Shown: piece by piece, positions 1-48,487 of the stretch
How the letters are laid out: the number at the start of each line of letters is the position of its first letter
Position numbering within the stretch: position 1 is the stretch's first letter
Source: Candidatus Zixiibacteriota bacterium
GTDB taxonomy: Bacteria > Zixibacteria > MSB-5A5 > GN15 > PGXB01
Reading direction: 5' to 3'
Length of the DNA stretch: 48,487 nucleotides
Assembly (NCBI GenBank): GCA_040753495.1
Contig: JBFMEF010000004.1
Span: 1-48,487, forward strand
The notes under the pieces: generated by a model
Told to the model about the DNA's origin: nothing
Seen by the model: only the letters and a program-made list of their open reading frames with translations
Databases searched by the model: none
Translations under genes and position numbers: made by a program

Positions 1-111
1 ATGGGCCGCTCTTTCAAAGTCGGCGGCGATATGTTTATCAAGAAACCATTCTCCTGCGAACGTCTTCTGGAAATTGTCAATATTATCCTGATGTCCACCG
101 GCAAGCATTAA
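1..111 (+). CDS. Response-regulator receiver domain, C-terminal fragment (partial)
   Basis: An open frame enters from the left edge and ends with TAA. The 36 visible residues contain GGDMFIKKPF followed by a predicted amphipathic helix. This matches the last strand and helix of CheY-like receiver domains, where the Lys-Pro pair holds the conserved lysine. The phospho-acceptor Asp lies outside the window, as does any N-terminal sensor or kinase part. No effector domain follows, so this is either a single-domain regulator or the receiver end of a larger protein. The partner and output cannot be seen. Confidence 0.6.
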   Translation: MGRSFKVGGDMFIKKPFSCERLLEIVNIILMSTGKH

Positions 112-238
112 GCGAAATCGCTTGCCTCTCCGGTATTTCCTCCTTATTCTTCAGTTTGTAACCATCAATATTCCGGCGATTCTGCATGAATCTGTCGGGG
201 TATTTATGTGTAATAATAACCGGACAGAAGGAGGTAAT

Positions 239-559
239 ATGTCAATCCTGCAGAAGACCTATCTTGCCTCAGTTGGAATCTATAACCTTTCGCGCAAAAA
301 GGCGGAAGAGATTATTGATTCACTCATCAAAGCCGGGGAGATAAACAGTTCGGAACGGCAGCAAGCGATTCTGGAACTGCTGGAGAAAACCGAAAAGTCG
401 GCCGGCCGGATGGCGAGCAAACTGAAGAAGGAAACCGGGCAATTACAGAAAGATATTGACCGAAAAGTCAGTAAATTCAAACTCGCCACCAAGAAAGACC
501 TCGAAAAACTGAGCAAGAAAATCGACCAGCTGGCAAAGGCGCTGGACAAGAAGAAGTAA
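239..559 (+). CDS. Phasin-like coiled-coil protein
   Basis: This is a 106-residue, lysine/glutamate-rich protein with no Cys or signal peptide. Residues 1-45 look like the short N-terminal region of phasin / PhaF-like (polyhydroxyalkanoate granule-associated) proteins. Residues 45-106 form an almost uninterrupted amphipathic helix ending in a basic tail, DKKK. I chose ATG 239 because a strong GGAGG lies just before it (229-234). The longer upstream reading from 122 is poorly supported. Proteins of this type coat storage granules or act as small coiled-coil scaffolds. No PHA synthase is present nearby, so granule association is not shown. Confidence 0.55.
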   Translation: MSILQKTYLASVGIYNLSRKKAEEIIDSLIKAGEINSSERQQAILELLEKTEKSAGRMASKLKKETGQLQKDIDRKVSKFKLATKKDLEKLSKKIDQLAKALDKKK

Positions 560-596
560 TCGCAACTATTCGGTATCGCCGCATCACGGTTTAGCC

Positions 597-1628
597 ATGC
601 ATAAAGTCAATCTCCTGGGATATACCGTAGCCGACCTTGAGAATCTGATGCAGGAGTTGGGACAGCTTCGATTCAAGGGACGGCAGCTGTTCAAATGGCT
701 TTATGCGCAACGTCAGCCTGACTTTTCCCGGATGACCGACATTTCCAAAAGCGCCCGGGCGGCTCTGGCGGAGAAATTCTGCTTCAAAGGACTTGCCGCT
801 GAAAAAATTTCCCGCTCCACTGACGGCACCGAAAAATACCTCTTTCGACTCGATGACGGCAAACTGATTGAAGCGGTAATGATTCCCGATGAGGCGAAAA
901 GGACTGTCTGCATCTCCAGTCAGGTTGGCTGCTCCCTGGGATGTCTCTTTTGCGCCACCGGCAAAATCGGATTTGGAAGAAACCTCACGGCCGGAGAGAT
1001 TGTCGGGCAACTTCTCTTTTTGCGCCAGCGGTTTGGCGATTCCGCCTTTCAGAATATTGTATTCATGGGTATGGGTGAGCCGCTGCTTAATTATGAAAAT
1101 GTCCTGAAAGCAGTGAGCATCATTACTTCCGAAATCGGTCTGGCTGTTGCCGCCCGCAAGATAACTATTTCCACCGCCGGGGTGGTTCCCAAGATACTGG
1201 CTCTGGCTGACTCGGATACTAAAGTGCGCCTGGCTATATCATTGCATGCCGCCACCGACGACAAGAGAGGGCGTTTGATGCCAATCGCCAGGGCATACAA
1301 CCTGGAGAGACTGATGGAAGCGGCGAGATATTATGCCCTGAAAAGAAAAAGGCGGATTACTTTTGAGTACATTCTTTTCGAGGGATTCAATGATTCTATA
1401 CAGGATGTCAAAGCGCTCTCCAAACTGATTCGCGGCATTCCCTGCAAAATCAATATTCTCGCCTATAATCCGGTCGCGGGTTTCCCCTTTCGGCGCCCCT
1501 CTGAGGATAAAGTCAATGAATTCGGAAAACAGTTGTATCCGCGGGCTCCCGCGGTTACTGTCCGCAAAAGCCGGGGGATCGATATTGACGCCGCCTGCGG
1601 GCAACTTGCCGGAAAATATCAGTCATGA
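597..1628 (+). CDS. rlmN: Dual-specificity 23S rRNA A2503 / tRNA A37 C2-methyltransferase RlmN
   Basis: A radical-SAM enzyme that methylates C2 of A2503 in 23S rRNA, and in many bacteria also A37 of some tRNAs. The 343-residue length is typical. The 4Fe-4S cluster triad is Cys112, Cys116 and Cys119 (CSLGCLFC). The GMGEP motif is at 158-162. The C-terminal Cys334 in DIDAACGQLAG corresponds to the catalytic methyl-transferring cysteine, which with the N-terminal HHH-like region separates RlmN/Cfr from other radical-SAM families. Nothing marks it as the resistance enzyme Cfr. Its stop overlaps the upstream part of the next reading frame, so the two are probably co-transcribed. Confidence 0.95.
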   Translation: MHKVNLLGYTVADLENLMQELGQLRFKGRQLFKWLYAQRQPDFSRMTDISKSARAALAEKFCFKGLAAEKISRSTDGTEKYLFRLDDGKLIEAVMIPDEAKRTVCISSQVGCSLGCLFCATGKIGFGRNLTAGEIVGQLLFLRQRFGDSAFQNIVFMGMGEPLLNYENVLKAVSIITSEIGLAVAARKITISTAGVVPKILALADSDTKVRLAISLHAATDDKRGRLMPIARAYNLERLMEAARYYALKRKRRITFEYILFEGFNDSIQDVKALSKLIRGIPCKINILAYNPVAGFPFRRPSEDKVNEFGKQLYPRAPAVTVRKSRGIDIDAACGQLAGKYQS

Positions 1629-1642
1629 ATTCTGGAGGTAAA

Positions 1643-3079
1643 ATGCAGAGTTACGTCTTCGGTCTGAAAATTTGTGTCATCCTTCTTTTCTCTGTCAGCG
1701 GAGCGGTCGCTCAGGAGTTTGTCGTAGCCAATCCCAATTTCGGCTCGCTTCAATGGGGCAGACAGACGATAAATACCACGATTGCAAACCAGGTTGATGA
1801 CTATCGCTTTGTCATAGCCTTGTCTCAAGTGGAATTCGAAAATATGCCTGGCTCCTCCGACCGGCGAGGCCGTCTGGTAACCATTGTTGACCCGCTCCAA
1901 ACCATGACGATGGCGATTCCGGTGGAAATCCCCGAAAATTACGGCACGGCCCTGGTTACGGTCACTCTCTATAACGTGGTTGACACTTTGGACAATCTCC
2001 TTCCCTCTCAGAAATTCGCTTCGTTTGAGCACCGTCAGTCATTCCAGATTCCGTCAACTCTGCCGGCCGACCTTTCGAATATCACCTCCCCTCCTTATGC
2101 CCATCGCTGGGGCGATTTCGACAATGATTTTATCCGTGCCCTGATTGTGATGGCAAAACGGGGTATGACACCGCAGGAAATGGCCGCGCGCACCGGCGCC
2201 GAATCCACCGCCATCAAATCGCAGCTTGAAAGGCTCGTCAACCGTGGATATCTCAAAGCGGTTGATTCAATATATGCTCCCTTGAACGCCGTCATCGACA
2301 CCAACGACCTTGCTCGATTGCTTCCCGAGGTGGACCGAACCGTTGAAACGCTCTATCGTCTGTTTCAAACAAAGCTCCCCGAATACGACCGATACCTTGC
2401 CCGCCTCGCCGCTGAAAAAAAAGTCGCCCGTGACGGCACCTCTGTTCTTGACGTCACCTCCGTAATTTATCATAAATATCCTTTCATTTCCGCCATTTTG
2501 CTCTGGAGCAAAATAGGGGTGGAGTTTATCAATGACGGCAAGCCATTCAATATTTTTGCCAATGAAGGGATGGAACGAGGAAAATATCTTCGCTCTGACC
2601 CCTGCCGGGCAAGAATGGGCAAGTATAATTACCTGGTGGTCGGACCCGAAGATAATGCCGGTAAAACGTTTTATTATTATTTAAGTGACGACGGCGCCGG
2701 TGGAGATATGTTTTACTTCGGCGCCAACGAAGTCGCCATAGATTGCCACGCCTTCCTTGACTCCATAAGCGGCGCTCCCCGCTCCTTCGATTGGACCTCT
2801 TTTGCCGCCCGCCAGCCGACCTATTTCCAGTACGCCGATTCCACCATAAAACTGGTCATGCCGTTCTTTGGCGAGGAATTGACCCGAGCCGCTCAGACTC
2901 TGCGCGCCAGTATCGAGGAGAGTTATAAATCTCCCACCTCCCCACTGGCTATTTATGGCGTGCGCTATTGGGCATGGAATCTGGTAGTTTCTCGGCTTAT
3001 CGAGCGATTGGAGCAGGCTAAATTATTTGAGAAAGAAGGGGATGGTTTTTATCACTTTCAGAGGGTGGTTCTACAATGA
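1643..3079 (+). CDS. Exported protein with internal winged-helix-like segment, function unknown
   Basis: A 478-residue protein with a signal peptide: a hydrophobic core at residues 6-20, then AVAQ and probable cleavage near 24. Residues 25-140 look beta-rich. Residues about 158-215 read like a winged helix-turn-helix: a helix, then MTPQEMAARTGAESTAIKSQ, then a recognition-like helix and NRGYLK. The C-terminal half (230-478) is not recognised. I chose ATG 1643 because GGAGG at 1634-1638 precedes it; an upstream ATG at 1625 overlaps the rlmN stop. The gene overlaps the start of the following lipoprotein (ATGA), suggesting coupled translation. A winged helix in a periplasmic protein may be a protein-binding module rather than DNA-binding. 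Confidence 0.65.
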   Translation: MQSYVFGLKICVILLFSVSGAVAQEFVVANPNFGSLQWGRQTINTTIANQVDDYRFVIALSQVEFENMPGSSDRRGRLVTIVDPLQTMTMAIPVEIPENYGTALVTVTLYNVVDTLDNLLPSQKFASFEHRQSFQIPSTLPADLSNITSPPYAHRWGDFDNDFIRALIVMAKRGMTPQEMAARTGAESTAIKSQLERLVNRGYLKAVDSIYAPLNAVIDTNDLARLLPEVDRTVETLYRLFQTKLPEYDRYLARLAAEKKVARDGTSVLDVTSVIYHKYPFISAILLWSKIGVEFINDGKPFNIFANEGMERGKYLRSDPCRARMGKYNYLVVGPEDNAGKTFYYYLSDDGAGGDMFYFGANEVAIDCHAFLDSISGAPRSFDWTSFAARQPTYFQYADSTIKLVMPFFGEELTRAAQTLRASIEESYKSPTSPLAIYGVRYWAWNLVVSRLIERLEQAKLFEKEGDGFYHFQRVVLQ

Positions 3080-3489
3080 TGCAAAGAAATTTTCTATTTC
3101 CGGTTGCTATGATTATCGTGTTGGCGCTGCTTCTGGGCGCCTGCGCTAAGAAAAATCCGCCACGAGACGAGATTCCGGTAATCAAAAACCTGCTTGCCCG
3201 TCTGGAAACGGCCATTAAAGAGGGGAATGCCGCCGCCATTGATTCCCTGATTATGGCGCAGTCATACGAACACGGCTACAACTCCACGTCAATTCTGGAG
3301 AAGATAGATACTTATCTAAACGGTCGGGAATTCTTCGGATTCGGACATCGGGAATTCTTCTATACAAAAACGGAAGGGGTTGTGAAATGTGCCGTCAAAG
3401 CCGACAGCGCCGATGCCGGCCAACCGGTCGAGATTATTCTGGAGAAGGTGGACGAGAGCTGGCTGGTCAAAAAGTTTGACCTGAAATAA
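3076..3489 (+). CDS. Small lipoprotein, possibly NTF2/SnoaL-like
   Basis: A 137-residue protein with a type II signal peptide: hydrophobic residues 6-20, then LLGAC with the lipidated Cys near residue 23. The mature part (about 110 residues) starts with two helices (IKNLLARLETAIKEGNAAAI) and continues as beta strands ending in ESWLVKKFDL. This order resembles the cone-shaped NTF2/SnoaL fold, but no catalytic residues stand out. The start overlaps the previous stop by four bases, and ATG 3079 is an equally possible start. It ends just before a hairpin terminator, so it is the last gene of the rlmN group. Confidence 0.6.
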   Translation: MMQRNFLFPVAMIIVLALLLGACAKKNPPRDEIPVIKNLLARLETAIKEGNAAAIDSLIMAQSYEHGYNSTSILEKIDTYLNGREFFGFGHREFFYTKTEGVVKCAVKADSADAGQPVEIILEKVDESWLVKKFDLK

Positions 3490-3491
3490 AA

Positions 3492-3514
3492 AAGCCCCGT
3501 CAAAGGCGGGGCTT
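3492..3514. terminator. Bidirectional hairpin terminator
   Basis: An 8-bp perfect GC-rich stem AAGCCCCG / CGGGGCTT encloses a 7-nt loop. It lies between two convergent genes (ends at 3489 and 3532). The left side is preceded by an A-run, which serves as the U-tract for the minus strand. The plus-strand T-tract is short. Confidence 0.8.
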
Positions 3515-3531
3515 AAATTGCTGCGGCTGGC

Positions 3532-5364
3532 TTATTCCAACTTCTGTCCTCGCGCTTCCCCGCTCTGGAGAATTTTGGAATATTCGGTTTTGTTCTTGAG
3601 AAGGTCCAGCGCCTGCACCACGCCCGGGTCGCTCTTGAGAATTATGCTCTCATAAACTCCCCGCTCGCCGTTTATCTTGGCGACTATCTCGCGCTTAATC
3701 GCCCGCTTGATATAATCGAGCGATTTGACAAAGTCGGCTTCCTTCTCTTTCTTAATCTTATCTTCAAAAGCCATAACCGCCGGGTTGAAAAGAGTATCCT
3801 TGTTCTCTTCCTTCACAATTTCCTTAATCTTATCCAGAGAAACTTCCAGCGAGGTCTTATAACTGAAATTCTTGCTCTCCAGATAGGAACGAAACTGCTT
3901 GATGATTTCGTCGGTGATTTCGATTTCATTGGTGGCATCGGGATGGGATGCCAGATATTTCACGGCGAAATCAAAGAACATTGCCTGACGCTCCAGGTTT
4001 ATCTCCAGCGGCTCCAGATACGGGTCGCGCACAACTTCAACATCAGGCAGTATCCCGCCGCCGCCATATACAGGCCGCCCTTTATTGGTGAAATAGACCT
4101 CTTTCTTGGAGACCGCCATGGAGTCGGTCACTACCGAGTCAGCTGTTTCTTCTGCTTCGGAATCGGTATCAAACATGGCATGGGCGGAGCTTTTCTTCTC
4201 CTTATCCGGTTTCTGGATACAGCGGCCCGACGGCACATAGTACTTGGCAGTGGTCAGTTTTAATGCCACCTGGTCATCGGTGCCGACCGGGAATATCTGC
4301 TGTACCAAACCTTTGCCGTAAGTGGGGTGTCCCATTATTACGCCACGGTCCCAATCCTGAATGGCGCCGGCAACAATCTCAGAGGCAGAAGCGGTGCCTT
4401 CATCAACCAGAACCACCAGCGGCTTATCAGGATATAGCGGCAGACGGCGCGAATAGTAACGCCGCTCAGAATCGGCATACTTCCCTTTTGTATAAACCAC
4501 CAGTTTCCCTTCCGGAACAAACAACTCCGCCGTCTCGACCGCCTGCTGGAGAAGTCCTCCGCCGTTGGAGCGAAGGTCAAAAATCAATCCTTCTATCCCT
4601 TTGCTGTTCAGGTCGGTGATGGCATCCACCAGCTCCCGGCTGGTTTCCTCGGCGAAACGCGACAGCCGAATATAGCCTACATTCGAGCCTTCAATCATTC
4701 CGTAATAGCTGACTGACTTCAGTTCAATTACCGCCCGTTCCAGTTCAAATTCAAGGAGATTGGCTATTCCCTCACGTCTTATTTTCAAGTTGACTTTGGT
4801 TCCGCTCGGACCGCGCATCAATTTAGCGGCATCCGCGGTGGTCATCTTAAACGTCGATTGGCCATTTATCTCATAAATCAGGTCGCCCGATTTAAGCCCA
4901 CGCCGGTAAGAAGGGGAGCCCTCCATAGGAGTAACAATTATAATATGGTCATCCCGGGCATCAATCTCCATCCCCAACCCTTCATACTTCCCGTGGGTGC
5001 TTTCCATCAGCTGGTCATAGGAGCGTTTTTCCATCAGAACCGAATACCGGTCCAACCCTTCCAGCATCCCCCGAATTCCGGCATTAATCAGCTCCTCGGT
5101 GTCGATATCTTCCATATACCGATTCTTGATATCATAAACAGTCTGATTAAACTTCTTTATCTCTTTAAAAAGAGTTTCCCGGGTATCCTGAGTGTTGACT
5201 TCCGAGCCGGCGGTCGGGACTTCATCCAGATTAATATGAACGGTGTCGGCAAGGATAATGGTCTTTGTTTCCGGCGGAGCCACCGCTTCACCTGTTCCAA
5301 CCACCCAGATCAGCCCCAACAGGAACGCTGTCAGGGAGAATATCATCATCGTGAATCTTTTCAT
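3532..5364 (-). CDS. ctpA: Carboxy-terminal processing protease, S41 family (CtpA/Prc type)
   Basis: A periplasmic serine protease that trims or degrades proteins by recognising their C-termini. It has an N-terminal membrane/signal segment (residues 5-25), a PDZ domain about 125-205 (starting KYEGLGMEID, with the carboxylate-binding loop in that segment), and the S41 core about 215-385. The catalytic Ser326 lies in GTASASEI and Lys351 in YGKGLVQQ. Their 25-residue spacing is as in E. coli Prc. The C-terminal 220 residues include an acidic Asp/Glu/Thr stretch (about 390-415) and helices. I chose ATG 5364 because GGAGG lies just upstream of it; the longer reading to 5379 would place that site inside the gene. 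It is a single-gene unit, convergent with the rlmN group. Confidence 0.93.
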   Translation of the reverse strand: MKRFTMMIFSLTAFLLGLIWVVGTGEAVAPPETKTIILADTVHINLDEVPTAGSEVNTQDTRETLFKEIKKFNQTVYDIKNRYMEDIDTEELINAGIRGMLEGLDRYSVLMEKRSYDQLMESTHGKYEGLGMEIDARDDHIIIVTPMEGSPSYRRGLKSGDLIYEINGQSTFKMTTADAAKLMRGPSGTKVNLKIRREGIANLLEFELERAVIELKSVSYYGMIEGSNVGYIRLSRFAEETSRELVDAITDLNSKGIEGLIFDLRSNGGGLLQQAVETAELFVPEGKLVVYTKGKYADSERRYYSRRLPLYPDKPLVVLVDEGTASASEIVAGAIQDWDRGVIMGHPTYGKGLVQQIFPVGTDDQVALKLTTAKYYVPSGRCIQKPDKEKKSSAHAMFDTDSEAEETADSVVTDSMAVSKKEVYFTNKGRPVYGGGGILPDVEVVRDPYLEPLEINLERQAMFFDFAVKYLASHPDATNEIEITDEIIKQFRSYLESKNFSYKTSLEVSLDKIKEIVKEENKDTLFNPAVMAFEDKIKKEKEADFVKSLDYIKRAIKREIVAKINGERGVYESIILKSDPGVVQALDLLKNKTEYSKILQSGEARGQKLE

Positions 5365-5782
5365 ATCCTTAACCTCCAATGGAGTGACCTTGTTTTCAAT
5401 CTACCTGTTTACATCCCATTGTCAAGCAAGATAAGAACCGGCGTGTACTCTATCTGCTTGCTAATTTAACAGTTATTCTATCATTTTGGTTTCACTTATT
5501 TAGACGGACGGCGGGCCGGAATATCAACTGATTATCTGCTAACAGGTTGAAATAAGGGAAAGGTATATCATCATTCATATATCGTTCCATCGCTCCTTCT
5601 CTCGCTCTAACTTATTATACGATAGAGCTTAGCGACTTCTATGAAAAGCCCTGCAATATTTCTGTTCAGTGCTGAAACAGGCTGATGCCACTCAGTATTT
5701 CTTTTCCCACGGTTGACTTCAGATTCCGATACCGCTATTTTATCCTATGCCTTCAGCCAGTCTGCAACTTGATTCATAACCA
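5365..5782. other. Long intergenic region between divergent ctpA and HAD genes
   Basis: About 420 bases without a convincing gene. It is richer in A+T than its flanks and must hold the divergent promoters. The only reasonably placed sigma70-type pair I see for the plus strand is listed separately. I see no tRNA, riboswitch or large repeat here. Confidence 0.5.
5713..5741 (+). promoter_or_regulatory. Candidate sigma70 promoter for the HAD phosphatase gene
   Basis: TTGACT at 5713-5718 and TATTTT at 5736-5741 are separated by 17 nt. The -35 matches 5 of 6 consensus bases and the -10 matches 4 of 6. The start codon is 41 nt further on. This is prediction from spacing and sequence only. Confidence 0.35.
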
Positions 5783-6427
5783 ATGAAATTGAATAGCATA
5801 AGATTCCTGATTTTCGACCTTGACGGGACCCTTGTCGATACTTCACGCGGTGTCGTGCAATCGGTTAACGCCACTCTTAAGTTTTTTGGCGAGCCGCCTC
5901 GAACCGACCGAGAGATAATCAAGTTTATCGGTTTCCCTCTGCAGGAGATGTTTTCCGCTTTTTCCAGTAAGCCATATAACCTTCTCTGGCAGAAATTTCA
6001 GGAATTGGGTAAAGATGTTATCACAGAGTCGGCAATTGCCATAGACGGGGTAACTGAGACGCTGGTTGAACTCAGAAAGCGCGGTTATCGACTTGGCATT
6101 GGGACGACCAAAATTCATTACCATCTGGAGAAAATAGTCCGGAAATTTTCCTGGCAAGAGACCTTCGAAGCGCTGGTCGGCGCCGATGATGTCTCCCGAG
6201 TTAAGCCGCACCCCGATGCCTTTCTCAAGGCGATGGCAATACTAAATGGGTCTGAGACGAACACTTTGATTGTCGGCGATACTATCAACGATATTCTTGC
6301 CGCCAAAGCGGCATCGCTTCCGGTCGCGCTGGTAGAATCTCCCTACGGCAATTCCGATTATCCATCAACCGCCGCGCCCGACCTGAAGTTGAAGAGAATT
6401 TCAGACTTATTGTCCCTTCTGCCGTAA
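5783..6427 (+). CDS. HAD-superfamily hydrolase, phosphoglycolate-phosphatase-like
   Basis: A 214-residue soluble phosphatase. Motif I is FDLDGTLVDTS (nucleophile Asp12, acid/base Asp14). Motif II is the Thr of GIGTTK, motif III is the Lys in RVKPHPDAF, and motif IV is GDTINDI. The helical cap of about 70 residues after motif I places it in subfamily IA, with phosphoglycolate phosphatase (Gph) and pyrophosphatase PpaX. The substrate cannot be decided from the sequence. No Shine-Dalgarno sequence is visible before ATG 5783. The next gene begins 45 bases later on the same strand. Confidence 0.85.
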   Translation: MKLNSIRFLIFDLDGTLVDTSRGVVQSVNATLKFFGEPPRTDREIIKFIGFPLQEMFSAFSSKPYNLLWQKFQELGKDVITESAIAIDGVTETLVELRKRGYRLGIGTTKIHYHLEKIVRKFSWQETFEALVGADDVSRVKPHPDAFLKAMAILNGSETNTLIVGDTINDILAAKAASLPVALVESPYGNSDYPSTAAPDLKLKRISDLLSLLP

Positions 6428-6472
6428 TTACGATATGCTGACGCTTAAAATCGGACGGAGGTTTACAGCTTT

Positions 6473-6970
6473 GTGATTTACCGTTTTACTTTTGAGACCC
6501 CCCTGGGACAAATGGGGTCGGTGGCAACGGAGCGGGGCATTGCCCTCTTAATCTTGCCGCCCTGCAAGTCGGAGTATATCAAGCAGTGGCTATCCCGCCA
6601 TTATCCGGCATCTCCCGTAGAAATCGGAGGTGATGACAACCGGAGGCTTGCCTCGCAAATAAATGAATATCTGCGGGGTGACCGGAAGAGGTTTGAACTG
6701 CCGCTGGACTTACAGGTTACCCCATTCCAGTCAAGAGTTCTGCAGGAGGTGGCGCAGATTCCCTACGGTCAGACCCGCTCGTATGGGGCCATCGCGGCGC
6801 GCATAGGGAATCCCGATGCCGCCCGCGCCGTCGGCGCCGCCAATGCTAGAAATCCTTTACCGCTGATTATCCCGTGTCATCGGGTGGTCGCCGGGAATGG
6901 TCTCGGCGGTTACGGGGGAGGCGCCGCCATGAAATTGAAATTACTAAAACTGGAGCAAGACAACTTTTAA
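6473..6970 (+). CDS. ogt: Methylated-DNA--protein-cysteine methyltransferase
   Basis: A suicide DNA-repair protein that transfers the alkyl group from O6-alkylguanine to its own cysteine. The 165 residues have the usual arrangement: a degenerate N-terminal domain (1-80) and the active domain (81-165). The acceptor Cys135 is in LIIPCHRVV, the arginine-finger helix is ARAVGAANARNP, and the terminal signature is GLGGYGGG. The start is GTG at 6473, with GGAGG about 11 nt upstream. It follows the HAD gene and precedes the M29 peptidase by 13 bases, so it is probably part of a three-gene unit. No AraC-like Ada domain is attached. Confidence 0.93.
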   Translation: MIYRFTFETPLGQMGSVATERGIALLILPPCKSEYIKQWLSRHYPASPVEIGGDDNRRLASQINEYLRGDRKRFELPLDLQVTPFQSRVLQEVAQIPYGQTRSYGAIAARIGNPDAARAVGAANARNPLPLIIPCHRVVAGNGLGGYGGGAAMKLKLLKLEQDNF

Positions 6971-6983
6971 TTAAGGACCAACT

Positions 6984-8084
6984 ATGGACCAGAGATTGCA
7001 TATGCTCGCCCGGGTGCTGGTCAATTACTCACTGGGCATTAAGCCGGGGCATCTTATGAAAATTCAGGCGGAACCGATTGCCGCTCCGCTCATTGCCGCC
7101 GTTTATGAGGAGGCATTGCGTCAAGGAGCCCATATCTTTACCGAGGCTGTCTATATTGACCTGCGAGAGTCACTTCTCCGCTACGGCTCTGATGAACAGC
7201 TAATGTATTATTCTCCTATGAAGCAGCTGGAGGTGGAGAAAATCGATGCCATGCTGAGCATCTGGGGAACCACCAATACCAAATTCCTCAGCGGCGTTGA
7301 CCCGGCCCGTCAGCAACTTCTGAGTAAAGCGGGCCGACCATACGTGGAGCGCTTTTTTGCCCGTCAGGCTGAAGGCACTCTGCACTGGTGCGGAACGCAA
7401 TTCCCCACCGAGGCGCATGCCCAGGATGCCGAAATGTCTCTGCGGGAATATGAAGATTTCGTCTTCCGCGCCGGACATCTTCACGAAGATGACCCGGTCG
7501 CGTATTGGAGAAGTGTGGAGACCGAACAGGATAGATTAGTCAAGATTCTCAACAGCGTCGATTCGCTTCATCTGCGCGCCGAACAGACTGACCTGAAATT
7601 AAGAGTCCAGAATCGCAAATGGATAAACTGCTGCGGCAAGGAAAACTTCCCTGATGGCGAGATTTTCACTTCGCCGATCGAAGATTCCGTCAATGGCACC
7701 ATCCGTTATAGTTTCCCCGCATTTTACGGCGGACGGGAAGTCCCCGGAGTCAGACTGACTTTTAAAGAGGGTGTTATTACAGAAGCCAGGGCGGAGAAAT
7801 ATGATGACTTTCTCCAGTCTATGCTGGGCACCGATGAAGGCGCCCGGCGGCTCGGGGAATTCGCCATCGGAACCAACTACGAGATTAAGAAGTTTACCCG
7901 CAATACCCTGTTTGACGAGAAAATCGGCGGCACCTGCCATTTGGCTATCGGTGCCTCTTTCCCCGAAGCCGGCGGCAAAAACAAATCGGCCATTCACTGG
8001 GATATGGTTTGCGACCTGAATAACGGGGGAGAGATAGAAGCCGACGGAAAAGTAATTTACCGCAATGGCGTCTTCACCATCTGA
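6984..8084 (+). CDS. Aminopeptidase, peptidase family M29
   Basis: A 366-residue cytoplasmic metallo-aminopeptidase of the AmpS/PepS/AmpT family, which binds two metals and removes N-terminal residues. Likely metal ligands by position are Glu226 (GEIFTSP), Glu292 (GEFAIGTN), His319 (GGTCHLAIG), His338 and Asp340 (AIHWDM). The 66-residue spacing between the two glutamates matches family members I recall. The N-terminal half (1-190) is the usual Rossmann-like region. AAGGA precedes ATG 6984. The gene ends directly before a strong terminator. Family members are often thermostable, but that does not show this organism is a thermophile. Confidence 0.9.
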   Translation: MDQRLHMLARVLVNYSLGIKPGHLMKIQAEPIAAPLIAAVYEEALRQGAHIFTEAVYIDLRESLLRYGSDEQLMYYSPMKQLEVEKIDAMLSIWGTTNTKFLSGVDPARQQLLSKAGRPYVERFFARQAEGTLHWCGTQFPTEAHAQDAEMSLREYEDFVFRAGHLHEDDPVAYWRSVETEQDRLVKILNSVDSLHLRAEQTDLKLRVQNRKWINCCGKENFPDGEIFTSPIEDSVNGTIRYSFPAFYGGREVPGVRLTFKEGVITEARAEKYDDFLQSMLGTDEGARRLGEFAIGTNYEIKKFTRNTLFDEKIGGTCHLAIGASFPEAGGKNKSAIHWDMVCDLNNGGEIEADGKVIYRNGVFTI

Positions 8085-8090
8085 TACAAG

Positions 8091-8118
8091 AAAGCCCCGC
8101 GACAAGGCGGGGCTTTTT
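8091..8118 (+). terminator. Rho-independent terminator after the M29 peptidase gene
   Basis: A 10-bp perfect stem (AAAGCCCCGC with GCGGGGCTTT) encloses a 6-nt loop and is followed by a run of T. Six bases after the M29 stop it separates two convergent genes and, with the A-run on the left, may also serve the minus-strand subtilase. Confidence 0.9.
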
Positions 8119-8127
8119 ACAGTCGCA

Positions 8128-10479
8128 TCAGGGTCCCGGCGGGGGACCTGACTTATACAGATAACTTATCAGATAGGTGATATCGAGAATACTCAGGTCG
8201 CCTGATGAATCGGCATCCGCGGAGCGGACTGTAGGCGGCGCTGCCCCTCCCTTGTATAGATAAGCCAGAATAAACGTGGCATCCAGGATATTGATTCCTC
8301 CGGAGCCGTTGGCATCACCCCGCAATCCTCCTTTGCAAATCACATACCCTTGCATCACGCGGGGCGCAAAGGAGAGTATCGGGCTGGTGAGCCTTATGGA
8401 GCGGGTGCTGACAGTTACTGAATCTATCACCGCAAATTCACCCGGGGTCGCTCCCCCTTCGGCAGTGAAGTAGAGCTTGGCGATTTCTCCATAACCGGGG
8501 CTCAACTGCGGCGCTCCGCCACCATTATTCGCCACCATTTCAAAACTGACCTGCTTGGTGAAATTATTGAGATAATATGGTTGCAGCAGTTCAAAATAAC
8601 TGGTGCGCGCTCCAAACTTTATCGAGTCCAGCGTCAAATCCAGAGCGCCGGCGAAACTCAGCGGTAATGTAATAACATTCATCGCCTGTGTATTTCGAAG
8701 ATAAACCGATACCCCCAGCTTACCACCGGCATCAACGGAATCAGTTACAAACATCACAGTATCCGCCACCACCGCGATATAGCTTTCTTTGACCCGCGTC
8801 AGTGTTCCTTCGCTTGACTGGACCACCAACGTAACATCATAAAGGCCCAAGGCATCATAGGTATGAACAGGATTCTCTAAACTGGAGGAATCGCCGTCTC
8901 CAAAATACCATTTCCAATCATAAGCCGAAGAAATAGAACTGTCGGTGAACTGGACCGTCAAAGAATCAAACCCGATTCTGGAATTAGTCCTGAAATTGGC
9001 GCCCCAATTGTACGCTTTGACCAGGTCGATTATTCCCCAGCCGTAATTATTATTGGGAGAGCCAGCCTGACTCGCGGTCTGCATCAGGGCGCTTCGCACC
9101 TGCAGTGGTGTCAAGTATGGATTGGCGGATAGAAGCAGCGCCACCCCGCCGCCGACTATCGGGGTCGAAAGAGAGGTCCCGCTGGCGGTAGTGTAAAAGG
9201 TGTTCGATGACGTCCCGGCGCAATAAGTATTGACCCCTTGCGCGCTGACTTCCGGTTTGATTCGACCATCGAAAGTCGGTCCCCGCGATGAAAACTGGGC
9301 TATATAACCAAGGGCATCGACCGCTCCGCAGGCAATTATATCAAAAGCGTCTGCCGGAGCGCTGAGCGTTCCTACGGAAGGACCGCTGTTTCCCATGGAA
9401 TTGCAGACCACTATTCCCAGGCCTGCGGCTGTTCCGGCCGCTATCGATGTAATGGCGGTCTGACCGTCAAAACTGGAGTAAGAATACCAGTCGGAATAGC
9501 CGAGCGAAGAAGAAATCACATCCGCTCCCAGGCCATCCGCCCACTCCAACGCCGCCACCCAGTTGTCTTCTTCCACCGGTGTCTCGCTACGAACATCTTC
9601 GGTCTTGGCAAGCAGGAAAGAGGCGCCGTAAGCTGGTCCATAGAGAGTTCCAGCCGTTTGACCACCCAGGGTGGACCAGGTCAGGGTGCCGTGATTATGT
9701 TGACTGGAGGCGTCGCCCACCTCGTTCTGGGTATTGCCGTCGTCAAAGATGAAATCGTACTCGGCAAGCACCCTTGATTCGTTAAAGGCGGCGGCAAAAG
9801 CCTGATGACTTTTCAGGTATCCGGTATCGAGCATCGCCACAATCACTCCCGAACCTTTGAATCCGAGGTTATGCATCGCCGGAGCGTTGACCATTTGCAG
9901 CTGATTGTATGATGAGCCGTAACTCAGGGCATCAGCCGCCATTGGTTTGTACTGGGGCAGCACCGATTCCGGTTCCGAGGTAATCTCTCTTTCCGGGAAG
10001 TAACCGGCAACCGGTCTTATATTGTTCACAAAAGGTAGAGCCGCGATTTCGTTTAAGCGAGAATGGGGAATCTCAAAACTGGCCGCGTTCAACCAGCGGG
10101 AGGCGCGACGAAATTTGGCGCCTGCCGCCACAATGGCATCTATATATTTCTGGCTGACCGGCAGGTCGGCAAAGGTCACCCGGTCCAGGCCGACTTTCCT
10201 GCGGCGGGCAAGGGCATGCTCATCAATCTTCACCTGACTGGCGGCGGCCGCAAACTGCTCCTTACGGACGATTCCTTTATCATTAAAGAAAACCCAGACG
10301 CGCGCGGTCTCCGGATTCTTTGATTTCAGAAACGCCGCCACCGGCGGGGTCAGCACATCGGTCGCCTTTTCTAATATGACCGGCTCCGATTTGAAAACCG
10401 GCAATATTTGATTCTCTGAAGCGGCTGTCCCGGACATCAATGTTAACAGGGAACACAAAGAGATTAACTTCCAATTCAT
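8128..10479 (-). CDS. Secreted subtilisin-like protease with PKD, cohesin-like and dockerin-like modules
   Basis: A 783-residue exported serine protease. It has a signal peptide (1-21), an inhibitor-like propeptide (about 55-160), and an S8 catalytic domain (about 195-490). Asp218 is in AMLDTG, His263 in HNHGT, the oxyanion Asn364 in MGNSGP and Ser436 in GTSLSTP. A PKD-like beta domain follows (about 498-570, WYFGDGDSS). A cohesin-like beta domain is at about 575-710. A pair of dockerin-type calcium loops closes the protein at 718-783 (GDANGSGGINILD and ADADSSGDLSILD), ending GPPPGP. ATG 10479 has AGGAAGGA upstream. It is a lone gene, divergent from the pseudopilin. Dockerin tails are common on exported proteins of uncultured FCB bacteria and need not mean a cellulosome. 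Confidence 0.9.
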   Translation of the reverse strand: MNWKLISLCSLLTLMSGTAASENQILPVFKSEPVILEKATDVLTPPVAAFLKSKNPETARVWVFFNDKGIVRKEQFAAAASQVKIDEHALARRRKVGLDRVTFADLPVSQKYIDAIVAAGAKFRRASRWLNAASFEIPHSRLNEIAALPFVNNIRPVAGYFPEREITSEPESVLPQYKPMAADALSYGSSYNQLQMVNAPAMHNLGFKGSGVIVAMLDTGYLKSHQAFAAAFNESRVLAEYDFIFDDGNTQNEVGDASSQHNHGTLTWSTLGGQTAGTLYGPAYGASFLLAKTEDVRSETPVEEDNWVAALEWADGLGADVISSSLGYSDWYSYSSFDGQTAITSIAAGTAAGLGIVVCNSMGNSGPSVGTLSAPADAFDIIACGAVDALGYIAQFSSRGPTFDGRIKPEVSAQGVNTYCAGTSSNTFYTTASGTSLSTPIVGGGVALLLSANPYLTPLQVRSALMQTASQAGSPNNNYGWGIIDLVKAYNWGANFRTNSRIGFDSLTVQFTDSSISSAYDWKWYFGDGDSSSLENPVHTYDALGLYDVTLVVQSSEGTLTRVKESYIAVVADTVMFVTDSVDAGGKLGVSVYLRNTQAMNVITLPLSFAGALDLTLDSIKFGARTSYFELLQPYYLNNFTKQVSFEMVANNGGGAPQLSPGYGEIAKLYFTAEGGATPGEFAVIDSVTVSTRSIRLTSPILSFAPRVMQGYVICKGGLRGDANGSGGINILDATFILAYLYKGGAAPPTVRSADADSSGDLSILDITYLISYLYKSGPPPGP

Positions 10480-10792
10480 CGGTTGTCCTTCCTATGAGGG
10501 CGGGTAATCGTGGGGCACTCTAATCGTTATTTAAGAATTTACAGTTTTCGTTCTTAATGTCAATATTTAGTTGCCAGAAGACAATCTGTATAGGGGATTC
10601 CCCATACTAAATCGCCTAATTTGCGCCAAAATATCCCGACATCAGCGGGCCGCAAGCAACCTCAAATCTCATAACCTCTTATCGTCCAATTAAGTTTCCC
10701 CTTTTACTCACTTCTGTCATTTTTTTTGGTGGGAAGGCACTGATTCTGCGGATTCTTGCCTTAGAAATTCGACCAGGAAAGGATATTGATAT
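10480..10792. other. Intergenic region between divergent subtilase and pseudopilin genes
   Basis: About 310 A+T-rich bases with no gene I can support. It contains an imperfect palindrome (10588-10607), listed separately, and must carry the divergent promoters. No confident -35/-10 pair was found. Confidence 0.45.
10588..10607. repeat. Imperfect palindrome in the divergent intergenic region
   Basis: GTATAGGGG and CCCCATAC flank a 3-nt centre. The two arms pair apart from one bulged A. There is no T-tract, so a terminator is unlikely. Its location between divergent promoters would suit an operator, but nothing shows which protein binds. Confidence 0.4.
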
Positions 10793-11299
10793 ATGTTTAA
10801 GCGAATTCGGCAGATGAAAGGTGTGACCATGGTTGAGCTGCTCGCCGCTGTGGTCATTATCGGGGTCATAACCTCCATGGCTGCCCCGGAATTCGAAAGG
10901 TCCATCCAGAGGATTAAATTCCGCTCCGAAACCAAGAACCTTCTCTCTACGATGCGGACCGCCCGGTCTCACGCCATCGCAGAGAAAAGCCAGTACGGGA
11001 TACATTTCGACGGCAACGCCCGGGTCATTACCCTGTTCAAGGATATCGCCAATCCCAGCAATCTGGCATATGACGTCGGCGCCGATTCGGTTCTCCGCGT
11101 TGACACCCTCCCTGTGGAGTTCAGCTATCTTTATGCCTCTTTCCCCAATTCGGCTTTGATATTCCACGCCAACGGGACTGCTAATTCCACCGGCGATGTC
11201 TTCATGATATCAAATCCCACGGGGACGGTTAACCTTACGCAACTCAATGTCTTAGCGTCAACCGGACGCTCCAAAATACAGTATATCCATAATTACTGA
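10793..11299 (+). CDS. Type IV pilin-like protein (GspH/FimT-type pseudopilin)
   Basis: A 168-residue prepilin. The leader of ten residues ends MKG and is followed by VTMVELLAAVVIIGVI. This gives the prepilin peptidase site after Gly10, Glu at mature position 5, and a 20-residue hydrophobic alpha-helix. Residues 35-70 continue the helix, and the rest is a beta-rich head typical of minor pilins such as GspH/FimT/FimU. The weak site AAAGGA precedes ATG 10793. It ends before its own terminator, so it is not in the pilM operon, though its position just upstream suggests it is a minor pilin of the same pilus. Prepilin peptidase and the pilus ATPases are outside the window. Confidence 0.85.
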   Translation: MFKRIRQMKGVTMVELLAAVVIIGVITSMAAPEFERSIQRIKFRSETKNLLSTMRTARSHAIAEKSQYGIHFDGNARVITLFKDIANPSNLAYDVGADSVLRVDTLPVEFSYLYASFPNSALIFHANGTANSTGDVFMISNPTGTVNLTQLNVLASTGRSKIQYIHNY

Positions 11300-11326
11300 T
11301 AGCTCCCTCTTTCTCATCCTCCGGTA

Positions 11327-11359
11327 AACCCCCTGTCGCCTCACGGCAGGGGGTTTTTT
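11327..11359 (+). terminator. Rho-independent terminator after the pseudopilin gene
   Basis: A stem of about 12 bp (AACCCCCTGTCG with CGGCAGGGGGTT, one G-T pair) with a 5-nt loop is followed by six T. It lies 27 bases after the pseudopilin stop. Confidence 0.9.
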
Positions 11360-11557
11360 GTCGCCAAAATTAATTTCCGATTGATGTTAAAAATTTGAAC
11401 GGATAATCCGATAACATCAAAGAACATACCGTGCCCAGCCGGGAGAATTATGAGAAGCCCTTATTGAGTCAAGCGGATAGATGTTAATTTTAGGGAATTA
11501 ATGACGATAAGAAATTAAGATGAACAAAAAGAGCCTTATTAAATAGAAGAGACGCCT

Positions 11558-12610
11558 ATGTTTTCTTTGAAAAAGAACAAGAGTACGGTCGGCCTGGATG
11601 TCGGGGCCAGTTCCATAAAACTGGTGAAACTCGACCGCCACAAGGACGGTCTGGCTGTAAGCGCCATGGGCATCCGGGAATTGCCCCCGGAAGCGATTGT
11701 CGCTGACGAGGTCAAGGATAGAGAAGCGGTCATCTTTAATATTCAGTCCCTCGTCGACCAGATCGACCCGAAAATCAAGGATGTCGTTATCTCGATTTCC
11801 GGTTTCGGTGTCATCACCGACAAATTCATGATTGACAAGAAATCGGGCTCCGAAGCCGAACAGGCAATACTGTTTGAAGCGGAACAGCGGTCTCCTTTCG
11901 ACGTTGAAGACGTCACTCTCGACCATCATGTAATCAAAGTCGACGAAGAGACAAGGAAAGCGGAAATTCTTCTGGTCGCCGCCCGAAACGAATTCCTCAA
12001 TTCGTATGTGGAACTTATCATGGATGCCGGTCTTCAGCCGGTGGTGGTTGATATTGACGCCTTCGCCACTCTCAATGCCTACGAATACAACTACGAAATC
12101 GACCCCAGCCGGATAACGGTGCTGGTAAATCTCGGCTATGATGTGACCAATATTCTTTATCTCAGCGAAGGGCTGTATCATTCCACCCGCGATATTTCGT
12201 CGGGCACTCGCGAAATCTACAACGCCATTCAGAAAGAATTCCGCCTTAACGCGGAACTGGCAAATAAGGCTCTCAAAGGTGAAATGAAAGACTCTATCGA
12301 CCAGGATATGCTCAAGGCGACCATTATCTCGGCCTCGGACGAACTGGTCTCGGGCCTGGAACTGGCTTTCTCTTATTTTAAGACCCAGGCGAAGGTTGAA
12401 AAGATTGACTGGATGGTTCTCAGCGGCGGCGGCGCCCTGGTGCCGTACCTCCCGGAATTCTTGCAGTCGAAACTGAATGTCCCGCTCGAGATTCTCAATC
12501 CCCTCCGGAATATTGACTTCGACCCCGATATGTTCCACTATCTATCGCCGGAGAAAATCGCGCCGCTTCTGACCGTTCCAATCGGGCTGGCGATGAGGAA
12601 GACGAGGTAA
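11558..12610 (+). CDS. pilM: Type IV pilus assembly protein PilM
   Basis: A 350-residue cytoplasmic actin-like ATPase that binds the N-terminal tail of PilN and couples the inner-membrane pilus platform to the motor. The phosphate-1 loop is VGLDVGASSIKLVKL (residues 11-25). The adenosine loop LSGGGALVPYLPEFL and the C-terminal strand of the actin/FtsA fold follow in the expected places. The acidic central region (residues 95-160) carries subdomain 1C, as in PilM/FtsA. It is the first gene of a five-gene operon (pilM, pilN, pilO, AMIN-PilP, pilQ) with gaps of 4-18 bases. No good Shine-Dalgarno sequence precedes ATG 11558. Confidence 0.95.
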   Translation: MFSLKKNKSTVGLDVGASSIKLVKLDRHKDGLAVSAMGIRELPPEAIVADEVKDREAVIFNIQSLVDQIDPKIKDVVISISGFGVITDKFMIDKKSGSEAEQAILFEAEQRSPFDVEDVTLDHHVIKVDEETRKAEILLVAARNEFLNSYVELIMDAGLQPVVVDIDAFATLNAYEYNYEIDPSRITVLVNLGYDVTNILYLSEGLYHSTRDISSGTREIYNAIQKEFRLNAELANKALKGEMKDSIDQDMLKATIISASDELVSGLELAFSYFKTQAKVEKIDWMVLSGGGALVPYLPEFLQSKLNVPLEILNPLRNIDFDPDMFHYLSPEKIAPLLTVPIGLAMRKTR

Positions 12611-12614
12611 TGAT

Positions 12615-13361
12615 ATGATAAACATAAACCTACTTCCCAAACAGTATCTTAAGCGGACAGGCGGCATCAGCTTAGGCAAGCATGGAATATATGCGGTCGC
12701 AGCCGCCTGCGGTGTCGTTCTCATGCTGGGCGCCATCACCCTCTACCAGTTGCACCAGATGAGAGAGCTGAACGGTCAGATGGAAATCGCCCGTTCTCGC
12801 ACCATGCAGCTGCAGAAGGATATCCAGATGGTTGATGCCCTCATTGATATTAAGGGCAAGATAACCAATCGTATGGAAGCGGTGGAGCGCCTCGACCGTC
12901 ATCGCAGCTCCTGGGTCCGGATTTTGGAAGACCTCAGCCGCAATCTGCCGGAATTTGTCTGGCTTTCCAGTTTTGTGGAGTTGAAAGATAAGAATCCGGC
13001 GCAAGCCGCGCCTCAGAAGAGCAATGTTTTGGCGTCGCCCGGCAAGCAGACCCCGCCGCCTCCTCAGGCACAAACGACTCCGGTGGCGGCGCCGGTTGAC
13101 CCCAACGGGCCGGTAGTTAAGCCGGCTGAAATTGAAGGGTTTGCTTTCACCCTCAACGCCCTGGCTTCGTTTATGATAAAGATGATGCGCTCCAATTACT
13201 TTGAGGATATCGACCTGGTCTTCTCAAAGGAAATCGCCATCGGAAAGCAGAAAGCTTATAATTTCAAACTGACCTGCAATGTCCATTACCTCTCCGACGA
13301 AGAACTGGAGAAGATGGTCTTGCAGAGTGTAAATGAAACTCCCGATGACAATATAAATTAG
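12615..13361 (+). CDS. pilN: Type IV pilus assembly protein PilN
   Basis: A 248-residue bitopic inner-membrane protein. The first residues MININLLPKQYLKR carry the INLLP motif that docks in PilM. A membrane segment spans about 25-45 (GIYAVAAACGVVLMLGAITL), followed by a coiled coil (50-105). Residues about 132-162 form a Gln/Pro/Ala-rich linker, then comes a ferredoxin-like periplasmic domain. The Pro-rich insertion makes it longer than the roughly 190-residue PilN of Pseudomonas. GAGGT precedes ATG 12615, four bases after the pilM stop, indicating coupling. Confidence 0.92.
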   Translation: MININLLPKQYLKRTGGISLGKHGIYAVAAACGVVLMLGAITLYQLHQMRELNGQMEIARSRTMQLQKDIQMVDALIDIKGKITNRMEAVERLDRHRSSWVRILEDLSRNLPEFVWLSSFVELKDKNPAQAAPQKSNVLASPGKQTPPPPQAQTTPVAAPVDPNGPVVKPAEIEGFAFTLNALASFMIKMMRSNYFEDIDLVFSKEIAIGKQKAYNFKLTCNVHYLSDEELEKMVLQSVNETPDDNIN

Positions 13362-13372
13362 AGAGTAATACC

Positions 13373-13990
13373 ATGGATTTCAGAGACCCTAAAGTTCAGA
13401 AGATTGCGCTCGGCGTGGTGGCATTCTTTGTTGTGGCGTACTTTTGGTACTCCCGGCTTTATTCCACTTACGATGCGCAATTGACCAGTATGACGCGGGA
13501 ATATGAGACGATGATTACCAACTTGAAAAATGTCGAGTTGAAATCGAAGTCCCTGGATGCTCTCAAGATTGAATACGAAGACCTTCTTGCGAGATACCAG
13601 GAAATCGAACAGCTGCTTCCGGAAGTGAAACAGATTCCTTCCTTCCTGGTGCAGCTGCATACCGCCTCATCACTGACCGGCACAAGAATTACCCGCATTG
13701 AGCCGCAGCCGATTCAGCCGGAAAGTTTTTACAATGTCGCCAGTTTCGAGGTGGAGATGACCGGAACCTATCATGATTTCGGCAAATTCATTGGTTATGT
13801 CGCCAATTTCCCGTTCATAGCCAATGTCTCCAACATTAAACTGACCTCGCAGACGGTGGCAAAGACCGGCCAGCCTCAGCCCGACGAGAAGAAAACGGTC
13901 GGTTTGCATAAACCGACTCTAACGGCAAGCTTCATCCTCTCGACCTATTTCGTTAAGCCGGAAGAGAGGTTGCAGGAATTGGCTATATAG
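13373..13990 (+). CDS. pilO: Type IV pilus assembly protein PilO
   Basis: A 205-residue inner-membrane protein that forms heterodimers with PilN and helps align the platform with the secretin. A single membrane segment lies at 11-28, followed by a coiled coil (30-75) and a PilO-type periplasmic domain. That domain includes LLPEVKQIPSFLVQLHTAS and the strand-rich region ending FILSTYF. Both length and architecture are typical. It starts 11 bases after pilN, and 17 bases separate it from the AMIN-PilP gene. Confidence 0.92.
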   Translation: MDFRDPKVQKIALGVVAFFVVAYFWYSRLYSTYDAQLTSMTREYETMITNLKNVELKSKSLDALKIEYEDLLARYQEIEQLLPEVKQIPSFLVQLHTASSLTGTRITRIEPQPIQPESFYNVASFEVEMTGTYHDFGKFIGYVANFPFIANVSNIKLTSQTVAKTGQPQPDEKKTVGLHKPTLTASFILSTYFVKPEERLQELAI

Positions 13991-14007
13991 AGGAGGATGG
14001 AGTAAAT

Positions 14008-15528
14008 ATGAAAAAGAGATTTAATATAGCGATACTTTTAATCCTGGCTTTCAGCGCCGCCTCGGCGCTGGCGGAGTCCGGGGTCGAAGCCCTGCACCTG
14101 CGAAAGATCAATAATGAAACGGTTCTTAAGATTGACCTCTCCGGACCGTTCCAGTTTTCGCATCAGTCGGAAGTGGCAAAGGACGGCAAGCCCAATCGAA
14201 TTATTGTCGATCTCTTCCCGGCGGTGCATAAGCTCGGTCACAAGGTTTTCGCCCAGCTGCCTCCATCACTGGTGACTTCTATCAGAACCAGCCAGTTTGC
14301 GGTGCAGCCGGAAAAAGTGGTCCGCGTAGTGCTGGACCTGCAGGAACAGGCGATTTACCGCATCGAAAAAAGCGGCAATTTTATATTCATTTACATTCCG
14401 GACAACAGCCCGGACTTTGCCGAGTGGGCGAGCAACAATCAGCCTGAAACCGCCAAACCGGTGGAAAAGAGTGTTACCGAGCCGGCAGTTGCCGTAGAGC
14501 AGCTCAGCCAGCCGACCGAGACGGCGGTAATAGAGAAGCCGGCGGCTCCGGAAGACAATCCTCCGATTCAGACGCCTGCGGTCGAAGCCATGACTTCGGT
14601 CGAGGCCAAAGAGCCGACCGAGACAGTGACGCAGGAAGAGTTATCCCCCGAAGAGCCAAATGAAATGGCGACAGTGGAAAACCTGATGCCGCAGCGAAGC
14701 TACAGCAGGCCTCAGCAGTCGCGCTTTATCGAGGAGGAAATGGCAAAGTCGTACTCTCCAGTTGTAGCCCAGGCAGCTCCGCCTGAATCACCGGTACTGC
14801 AGCCGGAAATCGAACCGACCGCGGCGATTGCCGTATCTCCAGAAACAACGGAGGCTTCGACCGCAGTGGAATCGACTGTTGTTGCAGCCGTCGAACCGGA
14901 AGCAGTTCCGCAGGCGGAATCGGTCGTAGTGCCGACTCCTCAGACAGCCCCATTGCCGGCTGCCGAAACCAAAGTCACCGACAGCTCTGTAAAAGGTTCC
15001 GAGGTAGCTCTAAAAACCCAGGACCTCTATCATGATACCGGCGTCCTGGTTCAGGAGATATCGCCCGATGACCTTCCCGCGATAGACCCGACCGCCCTGG
15101 CGGAAGCCTCGCTGGAAGACTCTACCGGGCAGAAGCCGACTTCACGGTTTCGTCGCGACGGCTACTTCCCGGCAAAATTGAAAGGGACCATCGTGGCGGA
15201 ATTCCCGCAGCGAATGGTGATAGAATATGCGCCCGGCGTGTTTCGTGACCCCTTTGAGACACTTATTAATGAAACCAAGCAGAATGAAGGACCTCAGGAA
15301 AAGAGAATCCCTGATGTCGAGACCTCGCGCCTGGTTGGCATTCTCGAGTCCTCCAGCGGGAAGAACCGTGCGCTCCTGGAAGACCTCGATGGTTACGGCT
15401 ATATTCTCAAAGCCGGCGACAAAGTGAAAAAAGGATATGTTGAACGAATAGATTCCGACAAAGCATTTTTCCAACTCTTTGAATACGGGTGGAGCCGCAC
15501 TATCGCTCTCTACCTGGGTCGAAATTAA
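14008..15528 (+). CDS. AMIN-domain / PilP-like fusion protein of the pilus secretin complex
   Basis: A 506-residue exported protein at the place where pilP is normally found. It has a signal peptide (1-22) and an AMIN domain at about 25-130 (start GVEALHLRK, end GNFIFIYIP). AMIN domains normally form the N-terminus of PilQ and bind peptidoglycan. Residues 140-380 are a low-complexity linker rich in Glu, Pro, Ala, Thr and Val. Residues about 385-506 resemble the PilP beta-sandwich: DPFETL, SRLVGILE, RALLEDLDGYGYILKAGDKV. So the AMIN module appears to have moved from PilQ to PilP. GGAGG precedes ATG 14008. The PilP assignment of the C-terminus is by motif and operon position, less certain than the AMIN call. 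Confidence 0.8.
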   Translation: MKKRFNIAILLILAFSAASALAESGVEALHLRKINNETVLKIDLSGPFQFSHQSEVAKDGKPNRIIVDLFPAVHKLGHKVFAQLPPSLVTSIRTSQFAVQPEKVVRVVLDLQEQAIYRIEKSGNFIFIYIPDNSPDFAEWASNNQPETAKPVEKSVTEPAVAVEQLSQPTETAVIEKPAAPEDNPPIQTPAVEAMTSVEAKEPTETVTQEELSPEEPNEMATVENLMPQRSYSRPQQSRFIEEEMAKSYSPVVAQAAPPESPVLQPEIEPTAAIAVSPETTEASTAVESTVVAAVEPEAVPQAESVVVPTPQTAPLPAAETKVTDSSVKGSEVALKTQDLYHDTGVLVQEISPDDLPAIDPTALAEASLEDSTGQKPTSRFRRDGYFPAKLKGTIVAEFPQRMVIEYAPGVFRDPFETLINETKQNEGPQEKRIPDVETSRLVGILESSSGKNRALLEDLDGYGYILKAGDKVKKGYVERIDSDKAFFQLFEYGWSRTIALYLGRN

Positions 15529-15546
15529 GGAAAGGCGGGAAGATAT

Positions 15547-16839
15547 ATGAATAGAATAAAGATTTGGCATTCCGGCATCTTGCTTCTGACCTTTTTACTG
15601 GTCTTGCTGACGGTTGCCCCAGTCTCGGCGCAGAGCGGTTCCAAAGACCCCTCGGTGCCTATTGAAAACCTGTCGTTCCAGGCGGCCGACATCCGCGCCG
15701 TCATCCGCTTCCTGGCTGATTACGGGCAGGTCAATGTGGTCGTGGCGCCAACCGTTCAGGGAAGCGTAACCATTACTCTTCGTGACGTAATGTGGGACCA
15801 GGCGCTCAAAATCATAGGCCAGACCTATGACCTGGCGGTCGTTTTTGAAGATGATGGATATATCCGGGTTCTTCCTGCCGCCGACTATCGCAAAGAGCGG
15901 ACGGAGGAAGAAAAACACAAGCTGGAACAGGAAACATTGACCCGCCTTGAGGTCAAAATCGTCCGTCTGGCAAACACCGCCGCGAACGAACTGGTGGCAT
16001 CGGTTAAATCGCTCATGACCGATCGCGGCAAAGTTGACGCTGACGCCCGCACCAATTCTTTGATTCTCCAGGAAGTTCCTGAGAATATTGAACGGGTAGT
16101 CAATTTCATAAAAGAGCTCGACAGCCCTGCCCGCCAGATAAAAATCTCGGCGCAGATTCTGGAAATCTATTCAACTGACGCCGATGAGCTGGGTATCTAT
16201 TGGTCGGCCGGCGGCAGTTATGTCCCCAATGACGCCCGCTCCATTACTCAGACTTTTACACAGAATGGCGATCGGGTCACCGACCCCTTTGGCCAGTACA
16301 ACGTCACCGCTGTACAGAGAGGCTGGGATATCAATGCCACCATTTCTGCCATAGTCAGTAATGGTAAAGGTAAGATTATAGCCCATCCGGAAATCACCAC
16401 TATCGACAACAAAGAAGCCCGTATTCAGATGGGTCAGCGGGTGCCGGTAAAGCAGTATGACCAGGCCGGCAATGTGGTCATTCAGTTTGAAGAAGTCGGC
16501 ACCATCCTGAGCGTAACGCCTCATATAACCGCCGAAAACCAGATTCTGATGCATCTGAAACCGGAGCGAAGCACTCTGGAGCCGGATCCCTCCGGTATTA
16601 TTATCAACACCAATAATGCGGAGACAAACGTGGTTGTCAACAACGGCCAGACCGCGGTTATAGGTGGCCTAACCACTCAGGATGAAGTCGAAGCCGAAGC
16701 CGGCATACCGATCCTGAAAGATATTCCGCTAATTGGCGCTATTTTCCGTTACAAGCAGACTTCGGTCGAAAATCGCGACCTGGTCATTTTCGTCACCCCG
16801 ACCATAGTCCAGAACGACCTGGCGGAGACGACGCCTTAA
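15547..16839 (+). CDS. pilQ: Type IV pilus secretin PilQ, short form
   Basis: Outer-membrane secretin through which the pilus passes. It is 430 residues, much shorter than typical PilQ (about 650-750), because it lacks AMIN domains. After a signal peptide (1-29) comes an STN/N0 domain (about 38-112, ENLSFQAADIRAVIRFLADY). A short charged linker follows, then an N1/secretin_N KH-like domain (about 135-195). The secretin beta-barrel domain is about 250-425, including VPVKQYDQ, GTILSVTPHI and the terminal GIPILKDIPLIGAIFRYK. GGAAAGGCGGG precedes the start. It ends the pil operon, before a terminator. Confidence 0.94.
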   Translation: MNRIKIWHSGILLLTFLLVLLTVAPVSAQSGSKDPSVPIENLSFQAADIRAVIRFLADYGQVNVVVAPTVQGSVTITLRDVMWDQALKIIGQTYDLAVVFEDDGYIRVLPAADYRKERTEEEKHKLEQETLTRLEVKIVRLANTAANELVASVKSLMTDRGKVDADARTNSLILQEVPENIERVVNFIKELDSPARQIKISAQILEIYSTDADELGIYWSAGGSYVPNDARSITQTFTQNGDRVTDPFGQYNVTAVQRGWDINATISAIVSNGKGKIIAHPEITTIDNKEARIQMGQRVPVKQYDQAGNVVIQFEEVGTILSVTPHITAENQILMHLKPERSTLEPDPSGIIINTNNAETNVVVNNGQTAVIGGLTTQDEVEAEAGIPILKDIPLIGAIFRYKQTSVENRDLVIFVTPTIVQNDLAETTP

Positions 16840-16859
16840 GAATTATGGGGGATTTATCG

Positions 16860-16892
16860 AACCCGTCCGGTTCCCGCCGGACGGGTTTTTTT
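16860..16892 (+). terminator. Rho-independent terminator of the pilMNO-AMIN-Q operon
   Basis: An 11-bp perfect stem (AACCCGTCCGG with CCGGACGGGTT) with a 6-nt loop is followed by a run of T. It lies 20 bases after the pilQ stop. Confidence 0.93.
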
Positions 16893-16995
16893 GTGGCTAA
16901 AAGAGATTGCGATTCTTCCGATAATATTAAGAGAGTAAAAACGTTCAGCCAAGAGTAAACAACTTAACACTAATCATAAAGAAACAGGAGTCAAA

Positions 16996-19104
16996 ATGTT
17001 TCGCAAAGGCATTTATGACGCAACGCTTCGTCTGGCGGTCATTCTGGTACTGCTGGGAATCATCCTCGGCGGCTGCAGTTCCTCGACCAGCGATTCCAAC
17101 GACCAATCAGCGCTTCAGGTAACCCGGGTCACCGCCAGCCCGACCTCTATTACTGTCGGCTCTACCGCCATCGTAGAGGCGGAGATTACCGATGGCACCA
17201 ACCCGCTGCCCAATCGGGCGGTGACATTTTCCGTTTCGCCGGCAGCGGCTGGATATTTCACCCCGGCTATTGACACTACCGATGCCGATGGCATTGTGGC
17301 GACAGTCTTTACCGCCACGCAGTCTGGTTCCGTGATGATAACCGCGGCTCTTACCACCGCCGTCTATCGCTCGGTGGCTTTGAGCGTGACCTCGCAGCAG
17401 GGAAGCGGCTCCGGAAATATCGATATGGCCGTCACTCCGACCCTCTTGCTCGCCGATGGTCAGGCGACTTCACAGGTGACCATTACCGTTAGAGATGAAG
17501 CCTTCCAGCCGGCTCCCGATTCCACCGTGGTAAAACTGGTGGCGGGAGAAAAATTCGTAGACGTTGACGGCAATGGTTATTTCTCCAACGGCGTTGATTC
17601 CGTGGTTTACGACGCTATTCCTAACGGGCGCTGGGACCCTATCGGCATCATTCCTTCATCAGCGGTAGTAACCGGCGGAAGCGGCCAGGCGGTAGTGAAT
17701 TATACCGCCGGCACCGAAGCGGTGACCGTTTATGTTAAAGCGACCGTGGCTGACAACGGTATCACCGGTGACGCTGAAGCCCAGCTGCAGTTGACTCCCG
17801 ATGCCTCCATCGCCAGTATTTCCCTTATGGGCGACCCGATTCACCTTGCCGTCAAATCTACCGGCGGCATCGAAGCGGGACGCCTATACGCCACCGGATA
17901 TGACGCCAACGGCAATCCGGTTCCGGAAGGACTGCAGATTTCATTCGTTATACTTGATGGTCCCGGCGGCGGGGAGCATCTCGGCGCTGTGGGATATGGT
18001 CCTTATGTCGCTGTCACTAACAACATGGGTGTGGCGACCTGCCCTATCTCTTCCGGCACCATATCCGGAACTATTAGAATTAGAGCCTATTCTGATACCG
18101 TTCTTTCCAATGCCACCCAGATTATGGTTCATGCCGGACCGCCGGCGAACATCGTAGTCGGCTCCGAAGTCTGCAACGCTCCGTATTGGGGATGGTTAAA
18201 CAAGCGGGTGACAGTTACCGCGCTGGTTTCGGATGTATATAACAATCCTGTCGCCGATTCCACGGTGGTATATTTCACTTGCGATGAAGGCACGATAAAA
18301 GCCCACGAAGCCCGCACGATGGATGAAGAAGGCTTGGCCGGAAGCGTCTGGATTTCCGGATATGATGACCCTGCCGCCGACGGTATTGTGGAAGTCATAG
18401 CCGAAACTAACGGCGGCACTCTGGCTGACACCGGATATTTCATTAATTCCTGGATTCCGGCATACATCTGGTTTGTCAATCCTTTCCCGACACATATCAA
18501 TGCCGACGGAAAGAGCACCAGGGTCTTCTTTGTCGAAGTGCGCGACCTTAATATGAACTTCGTCAATGACCAGACCGAGATAGATATCGAAAGCGAATTT
18601 ATCAATGTCGCATCCGGCGTAGTGCAGGATGGCTGCAATGCCTCTACCGTCAGGACTTTCATGACCTCAGTCATTCTCGATTATGATTACTCGGTTACCG
18701 GTGGGAACGACAATGGTGTCGGCGCCATTGACCTGATCAGCGCCAACTATAAGGGCTTTGTCAATTCCACGGTTGTCTGTTCTCTCCTGACTGGACCGGC
18801 ATATTATTCAGGGTGTATTCTGGATGCGCCGCAGACGGTCAATTACGGGACCTCGGTACCGTTTTCAGTCACCATCAAAGACCGCTGGGGCAATCCCCTC
18901 GGTGACCACACCCTGGTGGCAAGCGTGACCGGCGGCGGCACCGTCAGCAGCGGCACTCAGGAAACTAATATGTACGGCGAAGCCTCCGGCTTCCTGTTCA
19001 ATGCTCCGACCGATACCACTATCACCTCGGTCATCCTGAGAGTGCAGGACCTTGACCCGCGCGGCAATATTACGCTGACGAAGTCAATCTCCCTGACCAA
19101 CTAA
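16996..19104 (+). CDS. Large Ig-like (invasin/Big_1-type) repeat lipoprotein
   Basis: A 702-residue surface or periplasmic lipoprotein. The signal peptide has a lipobox, ILGGC, with Cys27. The mature protein seems to consist of about six beta-sandwich modules of 95-120 residues. Most resemble bacterial Ig-like domain 1 (Big_1, invasin/intimin): VTASPTSITVGSTAIVEAEI at about 45-64, and repeated triplets of the kind TDADGIVATVF, NNMGVATCPI and NMYGEASGFLF. Module 2 contains an inserted calcium-loop-like DVDGNGYF. CAGGAG precedes ATG 16996. It has its own upstream space and downstream terminator, separate from pilQ. A role in adhesion or pilus-associated surface structure is a guess from context. 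Confidence 0.82.
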   Translation: MFRKGIYDATLRLAVILVLLGIILGGCSSSTSDSNDQSALQVTRVTASPTSITVGSTAIVEAEITDGTNPLPNRAVTFSVSPAAAGYFTPAIDTTDADGIVATVFTATQSGSVMITAALTTAVYRSVALSVTSQQGSGSGNIDMAVTPTLLLADGQATSQVTITVRDEAFQPAPDSTVVKLVAGEKFVDVDGNGYFSNGVDSVVYDAIPNGRWDPIGIIPSSAVVTGGSGQAVVNYTAGTEAVTVYVKATVADNGITGDAEAQLQLTPDASIASISLMGDPIHLAVKSTGGIEAGRLYATGYDANGNPVPEGLQISFVILDGPGGGEHLGAVGYGPYVAVTNNMGVATCPISSGTISGTIRIRAYSDTVLSNATQIMVHAGPPANIVVGSEVCNAPYWGWLNKRVTVTALVSDVYNNPVADSTVVYFTCDEGTIKAHEARTMDEEGLAGSVWISGYDDPAADGIVEVIAETNGGTLADTGYFINSWIPAYIWFVNPFPTHINADGKSTRVFFVEVRDLNMNFVNDQTEIDIESEFINVASGVVQDGCNASTVRTFMTSVILDYDYSVTGGNDNGVGAIDLISANYKGFVNSTVVCSLLTGPAYYSGCILDAPQTVNYGTSVPFSVTIKDRWGNPLGDHTLVASVTGGGTVSSGTQETNMYGEASGFLFNAPTDTTITSVILRVQDLDPRGNITLTKSISLTN

Positions 19105-19127
19105 GTTCACTCCTGTTTTGTTTCGAG

Positions 19128-19162
19128 AGGGTCATCCCCGCCGGGGATGGCCCTTTATTTTT
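19128..19162 (+). terminator. Rho-independent terminator after the Ig-like lipoprotein
   Basis: A 12-bp stem (AGGGTCATCCCC with GGGGATGGCCCT, one G-T pair) with a 3-nt loop is followed by a T-rich stretch. Confidence 0.88.
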
Positions 19163-19173
19163 GATTTAATTGC

Positions 19174-19200
19174 TTGTCAGATTTCCGCCGCCCGTATAAA
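19174..19200 (+). promoter_or_regulatory. Candidate promoter giving a leaderless acyl-CoA synthetase mRNA
   Basis: TATAAA at 19195-19200 is 8 nt before ATG 19209, and no Shine-Dalgarno sequence intervenes. TTGTCA at 19174-19179 is a possible -35 with a short 15-nt spacer. Transcription starting 6-8 nt after the -10 would begin at or beside the start codon. Confidence 0.4.
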
Positions 19201-19208
19201 TTTATGCC

Positions 19209-20957
19209 ATGCGTCCCATCCCCAAGACCGCCTTTATCCCCGGGCCGACTCTCCCTGAGACTATTCTGCACTGCTGCCGCTCCCATAAGGAGAAAACCGC
19301 TTTTATAAGCCCAAATAGCGCCCCTTCTGAATTTAAGTTCAAAGATGTTGAGAGGATAGTGACCGGCGCCGCCGGAAATCTTAAGAACAGGGGATTCAAG
19401 AGAGGCGAGCGGGCCGGAATATTGTCGGAGAATCGACCGGAGTGGGGGTTGTCGTATCTGGCAGTTCTGGCTGCCGGCGGCACCGTGGTTCCGCTCGATT
19501 CCTCCTGGAAAGAGCAGGAATTATTGAGGACTATTCGCTCTTCGGGAGTTACGACTGTTTTCACCACGGCTAAATGGTACCCCTTTCTGCGGGAGTTAAA
19601 CCTGGCAGAAAATAAGTCCCTGGAAATTATCGGTCTCGATGATATTATTACCCCCAATCTCCTGACGATTTCCTCGGGTCCTCCTTACCTGGCATCTGAT
19701 ATAGACGGGAAAGATATAGCAGCCTTGATTTACACTTCGGGCACCACCGGCGAGCCGAAAGGGGTGATGCTGACCCATCGCAATCTGGTGGCGAACCTGG
19801 AGGGGATTGTCTCCGCCCTTGATTTTTATCCTGATGTCCTCTTTCTCTCGGTTCTTCCGCTGCATCATACCTTTGAAGCAACCTGCGGCATGCTGACACC
19901 GCTTTCGCTTGGCTTGACCATAGCATATGCCCGTTCGCTCAAATCGCGCGATATCCTTGATGATATCGCTCGCCACCGGGTAACCTGCATGGTGGCGGTG
20001 CCGCTGCTGTTTGAAAAGATTTACCTCAGCATTACCAGAAAAATCGAGGAGTTGCCGTTCCCCAAGAGACTGGCTCTGAAAACCCTCTATGGCGCCAGTA
20101 ATATCGGATGGAACCTTGGCGTGAAAGCCGGAAGGCTGCTTTTCAAAGGACTGCGACATCAGGCCGGGCTCAGCTCTATTCGCTTATTCGTTTCTGGAGG
20201 AGCGCCGCTTCCGGCCGAAATCGCCCGCTGGTTCAATCTAATTGGTTTCGATTTCCTGGAAGGGTATGGTTTGAGTGAATGCGCTCCGGTTGTCGCCGTA
20301 AATCGCCCTCAGAATATTAAATTCGGCTCGGTTGGCCCGCCCCTTCCCAATATCGAAGTGAGAATCATCGAGCCGTCTCGCGACGGGGTAGGGGAGATTG
20401 CGGTCAAGGGAGAAAACATTACTGCGGGCTACCTGAACAACCCTAAGGCTACTTATGACCTGATTCGTGAGGGATGGTTGTATACCGGCGACCTGGGTCG
20501 AATGAACGATGGATATCTTTGTATTACCGGACGGAAGAAAAACCTGATTGTCAGCGCCGCCGGAAAGAATATTTATCCGGAAGAGATTGAAGCGGAATTG
20601 ATGCTGTCCCCCTACATTCAGGAGGCGCTGGTTCTGGGACGAAAACGAAACGGCAAAATGGGGGAGGAGGTCTGCGCCATAATCTTGCCTGATATGGAGC
20701 AGATTTCCCATCATCCTCTGGCGATGTCAGGTGGGAGTGATGACAATCTCCTTCGCCGGATTATAAAAGAAGAAGTGGAGGCGGTTAATGACCGTCTCGC
20801 CGACTATAAACGTCTGTGCCAGTTCGAAATAAGACTGGAGGAATTTGAAAAAACATCAACTCGAAAGATAAAAAGAAATCTGTACAGCTGGAATGAACAA
20901 AGAGAATCAGGGGAGATAGACAATGCGCTTCAAGGCGATAGAACCGGTCGGCAGTAA
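19209..20957 (+). CDS. AMP-forming long-chain acyl-CoA synthetase-like enzyme
   Basis: A 582-residue adenylate-forming ligase that would activate a carboxylic acid, most likely a fatty acid, via an acyl-AMP. The P-loop motif YTSGTTGEPKG is at 174-185, followed by MLTHRN. The adenine-binding motif is EGYGLSECAP. The hinge region is GWLYTGDLG, then GRKKNLIVSAAGKNIYPEEIE with the Lys-rich A8 loop. It belongs to the FAA1/long-chain group by overall similarity; substrate length is not visible. The last 35 bases overlap the start of mtnA in another frame. There is no Shine-Dalgarno sequence before ATG 19209, and a TATAAA lies 8 nt upstream. Confidence 0.9.
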   Translation: MRPIPKTAFIPGPTLPETILHCCRSHKEKTAFISPNSAPSEFKFKDVERIVTGAAGNLKNRGFKRGERAGILSENRPEWGLSYLAVLAAGGTVVPLDSSWKEQELLRTIRSSGVTTVFTTAKWYPFLRELNLAENKSLEIIGLDDIITPNLLTISSGPPYLASDIDGKDIAALIYTSGTTGEPKGVMLTHRNLVANLEGIVSALDFYPDVLFLSVLPLHHTFEATCGMLTPLSLGLTIAYARSLKSRDILDDIARHRVTCMVAVPLLFEKIYLSITRKIEELPFPKRLALKTLYGASNIGWNLGVKAGRLLFKGLRHQAGLSSIRLFVSGGAPLPAEIARWFNLIGFDFLEGYGLSECAPVVAVNRPQNIKFGSVGPPLPNIEVRIIEPSRDGVGEIAVKGENITAGYLNNPKATYDLIREGWLYTGDLGRMNDGYLCITGRKKNLIVSAAGKNIYPEEIEAELMLSPYIQEALVLGRKRNGKMGEEVCAIILPDMEQISHHPLAMSGGSDDNLLRRIIKEEVEAVNDRLADYKRLCQFEIRLEEFEKTSTRKIKRNLYSWNEQRESGEIDNALQGDRTGRQ

Positions 20958-21942
20958 ACTGAAAATTCTTGACCAGCGGCGGCTGCCACTGGATGTCAGA
21001 TATAGCGAATATGATGATTACAGGGATATTATTGAATCGATAAAGACCCTGGAAGTCCGTGGCGCCCCTGCTATCGGCATCGCCGGCGCCTTTGCGCTCG
21101 CCATTGCCGCCCAGGCGGAGGTCAAGACTGACTTGAGTCGTCTGAAAAAAATTCTTATCGACATCGCTCGCGAGATTAAATCAGCCCGGCCTACTGCGGT
21201 CAATCTGGCTTGGGCGGTGGAGCGCGCCCTCAATAAAGCCAATCAATATGCCGGGGATAATATCGACGAGTATCGCAGAATTCTCTGGGATGAGGCAAGC
21301 CTGATTCTTTCGGAAGATGAAGCCATGTGCCGCGCCATTGGCATCCACGGACAGGCGCTCCTGAAAGGCGGCGATACCGTCTTGACCCACTGCAACGCCG
21401 GCGCCCTCGCTACCGGAGGAAGCGGCACAGCGCTGGCCGTCATATATGCCGCCCGCGACGCCGGAAAGAGAATTAAGGTCTTCGCCGATGAAACCCGTCC
21501 GCTCCTGCAGGGGGCGCGATTGACTTGTTGGGAATTGATGCAGGAAGGAATTGAGGTCACTCTTATTTGCGATAACACCGCCGGTTTCCTGATGCAGCAG
21601 GGGAGGATTGATTGCGTCATTCTGGGCGCCGACCGCATCGCCGCCAACGGCGATTTTGCCAATAAAATCGGAACCTATTCCGTTGCCGTTCTGGCAAAGG
21701 AGCATGGCCTGCCATTCTATGTTGCCGCCCCGACCTCTACTTTTGACCCGATGATTGGTTCCGGTGAGGATATTCCTATAGAAGAGCGCTCTTCGGATGA
21801 AATAACCAATTGGGGAGGGGTGCGGACCGCGCCGCCCGGCGTACAAACTTACTCGCCGGCTTTCGACATCACGCCGGCGGAATTAGTGACCGCCTATATT
21901 ACCGATAAAGGAATTACCTGGGGGAAACGGAAAGGGGATTAA
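20923..21942 (+). CDS. mtnA: S-methyl-5-thioribose-1-phosphate isomerase
   Basis: Converts 5-methylthioribose-1-phosphate to methylthioribulose-1-phosphate in methionine salvage. The 339-residue length is typical. Catalytic Cys157 is in THCNAGALATGG and Asp237 in LGADRIAANGD, as in the B. subtilis enzyme (Cys160/Asp240). The N-terminal RGAPAIGIAGA signature is at 46-56. These separate it from eIF2B subunits and ribose-1,5-bisphosphate isomerase. GGGGAG precedes the ATG, which lies inside the 3' end of the acyl-CoA synthetase gene. No other methionine-salvage genes are in the window. Confidence 0.94.
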   Translation: MRFKAIEPVGSKLKILDQRRLPLDVRYSEYDDYRDIIESIKTLEVRGAPAIGIAGAFALAIAAQAEVKTDLSRLKKILIDIAREIKSARPTAVNLAWAVERALNKANQYAGDNIDEYRRILWDEASLILSEDEAMCRAIGIHGQALLKGGDTVLTHCNAGALATGGSGTALAVIYAARDAGKRIKVFADETRPLLQGARLTCWELMQEGIEVTLICDNTAGFLMQQGRIDCVILGADRIAANGDFANKIGTYSVAVLAKEHGLPFYVAAPTSTFDPMIGSGEDIPIEERSSDEITNWGGVRTAPPGVQTYSPAFDITPAELVTAYITDKGITWGKRKGD

Positions 21943-21951
21943 CCCCTTTCC
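21929..21951. terminator. Hairpin spanning the mtnA stop codon
   Basis: A 9-bp perfect stem (GGAAAGGGG with CCCCTTTCC) has a 5-nt loop containing the mtnA TAA. It sits between convergent genes. There is no long T-tract on either strand, so its termination strength is doubtful. Confidence 0.45.
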
Positions 21952-21978
21952 ATTATCCGCAACTTATTTCACTGGCTC

Positions 21979-22797
21979 TCAACCGTTCCATCCCGCCATA
22001 CGAGCCAGCAACCACCAGAATGCCTTCCCTTTGAGATAGCAGTTGTAGCAGTGTGAATGGGCGCATGAGGGGCATTCCGGGCAGGGATGCTGGGCATAAT
22101 AGTCGGCGCACCATTCGCAGGCGTCACTGGCATCAGGATAGTAGTTTCCTTCCGGGTCGTAACTTTCAATATCGGCAAAGTCAAACAGAAGTTTGTTGTT
22201 GGCGCGACAGAACGCCCGTATCTGATTGTTGCGCTGGTAGAGATTTCCATCAGTGCCGGTTCCATCAAGATGCCCCGTCATATAGATAAATTTTACCTCC
22301 GGATAATCGGCTTCAAGGGCGCTCATTGCCTGCAGGTAGATATTAATTCCTTCTTCGGTATTGTCGGAGCAGCCGCCGCACCAGGACCAGACCACGACAT
22401 TGTATCCGTAACTGCTCTGATTCAGCCGCTCCCGTGTCGGCGCCACCCAGGAGGTATCCCCCAAATGCCCCAAATCATCGCCATATTCGGCAATTTGAAG
22501 AGTGCCGGCGCCGTTGTTGAAATCAAGGGAGAGATTCTCTGCGCGCACAATATTCATTCCGGTAATAATCTGGCTGCCGTGCGAGGTATGCCCATAGAAT
22601 ATTTTAAAACTGGCTTTGACGCTGTCAATAATCGCGGTTGGAATATTCTCAAAATCATCAATTACCTGATGATTGGCAATCATATCCGGGTCGCTGGTGC
22701 CTCCCGTGGTAGTTTTATTGTCGTCACCGCAGGCGGCATAAAGAAGAAAAAGAAGCAGGATTGATAATATAGCCGCGGAAAAATATCTTGTTGCCAT
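21979..22797 (-). CDS. Cysteine-rich lipoprotein of unknown function
   Basis: A 272-residue protein with a type II signal peptide, hydrophobic residues 8-22 and the lipid-attachment Cys23 (YAACGDD). Notable motifs in the mature part are IFYGHTSHGSQI (67-78), WSWCGGC with a CxxC at Cys140/143, and MTGHLDG (173-179). The region NNQIRAFCRANNKLLFDF is faintly reminiscent of SGNH-type hydrolases. The last 50 residues have seven Cys (227, 230, 239, 242, 245, 250, 253) plus His247 and His249, followed by KGKAFWWLLARMAGW. Such a cluster could bind metal or form disulfides. GGGAGGG precedes ATG 22797. I do not recognise the family and no function is assigned. Confidence 0.6.
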   Translation of the reverse strand: MATRYFSAAILSILLLFLLYAACGDDNKTTTGGTSDPDMIANHQVIDDFENIPTAIIDSVKASFKIFYGHTSHGSQIITGMNIVRAENLSLDFNNGAGTLQIAEYGDDLGHLGDTSWVAPTRERLNQSSYGYNVVVWSWCGGCSDNTEEGINIYLQAMSALEADYPEVKFIYMTGHLDGTGTDGNLYQRNNQIRAFCRANNKLLFDFADIESYDPEGNYYPDASDACEWCADYYAQHPCPECPSCAHSHCYNCYLKGKAFWWLLARMAGWNG

Positions 22798-23017
22798 TGT
22801 TCCCTCCCTTGCAATAATTTGGACTATAACCAGGCTGTTACTCTTAGTTTCGGCTTCAGAGGAATAATCCTTGAATTATTTGTCCATATTGCGACGCCGT
22901 CTAAGATGTTGCCATCCAAGACATTAGGGGGGGGGCGGCAACCTCGGGGGAAATTCCCTGCCGCCATCCTGGACAAGATATATATATCCGCTCAAAAAGA
23001 CCGGATAACTGCGGTGT

Positions 23018-23569
23018 CTAATTCTTTCTCAGTAAGGTTATCTCAACCGAAAACGCTTTGCTGTCGGTGGCGTACTGAAGAATAAACTTCTGGAGCTCTT
23101 CGGGAGGCGCTGAGAGCAATATGTCGTCGTCAAAAACATCGTGGGCTACCGATGTTTTCCCCTGCTCTATCTGGTTTTTAATATACTCCGCGTCCAGCAT
23201 ATAGATATGCAGGCTGTCGCCGGCAAATTCCAGTTTCGCGAAATTATGTACCGGCAGAAAAGAGCCTTTATAGAGCCCGTTCTTGAAATCTGGCTCTTCG
23301 GGGAAGATATCCATAAAGAGATGCTCTCCCAATTTCACGCCGTAAACTTCAAACAGCCCCGGTTCATTATTCTCGGTATAAACCAGCTCCATCGCAAATT
23401 CGTCAACCTGAGTGAATTTCCAGAGATTTTCAGTTCCATCTTCCACCCACTCGCCGATAAGCCGCGGTTCGGTCGTCAGGGTTTCTCTGGTATAGAGGGG
23501 ATGCAGCGAAGGGATACAGCCGGCGAGAAACAGCAGCGAGACCGCCGCCAGAAGCTTACACATTCTCAT
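23018..23569 (-). CDS. Small lipoprotein, function unknown
   Basis: A 183-residue protein with a lipobox signal (LLFLAGC, Cys near residue 18) followed by IPSLHPLYT. The mature part is mainly beta strand with several Trp/Phe. It includes LIGEWVEDGTENLWKFTQ, a pattern seen in small lipocalin-like or META-like periplasmic domains, but no family signature is certain. I chose ATG 23569, preceded by AAGGAGG. The longer reading to 23668 would put an unlikely N-terminus ahead of the signal peptide and overlap the upstream gene. It lies 64 bases downstream of the YCII-AHSA1 gene on the same strand. Confidence 0.6.
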   Translation of the reverse strand: MRMCKLLAAVSLLFLAGCIPSLHPLYTRETLTTEPRLIGEWVEDGTENLWKFTQVDEFAMELVYTENNEPGLFEVYGVKLGEHLFMDIFPEEPDFKNGLYKGSFLPVHNFAKLEFAGDSLHIYMLDAEYIKNQIEQGKTSVAHDVFDDDILLSAPPEELQKFILQYATDSKAFSVEITLLRKN

Positions 23570-23633
23570 GAATCCTCCTTGATTAATGACGCAGAAGAAC
23601 AATTCGGATCTTACATTCAAACTGTGGCGAAAT

Positions 23634-24509
23634 CTACTCAGTATCAAAATCCAAGGGACCTGTCTCAAACCGCTTTCTCAAATTCTCCAAAACATACCCC
23701 CAGGCGCGGTCAAAATAGCTGTAAACGCTGTCCCACTTCTCTCCCTGCCCCCAGCCATACTGAAAAAACTCGAGCCGCGTGCTGTCGGGAGGAAGATCAA
23801 AAAATCTCAATATCACCTGGGTATGCTGATTCCGCAGCTCCCCGAACTGGGGCGGGGCATTCCAATCAAAGGAAAGGAATTCCATAGGAAGAAAACTCAG
23901 GAATCGGCACCCTTCCGAGCCGCGCATGCCGGGCGGCGCTGATGGCACAAAGTAGATTTCAAACGGTCCGCCGACCCGAAGCTCCACTTGAGCCTCCGAG
24001 CTCATAAAAGTCTTAACGCCGTCAGTGGTCGTCCAGGCGCGCCAGACTTCGGCTCGCGGCGCCGAAATTACGACCTCTTTTTTCAGCACCTTGTCCGATA
24101 TCTCTTTGGGGTATCGTGACGGCGACTGGTAGTCGCTCAGTAGCGATATTACCATCGGATAAAGTTCATACTTATGCACCCCTTGAAGCACTGATGGCTC
24201 ATGCTCCATTATCTGACGCGCTTCCTCTTCCGAGTCGGTCTGCAGTACAATGATTCCGGTCCTGAGTCCGAAACAGGGTCCGGCAAGAATCACCTTCTTC
24301 GCCGCGGTCAAATCTTTGAGATATTCAAAATGCTCCGACATTACTTTTTCTTCCTCGGCAGTCATATTGTCAGGCCAGCCGGCGCGAGTCCCTGTCAGAT
24401 GAACCATAAACTGTGTTTTGGGTGGCATACTGCTTAATTCAGAGGCGGAGTGAATACCCGCCGTAATCGTATTAATCGCAAGAATGATTTCAATAATGAG
24501 TCGCAACAT
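23634..24509 (-). CDS. YCII-like domain fused to an AHSA1/SRPBCC domain
   Basis: A 291-residue protein with two parts. Residues about 30-125 resemble the YCII/YciI ferredoxin-like domain (FMVHLTGTRAGWPDNMTAEE and VILAGPCFGLRTGIIVLQTDSEEEA). Residues about 140-285 match the Activator-of-Hsp90-ATPase-like SRPBCC fold: KKEVVISAPRAEVWRAWTT, GGPFEIYF, FLSFDWNAPP, TRLEFFQYGWG. The first 22 residues are hydrophobic and may be a signal peptide or an over-long start; an internal Met at residue 28 is an alternative. No good Shine-Dalgarno sequence precedes either. SRPBCC domains bind hydrophobic ligands; the role here is unknown. Confidence 0.7.
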   Translation of the reverse strand: MLRLIIEIILAINTITAGIHSASELSSMPPKTQFMVHLTGTRAGWPDNMTAEEEKVMSEHFEYLKDLTAAKKVILAGPCFGLRTGIIVLQTDSEEEARQIMEHEPSVLQGVHKYELYPMVISLLSDYQSPSRYPKEISDKVLKKEVVISAPRAEVWRAWTTTDGVKTFMSSEAQVELRVGGPFEIYFVPSAPPGMRGSEGCRFLSFLPMEFLSFDWNAPPQFGELRNQHTQVILRFFDLPPDSTRLEFFQYGWGQGEKWDSVYSYFDRAWGYVLENLRKRFETGPLDFDTE

Positions 24510-24526
24510 CGCAAGAAAGCGGTTTC

Positions 24527-24898
24527 TTACCTCCCCTCTTCATCCTCCACATCTTCATCATCATAATCCTCTCCGGCAAGCGTATACCCCCCCTTGAGCA
24601 TATCTTCCATCAAACCGAGCGCTTCCTCTTCATTTTCCGGATTGACCTGCACCTCATAAAAACCAGCCGCGAAGAGGTCCTTGGCAGATTCCCCCTTGAC
24701 ATAAAAATCTATGGCGGCATCATTCAGTATCGATTTGGCGAGGGCGAGAAGCCCGGCGTCCCCGGTAGTAAGCACGGTGACCAGTTCGGTATATTCCGGT
24801 TCCTCATCAGGCGGAAGAGTCTCTACCAGACGGCTGCCGCAGTCGGGACAGACGAAGAGACCGATTTCATATTCATATCTGCACTTGGGGCAAAACAT
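24527..24898 (-). CDS. Zinc-ribbon plus DUF2007 (signal-transducing protein-like)
   Basis: A 123-residue cytoplasmic protein. The N-terminal zinc ribbon uses Cys3, Cys6, Cys17 and Cys20 (CPKC and CPDC). Residues 36-95 match the DUF2007 ferredoxin-like domain: LVTVLTTGDAGLLALAKSIL, AAIDFYVKG, FYEVQVNPENEEEA. The tail is strongly acidic (DEDVEDEE). DUF2007 has been annotated as a putative prokaryotic signal-transducing protein, but its role is not established. CGGAGGGG precedes ATG 24898. It is the first gene of the three-gene minus-strand group ending at 23018, with a 17-base gap to the next. Confidence 0.8.
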   Translation of the reverse strand: MFCPKCRYEYEIGLFVCPDCGSRLVETLPPDEEPEYTELVTVLTTGDAGLLALAKSILNDAAIDFYVKGESAKDLFAAGFYEVQVNPENEEEALGLMEDMLKGGYTLAGEDYDDEDVEDEEGR

Positions 24899-25014
24899 CT
24901 CCCCTCCGTATCAAAGAAGTTTTTTCGGGCATGAATTTGCTGTCATTAATTGATTCAAGTTATCCAAATAGGCGCGGCAGGTCAAGAAAATTAGCGGTGG
25001 AGTTTATTCTGGTA

Positions 25015-25042
25015 TTGCCATTTTTCCGGAAACAATTATATT
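25015..25042 (+). promoter_or_regulatory. Candidate sigma70 promoter for panD
   Basis: TTGCCA at 25015-25020 and TATATT at 25037-25042 are separated by 16 nt. Each matches 5 of 6 consensus bases. The panD start is 37 nt downstream. Confidence 0.5.
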
Positions 25043-25079
25043 TTGCAGTTGTTTAGTTTAGGAAAGTGGTGAAAAAGAG

Positions 25080-25427
25080 ATGTTGATTCATATCTGCAAG
25101 TCGAAAATCCATCGGGCGACCATAACCGAAGCCAACGTTAACTACGAGGGCTCCATCACAATTGATTCCGATTTGATGCGGGCGGCCGATATAGTTCCTT
25201 TTGAGAAAGTCCAGATAGCCAATGTCACCAGCGGCGAACGGCTGGAGACCTATGTCATAGAAGGAAAAGCCGGCTCCGGGGTAATCTGCCTGAATGGCGC
25301 CGCCGCCCTCAAGGGAAAGGTGGGGGATATAATCATAATTATCGCCTATGCCCTGCTGGACCGCGAAAAAGCCGCCTACTATCAGCCTAAGTTTGTCAAA
25401 GTTGACAAACATAACAAAATCGTCTGA
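25080..25427 (+). CDS. panD: Aspartate 1-decarboxylase
   Basis: A pyruvoyl enzyme converting L-aspartate to beta-alanine for pantothenate and CoA synthesis. The 115 residues are complete. The self-cleavage site is Gly24-Ser25 in YEGSITID, after which Ser25 becomes the pyruvoyl group. Conserved elements include [19 protein letters not shown] and the [11 protein letters not shown] strand. It heads a plus-strand group with the uridylyltransferase 12 bases downstream. Other pan genes are not in the window. Confidence 0.96.
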
Positions 25428-25439
25428 CATAAATACCAT

Positions 25440-26186
25440 ATGAGCGTTAAAACTGCGGCTGTCATCCTTGCCGCCGGTCTGGGAAAGAGGATGAAATCGG
25501 ACCTTCCCAAAGTCCTGCATACCATCAATGGCAAACCCCTGGTGCGGTACCTTCTGGAAACCCTCGCCAAACTTCCCTTTGAAAAGATTGTTGTCGTTAT
25601 CGGTCACAAAGGGGAGATGGTGAAAGAAGAGCTGAAAGATTTCCCGGTGGAGTTTGTCTGGCAGAAAGACCAGCGCGGTACCGGTGATGCCGTCAAATGC
25701 GCCCTGCCGGTTCTGAAAGACTTTACCGGCTGTGTCGTCGTCGCTAATGGTGATGTGCCCTTTCTTGACCGGAGGACTCTGGAGTCAATGATTGCGGCGC
25801 ATCATGAAAACGGCGCTAGCGCCACCTGTATGACGGTGGTGCTGGAAGATGCCAAAAATTACGGACGGATACTGCGGGTGGGAAATAGCGATCGGCTGGA
25901 AGCTATCGTTGAGAAAAAGGATGCCACCCCGGAGATTTTGAAAATTCGGGAAATCAATTCCGGAGTCTTCTGCTTCAACTCCGCGGAACTGTTCTGGTCA
26001 CTTGGCTTCCTCGATGACAATAACGCGCAGCGAGAATATTATATAACCGATACAATCAAAATCCTCCAAGACGCCGGCAAACCATGCCGGGTGTTCCGCA
26101 TCGATGACCCCTTTGAAGTGGAAGGAGTGAACTCCCCCGAGGAATTAAAGGCGCTGGAAATGGCATATAATTCCCGAAAGAGTTAA
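25440..26186 (+). CDS. GlmU-like sugar-1-phosphate uridylyltransferase, N-terminal domain only
   Basis: A 248-residue nucleotidyltransferase. LAAGLGKRMKSDLPKVLH (10-27) is the UTP-binding signature of GlmU. QRGTGDAVKCA, NGDVPF, GRILR, EINSGVFCF and EYYITDTIKI follow in the order of the GlmU pyrophosphorylase domain. The left-handed beta-helix acetyltransferase half found in bifunctional GlmU is absent. The gene ends cleanly with no downstream remnant, so this is a single-domain enzyme, probably making UDP-GlcNAc. If it is the only such enzyme, GlcN-1-P acetylation must be done by another protein. No Shine-Dalgarno sequence is visible. Confidence 0.85.
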   Translation: MSVKTAAVILAAGLGKRMKSDLPKVLHTINGKPLVRYLLETLAKLPFEKIVVVIGHKGEMVKEELKDFPVEFVWQKDQRGTGDAVKCALPVLKDFTGCVVVANGDVPFLDRRTLESMIAAHHENGASATCMTVVLEDAKNYGRILRVGNSDRLEAIVEKKDATPEILKIREINSGVFCFNSAELFWSLGFLDDNNAQREYYITDTIKILQDAGKPCRVFRIDDPFEVEGVNSPEELKALEMAYNSRKS

Positions 26187-26335
26187 ACTATTCAGCCCCG
26201 CCGACTGTATTAATATATAGACTAACCTGAATGCAGGATTTGGTCGATATTTAATTACGTAAAAATAGATTGACAAAATTTTAAAACTTGATAATTTCAA
26301 TTATAGCCTGCGGACTTGCGGGGGAGTAAAGAAGA

Positions 26336-26803
26336 ATGAGAACGCTTTTTATTACATTGGTATTCATAATCTTAGCCGGTTCCCTATCGGCTCAGTTTAT
26401 TGATGAAGCCAGGTTGAAGACCTCCGACAAGGACTATCTGGGTCTCAAGCCTGCCGATAAGCCGTTTTCTCTTATAGACTTATCTCGCATAAAATGGAGC
26501 CATTCCTATTCCCTCAGTTATTTTTCCGGCGGGGGCGCCAGCGGCACCGCGGGACTATATACCGGCTCCTTATTCTATGAATTTTCGTCGGCTTTGTCGT
26601 TGGACCTGAGTTTGGGAGTCCTTCACAATCCCGGCAGTTTCTTTAACCGGAATATCAGCACCGATGCCGCCTTTCTTCCCGGTCTCAGGCTCGATTACCA
26701 TCCTTCCGAAGAATTCCATCTGTCGGTGGGAGTCCAATCCTACCCTGGCAGCTACTACTACCCTTATTCACCTTACGATTACCGCTGGAGGTATGGACGC
26801 TGA
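26336..26803 (+). CDS. Exported hypothetical protein, possibly outer-membrane strand-rich
   Basis: A 155-residue protein with a signal peptide (1-20, FIILAGSLSAQ). The mature part alternates hydrophobic and polar residues in several strands of 9-12 residues: YSLSYFSG, GLYTGSLFYEFSSALSLDLSLGV, FLPGLRLDYHP and FHLSVGVQSYP. This is like a short piece of an outer-membrane beta-barrel. The tail is rich in Tyr, Pro, Arg and Trp. It seems too short for a stand-alone barrel of eight strands, though it shows no sign of truncation. It starts after a 149-base gap, so it is probably a separate transcription unit. Confidence 0.55.
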   Translation: MRTLFITLVFIILAGSLSAQFIDEARLKTSDKDYLGLKPADKPFSLIDLSRIKWSHSYSLSYFSGGGASGTAGLYTGSLFYEFSSALSLDLSLGVLHNPGSFFNRNISTDAAFLPGLRLDYHPSEEFHLSVGVQSYPGSYYYPYSPYDYRWRYGR

Positions 26804-26830
26804 CCCGGCGTGGCATACATCCTTTAAAAA

Positions 26831-27328
26831 ATGATAAGCAGCCATTCTTCGAATAGAAAAATCAAGAGACGAAGCGCCCGCCCGAAAAAGCATTCTCGTC
26901 TCTTGGAACTGATAATTCTGGCGGTTTTTGCCCTTGTGATCATTTATGGGGCAAGTTTCGCCTTGAAGATATCCAACGGGGTCTCCAAGACGGTTGACAT
27001 ACCGGTGGAAACGATCCGGGTGCAGCTGCTCAACGGTTGCGGTGTTCAGGGCGCCGCTAATGCGGTTGCCAGGGCGATATCCAGCCTGGTACAGCCGCCG
27101 CTGGATGTCGATGTGGTCGAGGTGTATGACTTTAAAGCCTATGACGTTAGGAAATGCTTTCTTATATCGCGCTCGCCGGAACTTGGCAAAGCCGTCAGTC
27201 TGGCGCGGGCGCTGGGGCTTGACGCCGACAATATCGTTTATGAACCGATTGAAAACAACTATCGCAGCATAGATGTAACCCTGGTATTGGGTACGGACTA
27301 CGTGACGGTCTTCAAACCTTCAAAATAG
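26831..27328 (+). CDS. Membrane-anchored LytR_C domain protein
   Basis: A 165-residue protein. Residues 1-22 are very basic, 24-44 form one membrane segment (LLELIILAVFALVIIYGASF), and the rest (about 60-162) is an extracytoplasmic LytR C-terminal domain: VQLLNGCGVQGAANAVARAI and later VTLVLGTDY. In LytR-CpsA-Psr proteins this domain accompanies the glycopolymer ligase domain, which is absent here. Stand-alone LytR_C proteins of this layout often sit directly before rsfS, as in this window (18-base gap). The role is not established; an envelope function is likely. Confidence 0.8.
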   Translation: MISSHSSNRKIKRRSARPKKHSRLLELIILAVFALVIIYGASFALKISNGVSKTVDIPVETIRVQLLNGCGVQGAANAVARAISSLVQPPLDVDVVEVYDFKAYDVRKCFLISRSPELGKAVSLARALGLDADNIVYEPIENNYRSIDVTLVLGTDYVTVFKPSK

Positions 27329-27346
27329 GAGAATTTAGACAGGAAC

Positions 27347-27694
27347 TTGAAGTTAACGGCCTTGTCTATCGCACGCACAGCAGGAAAGCTTGCTCTCACC
27401 AAAAAAGGTTACGACGTAAAAATCCTCAAACTCAAGAACCTCACTTCGGTTTGTGATTATTTTGTAATTATTACCGGCGATGTGGATGTCCATGTGCAGG
27501 CTATCGCCGACGCCGTTGATGAGGGTCTCCTCGAAAAAGGCGTCAGACCGTGGCATCGCGAAGGGACCAAAGGAGGCAAATGGATTCTGCTGGATTATGT
27601 TGATGTGGTCGTGCATATCTTTCAGAAATCTGCCCGTGATTTTTACGCTCTGGAGCGACTGTGGGGAGACGCTCCCGTGGAAGAAATTAGCTGA
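27347..27694 (+). CDS. rsfS: Ribosomal silencing factor RsfS
   Basis: Binds ribosomal protein uL14 (RplN) and blocks joining of the 30S and 50S subunits, lowering translation when nutrients are scarce. The 115-residue length is normal. Recognisable elements are KGYDVKILKLKNLTSVCDYF, HVQAIADAVDE, RPWHREGTKGGKWILLDYVDVVVHIF and the terminal ARDFYALERLWGDAP. The start is TTG at 27347, preceded by AGGA. There is no ATG in a sensible position, so the TTG start looks real. It lies between the LytR_C gene and rho. Confidence 0.94.
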   Translation: MKLTALSIARTAGKLALTKKGYDVKILKLKNLTSVCDYFVIITGDVDVHVQAIADAVDEGLLEKGVRPWHREGTKGGKWILLDYVDVVVHIFQKSARDFYALERLWGDAPVEEIS

Positions 27695-27757
27695 ATAGCC
27701 CCCGATTGATATTTGTAAAAATCTGAAAATTCAATTTTTTAACTTATAAGGTATGTT

Positions 27758-29008
27758 ATGGAAAGCACAGACCTTAAAAACAAGACTATTGCGGAGCTTC
27801 TGGAAATCGCCGAGTCTTTAGAAATCCCCGGCGTCTCCGGACTGCGCAAATCGGAACTGATTTACAAAGTGATGGAAGCCACCTCGGCAAAAGAAGAGGG
27901 GATGATTTTTGCCGAAGGGGTGCTCGAAATCCTCTCGGAGGGATACGGCTTCCTGCGCTCCCCGGACTATAACTATCTTCCGGGTCCGGATGATATTTAT
28001 GTCTCTCCCTCGCAGATTAAGAGATTTGACCTCCGTACCGGCGATACTATTTCCGGACAGGTTCGTCCCCCCAAGGATAATGAGCGGTATTTTGCGCTTC
28101 TGAAGATTGAGGCGATAAATTTTGAAGACCCCGATGTCGCCAAACACAAAACCCTGTTTGACAATCTTACCCCCTTATATCCCAATGTTCCGTTCACTCT
28201 CGAGGTCAATCCCGATGAGCTGACCACGAGGATAATGGACCTGATGACCCCTATCGGCAAGGGGCAGCGCGCCCTGATTACTTCGCCGCCTAAGGCGGGG
28301 AAGACGATGATTCTGCAGAAAATCGCCAATTCCATCACCACCAATCATCCCGAGGTCAAACTAATCGTTCTGCTGATTGATGAGCGTCCCGAAGAAGTTA
28401 CCGATATGCGTCGCTCGGTCAGAGGCGAAGTGATTTCCTCGACTTTTGATGAGCCGGCGGAGCGGCATGTGCAGGTCGCCGATATGGTGCTGGAAAAAGC
28501 CAAGCGGCTGGTTGAGCACCGGCATGATGTGGTGATTCTGCTTGACAGTATCACCCGTCTGGCGCGGGCACATAACGCCGTGGTGCCCCATTCCGGCAAA
28601 ATCCTCTCCGGAGGCGTGGACAGCAACGCTCTGCATAAACCGAAACGGTTCTTTGGCGCCGCCCGTAATATCGAGGAAGGCGGTTCCCTGACTATCATCG
28701 GCACCGCCTTGATAGAAACCGGCTCCCGTATGGACGAGGTAATATTCGAAGAATTCAAAGGCACCGGCAACCTGGAAATGGTGCTTGACCGCAGGCTCTC
28801 TGATAGACGAATCTTCCCCGCCATGGACCTGAACCGCAGTTCCACCCGTAAGGAAGAGCTGCTGCTTCAGCCGGATGTTCTTCAAAAGGTCTGGATTCTG
28901 CGGAAATTCCTGGCTGAGATGAACCCTATCGAAGCGATGGAGTTCCTTCTCGACCGTATGAGGAAAACCAAGAACAACAAGCAGTTCCTGCAGTCGATGA
29001 AGGATTAG
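27758..29008 (+). CDS. rho: Transcription termination factor Rho
   Basis: Hexameric RNA-dependent ATPase that ends transcription. It is 416 residues with the compact form of N-terminal domain: a Rho_N helical part (5-45), then the CSD-like RNA-binding domain (50-120; [23 protein letters not shown]). The Walker A is SPPKAGKT at 176-183. The Walker B is [10 protein letters not shown], the Q-loop contains [11 protein letters not shown], and the R-loop region and catalytic motifs ([20 protein letters not shown]) follow. No extra N-terminal insertion is present. It ends 31 bases before the convergent HTH-aconitase gene, without an obvious hairpin between them. Confidence 0.97.
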
Positions 29009-29039
29009 AGGGCAGTTATTGAAGTTTGGAATGCAGTCG

Positions 29040-30662
29040 TCATTTGACGACAGAGGCGGGATGCACTATCTCGCCTTTAAGAGCGCTGGCGGCGCAGGTC
29101 GCCGGCGATGCCACCAGCAACTCCCCTGAATCAGCTTCTGCCTTTGGTGATGCCGACAAATATGACGACGCCAGGCATCTCTCACCTCCGGCAATAAACC
29201 CAAAATTATCGAGGGGCGGATGAAGCGCCCCAGGATTCATGACAATAGCGCCCGCCTCGATAAAGGCGCGAATTAATCCCTTTTTGAGCGCTTCCAGGTA
29301 AACCGAGCGAGACCCCGGCAGCACATAGAACCGAACATCGGGATGAATTTTCTTCCCCTTAATAATGTCCGCCGCCAGTTTCAAATCGTCAAACCGTCCG
29401 TTGGCGCAGGAACCGAGAATTATCTTTTGAACCGATGTCCCCAATAACTCTTCCACTGGCATTACTTTTCCCGAACCGAAGACACGGGCAATTTGCGGCG
29501 TTAAGGTCGTCGCCGTCAGTTCCAGTTCATCAGCATAAACCGCATCCTTGTCGGCAAGTGCCGGTCGATACGGCATCTTGGTCCGTCCGTGCAAGAATCG
29601 TCGAGTCACAGCGTCAAAAGGGAAGATTGCCGAATGCACCCCCAGGGTTGCCGATTGATGCGCCAGATTAAATCGGTCCGACATCGACAGCATCGGGACG
29701 GTTGAACCATAAAATTCAATCGCCTGTCCCTGCCAGGCGCCATTCTTGGCGTTGGCGACGAACCAGAGCGCGATATCCTGCGCCGTCACGCCCTCTTGCA
29801 TCTTGCCGTTCATGACCACTTTCACCGTCCGGGGGGTACTAAGGGAGACTTTTCCCTTAGCCCAGAGGTTAGCCATATGGGCGATACCAATATTGAATGC
29901 AAATGAGCCAATAGCGCCATGGGCAACTGCGAACTGCTCGGAGCCGGCCGCAAACTGGCCCGGAAGGACCTGGCCCCGCTCCAGAATAATCTGGTGACAC
30001 GCCCCCTCCCGGGAATCGAAAAAATGCTTGATATTCTGCCGACGGGCAAATTCGCGTACGGCAAAATAGTCAGCCGCTCTTTCCGCGGTGATGTCGGCGC
30101 CGGTCTCATTCAGGACTATAATTACCCGCCCCGGATTCCAGACAAAATTCACCCCGAGCTCCCGAAACTGCTTTACAACGGTAGATGAGTTATCGTCACA
30201 GATTGCCAGGTCCGGTTCAATCGAGACTGTTTCGCCCGGCTCCACTTTCGCTTTTTCCGCCTTTTCCGCCAGGATTTTCTGGGAGATAGTCTGTCGACCG
30301 TAGTTGGCGCGGCGGATGGCGGCGCGGCCGGAATCATCAAGATTCAGCTCCAGCTGCTCCAGTTTTAGAAAAGCCGGTTTCTCCAGGATATTATATTTGC
30401 GTCGCCAGTTGTAGAAAGCCGCCTTGGAAATGCCGATTTCCAGGCCGCAGCGGTAATCATCCCCGAAGCGCTCCCAGAGGTCGCGCACTTCACGCTCCGA
30501 AAACTTCGGAAACGTATTCCGCGGGACATTCTTTTTGCGCCGCCAGTAGGCAACCAGATGCGCCGTGACACCGCCGAGTCGCTCGGCGATTTTCTCATCG
30601 GTCTTATAGAGTCTTTGTAATTGTATTAGTTCCGCTTTGGTCGGGATTTTTGTTCGGGGCAT
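29040..30662 (-). CDS. Helix-turn-helix protein fused to a degenerate aconitase/LeuC-like domain
   Basis: A 540-residue protein. Residues 1-95 hold two helix-turn-helix-like units (TDEKIAERLGGVTAHLVAYW with RRKK; and GLEIGISKAAFYNWRRK). Residues about 120-540 follow the aconitase / isopropylmalate dehydratase large-subunit fold: ISQKILAEKA, GACHQIILERG, PRTVKVVMNGKMQEGVTAQD, LSMSDRFNLAHQ, GSCANGRFDDLKLA, ASPATCAASALKGEI. Only one of three Fe-S cysteines remains (Cys419). The usual GCxxC pair is replaced by GALHP (Ala479, Pro482). The active-site DHN is DDN (156-158), the DSHT motif is EQFA (242-245) and the SNRNFEGRQG segment is lost. So it is probably not an aconitase-type enzyme. It overlaps the HIT gene by 37 bases. 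Regulatory function is inference. Confidence 0.8.
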   Translation of the reverse strand: MPRTKIPTKAELIQLQRLYKTDEKIAERLGGVTAHLVAYWRRKKNVPRNTFPKFSEREVRDLWERFGDDYRCGLEIGISKAAFYNWRRKYNILEKPAFLKLEQLELNLDDSGRAAIRRANYGRQTISQKILAEKAEKAKVEPGETVSIEPDLAICDDNSSTVVKQFRELGVNFVWNPGRVIIVLNETGADITAERAADYFAVREFARRQNIKHFFDSREGACHQIILERGQVLPGQFAAGSEQFAVAHGAIGSFAFNIGIAHMANLWAKGKVSLSTPRTVKVVMNGKMQEGVTAQDIALWFVANAKNGAWQGQAIEFYGSTVPMLSMSDRFNLAHQSATLGVHSAIFPFDAVTRRFLHGRTKMPYRPALADKDAVYADELELTATTLTPQIARVFGSGKVMPVEELLGTSVQKIILGSCANGRFDDLKLAADIIKGKKIHPDVRFYVLPGSRSVYLEALKKGLIRAFIEAGAIVMNPGALHPPLDNFGFIAGGERCLASSYLSASPKAEADSGELLVASPATCAASALKGEIVHPASVVK

Positions 30663-31147
30663 ACCGAATCGAATCCTTTTCTCAGCATGTCATATATCAT
30701 TCCCAGATCGAATGATACCACCCTGGTTTTGCTTATCACCGGCATGAAGCTGGTGTCTTCGTTCCAGCGGGGAACTATATGCATATGAATATGCCCGGGC
30801 ACCCCGGCCCCCGAGCCACGCCCCAGGTTCATTCCTAAATTAAACGACTGCGGATTGAGTGTGAGACGGAGCACCCGCGTCGTCAATTTGACCAGTTCCA
30901 AAAATTCCGTCGATTCCTCCGCCGTCATGCTTTCCAGCGATTTGATATGCCGCTTGGGGACGACCATAACATGACCGGAGTTGTACGGGAACTTATTCAT
31001 TATGACAAATATTCTCTTGCCGCGATAGACAATCAAATCCCGGCTGTCCTGCCGGCGACGAATGCGGTTGCAGAAGATGCAACCTTTTTCTTTCTTGCCA
31101 AGAATATATTCCGACCGCCAGGGAGCCCAGATGAATTTTTCCTCCAT
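30626..31147 (-). CDS. HIT-family nucleotide hydrolase/phosphorylase
   Basis: A 173-residue histidine-triad protein. The catalytic HxHxH motif is GHIHMHIVPRW (His119, 121, 123). N-terminal Cys23 and Cys26 (CIFC) with later His residues suggest a bound zinc. Residues 50-68 are NKFPYNSGHVMVVPKRH. The N-terminal WAPWRSEYI is typical of the Ap4A-phosphorylase-like group common in actinobacteria and FCB bacteria. It probably cleaves dinucleoside polyphosphates or related nucleotides. No Shine-Dalgarno sequence precedes ATG 31147, and a -10-like TATATT lies 8 nt upstream. Confidence 0.9.
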   Translation of the reverse strand: MEEKFIWAPWRSEYILGKKEKGCIFCNRIRRRQDSRDLIVYRGKRIFVIMNKFPYNSGHVMVVPKRHIKSLESMTAEESTEFLELVKLTTRVLRLTLNPQSFNLGMNLGRGSGAGVPGHIHMHIVPRWNEDTSFMPVISKTRVVSFDLGMIYDMLRKGFDSVCPEQKSRPKRN

Positions 31148-31155
31148 AGGGCGTT

Positions 31156-31183
31156 AATATACACAAATTCCCGCCGCCGCCAA
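31156..31183 (-). promoter_or_regulatory. Candidate promoter giving a leaderless HIT mRNA
   Basis: On the minus strand TATATT (31161-31156) stands in an otherwise GC-rich stretch, 8 nt before the HIT start codon. TTGGCG (31183-31178) is a weak -35 at 16 nt. A transcript starting 6-8 nt after the -10 would have almost no leader, fitting the absence of a Shine-Dalgarno sequence. Confidence 0.4.
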
Positions 31184-31217
31184 ATGGTTTTTGCGCCGTT
31201 GAATATGATGCACCCTT

Positions 31218-31247
31218 AAAAAAAGAAGCCCCGCATATGGGGGCCTC
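31218..31247 (-). terminator. Rho-independent terminator after the lysine-rich micro-ORF
   Basis: Read on the minus strand, an 8-bp stem (GAGGCCCC with GGGGCTTC, one G-T pair) and 7-nt loop are followed by seven T. It lies 29 bases beyond the stop of the micro-ORF and upstream of the HIT gene, so the micro-ORF has its own transcription end. Confidence 0.88.
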
Positions 31248-31276
31248 TATAGCATCGAAAAGAAAATCCGTGGCGG

Positions 31277-31339
31277 TTATTTCTTGCCGCTCTTTTTGGG
31301 TTTCTTCTTTTCTTTCTTGGTCGGGGTTTTCCCTGCCAT
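31277..31339 (-). CDS. 20-residue lysine-rich micro-protein
   Basis: A 63-base ORF encodes MAGKTPTKKEKKKPKKSGKK: eleven of twenty residues are Lys, with no hydrophobic segment. A perfect GGAGGT (31351-31346) lies 6 nt before ATG. A strong terminator follows within 30 bases, and about 200 bases of leader space precede it. These three signals together support a real gene despite its size. The composition is like the tails of histone-H1-like or ribosome/nucleic-acid-binding peptides, so an acidic partner such as RNA or DNA is plausible. It lies between the YhaM-like gene and the HIT gene on the same strand. Confidence 0.6.
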   Translation of the reverse strand: MAGKTPTKKEKKKPKKSGKK

Positions 31340-31436
31340 TGTTTTACCTCCCGTAAAACGGTGTCGGCTTTTTGTGACCCACCCTCAGGCGGATCGGGGT
31401 CGAAGAGTCTTTCGCAGAATCTTCGGTTGTCGACTC

Positions 31437-31460
31437 AAAATCTTTCTTATAAAAGATTTT
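31437..31460. repeat. Perfect 9-bp inverted repeat upstream of the micro-ORF
   Basis: AAAATCTTT and AAAGATTTT flank a 6-nt centre (CTTATA). It lies about 100 bases upstream of the micro-ORF start and 80 bases after the YhaM-like stop. It is AT-only apart from one C/G pair per arm and has no neighbouring T-tract, so it fits an operator or mRNA leader hairpin better than a terminator. Confidence 0.5.
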
Positions 31461-31541
31461 CGTCAATTTTATCGACTTCTTAAATTATTTGGCAAGTATT
31501 TTTTTTGATAACCCGAATATTTGCGGCAGGTCAACCGGTCT

Positions 31542-32465
31542 TCATTCGCCAAAGTAGATGAAACGGTCAAGGAGTTTCACATATTCCGACCAGCCGGTGT
31601 CGCTCTTTTCGCGGATACGCTCAATCGCGCCCATCTTGGAATCGATTTCGTCGGCGTAAAACAGGATGAAGGCTTCCGGAATCTGCGGCACCACCGGTGA
31701 GGCATATTCAAGCAACCCCTGATGTGAAAGAATCATATGGCGCAGGCGCATCAGCAGGTTGGGCGGAAAGGACTCTATCTGCTCGGCGCGCCGCGCCACT
31801 ATATGGTCCGCCCAGCAGATATGTCCTATCAATCGCCCTTCATCGGAATAGTCAATAAATGACGTAATCTTGTACTGCGATATTTTCCCCATATCGTGAA
31901 ACAACCCGCCGCAGATGAGCAGGTCTTTATCAAGGCGGGGATAGCGCAGGGAGATATCGAGGCAGAGTTCGGCGACATTGACAGAATGCTCGGCAAGACC
32001 GCCGATATGGGCATGATGCCAGAGTTTGCCGGCTGCGGCGGTCAGATAGGCTTTAAAAAACGGCTCATCATTCCAAAAACTGTCGAGCAACTTGCGCAGA
32101 TGCCCCTTCTCCACCCTTTCGCTGAGAGCGAGAACTTTCCCCCGCAGTTCCTCTTCGGAAAATCGGGAGCGGGGGAGTATCTGCGCCAAATCATATTCCT
32201 CGCTCTTTGCCAACCGGATTTTGACCACTTTCAGCTGCGGTTTACCCCGATAGTCGCCGACGACCCCTTTGATTTTGACCACTTCCCCCTCTTTCAGCTC
32301 TTCCAGCGCCGGAAGTTCCGGTTCCCACCAGACACCCGCGATTCGTCCCGAGGCATCGCCAAACTCAAAGGTCATAAAGTTATTCCCGGAATATTCCTTC
32401 AACTCCGCCTTACGGATGCTGAGATAGGCGGTGACGGTATCATTGAGAACAAAATCTTTTATCAT
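31542..32465 (-). CDS. yhaM: OB-fold/HD-domain 3'-5' exoribonuclease, YhaM-like
   Basis: A 307-residue protein. The N-terminal OB-fold nucleic-acid-binding domain spans about 8-90 (FMTFEFGDASGRIAGVWW, VVKIKGVVGDYRGKPQL). The HD phosphohydrolase domain is about 145-290: LWHHAHIGGLAEHS, then LFHDMGK with the HD pair His190-Asp191, and later HMILSHQG. This is the arrangement of YhaM/CBF1, a metal-dependent 3'-5' exoribonuclease of Firmicutes that also occurs in other phyla. The length is close to the 314 residues of B. subtilis YhaM. It is divergent from lptF and lies upstream of the micro-ORF. Confidence 0.87.
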   Translation of the reverse strand: MIKDFVLNDTVTAYLSIRKAELKEYSGNNFMTFEFGDASGRIAGVWWEPELPALEELKEGEVVKIKGVVGDYRGKPQLKVVKIRLAKSEEYDLAQILPRSRFSEEELRGKVLALSERVEKGHLRKLLDSFWNDEPFFKAYLTAAAGKLWHHAHIGGLAEHSVNVAELCLDISLRYPRLDKDLLICGGLFHDMGKISQYKITSFIDYSDEGRLIGHICWADHIVARRAEQIESFPPNLLMRLRHMILSHQGLLEYASPVVPQIPEAFILFYADEIDSKMGAIERIREKSDTGWSEYVKLLDRFIYFGE

Positions 32466-32534
32466 AAATAGGCTCGGGGCATATCCCAGACTGTAAAATA
32501 AAGAGAATCGTTGGGAAGGGAAAGCGATTTTTCT

Positions 32535-32562
32535 TTTACCCCGACGGTTGAAAATTTATATT
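32535..32562 (+). promoter_or_regulatory. Candidate promoter giving a leaderless lptF mRNA
   Basis: TATATT at 32557-32562 is 7 nt before ATG 32570. TTTACC at 32535-32540 is a 4-of-6 -35 with a 16-nt spacer. No Shine-Dalgarno sequence precedes the start. Confidence 0.4.
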
Positions 32563-32569
32563 GTGCAGT

Positions 32570-33892
32570 ATGATTAAAATCCTGAATCGGTATATCCTGA
32601 TCGAGCATATCCCGCCCTTCTTCTTTTCGGTCTTCATTATTACGTTTGTTCTGGTGCTGGAAACCATTCCCAAGATTGTGGAAATGGTCATTGATAAGAA
32701 TATATCGGCCGGGGTGGTGTTTGAGTTGATTTTTCTCAACCTTGCCTGGATGATTGCCCTTTCGGTGCCAATGGCAGTGCTGGTGGCGACGCTTCTGGCT
32801 TTCGGGCGGCTCACTTCCGATTCAGAAATCATCGCTATTAAGACCTCCGGCATAAATTTAATACGGGTTCTCACGCCGCTCATGATTGCGGCGGCGCTTC
32901 TGACCGCCGCCATGATTGAATTTAACGACAAAGTCCTGCCTGACTGGAATCACCGGGCACGGGTGCTGACCGGCGACATCCGCTCCATGCGCCCCACCCT
33001 GACCTTCAGACCGGGCGTCTTCATCACCGATGTCTCCGGGTACATTATTCTCATTAACAAGATAAACCACACCACTTCCGAAGTCGAAGGGGTGCGCATC
33101 ACCGACTCCAAAGACCCCCGGCAGCCGCGCCTTATTGTGGCTGAATCGGGATTAATGAAATTCATCGACAACGGGCAGACTGTGCAATTCACGCTTTACA
33201 ACGGCGAACTGCATATGCTGGATGCCCGCGAACCCTCCAATTACCGCAAGGTCGATTTCAAAGAGCAGGTGATTAATGTCGGCGGGGTAGGCTCAGAACT
33301 GCGCCGGTCGGAATCGACCTTCCGCACCGACCGGGAGATGAATATTGCTCAGATGAAGGAAGTGGTAGTGAGGGCTGACAGCGCCATTATGCCCTTTCGT
33401 CAGCGAACCGAGAAAAGCATTGAGAATAAGTTGAGTTTCCTGTTCTCCGATTCTTTAAAGTATCCATACGATTCAACTCTTACCGATTCGGCGGCATTAA
33501 CCCTCCTTAAAGTCGATATGCAAAGTCTTTACCTGAAACTGAAGCGGGAAGGGGAGCAGATTAACGAGCAAAAGAAGACGGTGCACAAATACCAGATTGA
33601 GATTTATAAAAAATACTCCATACCGGCGGCGTCATTTGCCTTTATCTTGATAGGCGCGCCCCTGGGAATTCTGTCGCGCAGAGGGGGGATGGGAGTCGCC
33701 GTGACCATTTCGCTTCTGCTTTTCACCGTCTATTGGGCATTTTTGATCGGGGGGGAAGACCTCTCTGACCGGGGCTATATTTCACCGTTCTGGGCGATGT
33801 GGTCAGCCAATATCCTGGTGGGGGGAATTGGTCTCTATCTTCTGATAAAAGTCATTACCGAGCGTCCCTTATTCGCTTTTTTCCGGAGATGA
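32570..33892 (+). CDS. lptF: LPS export permease LptF (YjgP/YjgQ family)
   Basis: A 440-residue inner-membrane subunit of the LptB2FG transporter that extracts lipopolysaccharide toward the Lpt bridge. Three N-terminal membrane helices (IPPFFFSVFIITFVLVLETI; LIFLNLAWMIALSVPMAVLV; VLTPLMIAAALLTAAMIEF) are followed by a periplasmic beta-jellyroll. A cytoplasm-proximal helical stretch and three C-terminal helices come after residue 350. The first ATG 32570 gives the normal MIKILNRYI start; the frame opens nine bases earlier at TTG. It precedes lptG by one base, and the two are certainly co-translated. Which of the pair is F and which G is inferred from order. Confidence 0.88.
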   Translation: MIKILNRYILIEHIPPFFFSVFIITFVLVLETIPKIVEMVIDKNISAGVVFELIFLNLAWMIALSVPMAVLVATLLAFGRLTSDSEIIAIKTSGINLIRVLTPLMIAAALLTAAMIEFNDKVLPDWNHRARVLTGDIRSMRPTLTFRPGVFITDVSGYIILINKINHTTSEVEGVRITDSKDPRQPRLIVAESGLMKFIDNGQTVQFTLYNGELHMLDAREPSNYRKVDFKEQVINVGGVGSELRRSESTFRTDREMNIAQMKEVVVRADSAIMPFRQRTEKSIENKLSFLFSDSLKYPYDSTLTDSAALTLLKVDMQSLYLKLKREGEQINEQKKTVHKYQIEIYKKYSIPAASFAFILIGAPLGILSRRGGMGVAVTISLLLFTVYWAFLIGGEDLSDRGYISPFWAMWSANILVGGIGLYLLIKVITERPLFAFFRR

Positions 33893-33893
33893 A

Positions 33894-34973
33894 ATGCTCA
33901 AAGTCGTTGACCGCTATCTCCTCCGTCATTTTATTGCCGCCCTGCTGTTAGTTGCTTTTGCTTTCGGCATTCTGATTGTCATTATCAATATGATTGAGGA
34001 ACTGCGCGATTTTATCGACAACCGGGTGCCGCTGCTGGAAGTTGTCACCTATTACGCCTACTTTGCCGGTTGGATTCTCAAGTCGTTCCTTCCTGTTTTT
34101 GTACTGCTGGCGGCGCTGATTTCCATCGGAATTCTGGCTCGCCGCAACGAGATTCTGGCAATGAAGACCAGCGGCTTGTCGCTCTATCGCATTGCGGCGC
34201 CGCTTCTCATATTCTCTTTTCTTCTGAGTCTTGGGCATATCTATTATAACGAGTTTATCTTCCCCGAGCCGAATAAGAGACGGGTGGAGATGAAAGAATA
34301 CACCATCAAAAAACGCCCCCGCGATTCGCGCGAAACCTCCCGCAACATTTATCGTCAAGTCAGCAAGGACCTTTTTTTCATCATTAATACTTATAATGTC
34401 GCCGCCCGTGAAGGTGCTGAAATCAAACTGTACCGCTCGGTTGAAAACCGGCTGACGGAATTTATCACCGCCAAAAAAATCCGATATACTGAGAATAACT
34501 GGATGCTTTATGACGGCGTCCGAAGAGTCTTTGGCGACAGTTCGGAAGCGTATTTTACCTTCGATTCGCTCTCGGCCGCCTACATTCAGGATAAACCGTC
34601 CGATTTCGAGGTGCCGCTGGGAAAACCGGAAGATATGGGGTACCGGGAACTGGAGCGGTATATAGGATTAATGAAACGGACCGGCGGACCGTATCGGCGC
34701 GAACTGGTCGACCTTAAAATCAAGCTGGCCTTTCCTTTTTCATCGTTTATAGTCATCTTAATATGTGTCCCGATTGCCTCTAATCCGAAACGGGGGGGAA
34801 TCGCCGTCTCTTTTGCCCTGGGCGCCGGTATTGCCCTTCTTTACTTTGTTGCCTTCAAGTTGACACAATCTTTCGGCTACAACGAGAAACTCTCCCCCGA
34901 TGTCGCGGCATGGAGCATCAATGCCGCTTTCTTCCTCGTCGGGCTGGTAATACTGTTTACATCGAAAAAATAG
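33894..34973 (+). CDS. lptG: LPS export permease LptG (YjgP/YjgQ family)
   Basis: A 359-residue partner of LptF with the same plan: an N-terminal helix trio (LLRHFIAALLLVAFAFGILIV; YAYFAGWILKSFLPVFVLLA; IAAPLLIFSFLLSLGHIYYN), a periplasmic beta-domain about 125-240, and three C-terminal helices. Typical family words are ALISIGILARRNEILAMKTSG and the VPIASNPKRGGIAVSF loop. CCGGAG precedes ATG 33894 at good spacing, just after the lptF stop. A hairpin terminator follows. The LPS or lipid A genes it serves are elsewhere. Confidence 0.9.
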   Translation: MLKVVDRYLLRHFIAALLLVAFAFGILIVIINMIEELRDFIDNRVPLLEVVTYYAYFAGWILKSFLPVFVLLAALISIGILARRNEILAMKTSGLSLYRIAAPLLIFSFLLSLGHIYYNEFIFPEPNKRRVEMKEYTIKKRPRDSRETSRNIYRQVSKDLFFIINTYNVAAREGAEIKLYRSVENRLTEFITAKKIRYTENNWMLYDGVRRVFGDSSEAYFTFDSLSAAYIQDKPSDFEVPLGKPEDMGYRELERYIGLMKRTGGPYRRELVDLKIKLAFPFSSFIVILICVPIASNPKRGGIAVSFALGAGIALLYFVAFKLTQSFGYNEKLSPDVAAWSINAAFFLVGLVILFTSKK

Positions 34974-35002
34974 GCACTGTTCATCCCGGCGGTTCAAAAA
35001 TA

Positions 35003-35023
35003 AAGGCGGCATTGCGCCGCCTT
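35003..35023. terminator. Bidirectional hairpin terminator between lptG and the ammonia-lyase gene
   Basis: An 8-bp perfect stem (AAGGCGGC with GCCGCCTT) with a 5-nt loop is followed by a T-rich stretch on the plus strand. It is preceded by an A-rich stretch, which acts as the T-tract on the minus strand. The flanking genes converge on it. Confidence 0.85.
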
Positions 35024-35049
35024 CTTTGATTAAAGCAATTTTCTGATTT

Positions 35050-36573
35050 CTAACTTAGCGGTCCGATAGCCGCCTCCACTTCGCGCAAAATCTCACCTGA
35101 CTTCACCAGCTCTTTCATTCTGGTATGGTCGGGATAGAGGGGACGGTCAATATCCAGGAAGTCGACATGGCGCCGAATCACTTCCTTCGCCTTAGTCGTG
35201 CCTTTGCCGAAATTGTAATCCCGAAGGTCCAGCGCCTGGGCCGCCGCCATCATCTCAATCCCCAGAACCCCATAACCATTATCCAGAATCTGAAAGTTTT
35301 TTATAGCGGTATTCATTCCCATCGAAACAAAATCTTCCTGGTCGGCGGCCGCTGGAATTGATTGAATTGAAGCCGGCATTGAGAGAATCCTCTGCTCAAC
35401 TATTAACGAATCGGCCGTATATTGGCTCAGCATCAAGCCGGAAAACATACCGGCTCCCTTTGTCAAAAACGGCGGCAGACCGACACTGAGCGCCGGATTA
35501 TTTAAGCGATTCATCCGTCTTTCGGAGAGAACGGAAACCATAGTGATAGCCGCTCCCGCCATATCCATCGGCAGAGAAACCGGCGTTCCCTGGAAATTGG
35601 CGCCGGAGAGCTGCAGGTTTTCATCGGCGAAGAATATCGGATTATCGCCCACCCCGTTGAGCTCAATTTCCACCTGGGAGCGGGCATACGCCAGGGCATC
35701 GTGTGCCGCCCCGATAACCTGGGGAGTGGAGCGCATCGAATAGGCGTCCTGTACTTTGCTCTTAATTTTTCCTTCCGCCAGGTCGCCCCCTTCGATACAT
35801 TTACGAATCGCCCGAGCGGTGCGCATTGCCCCGGAAAAGCCGCGCACTTCATGAATTTTCGGATGGTATGGCTTCATGTTCGCCTTCAGCGCCTCCAGCG
35901 ACATAGCGGTGGCAATCTCCGCCTGTTTGAGCCAGTTATTGGCATCGACCAGAAAGATAGCGCTCATCGCCGTCAGCATATTAGAGCCGTTTATAAAGCC
36001 CAGCCCGTCGCGCGCTTTAAGCCCCGGAACCGGTATTCCGGCTCTTTACCTCGCTGCTTTGCCGTCCAGAAGCTCCCCTCTATAGTACGCTTTCCCTTCG
36101 CCCATCATCAGCAGCGCCATCTGTGCCATCGGAGCCAGGTCGCCACAGGCTCCCACCGAGCCTTTCTGGCAGACATAAGGAGTCACCCCCCGGTTTAGCA
36201 TCTCCACCATGGTCAGGGTGATTTCGGGACGGATACCGGAATGCCCCTTGGCGTGTACGTTTATTCTCGATGCCAGCGCCCCCCGGACATATTCTATCGG
36301 CGCCGGGTCGCCGATTCCGGCAGCATGGTTATATATCAGATATTTCTGAAAATCCTGGACCTGGTCATCAGTCAGAACTACCTCGGAGAACTCCCCGATA
36401 CCGGTATTTATGCCATACATTATCTCGCGGGCTTCTATTTTCTTCTCGAGCATAGCCCGGCACCGCTTTATCCGCTCCTGCGCTTCCGGAGCCAGCCGGA
36501 CTTCTTCATTATTTCGGGCAATTGAGGTCAGTTTTTCAACGGTCAGTCCGCTGCCATTTAATACAACAGTCAT
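35050..36573 (-). pseudogene. hutH: MIO-type aromatic amino acid ammonia-lyase interrupted by an in-frame stop
   Basis: One continuous reading frame of 508 codons, the normal length of histidine ammonia-lyase, is broken only by TAA at 36048-36046 (codon 176). Before it come the N-terminal part (YGINTGIGEF, LIYNHAAGIGD) and the MIO motif. After it come RAGIPVPGLKARDGLGFINGSN, DAYSMRSTPQV, NFQGTPVSLPMD, QEDFVSMG and the C-terminal helices. The MIO triad is Ala-Cys-Gly (codon TGT) instead of Ala-Ser-Gly. Because both halves are well conserved and in the same frame, this is a recent nonsense change, a sequencing error or, less likely, readthrough. The substrate (His, Phe or Tyr) is not certain; hutH is used as the family name. 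AGAGGA precedes ATG 36573. Confidence 0.8.
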
Positions 36574-36914
36574 ATTTTCCTCTCACCAAATCTGGTCAAT
36601 TATGGATTCTTCACTTCAGGATTAGACCGAAATCTCATTCATCCTGAAGCCCAGAGGAATCTTTGGGACGGTATCGGGACAGGACAACCGGCGCCATTCC
36701 AATCAAAAGTCGCGCCGGAGACGACCTGACATGATGGAATTTCTTCATACGCAGATGAATATATAATTGCCCTTCTCCAAGTCAATAGGTTTGGTCTCAG
36801 ACAACAGGGCAAAACAGCCGATAAGATAAAAAACAGTTGCGCAATAGGTTGAAATCTATGAAGTTTGGTTTCATTGCAGGTCACAAAAAGCTAAGCAATA
36901 TGAAAGGAGTAAAA
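36574..36914. other. Intergenic region between divergent ammonia-lyase and lpoB genes
   Basis: About 340 bases without a supported gene. It contains an inverted repeat with 9-bp arms (36614-36649), listed separately. Short frames reaching into lpoB from 36837 lack a proper start, and the true lpoB start is at 36915. I found no confident promoter pair. Confidence 0.45.
36614..36649. repeat. Inverted repeat upstream of the ammonia-lyase gene
   Basis: CTTCAGGAT (36614-36622) and ATCCTGAAG (36641-36649) are perfect complements separated by 18 nt. It lies 41 bases upstream of the lyase start, a place suited to an operator for a dimeric regulator. Confidence 0.45.
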
Positions 36915-37511
36915 GTGAAAAAGATTCTCTTAGTCCTCCTGTTGGCAGTACTGGTGGCGGGATGCGGCTCCTCTAAAAAGGTCTATCGCATCGAGCCGGG
37001 GACAGTTACCGACCTGAGCGGGAAATGGAATGATACTGATGCCCGTCTGGTTGCCGAGGAGATGATTCGCGATTGTGTGTCGCGCCCCTGGCTGACCGAA
37101 TTTGCGGCGGCAAAAGGAACCAAGCCGGTGGTGACCGTCGGCACCATTCGCAACAACAGCAGCGAGCATATCGATACGGAAGTCTTCACCACTGATTTTG
37201 AGAGAGAGTTAATCAACAGCGGTCAGGTTCGGTTTGTCGCCAGCCGCGACCAGAAACAGGAAATTCGCGAGGAACGTTTTGACCAGCAGGAATTTGCCTC
37301 TCCGGAGACAATGAAACAGATTCGCGCCGAGACCGGCGCCGATTTCATTCTTCTCGGCGGTATTAAGAGCATCGTCGATGAAGTCGAGGGCGTTCGGGTT
37401 GTCTTCTACCAGACCGACCTGGAGATGGTCAATATCGAGACCATGGAAAAAGTCTGGATTGGCACTAAGAAAATCAAGAAAGAGATTTCACGCAGCAAAA
37501 CCAAGTGGTAA
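36915..37511 (+). CDS. lpoB: Penicillin-binding protein activator LpoB-like lipoprotein
   Basis: A 198-residue outer-membrane lipoprotein that in E. coli reaches through peptidoglycan to activate the synthase PBP1b. The type II signal is MKKILLVLLLAVLVAGC with Cys17. The mature domain carries the LpoB/YcfM pattern: LSGKWNDTDARLVAEEMI, KPVVTVGTIRNNSSEHIDTEVFTTDFERELI, ETGADFILLGGIKSI, FYQTDLEMVNIETMEKVWIGTKKIKK. The start is GTG at 36915 with AGGAG five bases upstream; longer readings from a TTG at 36837 have no ribosome site. It overlaps the COG3014 gene by seven bases. Its partner PBP is not in the window. Confidence 0.9.
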   Translation: MKKILLVLLLAVLVAGCGSSKKVYRIEPGTVTDLSGKWNDTDARLVAEEMIRDCVSRPWLTEFAAAKGTKPVVTVGTIRNNSSEHIDTEVFTTDFERELINSGQVRFVASRDQKQEIREERFDQQEFASPETMKQIRAETGADFILLGGIKSIVDEVEGVRVVFYQTDLEMVNIETMEKVWIGTKKIKKEISRSKTKW

Positions 37512-38920
37512 TCCCAGCCTTTAAAAAGCGCGTTGCCGCGGGAGCAGGAGCGGTTTTCCTGCTCCTGGCTGTCTTGTGCTTTTACGGTTGCGGCTCCATG
37601 GCAACCCGCAAGGGGTTCTATGACCCGATTGCACTGGAGTTGCAAAACGGCAACTACGCCGCCGCCGTGCAACAGCTGGAAAAGGCTAAGGCGGAGGGGA
37701 AATATGACGGCAAAGACCGCTTTCTTTACTATGCCGATGCCGGTTTTGGGTATCATTATTCTTCAGAATACGACTCCAGCATCAGCCGATTGACTGACGC
37801 TGAAAATGCCGCGGAAGAGCTTTTCACGAGAAGCATTTCCCGGGCAGCTCTTTCCATGATTCTGAACGATAATGCCCTGGAATACGCCGGCGAAGATTAT
37901 GAAGTCCTCTATACCAATCTTTTCAAAGCGCTGAACTTCATTGCCAAGAACGATGGCGAGGGAGCCTTCGTTGAAATCCGACGGGCTAATGAGAAGCTGA
38001 ATCTGCTGGAAATCAAATACAACGAGGCGGCTCGTCAATTCAACGATGGCCTCAATACCGACACGGCTAAAATCAGGCTGGAGTATCAGGCAAAGAAGAT
38101 TCGCTTCAACAATTCCGCCTTTGCCCGATACCTGAGCATGCATATGTATGCCGCCGCCGGCAAGATGGATGACGCCCGTATCGATTACGATTTCCTCCAG
38201 AACGCCTTTCTGGAGCAACCCCATATCTACAACCACGCGCCCCCTCCCGTGCAGTATCACTCAAAGCAAGGATTATTGAGCATCGTCGGGTTGACCGGGC
38301 TGTCGCCTGTTAAAGAAGAATTGGCGCTGCGACTTCGAACCGACAAGGACCTCGACCTGATTCAGGTTTTCTACACCGACCCGGAGCGGCAGGAAACCGA
38401 GTATGGCCATATCCCGGCGCCGATAGGTGAAGATTACTATTTTAAGTTCTCCATTCCGGAGATTGTCTCGAGACCCTCTTCTATAGAGAGAATCGAGGTC
38501 TTGGCTAATGACCGTGTATTAGGCGAACTGCACCTGCTGGAAGATGTAGGGCGGGTGGCGCAAGAGACCTTTGAAGCCAAAAAGTCGCTGATTTATCTTC
38601 GCACCATCGCTCGCGCCGTCACCAAAGGATTGGCAACGCACAAAATGAAGAAAAAGGCTGACACCGGCGGTCTGGGGGGATGGCTCAAGAAGGCGGCTAT
38701 TGATGTCGCCTCTGATATTACTGAGAATGCCGATTTGCGTTGCTGCCGGATGCTTCCGGGAAAAATATATGCGGCCGATTTTGAACTTCCCCCCGGAATC
38801 TATGACCTGAATATCCGCTTCTATGGTTTCGGCGGCGTTTTGCTGGAAGAGAGACTTATCCCCCAATATGAAGTCCTGAAAAACGGTCTCAACCTCGTGG
38901 AAGCCTTCTGCCTTCGTTGA
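37505..38920 (+). CDS. COG3014-family lipoprotein with helical repeats, function unknown
   Basis: A 471-residue exported protein. A hydrophobic signal (11-28) ends in FYGCGS, giving a likely lipid-attached Cys29. Residues 40-240 are helical with a TPR-like rhythm: NGNYAAAVQQLEKAKAEGKYDG, FGYHYSSEYDSSISRLTDAE, GKMDDARIDYDFL. The C-terminal part is beta-rich, ending with PGIYDLNIRFYGFGG. I recognise the COG3014 type, often next to LpoB-like genes as here, but no molecular function is known to me. The start appears to be GTG 37505, overlapping the lpoB stop, with no Shine-Dalgarno sequence; translation is probably coupled to lpoB. Confidence 0.75.
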   Translation: MVIPAFKKRVAAGAGAVFLLLAVLCFYGCGSMATRKGFYDPIALELQNGNYAAAVQQLEKAKAEGKYDGKDRFLYYADAGFGYHYSSEYDSSISRLTDAENAAEELFTRSISRAALSMILNDNALEYAGEDYEVLYTNLFKALNFIAKNDGEGAFVEIRRANEKLNLLEIKYNEAARQFNDGLNTDTAKIRLEYQAKKIRFNNSAFARYLSMHMYAAAGKMDDARIDYDFLQNAFLEQPHIYNHAPPPVQYHSKQGLLSIVGLTGLSPVKEELALRLRTDKDLDLIQVFYTDPERQETEYGHIPAPIGEDYYFKFSIPEIVSRPSSIERIEVLANDRVLGELHLLEDVGRVAQETFEAKKSLIYLRTIARAVTKGLATHKMKKKADTGGLGGWLKKAAIDVASDITENADLRCCRMLPGKIYAADFELPPGIYDLNIRFYGFGGVLLEERLIPQYEVLKNGLNLVEAFCLR

Positions 38921-38955
38921 GAGCGCCGTCGTAATAGCGCTTCGGTAAAGCGTCT

Positions 38956-40020
38956 CTACTTCTCTAATTCCGCCTTCAGAAAGTCAATCACCTTCACCGG
39001 TGTCGGGTCAACATTGTTCAAGACGGCCAGATAGAAAGACATAAAATCCCCCAGCTGAATCAGCGAGAAAAGCCTTCCCAGCGTGAAATCGCCGTGTGAA
39101 AATATATCGACTACCTCAACCTCGGTTTTTTCGATTATCAGACGGACAATTTCCATCCGGCGCTTTATCCGGTCATGGTCGTCATTGTCTCGAAGATAGA
39201 CAACTATCAGTTTTTCCCGGTACGGCTCAATGACATTCCATCCGACCAGTTCATTGTGGTTAAACTCCGCGAACTGGTTATTAAAAGCGAGACATTTGGC
39301 GTTTTCGCAGATTTGCCCTTTCCAGCGGGTGCCGACAGCATCGGTCAACTCCGGTCCCGAATAGATGACAGGGATGCGATTATGCAGTTTCAATGCCAGC
39401 GCCTTGGCCGGGTTCTTGTCGATATCTACTTCGGCGGCGTAACGGTCGCGATACGCCTTCAGCCCCATCGCCAGTTCCTCGATGTCGCTGTCAACTTTAC
39501 CCGTAAGGCCCAATTTCGCCAGAAGAAAAAGCAGCGGCACAAATGAGTAGCCCAGCGCCGAGCGGGGCGGGTATCCTTTCGGCAGTTCCACCAGCGGGTA
39601 CTTTTTCTTGCGGGCTATCTCCGCCACTTTTCCCCCGGAGGTGATACAGGCGATTTTGGCTTTCTTTTTCATCGCTTCACTCATCGCCGATAGAGTCTCT
39701 TCGGTATTTCCGGAGTACGACGAAATCACCACCAGCGACTTATTGCTGACGAAAGCAGGGAGACGATAATGCCGGCAGATATAAAAGGGAATCTTGAATG
39801 ACCCCTGTACGTAAGAGCGGACCAGGTCACCCCCAATAGCGGAGCCGCCCATTCCCGCGACAATCAGATTCCTGATACCTGCGAATTTCTTCTTATCAAT
39901 CTTTATTGCCTTCCCGATTTGCATCGCCTGCTCAATCTGCTCCGGGAAGCGATAAATTTTATCATACATCCCCTGGGGGTCAAGTTCCTTCATTTTTCGG
40001 ACATCATTAAGCGCTTCCAT
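38956..40020 (-). CDS. Bifunctional phosphoglucose/phosphomannose isomerase
   Basis: A 354-residue SIS-domain isomerase that interconverts fructose-6-phosphate with glucose- or mannose-6-phosphate. The first SIS domain has GMGGSAIGGDLVRSY and SSYSGNTEETLSAM. The second carries EFNHNELVGW, with the catalytic Glu/His region of the PGI/PMI family described in archaea and many bacteria. It differs from classical PGI, which is about 550 residues. GGGAG precedes ATG 40020. It is the last gene of the long minus-strand run, 15 bases after ptsI, linking sugar phosphate metabolism to the PTS genes. Confidence 0.92.
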   Translation of the reverse strand: MEALNDVRKMKELDPQGMYDKIYRFPEQIEQAMQIGKAIKIDKKKFAGIRNLIVAGMGGSAIGGDLVRSYVQGSFKIPFYICRHYRLPAFVSNKSLVVISSYSGNTEETLSAMSEAMKKKAKIACITSGGKVAEIARKKKYPLVELPKGYPPRSALGYSFVPLLFLLAKLGLTGKVDSDIEELAMGLKAYRDRYAAEVDIDKNPAKALALKLHNRIPVIYSGPELTDAVGTRWKGQICENAKCLAFNNQFAEFNHNELVGWNVIEPYREKLIVVYLRDNDDHDRIKRRMEIVRLIIEKTEVEVVDIFSHGDFTLGRLFSLIQLGDFMSFYLAVLNNVDPTPVKVIDFLKAELEK

Positions 40021-40035
40021 GGCACTCCCTGCTCA

Positions 40036-41784
40036 TTATTGTAAGGACATATTATAATCGAGAAGTCGTCCTTCGACTTCCTTCAGATTTTTCAGTTTGA
40101 GGACTTCATCCGCCAGCCGGACGGCGTCATCGCAGCGCATCTTGGAAACTATCTGGCAGGCGTTGAATAGGCGGGAAGGATTCATCGACAATTGATTAAT
40201 CCCCATCCCGATTAAAAGCGGGATATTGAGCGGGTCGCCCGACATTTCGCCGCAGACGGCAATTGGAATATTATGATTCCGGGCGGCGTCGATAGACATC
40301 TTAATGAGCCGCAGAACCGCCGGATGGAGGGGATTGAATATCTTGACCAGGCGCTCATTGTCGCGGTCGGCGGCAAGAGTGTACTGGGTCAGGTCATTGG
40401 AGCCGATTGAAAAGAAAGATACTCTCTCGGCAAGAGCTTCGGCCGCCACCGCCGCCGATGGCACCTCAATCATCACTCCCACCTGGATTTCCTGGTCAAA
40501 CGGTATTTTCTCCTTGCGCAGCTCCACCATGGAGCGCCGCAGAAGACTCATCGCTTTGCGCAGTTCGGCGATGTCGGCTATCATCGGCAGAAGAATCCTG
40601 ATATTGCCCCGTTTCGATGCCCTCAATATAGCCCGCAACTGGTCGCGGAAAATCTTTGGCATATCCAGCGCCGCTCTAATCCCGCGCCAGCCCAGAGCCG
40701 GATTGCTCTCTTTTAACTGACGGTCATCAGAAAAATACTTATCGGAGCCAAGATCGAACGTCCGAATCACTACCGCCTTAGGATGATACCGCGCCGCGAC
40801 CCGGTCATAAACTTCAAACTGCTGGTCTTCGGAGGGAAATTTGCCGTTCTGAAGGTAGAGAAATTCGGTGCGATATAAGCCGACTCCGATTTTTTTCGAC
40901 GCCAGAATGTCATCAATTGGACCGGGAAGGTCGATATTGGCAGCAAGCTCTATCTCTTTATTGTCGGCGGTGCGAGGCGGAAACTGGGGAAGTTTCTGCA
41001 GCCGCTCGATATGCCGTCCGGTCAGCTTCGCTTTCCGGCGGCGCAACTCGCTCCATTCCTCCGCCGGCAGATTGACCCGGACTATCCCCTCATCCCCGTC
41101 AACCACCACCCGGTCTCCTGATTTTATCTTTAGATGCGCCTGCTCAACGCCCACCACTGTCGGTATCAGAAGCGAGCGGGCAATCAAAGCCATATGCGTT
41201 ACGGCGCTGCCGCCTGTGGTTACTATCGCCGCCGCTTTCCTTTCATAGAGCGAGAGCACCTCGCCCGGCGTGAATTCTTTGGCGACAAATACGCAGTCGG
41301 GCGGAAAGACCGCCTCCTGATGTTCCCCCAGTCCGGCAAGATGATTGATTATCCGCTGCGACACCGCTTCGATATCATAAACCATCTGACGCATATACGG
41401 GTCAGGCGAAACCCGAAGAGGAGAGACAGTTTCTTCAATCAGGCGGCTGTAAACATACTCGGCGTTTTTCCGGTCGGACTTGATTTCTTCTTTCACTCGC
41501 TTCAGGAATTCCCGGTCGGAGGCAATCATCATCTGCGAATCAAAAATTTTGGCGACCGGCCCGCCTATTTTCTGCCCGGCTGACTTACGCCATTTCTCCA
41601 ATTCCACCAGGGTCTCATCGACAGCGTTATCCAGTTTCTCGATTTCATCATCTACTTGCGATTCCGGTATCAGATGTTCCTCGATTGACTGCACCCATTT
41701 AAATATAATGCGGGCTTCTCCGAAAGCGAAGCCCCCGGAGGCCGGAATTCCTTTTAGCAATAAGCTCTTTTTCTGAATCGTCAT
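40036..41784 (-). CDS. ptsI: Phosphoenolpyruvate-protein phosphotransferase (PTS enzyme I)
   Basis: A 582-residue protein that takes phosphate from PEP and passes it to HPr. The N-terminal domain (1-150) binds HPr. The phosphorylated His197 is in TTGGSAVTHMALIAR (E. coli His189). The PEP-binding barrel includes GLYRTEFLYL, VVIRTFDLGSDK, the GVMIEVPSA strand, FFSIGSNDLTQYTLAADR and AVCGEMSG with the catalytic Cys. There is no N-terminal GAF domain, so it is the sugar-type EI rather than PtsP/EI-Ntr. I prefer ATG 41784, which gives the usual length; the frame also opens at a TTG at 41811. It follows ptsH by 60 bases. Confidence 0.94.
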   Translation of the reverse strand: MTIQKKSLLLKGIPASGGFAFGEARIIFKWVQSIEEHLIPESQVDDEIEKLDNAVDETLVELEKWRKSAGQKIGGPVAKIFDSQMMIASDREFLKRVKEEIKSDRKNAEYVYSRLIEETVSPLRVSPDPYMRQMVYDIEAVSQRIINHLAGLGEHQEAVFPPDCVFVAKEFTPGEVLSLYERKAAAIVTTGGSAVTHMALIARSLLIPTVVGVEQAHLKIKSGDRVVVDGDEGIVRVNLPAEEWSELRRRKAKLTGRHIERLQKLPQFPPRTADNKEIELAANIDLPGPIDDILASKKIGVGLYRTEFLYLQNGKFPSEDQQFEVYDRVAARYHPKAVVIRTFDLGSDKYFSDDRQLKESNPALGWRGIRAALDMPKIFRDQLRAILRASKRGNIRILLPMIADIAELRKAMSLLRRSMVELRKEKIPFDQEIQVGVMIEVPSAAVAAEALAERVSFFSIGSNDLTQYTLAADRDNERLVKIFNPLHPAVLRLIKMSIDAARNHNIPIAVCGEMSGDPLNIPLLIGMGINQLSMNPSRLFNACQIVSKMRCDDAVRLADEVLKLKNLKEVEGRLLDYNMSLQ

Positions 41785-41844
41785 TGGATTAATTCTCAGT
41801 GTTCTCTTCAAAAATAGCGGTACCTGAAATCAAAAGCAACTCAA

Positions 41845-42120
41845 TTATAAATCCTTGAGGTCGCCAAATCCGGAGTTGACCAGATTGACCAGGTCTTCCA
41901 GCGCGCTCTGCTCATCTTCCCCCTCGGTATAGATAATCAATTCGCTGCCCTGCTCGGCGGCCAACATCATCACCCCCATAATCGATTTGCCGTTCACCTT
42001 CAACCCCTGTTTTTCGACAAAAACATCCGATTTATATTTGGAGGCATGGCTGACAAACATAGCCGAGGGGCGCGCATGCATCCCCAGGCGATTGACAATT
42101 CTTACCGACTGCTGCACCAT
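41845..42120 (-). CDS. ptsH: Phosphocarrier protein HPr
   Basis: A 91-residue PTS carrier. His15 in RLGMHARPSA accepts phosphate from enzyme I. Ser46 in VNGKSIMGVM is at the exact position phosphorylated by HPr kinase/phosphorylase, and the flanking residues fit, so regulation by HprK is likely; hprK itself is not in the window. The gene sits between dprA (4-base gap) and ptsI. No sugar-specific EII genes are seen here, so its role may be partly regulatory. Confidence 0.96.
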   Translation of the reverse strand: MVQQSVRIVNRLGMHARPSAMFVSHASKYKSDVFVEKQGLKVNGKSIMGVMMLAAEQGSELIIYTEGEDEQSALEDLVNLVNSGFGDLKDL

Positions 42121-42124
42121 AATT

Positions 42125-43234
42125 TCAGTTCAATATATATCTTTTCCCCGCCAATTCCCTAATTAAACCTTTCAGCTCCAGCGCCAGAAGAATCGGCATC
42201 AGTTCCGTAACGGGAGTGTTCATCTGGCGCGAGAGCGCGTCCAGATGCACCGGTCCCGAGGCAAATAACTGAATCACCTTTTCTTCCGTTGCCGTCAATT
42301 CCGCGGCAAGTTTTGCCTGTTGCGCTTTAACCTCCCCTTTAAGTCGCGGCAGTTCGGCGAAAATATCTTCCACCGAGGTCAGGAGTTTGGCGCCTTCTTT
42401 AATCAATCGGTTAGTCCCTTTGCTTGTTTCCAGTCGCGGTGAACCGGGAACGGCGAAAACTTCGCGGTTCTGCGACAGGGCATGCCCGGCAGTCGAAAGC
42501 GCCCCGGAGCGCTCCGCCGCTTCTATTATGACCACCCCTTGAGATAGCCCCGATATTATCCGGTTCCGCTTGGGGAAATTAGGTCCAAAAGGAACCGTGC
42601 CGGGCAGATATTCCGAGAAAATAGCTCCCTTCTCGATTATCTTCTTAGCCAGTTCTCTCCCTTCAGGCGGATAGATAGTCTCCAGCGAACAGCCGAAGAC
42701 CGCAATGGTCCGTCCGCCGGCATTCAGCGCCCCCCGGTGCGCCGAAATATCGGTGCCGCGAGCCATCCCCGAAATTACCGTCACGCCGTTCTCGGCGAGA
42801 GTGCCGGCGAGATTTTCGGCGAATAGACGTCCCTCCTCCGACGTAGAGCGCGAGCCTACAATCGCTATGGCGAGATTGTCCGTTTCGCGATATTCGCCCA
42901 GATAAAACAGGTACGGCGGACGGTCCGGTATTTCTTTGAGGGGAGAGGGATAATCGGAATCATCATACAGATAATACCGCCATCCCAGTTTCTCTATCTC
43001 GTCGACGATTTTCTGGGCGTTTTGCCGGTTCTGGCCATCTCTTATGCGCCGCGAAATTTCCGCGCCGAAACCGGGTAAAGTCGCCAGAGTCGATTCTGAT
43101 GCCTTCAGTACTTCGGAAATCGAGCTGAAAGCGCTCACCAGTTGATAGAACCGGGAGGGCCCAATGCCCGGAATCAAGGATAAGTTAATCAGCTCCGCTA
43201 ATTTCTCTTTTCTATCGCTGTCGGTCAAGCTCAT
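42125..43234 (-). CDS. dprA: DNA-processing protein DprA
   Basis: Binds incoming single-stranded DNA during natural transformation and loads RecA. It is 369 residues. The N-terminal helical SAM/HhH-like part (10-70) contains LIPGIGPSRFYQLV and LPGFGAEISRRI. The Rossmann DNA-binding core has AIVGSRSTSEEG, VISGMARGTDISAHRGAL, GGRTIAVFGCSLETIYPPE, FPKRNRIISGLSQGVVIIEA, GALSTAGHAL and VFAVPGSP. A winged-helix C-terminal domain (DML1-like) is at about 305-369. The start overlaps the obgE 3' end by 23 bases. With the type IV pilus genes in this window, competence is plausible but not shown. Confidence 0.95.
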   Translation of the reverse strand: MSLTDSDRKEKLAELINLSLIPGIGPSRFYQLVSAFSSISEVLKASESTLATLPGFGAEISRRIRDGQNRQNAQKIVDEIEKLGWRYYLYDDSDYPSPLKEIPDRPPYLFYLGEYRETDNLAIAIVGSRSTSEEGRLFAENLAGTLAENGVTVISGMARGTDISAHRGALNAGGRTIAVFGCSLETIYPPEGRELAKKIIEKGAIFSEYLPGTVPFGPNFPKRNRIISGLSQGVVIIEAAERSGALSTAGHALSQNREVFAVPGSPRLETSKGTNRLIKEGAKLLTSVEDIFAELPRLKGEVKAQQAKLAAELTATEEKVIQLFASGPVHLDALSRQMNTPVTELMPILLALELKGLIRELAGKRYILN

Positions 43235-44195
43235 GTTCTATTCTATTCAGAAGCTTCTTTATGCCGGCGCCGGACTGCGCCGAGCAGAAAATATAATCGG
43301 GTGAGACTTTCTTTGAAATCGCCTTTAATCTTTTCGGGTCCATCAGGTCAATCTTGTTCAATACAACCAAATGAGGTCTCTTGAGAAGCTCCCGGTCAAA
43401 TTGGTACAATTCATTTTTCAAAATCTCCAGCGTCTTGTCGATGTCATCAGCTGTGAATATATCAATCAGGTAAATAATGACCCGCGTCCTCTGTATATGC
43501 TTCAGAAATTGAATGCCAAGCCCTTTCCCTTCGGCGGCGCCTTCGATAATACCGGGAATATCGGCAAGGACAAAGGACTTAAATTCGCGCAGACGAACAA
43601 TGCCCAGATTTGGCACCAGTGTCGTAAAAGGATAATCGGCGATTTTGGGGCGGGCGTCCGATAAGCGCGACAGCAGGGTCGATTTGCCGGCATTGGGCAG
43701 CCCCACCAATCCCACATCGGCTAAGAGCTTTAGTTCCAGGGCTATTTTAACCGTTTCACCGGGGCGCCCTTTATCGGCATGTCGCGGCGCCTGGTTGACA
43801 GATGATTTAAACTGGGCGTTGCCACGGCCGCCAATTCCTCCCCGGGCGACCAGAACCTCTTTCCCTTCCTGACTCAGGTCCGCTACCGGTTGACCGGTCT
43901 CAAGGTTGCTAATCATGGTGCCGACCGGCACGCGAATTACGATATCTTCGCCGTCACGACCGGTCTTTAAACCCCCCTGTCCCGGCTGCCCGTTTTCCGC
44001 CCTATAAACTTTTTTGTATCTGAAATCAAGAAGGGTCGCCAGATTGCTGTCGGCTCTGAAAATGACATTTCCGCCGCGGCCGCCATTGCCGCCATCAGGC
44101 CCCCCCTTGGGGACATATTTCTCATGACGAAAAGATATCGCCCCCGGTCCGCCATGCCCGGCGCTTACCTCAATTTCGGCGTAATCAATAAACAT
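43212..44195 (-). CDS. obgE: Obg-family GTPase
   Basis: A ribosome-associated GTPase involved in 50S assembly and the stringent response. It is 327 residues. The glycine-rich Obg fold occupies 1-158 (GGPGAISFRHEKYVPKGGPDGGNGGRGG). The G domain is 159-327, with G1 GLPNAGKST, the switch region PFTTLVPNLGIV, G3 DIPGIIEGA, G4 NKID and G5 CSAQSG. The variable C-terminal OCT domain is absent, as in many bacteria. It begins 85 bases after the cdaA stop. Confidence 0.96.
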   Translation of the reverse strand: MFIDYAEIEVSAGHGGPGAISFRHEKYVPKGGPDGGNGGRGGNVIFRADSNLATLLDFRYKKVYRAENGQPGQGGLKTGRDGEDIVIRVPVGTMISNLETGQPVADLSQEGKEVLVARGGIGGRGNAQFKSSVNQAPRHADKGRPGETVKIALELKLLADVGLVGLPNAGKSTLLSRLSDARPKIADYPFTTLVPNLGIVRLREFKSFVLADIPGIIEGAAEGKGLGIQFLKHIQRTRVIIYLIDIFTADDIDKTLEILKNELYQFDRELLKRPHLVVLNKIDLMDPKRLKAISKKVSPDYIFCSAQSGAGIKKLLNRIEHELDRQR

Positions 44196-44280
44196 AGTTC
44201 TCTCAATAAGAGCAATTCGGCGGCAATATAAGAAAAAGATAGCCGGTAACCAAGATAAGCCCCGCTCTCAAATTGAAAAA

Positions 44281-45042
44281 TTATCGCTTTATATATTGAG
44301 CCAGTTTCTGTTTGAACTCGGCGCGGTCAATATCCTGCTCCATCTGCCCGTCAAAAGTAATAGATATCGCGCCGGTTTCCTCCGAAACCACCACCGCCAC
44401 GGCATCGGAAACTTCCGTTACACCGATAGCCGCTTTGTGCCGCATCCCGTACAATTTGCGATACTGTGGGTTCTGTGACAGGGGGAGAGTGCAGGCCGCC
44501 GCGGCAATTACGTCACCGGTCAAAATAATGGCGCCATCATGAAGGGGGGTATAAGGGGTAAACAGGGTGGATATCACTTCTGCCGATATCTGGGCATTCA
44601 ATTCCTTGCCGGTTTCGATGTAATTCCGGAGTCCCACTCCGCGCTCAAACACTATTAATCCGCCGTAGCGCAGCTCCGAGAGGCGAATCACCGCGCGGGT
44701 AACCTCTTCCACCGATTTCTGTTCCTCCACCCGAAAAAGATAGCGGATGAAACGGGAGTGTCCCATATGCGCTAAAGCCGAGCGCAGTTCCGGCTGGAAG
44801 ACAACCACCAGAATGATAAAACCGATGGTAGCCAGGTTGGAGAAAAGCCACGACAGCCCCTCCAGTTGAAACCAGAAAGCGATAAAGGCGACTACAAAAA
44901 TAAGGACCAGGCCGGTGACCATCTGAGCCGCCCGTGTCCCTTTCATAAGCGCCAGCAATTGATAAATAATCAGAGAGACAATTATAATATCGAGCAGGTC
45001 TATCAACCGAAAGGTCAGAAATCCAAAATGAAATAGTTCCAT
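44281..45042 (-). CDS. cdaA: Membrane diadenylate cyclase CdaA
   Basis: Makes cyclic di-AMP from two ATP at the membrane. It is 253 residues with three N-terminal helices (about 14-32, 38-57, 68-84). The DAC (DisA_N) domain covers about 100-225, with the catalytic DGA motif at 169-171 (LHDGAIIL). The second motif reads RHK (201-203) instead of the usual RHR, a conservative change. The terminal SDAVAVVVSEETGAISI is typical. It starts two bases before the end of folP, and folP and folE lie upstream. Neither CdaR nor glmM, common neighbours in Firmicutes, is present. Confidence 0.94.
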   Translation of the reverse strand: MELFHFGFLTFRLIDLLDIIIVSLIIYQLLALMKGTRAAQMVTGLVLIFVVAFIAFWFQLEGLSWLFSNLATIGFIILVVVFQPELRSALAHMGHSRFIRYLFRVEEQKSVEEVTRAVIRLSELRYGGLIVFERGVGLRNYIETGKELNAQISAEVISTLFTPYTPLHDGAIILTGDVIAAAACTLPLSQNPQYRKLYGMRHKAAIGVTEVSDAVAVVVSEETGAISITFDGQMEQDIDRAEFKQKLAQYIKR

Positions 45043-45043
45043 C

Positions 45044-45913
45044 TCAATTCGCCCCGTTTATCGCTTTGAATACTTTTACCGCCTCTATAGTCGCCGCCAC
45101 ATCGTGCACGCGCAGAATATCGGCGCCTTTCATCATACCCAGTAGCGCTGAGGCAATGGAGCCGCCGATTCGTTTTTCCGGCTGGTCTTTGATACCGGTA
45201 ATAAGTCCTATGAACGACTTTCTCGATGTTCCCAGCATCAGGGGGAAACCCAGACGTCTGAACCGGTCGAGATGAATCAAAATATCGATATTGTCTTCAA
45301 GCCTCTTGCCGAATCCGATGCCGGGGTCAAGAACAATACGGCCACGGCTGATTCCCTGGCGAAGGCAATACTCCACCCGCTCTTCAAAGAACTTGCTGAT
45401 TTCCGCAATACAGTCGTCATAATAAGGGGCTTGCTGCATCGTCTTTGGCTCCCCCAGCATATGCATCAGCACCACCACCGCCTCAAAATCCCTGACTACC
45501 GCCGCCATTTCCCGGTCAAAGCGAAGCGCCGAAATATCATTTATGATTTCTGCCCCCGCTTCCAGGGAGCGACGAGCCACTTCCGCTTTGGCTGTATCGA
45601 CCGAAATTGCCGCCTGCGAAAACTGCCTGACCGCCTTCACCATCGGAACCACCCGCTGCAGCTCATCCTCAACACTGACCGGTTCCGACCCGGGGCGGGA
45701 AGACTCCCCTCCAATATCGATTATATCCGCCCCCTCCTGAAGAATCTCTTTCGCTCGATTCAGGGCGGCGCTCCAACTGAAATACCGGCCGCCGTCTGAA
45801 AATGAATCGGGGGTGACATTCAGAACTCCCATAATGGCCGGAGACTCGAATATAAATCTTCGTGGTCCATGTAGAACTATCTTTTTCGACATTGCGGTAG
45901 TTATATTCGGCAT
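45044..45913 (-). CDS. folP: Dihydropteroate synthase
   Basis: Joins p-aminobenzoate to hydroxymethyl-dihydropterin pyrophosphate in folate synthesis. The 289 residues contain all key segments: MGVLNVTPDSFSDGG, IDIGGESSRPG, SVDT, NDIS, LDPGIGFGK, GTSRKSFIG and RVHDV. No active-site change is apparent. Met8 is an alternative start. There is no Shine-Dalgarno sequence before ATG 45913; TAGAAT lies 7 nt upstream. It follows the folE-like gene by 108 bases and is coupled to cdaA downstream. Confidence 0.96.
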   Translation of the reverse strand: MPNITTAMSKKIVLHGPRRFIFESPAIMGVLNVTPDSFSDGGRYFSWSAALNRAKEILQEGADIIDIGGESSRPGSEPVSVEDELQRVVPMVKAVRQFSQAAISVDTAKAEVARRSLEAGAEIINDISALRFDREMAAVVRDFEAVVVLMHMLGEPKTMQQAPYYDDCIAEISKFFEERVEYCLRQGISRGRIVLDPGIGFGKRLEDNIDILIHLDRFRRLGFPLMLGTSRKSFIGLITGIKDQPEKRIGGSIASALLGMMKGADILRVHDVAATIEAVKVFKAINGAN

Positions 45914-45920
45914 GGTTTCA

Positions 45921-45926
45921 ATTCTA
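45921..45926 (-). promoter_or_regulatory. Candidate -10 box just upstream of folP
   Basis: TAGAAT (5 of 6 to TATAAT) on the minus strand ends 7 nt before the folP ATG, and there is no Shine-Dalgarno sequence. The -35 at 17 nt (TTTCTA) is weak. It would give a leaderless folP-cdaA transcript. Confidence 0.3.
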
Positions 45927-46021
45927 ATATCCGTTTCTCAATATAGAAACGCGAAAAAGTGTTGGCAATATATTTGTAGAGCGCCGGCAGATGATACGGC
46001 GGCGGAAAACGTCTGAAATTG

Positions 46022-46576
46022 CTACTGCTTTATCAACGCCATCGCTTCGGCGCGGGTGGCATCTTTGCGCAATACCCCTCGGATAGCCGAGGTCACCGTT
46101 TTTGAGCCGGGCTTCTTGACCCCAATCATAGTCAGGCAGAGATGTTCCGCTTCGATTATCACCAGAATCCCTTTGGGCGCAATTATCTCTCCAATGGTGT
46201 CGGCGATTGCCGATGTTAGATTCTCCTGCACCGTCGGACGGTGCGAGAGAACTTCCACAATATTCACTAAATTGGAGAAGCCGGTGATTTTGTTTCTTTG
46301 GGGTATATAAGCGATATGCACTTTGCCGAAAAAGGGGAGTAGATGGTGCTCGCAGAGAGAATAAAAAGAGATGTCGCGGACAATAATCAGTTCATCTTTA
46401 TTACTGGAGGAATATAGTTTTAGTGTTCTTTCCGGGCGGGCTTTCAGCCCTGACAGCACCTGCTGGTAGAACTCGAATATCCGTTCCGGCGTCCTCTTGA
46501 GTCCTTCCCGTTCGGGGTCTTCGCCGATACCTTCCAGAATCAGCCGTACCCCTTTTGTAATCTTATTCTTGTCCAT
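46022..46576 (-). CDS. folE: GTP cyclohydrolase I homologue with altered triphosphate-binding residues
   Basis: A 184-residue T-fold protein. Zinc ligands Cys75, His78 and Cys147, the CEHH motif, His145 and Glu118 (VQENL) correspond to E. coli Cys110, His113, Cys181, His179 and Glu152, so the metal site and purine anchor are kept. But the basic residues that hold the GTP triphosphate are replaced: Asn102 for Lys136, Asn105 for Arg139, Ile151 for Arg185, and Glu35 at the place of Lys68. Arg32 (E. coli Arg65) remains. Location between ftsH and folP suggests folate or a related pterin pathway. Its ATG overlaps the ftsH stop by one base. It may act on a different substrate; folE names the family only. 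Confidence 0.85.
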   Translation of the reverse strand: MDKNKITKGVRLILEGIGEDPEREGLKRTPERIFEFYQQVLSGLKARPERTLKLYSSSNKDELIIVRDISFYSLCEHHLLPFFGKVHIAYIPQRNKITGFSNLVNIVEVLSHRPTVQENLTSAIADTIGEIIAPKGILVIIEAEHLCLTMIGVKKPGSKTVTSAIRGVLRKDATRAEAMALIKQ

Positions 46577-48487
46577 CAGGGTTGCGGCGCCGGCGCTGGC
46601 GCCACCACGCTCTCCGGTCCGGCTGCCCCGATAATTTCATCCAGCTGATGACCGTCCAGAACCTCTTTCTCCAGAAGCGCTTCAGCTACTTTGTCAAGAA
46701 GCTCACGATTCTTGGTCAATATCTCCATCGCCCGATTTTCCGCCTTCAAGACTATTGCGCGCACTTCTTCATCAATTAAACGGGCTGTCTCCTCGGAATA
46801 ATCCCTATGCTGGGCGATTTCGCGCCCCAGGAAAATCTGCTCTTCCCTCTTGCCGAAGGTCAGAGGTCCCAGCTTTTCCGACATTCCCCAACGACAAACC
46901 ATATTCTGGGCAATCTCGGTGATTCGCCGCAGGTCATCGGAGGCGCCGGTAGAAAGCTGGTCAAAAACCACTTTCTCGGCGACTCGTCCTCCCATAGCGT
47001 AAACCAGCCGCGTCTCCAGGTAGTCTTTCGAGTGGGTGCGGCGCTCATCGAGAGGAAGATAATGCGTTACTCCCAGCGCCAGACCACGGGGAATGATTGT
47101 TACTTTATGAACCGGGTCGGCATGAGGCAGGAATTTGGATACGAGAGCATGCCCCGCTTCATGATAGGCTATAATTTTCTTCTCCACTTCAGGAATGACC
47201 AGCGACCGCCGTTCCGCGCCCATCATCACCTTATCTTTTGCTTCCTCGAAATCCTGCATCGTCACGGCATCACGATTCTTCCGCGCCGCCAGAAGAGCCG
47301 CCTCATTGACCATATTGGCTAAATCGGCGCCGGACATTCCCGGCGTGCCGCGGGCGAGGATCTCCATATTTATATCTTCGCTCAGTTTTATCTTCTTGGC
47401 GTGAACCTTCAGAATCCCCTCGCGGCCCCGCACGTCCGGCGAATCGACCACTATCTGACGGTCAAACCGTCCAGGGCGGGTCAAGGCCGGGTCGAGAATG
47501 TCGGGACGGTTAGTAGCGGCAATCAGTATAACCCCATCGTTCGATTCAAAGCCGTCCATTTCGACCAGAAGTTGATTGAGAGTCTGCTCACGTTCATCAT
47601 GACCGCCGCCCAAACCGGCGCCACGGTGACGCCCAACAGCGTCAATTTCATCTATAAATATAATACAGGGAGCGTTCTTTTTCCCCTGCTCGAACAGGTC
47701 GCGGACACGGCTGGCGCCGACGCCGACAAACATCTCCACAAAATCAGAGCCAGACATCGAGAAAAAGGGGACACCGGCTTCACCGGCGACTGCCCGCGCC
47801 AAAAGAGTTTTCCCCGAACCGGGCGGTCCCAAAAGCAAGGCGCCTTTGGGTATCTTTCCCCCCAGCTTCTGAAATTTGCCCGGGTCTTTTAAGAATTCTA
47901 TTATCTCTCGCAACTCCTCTTTGGCTTCATCGACACCGGCGACATCATTGAAGGTGACCTTGGGACGCTCATCGGTGAGCAGCTTGGCGCGGCTCTTGCC
48001 AAAAGAGAAAAGTCCCCGCGGTCCCCCGCCGCCCTGCATCTGGCGAAGGAAAAAGAGCCAGATGAATATCAAGAGAAACCAGGGGGCGATAGATATCAGA
48101 ACCGAAAAGTAATTGGGTCCCTCGGTCTTGGCAGAAATAGTTACCCCGGCTTTTTCCAGCCGATCCACTAATGTGAAGCTGTTATCTTCGAATGGAATGC
48201 GGGCTTTGAACTTGGTGAATCGTCCCGGAGTATTCCCCGAAATAAGGGCTGTTTCCGTCTTCAACTTTCCCTCAATCTCCCGCTCAATAAAGGTAACGGA
48301 GGCAATATTGTCGTTCTCCAGTTGCTTCAGGAATTCACTGTAGCTGATTTCCGCCACATCTTTGCTGGAGGAACTGTAAACGCTGTAAATCAGAATGAAT
48401 GCCAGTATAATTACCAGCCAGAATGCCAGCGACTTGGCGGGACCTTTCCAGGAAAAAGAATCTCTTCCATCCGGGTCCTCTTTGGAG
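46576..48487 (-). CDS. ftsH: ATP-dependent zinc metalloprotease FtsH (N-terminus outside window)
   Basis: A membrane-bound AAA+ protease for quality control of membrane and regulatory proteins. The frame is open to the right edge, where the first membrane helix ([19 protein letters not shown]) is visible, so the start lies beyond; the GTG at 48357 is internal. Then come the periplasmic domain, a second helix (about [18 protein letters not shown]), Walker A GPPGSGKT, Walker B IIFIDEID, the SRH region [19 protein letters not shown], and the zinc site HEAGH with the downstream Asp in the protease domain. The C-terminus ends PAPAPQP. Roughly 600 visible residues suggest little is missing. It is the first visible gene of the minus-strand run and is translationally coupled to folE. 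Confidence 0.96.

Follow-up and report, generated by a model that had tools for sequence, protein, structure and literature searches.

In IRP1 and the aconitase trigger enzymes of bacteria, RNA is bound by the body of the enzyme, which has kept its cluster site. The aconitase superfamily is also known to vary this site, as in Aconitase X (AcnX), an active enzyme with domain 4 and three cysteine ligands of its own (PMC8184944). As far as the cited account goes, regulators of the GabR/MocR type have a winged HTH fused to an aminotransferase fold, and GABA is the signal to which GabR, with PLP in its enzyme fold, responds (PMC5734734). In the present study we describe a gene in which two HTH units are joined to an aconitase fold, found in a stretch of 48,487 nucleotides from a Candidatus Zixiibacteriota bacterium (contig JBFMEF010000004.1; the whole stretch is called the window below). 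Open-access papers on Zixibacteria and aconitase, or on HTH and isopropylmalate isomerase, yielded none describing this family. We consider it probable, at roughly 70%, that the HTH-aconitase, now catalytically dead, descends from an HTH-tethered isopropylmalate/homoaconitate-type isomerase and acts as a transcription factor.

What the sequences themselves document is the architecture of this protein, its universality in the phylum, the graded loss of the enzyme, the co-decay of LeuD, the shift of constraint towards the HTH part and the fixed HIT neighbour; from these we infer that the HTH-aconitase binds DNA and controls transcription. The 540-aa ORF lies on the minus strand at 29040-30662 with its ATG at 30662, the coordinates being exact, and is built as follows.

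29040-30662, minus strand: HTH-aconitase pseudoenzyme gene, 540 aa (ORF and translation; alignment of 53 orthologues; AF2 pLDDT 85.6)
30531-30638, minus strand: HTH unit 1, residues 9-44, recognition-helix signature LVAYWRRKK (AF2 helices 9-18, 22-29 and 34-43)
30396-30497, minus strand: HTH unit 2, residues 56-89, recognition-helix signature KAAFYNWRR (AF2 helices 56-66, 69-76 and 80-89)
30345-30380, minus strand: near-invariant linker peptide KPAFLKLEQLEL, residues 95-106 (two alignments)
29055-30293, minus strand: aconitase/isopropylmalate-isomerase large-subunit fold, residues 124-536 (PF00330; phmmer 4nqy; Foldseek 4kp1)

Residues 1-106 consist of two predicted trihelical HTH units and the linker peptide; AF2 places six helices in residues 9-89 (mean pLDDT 83), in agreement with the first-pass annotation, which had read two HTH-like units from the N-terminal letters. 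The recognition helices are near-invariant in 53 relatives, and YWRRK of unit 1 is invariant in their alignment. Pfam matches of the window protein to HTH_23 (20.2 bits against a cut-off of 24.6) and HTH_Tnp_1 (18.8 against 24.1) are sub-threshold and recur in 33-34 of 35 orthologues, weak matches to these models falling on unit 2 across the orthologues. Searches of the HTH part against the PDB with phmmer and hmmsearch gave chance matches only, none significant, and the top Foldseek neighbours were DNA-binding domains of tandem homeodomain-like type (Mos1, the engrailed tandem and SETMAR), all with E > 0.1. The body belongs to the aconitase superfamily (PF00330, E 4.6e-55, 187.9 bits against a cut-off of 28.7). 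Its nearest NCBIfam models are of the LeuC/HacA type, every one below its cut-off (for the LeuC-type models NF001614, 343 against 385 bits, and TIGR01343, 316 against 385.7), and its nearest solved structures are the M. jannaschii isopropylmalate isomerase large subunits 4nqy/4kp1 (phmmer E 2e-73, 32% identity). The near-full-length aconitase/LeuC-type fold proposed earlier is borne out by this Pfam match and by Foldseek (window model against 4kp1, E 3e-47, TM 0.92 of the target).

By fold, then, the window protein is a member of the aconitase superfamily; as a working LeuC it fails, and the features concerned are these.

29217-29228, minus strand: lost cluster cysteines, CGPC of intact fusions changed to ALHP, residues 479-482 (alignments to 4nqy and orthologues)
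29394-29414, minus strand: GSCANGR, residues 417-423, with the sole remaining cluster cysteine, Cys419 (alignments)
29928-29939, minus strand: degenerate DSHT motif, EQFA, residues 242-245 (alignment to 4nqy and orthologues)
29127-29171, minus strand: lost substrate-binding loop, residues 498-512, NRNFKGRMG in intact members (alignment)

Of the three [4Fe-4S] cysteines of LeuC only C419 is present, with A479 and P482 in the other two places, so that NPSCSAC of 4nqy corresponds to NPGALHP. Furthermore, ADSHT of 4nqy has become SEQFA, HDN is DDN at 156-158, and the NRN..R loop is absent from 498-512; the losses that had been noticed from the letters (Ala479, Pro482, EQFA, DDN and the missing substrate segment) therefore agree with the 4nqy alignment. 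Five of 16 scored active-site residues are left, and His223 remains, as it does in nine of nine members of f1, the family of the window (codes f1-f19 denote the families of our genome search). The retention of Cys419, also pointed out earlier, holds for the window protein and not as a feature of the family: being kept in just 22 of 39 relatives from the two best-sampled families, it is probably a remnant. The ancestral active-site columns are occupied by many different residues in 53 relatives, no cysteine outside the ancestral set was found conserved across both f1 and f4, and no replacement set of cluster ligands is conserved.

The partner subunit is missing as well. That no leuD lies nearby, as first noted, is true, and neither a stand-alone LeuC nor a stand-alone LeuD was found anywhere in the window genome, where Aconitase_C is carried only by fused aconitases/homoaconitase and hence by no LeuD-type partner. 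The check proposed for separate intact paralogues thus turned up two intact-type aconitases (one cut by a contig end) and one homoaconitase, each fused to its own swivel domain, and no stand-alone LeuC.

The HTH-aconitase is a phylum-wide, single-copy family and no one-off. When 84,980 species genomes were scanned with six peptide patterns, the HTH-bearing relatives among the matches listed came only from Zixibacteria, and the hits listed from elsewhere, LeuC-like proteins, matched the aconitase part. Among 60 relatives nearly every one has the full-length gene, at one per genome, and a profile of the HTH pair has exactly one match in 120 of 132 Zixibacteria genomes (76 of the 78 near-complete ones), nearly always within a frame of about 450-700 codons. 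Nothing convincing for the HTH pair appeared in 15 genomes with LeuC-like relatives (best E 0.0035, partial), and it was found in none of 82 genomes of a neighbouring phylum, to which one of those 15 belongs. One Zixibacteria genome, G061 (f5, reported 100% complete), has no detectable HTH gene, through either an assembly gap or a true loss, though a genome of the same genus has one.

Equally constant is the gene in front.

30626-31147, minus strand: HIT-domain gene, ATP adenylyltransferase/Ap4A-phosphorylase-like (Pfam HIT E 4.6e-17; NCBIfam below cut-off)

This gene stands directly upstream on the same strand at 81 of 81 loci from 18 families while the other neighbours change, so the HIT operon is as old as the HTH-aconitase family itself. 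Its stop overlaps the HTH-aconitase start in the window, and such overlap is frequent at other loci. Such strict pairing might reflect a functional tie to a dinucleotide signal.

How the enzyme was lost can be followed among living relatives. We scored 16 cluster, catalytic and substrate positions of 80 orthologues on an alignment with free-standing enzymes. All 16 are intact at nine loci belonging to four families (f6, f12, f13 and f14), and two of the three f12 proteins, run against NCBIfam, reach 559-589 bits, above both LeuC cut-offs by a wide margin. The 71 other orthologues keep 0-12 of the 16 residues (4-12 in f1, 3-9 in f4), and different members of f1 and f4 retain different ones, as expected if each had decayed on its own from an ancestor that was largely intact. 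All three cluster cysteines persist at ten decayed loci, including five of the nine in f1, whereas no locus with a lost cysteine keeps all 13 other residues, the maximum being 8; this suggests that substrate and catalytic residues were lost first and the cluster ligands later. On an unrooted tree of HIT plus HTH, with the decaying part left out, two changes between the intact and decayed states suffice. Because regaining 16 specific residues is implausible, the direction of change on this unrooted tree would be loss rather than gain. The most extreme proteins, with 0-1 of the 16 residues, are encoded at four f3 loci (L137, L138, L139 and L135) and at L194 and L195 (f18, f19); those of f3 are longer, at 560-592 aa, and their C-terminus aligns only in part.

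LeuD follows the same course. A functional-looking leuD lies directly downstream at eight of the nine intact loci, and at the ninth the contig apparently ends before that point. Six decayed loci (L199, L201, L202, L192, L238 and L239) are followed by a LeuD-like gene, about 1.6-2.3 kb past the start of the HTH-aconitase frame, that has lost the GSSRE loop typical of LeuD from intact loci; the one that was checked scores 116 bits against LEUD_arch, vs 199 for an intact LeuD. Such a gene beside a decayed LeuC-like fusion presents two enzyme subunits decaying together, both still encoded. Because complete HTH-LeuC enzymes accompanied by leuD are found in sister families, the fusion can go together with a loss of catalysis and probably came before it. 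The intact fusions of f6 and f12-14 could be true trigger enzymes, and the signal sensed ancestrally could have been iron-sulphur status.

The constraint has moved accordingly between the two parts of the protein. Mean pairwise identity of the HTH and enzyme parts is 0.73 and 0.78 in f12-14, 0.85 and 0.55 in f1, and 0.86 and 0.46 in f4; that is, the enzyme part is the better conserved one in the intact families and the HTH part in the decayed f1 and f4. Selection on the gene, claimed on first reading, is confirmed by comparison with an orthologue of the same genus, to which the HTH part is 98% identical (dN/dS 0.013) and the enzyme part 89% identical (dN/dS 0.067). Of the 100 alignment columns that do not vary in enzymes or intact fusions, the active-site ones are kept in 36% of f1 and f4 cells and the others in 66% (P 6e-4). 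New invariant positions have also appeared.

29583-29603, minus strand: newly invariant basic stretch with Arg354, Arg355 and Arg360 (each Arg in 39 of 39 f1 and f4 members)
29268-29270, minus strand: newly invariant Arg465 (39 of 39 f1 and f4 members; E, S or Q in free-standing enzymes)

At positions 354, 355 and 465 the intact fusions have mostly Lys, and free-standing enzymes mostly have something else (Leu/Glu and others at 354/355). What has been kept is the fold, the HTH part and a set of basic positions, and not the pocket.

Several other accounts of the gene were considered and rejected. A pseudogene is ruled out by dN/dS values of 0.01-0.11 in the decayed f1, f4 and f16 pairs with measurable dS, and by reading frames that are open, with a single exception, throughout about 50 full-length relatives. 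A recent gene fusion or horizontal transfer is ruled out by the phylum-wide spread, the single copy and the fixed neighbour, and a normal, mis-annotated LeuC with a spurious upstream extension by the fact that the HTH is the best-conserved part. The single interrupted frame, L120 (G039:C69), has an internal TAA within the aconitase part, from either a sequencing error or a real truncation; the latter would leave the HTH and part of the body.

The promoters of the HIT gene offer a candidate binding site. In f4, a palindromic motif search upstream of HIT gave TAAC-N3-TTG-N5-CAA-N3-GTTA (log-likelihood 143-148; shuffles gave no more than 62), in most cases 85-109 bp ahead of the start of HIT. Two sub-sites per half-site together with the dyad would be the geometry expected for a dimer of tandem-HTH subunits. 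The palindrome YAAN4TTGN5CAAN4TTR has 768 matches against 114 of the reversed pattern in 126 Zixibacteria genomes (6.7-fold), vs 344 against 162 (2.1-fold) in sequence of equal amount taken from a neighbouring phylum where no copy of the gene was found. Its sites were intergenic in 34 of 39 unselected cases, compared with 15.5% of random positions, and in about 87-95% of sampled sites. Genes found repeatedly downstream of the sampled palindromes encode an ECF sigma factor, DciA, ThyX, an ATP-synthase gene-1 protein and a family-35 glycosidase. A matrix whose training set consisted solely of f1 and f5-f8 sites was significant in 21 of 31 f4 HIT promoters and in 3 of 37 HIT promoters outside f4. 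The window contains two elements of interest.

22902-22926, no strand assigned: exact palindrome YAAN4TTGN5CAAN4TTR, intergenic, candidate target (117 bp before a 272-aa lipoprotein-like minus-strand ORF)
31181-31190, minus strand: conserved promoter element AAACCATTTG (43 bp ahead of the start of HIT and overlapping the -35 region)

The second of these matches the half-site TAAC-N3-TTG at every base but the first and may have a regulatory role. The HIT promoters of f1 carry a half-site only, AAACC-N2-TTG or similar (AAAGC in one member), 42-43 bp before HIT at nine of nine loci. Non-palindromic motif searches in f1 and the intact families returned A-rich or promoter-like motifs only. In an informal comparison across families, changes in the recognition helices tracked motif enrichment inconsistently, f16 being an exception. 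G061, the genome without a detectable HTH gene, still has the palindrome (6 matches against 1 control). Within the neighbouring phylum, which has no HTH match, the 10.3-Mb genome G225 is an outlier with 64 matches against 3 reversed controls.

The palindrome is very probably real and regulatory. Its assignment to the HTH-aconitase, with TAAN4TTGN5CAAN4TTA as operator, is plausible but unproven, because another phylum-wide regulator could own it; we would rate it slightly below an even chance.

Among other readings of the protein, the one that survives best, unlikely as we consider it, holds that a carboxylate or a remodelled Fe-S cluster is still bound in the aconitase pocket, which thereby gates DNA binding, in the manner of IRP1 or a trigger enzyme. 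It can appeal to the ten decayed loci, five of nine in f1, that hold three cluster cysteines after losing substrate residues, to His223 in all nine f1 members, and to the AcnX fold, which holds clusters via other ligands (PMC8184944); yet the window protein is without two of the three cysteines, f1 and f4 share no conserved cysteine apart from ancestral ones, and the pocket residues vary freely. The first-pass annotation had suggested a pseudoenzyme regulator that perhaps binds a tricarboxylate or malate-like ligand or nucleic acid. The pseudoenzyme stands, with 5 of 16 residues left and two cysteines lost, but such a conserved ligand in the ancestral pocket is unlikely, because that pocket is free to drift between the decayed orthologues.

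Somewhat less probable is a nucleoid-associated or RNA-binding protein, or a scaffold for the HIT enzyme as partner, in place of a sequence-specific regulator. The HIT gene at every one of the 81 loci, the new invariant arginines in the body and the lack of a palindrome found before the protein's own operon in most families would all suit it; near-invariant recognition helices, as expected for sequence-specific contacts, the single copy per genome and the existence of a phylum-specific operator-like palindrome argue against it. Least credible of all is a still-active enzyme of altered chemistry with the HTH region as a mere oligomerisation or targeting domain, for which speak the purifying selection on fold and gene and the precedent of AcnX, in the same superfamily with other ligands and residues (PMC8184944), and against which stand the mixed ancestral active-site columns with no new catalytic set conserved in 53 relatives and a domain 4 (LeuD) that is missing or decayed.

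We thus return to a transcription factor derived from a dead isomerase. Its two homeodomain-like HTH units per subunit would bind DNA, and the aconitase-fold body, without catalysis or the usual Fe-S cluster, would serve as a scaffold holding the subunits together and may present a new conserved basic surface (Arg354/355/360/465). The phylum ancestor most likely had an intact two-in-one trigger enzyme, HTH-LeuC plus LeuD, co-expressed with a HIT-family nucleotide hydrolase; several lineages would then have kept and sharpened DNA binding while losing the substrate residues first and the cluster cysteines later. A bolder version, which we hold only tentatively and with the odds leaning against it, makes the HTH-aconitase a global, phylum-wide transcription factor that sits as a dimer on the palindrome TAAN4TTGN5CAAN4TTA, each subunit placing its two HTH units on one TAAC-N3-TTG half-site. 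Among the genes under its control would be those of the ECF sigma factor, dciA, thyX, the ATP-synthase operon and the family-35 glycosidase, and living sister lineages would still have the ancestral enzyme-regulator.

The path from an enzyme to a dedicated regulator is usually pieced together from its two ends. In this case a single-copy gene, orthologous and syntenic throughout, covers everything from a complete HTH-enzyme with its partner to a protein with no active-site residue left, including intermediates that have lost substrate binding and kept the cluster cysteines, and the constraint moves from the enzyme to the DNA-binding part. The step from trigger enzyme to transcription factor thereby becomes testable with living proteins, and a largely uncultured phylum gains a candidate master regulator and operator. 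In most Zixibacteria, a dehydratase annotation of these genes would mislead.

Compared with LeuC/HacA (MJ0499, 4nqy/4kp1; MJ1003, 4kp2), residues 124-536 have the same fold at 32% identity, and the intact HTH orthologues likewise keep 16 of 16 scored residues and leuD, whereas the window protein adds the tandem HTH and is without two cysteines, DSHT, the substrate loop and LeuD. Aconitase X is, like the window protein, a divergent superfamily member with a non-standard cluster site, but has no HTH. The HTH part resembles the Mos1 transposase, SETMAR and the engrailed tandem in having two trihelical units in a row; unlike them it is bacterial and no transposase, with no significant match in sequence or structure (Foldseek E > 0.1). 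IRP1 and the bacterial aconitase trigger enzymes use the aconitase fold in nucleic-acid regulation, as proposed here, while the window protein has a dedicated domain of DNA-binding type and has lost the cluster site. With GabR/MocR, as far as these are described in the account cited above, the HTH-aconitase shares a DNA-binding domain joined to a metabolic-enzyme fold and used for regulation; it differs in the enzyme fold, in the HTH and in its decayed pocket and, set against GabR, in that the series from enzyme to regulator is still present among its living relatives.

Follow-up and report, generated by a model that had tools for sequence, protein, structure and literature searches.

Between two larger genes of a Zixibacteria genome lies an open reading frame of only 63 bases, and the question it raises is whether so small a frame is a gene of its own and, if so, what its product could do. 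The frame is located on contig JBFMEF010000004.1, in a stretch of 48,487 nucleotides that was analyzed as a whole (hereafter, the window). An inspection of the letters alone (hereafter, the sequence-only reading) had proposed an independent transcription unit for a lysine-rich micro-protein, perhaps a binder of nucleic acid, or, alternatively, a leader or small RNA that also encodes a peptide.

A lysine-rich micro-ORF with its own expression signals

The micro-ORF (31339..31277), its predicted signals and its two neighbors are all encoded on the minus strand.

31277..31339, minus strand: micro-ORF with stop codon TAA and product MAGKTPTKKEKKKPKKSGKK (translation, purifying selection, homologues)
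31346..31351, minus strand: Shine-Dalgarno sequence GGAGGT, 6 nt (AAAACA) before the ATG at 31339 (sequence; conserved last 20 nt of the leader)
31437..31460, minus strand: 9-bp inverted repeat, predicted 5'-end hairpin (sequence and folding; not kept beyond the genus)
31460..31496, minus strand: predicted promoter block CTTGCCAAATAATTTAAGAAGTCGATAAAATTGACGA (80% mean pairwise identity in 6 genomes)
31218..31248, minus strand: predicted intrinsic terminator, stem-loop 31248-31224 plus T tract
31542..32465, minus strand: upstream neighbor, OB-fold and HD protein, outside the unit (HD and tRNA_anti-codon domains)
30626..31147, minus strand: downstream neighbor, HIT-family protein, outside the unit (domain match; own promoter-like site)

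The product has 20 amino acids, 10 of which are lysine (the sequence-only reading had counted 11), giving 50% Lys, a computed net charge of +9, and a single hydrophobic residue besides Met1. The window holds 266 ATG-started ORFs of 18-60 amino acids, and no other among them reaches 40% Lys. A type I toxin and an antimicrobial peptide were dropped by inspection, given the one hydrophobic residue and no membrane segment.

The GGAGGT at 6-nt spacing was found as described, at 31351-31346 with the spacer AAAACA. The terminator was also present, with a stem-loop (31248..31224) of 9 pairs (6 G-C) followed by TTTTTT, and it begins 28 nt past the stop codon rather than the 29 given earlier. The 9-bp palindrome, previously placed about 100 bases upstream, has the arms AAAATCTTT/AAAGATTTT (31437-31445/31452-31460), lies 98 nt upstream of the ATG, and was folded as a hairpin. 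The set of expression signals is complete, as had been claimed, but the promoter and the minus strand had not been given: a sigma-70-like promoter, TTGCCA-18-TAAAAT (-35 TTGCCA, -10 TAAAAT), is predicted at 31495..31466, so that the palindrome would sit at the 5' end of the predicted mRNA. The promoter block also holds a conserved TTTAAGA in the spacer and a TTGACGA after the -10.

Upstream, the OB-fold and HD protein is one that we take to be a YhaM-like 3'-5' exoribonuclease. The promoter-like site of the HIT gene is predicted at 31183..31156, and a string like AAACCATTTG precedes this gene in several relatives (by eye; ~31160-31200 in the window). An aconitase-family protein encoded downstream (29040-30662) has an extra N-terminal region with weak HTH-like matches, and its start (MPRxKIPTKAELIQLQ) is strongly conserved in relatives.

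Conservation of the unit and selection on the reading frame

A DNA-only search of 60 relatives detected the block of Shine-Dalgarno sequence and ORF in seven other genomes of the Zixibacteria family (E ≤4.2e-7), three of which also matched in a second block, at the promoter. The protein was present in 13 of the 15 family genomes based on a profile search, and the micro-ORF is thus conserved in related genomes, a point raised by the sequence-only reading. No member was found by pattern or profile in the other two (G012 and G014, 64% and 86% complete). The member in G010 was detected by DNA similarity and profile; the pattern misses such members because it requires GGAG before the ATG.

Mean pairwise identities were obtained from an alignment of seven loci and computed on six of them, with the same-genus G001 left out. 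The promoter block (0.80), the last 20 nt before the ATG (0.69), and the first 16 codons of the ORF (0.88) were well conserved, whereas the palindrome (0.35), the remaining 5' leader (0.33), and the spacer after the stop codon (0.39) were not. The terminator region had an identity of 0.55, and a G+C-rich hairpin with a T-rich tail was found 7-33 nt past the stop in 13/13 family loci, with changing sequence. These data bear out the independent transcription unit proposed for a micro-protein, as promoter block, Shine-Dalgarno sequence, ORF, and terminator are kept and the untranslated spacers are not. We also checked for the reverse case, in which the hairpins are kept and the frame is lost, and found the opposite: the frame is kept and the palindrome is lost beyond the genus.

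Exactly one copy of the promoter block occurs per genome in 7/7 genomes (≤3 mismatches; reversed control 0), and with its TTTAAGA and TTGACGA it is possibly the site of a dedicated regulator. The remaining six family loci are without this block as judged by eye. Some of them have another promoter-like sequence closer to the ORF (by eye).

Over the 14 aligned codons of the 13 loci, variable positions included all 14 third positions, four first positions, and four second positions. The pN/pS ratio was 0.10 in frame, and pN exceeded pS in both alternative frames of this strand. The conservation of the core is biased in this set, since pattern or profile searches that prefer the core residues supplied most of the loci. 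For the eight sequences obtained from DNA similarity alone (the own genome and the seven others), the variable columns were 3/3/12 at first, second, and third positions (binomial p 0.004), and 0, 0, and 7 in the nine core codons. Such substitution patterns are the signature of a translated and selected protein, and on these grounds the micro-ORF is almost certainly a real translated gene. The strong purifying selection in relatives, together with the unique Lys content in the window, confirmed that the site is more than chance.

The same comparisons bear on the alternative of a leader or small RNA, which is disfavored because the substitutions are codon-structured and neither the leader nor the post-stop spacer is conserved. 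A small regulatory RNA with an incidental ORF would fit the folding of the transcript region, which is better than that of shuffles (z -5.0). However, the leader structure is mostly not conserved, the substitutions track the codons, and Rfam yielded nothing usable, its best match (E 0.53, a human lncRNA family) scoring well short of the gathering threshold. The small-RNA reading is thereby close to refuted.

It is also highly improbable that the micro-ORF is a leader peptide whose Lys codons act as the sensor of an attenuator, with the terminator controlling the HIT gene. The order that such a device would need, a Lys-rich ORF, then the terminator, then the HIT gene, is seen in most family genomes; however, the next gene is another one in G010 and G002, homologues in other phyla have other neighbors, and the HIT gene has a promoter-like site of its own. 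Glu, Pro, and Gly are conserved about as strictly as Lys in the 13 loci and their codons vary freely, and no conserved alternative antiterminator structure was found, as the post-stop spacer is at background identity. Leader peptides are recognized by a constant, regulated gene downstream and by alternative RNA structures or sensor codons that are conserved, and these loci showed none of these features.

KKPKK micro-proteins in other phyla

We refer to proteins of this type as KKPKK micro-proteins (a name coined here). They have 12-50 residues, usually an M[AGP] start, and a [KR]E-x-[KR]KPKK core in which Glu is mostly residue 9-11, followed by a variable and often basic C-terminus. The product in the window fits this definition, with the core KKEKKKPKK at residues 8-16 and Glu at 10. 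Products are often longer in Chloroflexota, Bacillota, and Alphaproteobacteria.

A strict scan for a Shine-Dalgarno sequence, ATG, and KKEKKKPKK, run on 84,980 species genomes, gave 26 loci, 25 of which decoded to ORFs of 12-50 amino acids; L068 was judged a chance match and left out, and in L056 and L061 the pattern-matched ATG is out of frame and an in-frame ATG is found further on. The record titles included Zixibacteria/GN15, Chloroflexi (including Thermoflexus), Bacillota/Firmicutes, Acidobacteria, Hebobacteria, Aceula, Spirochaetia, a delta-proteobacterium, and an Ignavibacterium sp. (L069, DYGG01000006.1).

A relaxed core (E-x-[KR]KPKK) was also scanned for, and its counts are not comparable with those of the strict scan, whose core is narrower. 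It was detected in 21/132 Zixibacteria genomes, of which 20 were family-like (reversed control 0; G064 and a second match in G002 judged chance and left out). In Chloroflexota, 33/350 genomes had a match and 32 were kept (reversed control 3), with G407 left out for a stop inside the core and the doubtful G332 (Glu at residue 5) counted. The phylum of the Acidobacteria record gave 9/346, with 6 kept (reversed control 4; G633, G540, and G797 judged chance and left out), and that of the delta-proteobacterial record gave 4/345, with only the starting genome kept (control 1). The distribution is patchy, with about 20/132 Zixibacteria genomes, which speaks against a core ribosomal protein, though the search pattern was strict.

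These members quite probably belong to one family across phyla. If they did not, Lys-rich micro-ORFs would have arisen by convergence in the different phyla and the family would be restricted to the Zixibacteria set, which we consider unlikely. Convergence would be favored by a core of only 8-9 residues, a biased composition, the lack of common neighbors, and the weak scores of a profile built from 24 members (best 31.8 bits; the match to a sigma-factor-like protein in G021 was judged chance and left out). Against it, a composition-matched scrambled core was found in 0/350 Chloroflexota genomes versus 33/350 for the native core (Fisher test on 32 vs 0, p = 2e-10). Moreover, the residue before Glu, which is free in the pattern, was K/R in 37/37 distinct short matches having a locus in three relaxed scans (Zixibacteria, Chloroflexota, and the phylum of the Acidobacteria record; L114, with an internal stop, and family f1 loci excluded). 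The distance of the core from the start codon is similar among members, and one family-like copy per genome was found in the genomes examined in the relaxed scans.

Genomic context on chromosomes, plasmids, and viral contigs

No neighbor was common to the members across phyla in the loci examined, so the context does not name a function. An RNase III gene was found upstream of the micro-ORF at four Chloroflexota loci (L116, L118, L119, and L121; 10 upstream proteins scanned), and genes for SSB and an OGG-type DNA glycosylase were upstream in two lineages. Other neighbors were prs, an ABC-F-like ATPase, ribosomal protein L25, MreB, a protein of the DAHP synthase family, an M50 peptidase, and a sigma-54 activator. 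The micro-ORF is followed by an acylphosphatase gene in L117 and L118, and by a radical SAM gene in L121.

The alphaproteobacterial members, including the plasmid copies, are annotated as hypothetical proteins (WP_259060943.1, WP_268238483.1, WP_096740492.1, and WP_302058746.1). WP_259060943.1 (MAKGEQRGNREAKKPKKEKTKTIAAAPSTKGTVGSNIGSKK) shares with the micro-protein in the window the type of start, the [KR]E-x-KKPKK core, and the place of this core in the chain, whereas the alphaproteobacterial proteins are longer and have an Ala/Pro-rich tail. On plasmids of Roseovarius indicus (L283, 3001-3135) and Phaeobacter porticola (L284, 2501-2635), the member is located 106 and 110 nt after groEL, respectively, and the alphaproteobacterial-type L186 also follows a GroEL gene, with the three loci at 105-110 nt. 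This adjacency is a hint of a heat-stress context. The Microvirga member has a groEL gene on the opposite strand at most 2 kb away, and no groEL was present in the stretch covered around the Loktanella member.

At least 80 loci were detected on viral contigs. Among the 80 examined, 36 had short in-frame ORFs, only part of which were family-like, and many relaxed-core matches on these contigs were unrelated proteins, an example of how short Lys-rich motifs can arise by convergence. In L220, 31 nt separate a family-like micro-ORF (~11380-11439) from the gene for a phage major head protein. The micro-ORF of L235, also on a viral contig, is beside a ribonucleotide reductase gene, and that of L187 is near a head-scaffold-like gene.

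Proposed function

We favor the reading, with a probability of about 0.6, that this monocistronic gene encodes a strongly basic micro-protein of 20 residues that is probably unstructured, belongs to a bacteria-wide family, and would act as a disordered nucleic-acid-binding polycation. An extended peptide binding nucleic acid is the most economical interpretation of 50% Lys, a charge of +9, and almost no hydrophobic residue, and we put nucleic-acid binding as such at slightly better than even odds. In this model, the clustered Lys residues would bind to phosphates, and Glu and Pro, both invariant, would set the register and hold the chain extended. The target would most likely be RNA or a ribonucleoprotein such as the ribosome, with DNA as the second choice; the grounds for this preference are weak, namely the RNase III, ABC-F-like ATPase, and ribosomal protein L25 genes among the neighbors. 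Binding to the ribosome specifically is a tentative proposal, and rather doubtful.

If DNA were the target, the peptide could be nucleoid-associated, with a Lys-Pro-Lys tail that compacts or shields DNA, presumably in the manner of the basic tails of histone H1 or bacterial HU variants. We regard DNA condensation as unlikely. The basic, Lys-rich composition would suit it, as would the position of the L220 micro-ORF beside the head protein gene, where condensation would make sense, and the SSB and glycosylase genes upstream in two lineages. Elsewhere, however, the RNase III, ABC-F-like ATPase, prs, and GroEL neighbors offer nothing specific to DNA.

Gene finders routinely drop genes shorter than 30 codons, and BLAST filters mask Lys-rich ones. 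The polycation proposed here may, with some optimism, represent an unrecognized RNA- or ribosome-binding factor among the smallest independently transcribed proteins, distributed across bacteria and carried on plasmids and phages; annotation would have overlooked such a family because its members often have fewer than 30 residues and are too Lys-rich for standard searches. A selected coding unit of 63 bases that recurs in many phyla is a clean and testable case, and the plasmid and phage copies of the motif would allow its role to be studied in Alphaproteobacteria commonly grown in the laboratory. Should it turn out to associate with ribosomes or RNA, the peptide would rank with the smallest RNP components known from bacteria.

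Comparison with known families and systems

Searches against Pfam, NCBIfam, and PHROGs gave no match at curated cut-offs, with HMMER filters being weak on short biased sequences; two sub-threshold Pfam matches were both to unrelated families. The family profile (A1) had no match in PDB at E up to 10, and an alphaproteobacterial-type member had one weak match (E 2.4), to large ribosomal protein L6; none of the solved ribosomes is thus known to include such a peptide. The motif strings were absent from the full-text literature searched, which held no description of such a family; an earlier description is possible, as subscription papers were mostly outside this search. The KKPKK micro-proteins are thus apparently undescribed.

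Among leader peptides, the candidate SEP5 of Sinorhizobium meliloti is located in the 5' leader of a biosynthetic gene, according to excerpts of its description (PMC10117765). It resembles the micro-ORF in being a small ORF with a Lys cluster. Unlike SEP5, the gene in the window stands alone as a monocistronic unit, and the codons used for its Lys residues vary among relatives.

Small ribosomal proteins offer closer parallels. The actinobacterial bL37, as portrayed in excerpts of PMC10085706, is a small, lineage-restricted ribosomal protein that was earlier listed as hypothetical. The KKPKK proteins are likewise small, lineage-restricted, and hypothetical, and the PDB search found no sequence relation between the two. 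The same excerpts describe bS22 as a helical protein of 33 amino acids with a large share of hydrophobic residues, and give 55-65% positively charged residues for bS22/eL41 (PMC10085706); the computed value is 50-59% in the Zixibacteria and Acidobacteria members. The KKPKK micro-proteins share with bS22/eL41 a tiny size, an own short gene, a highly basic composition, and an occurrence in only some bacteria. They differ from bS22, as far as those excerpts describe it, in the Pro of the invariant core, the dominance of Lys, and the near absence of hydrophobic residues, and the PDB search found no sequence similarity to solved structures. By analogy, the nearest known kind would be a ribosomal micro-protein of the bS22/eL41 type, alike in size and charge and different in sequence.
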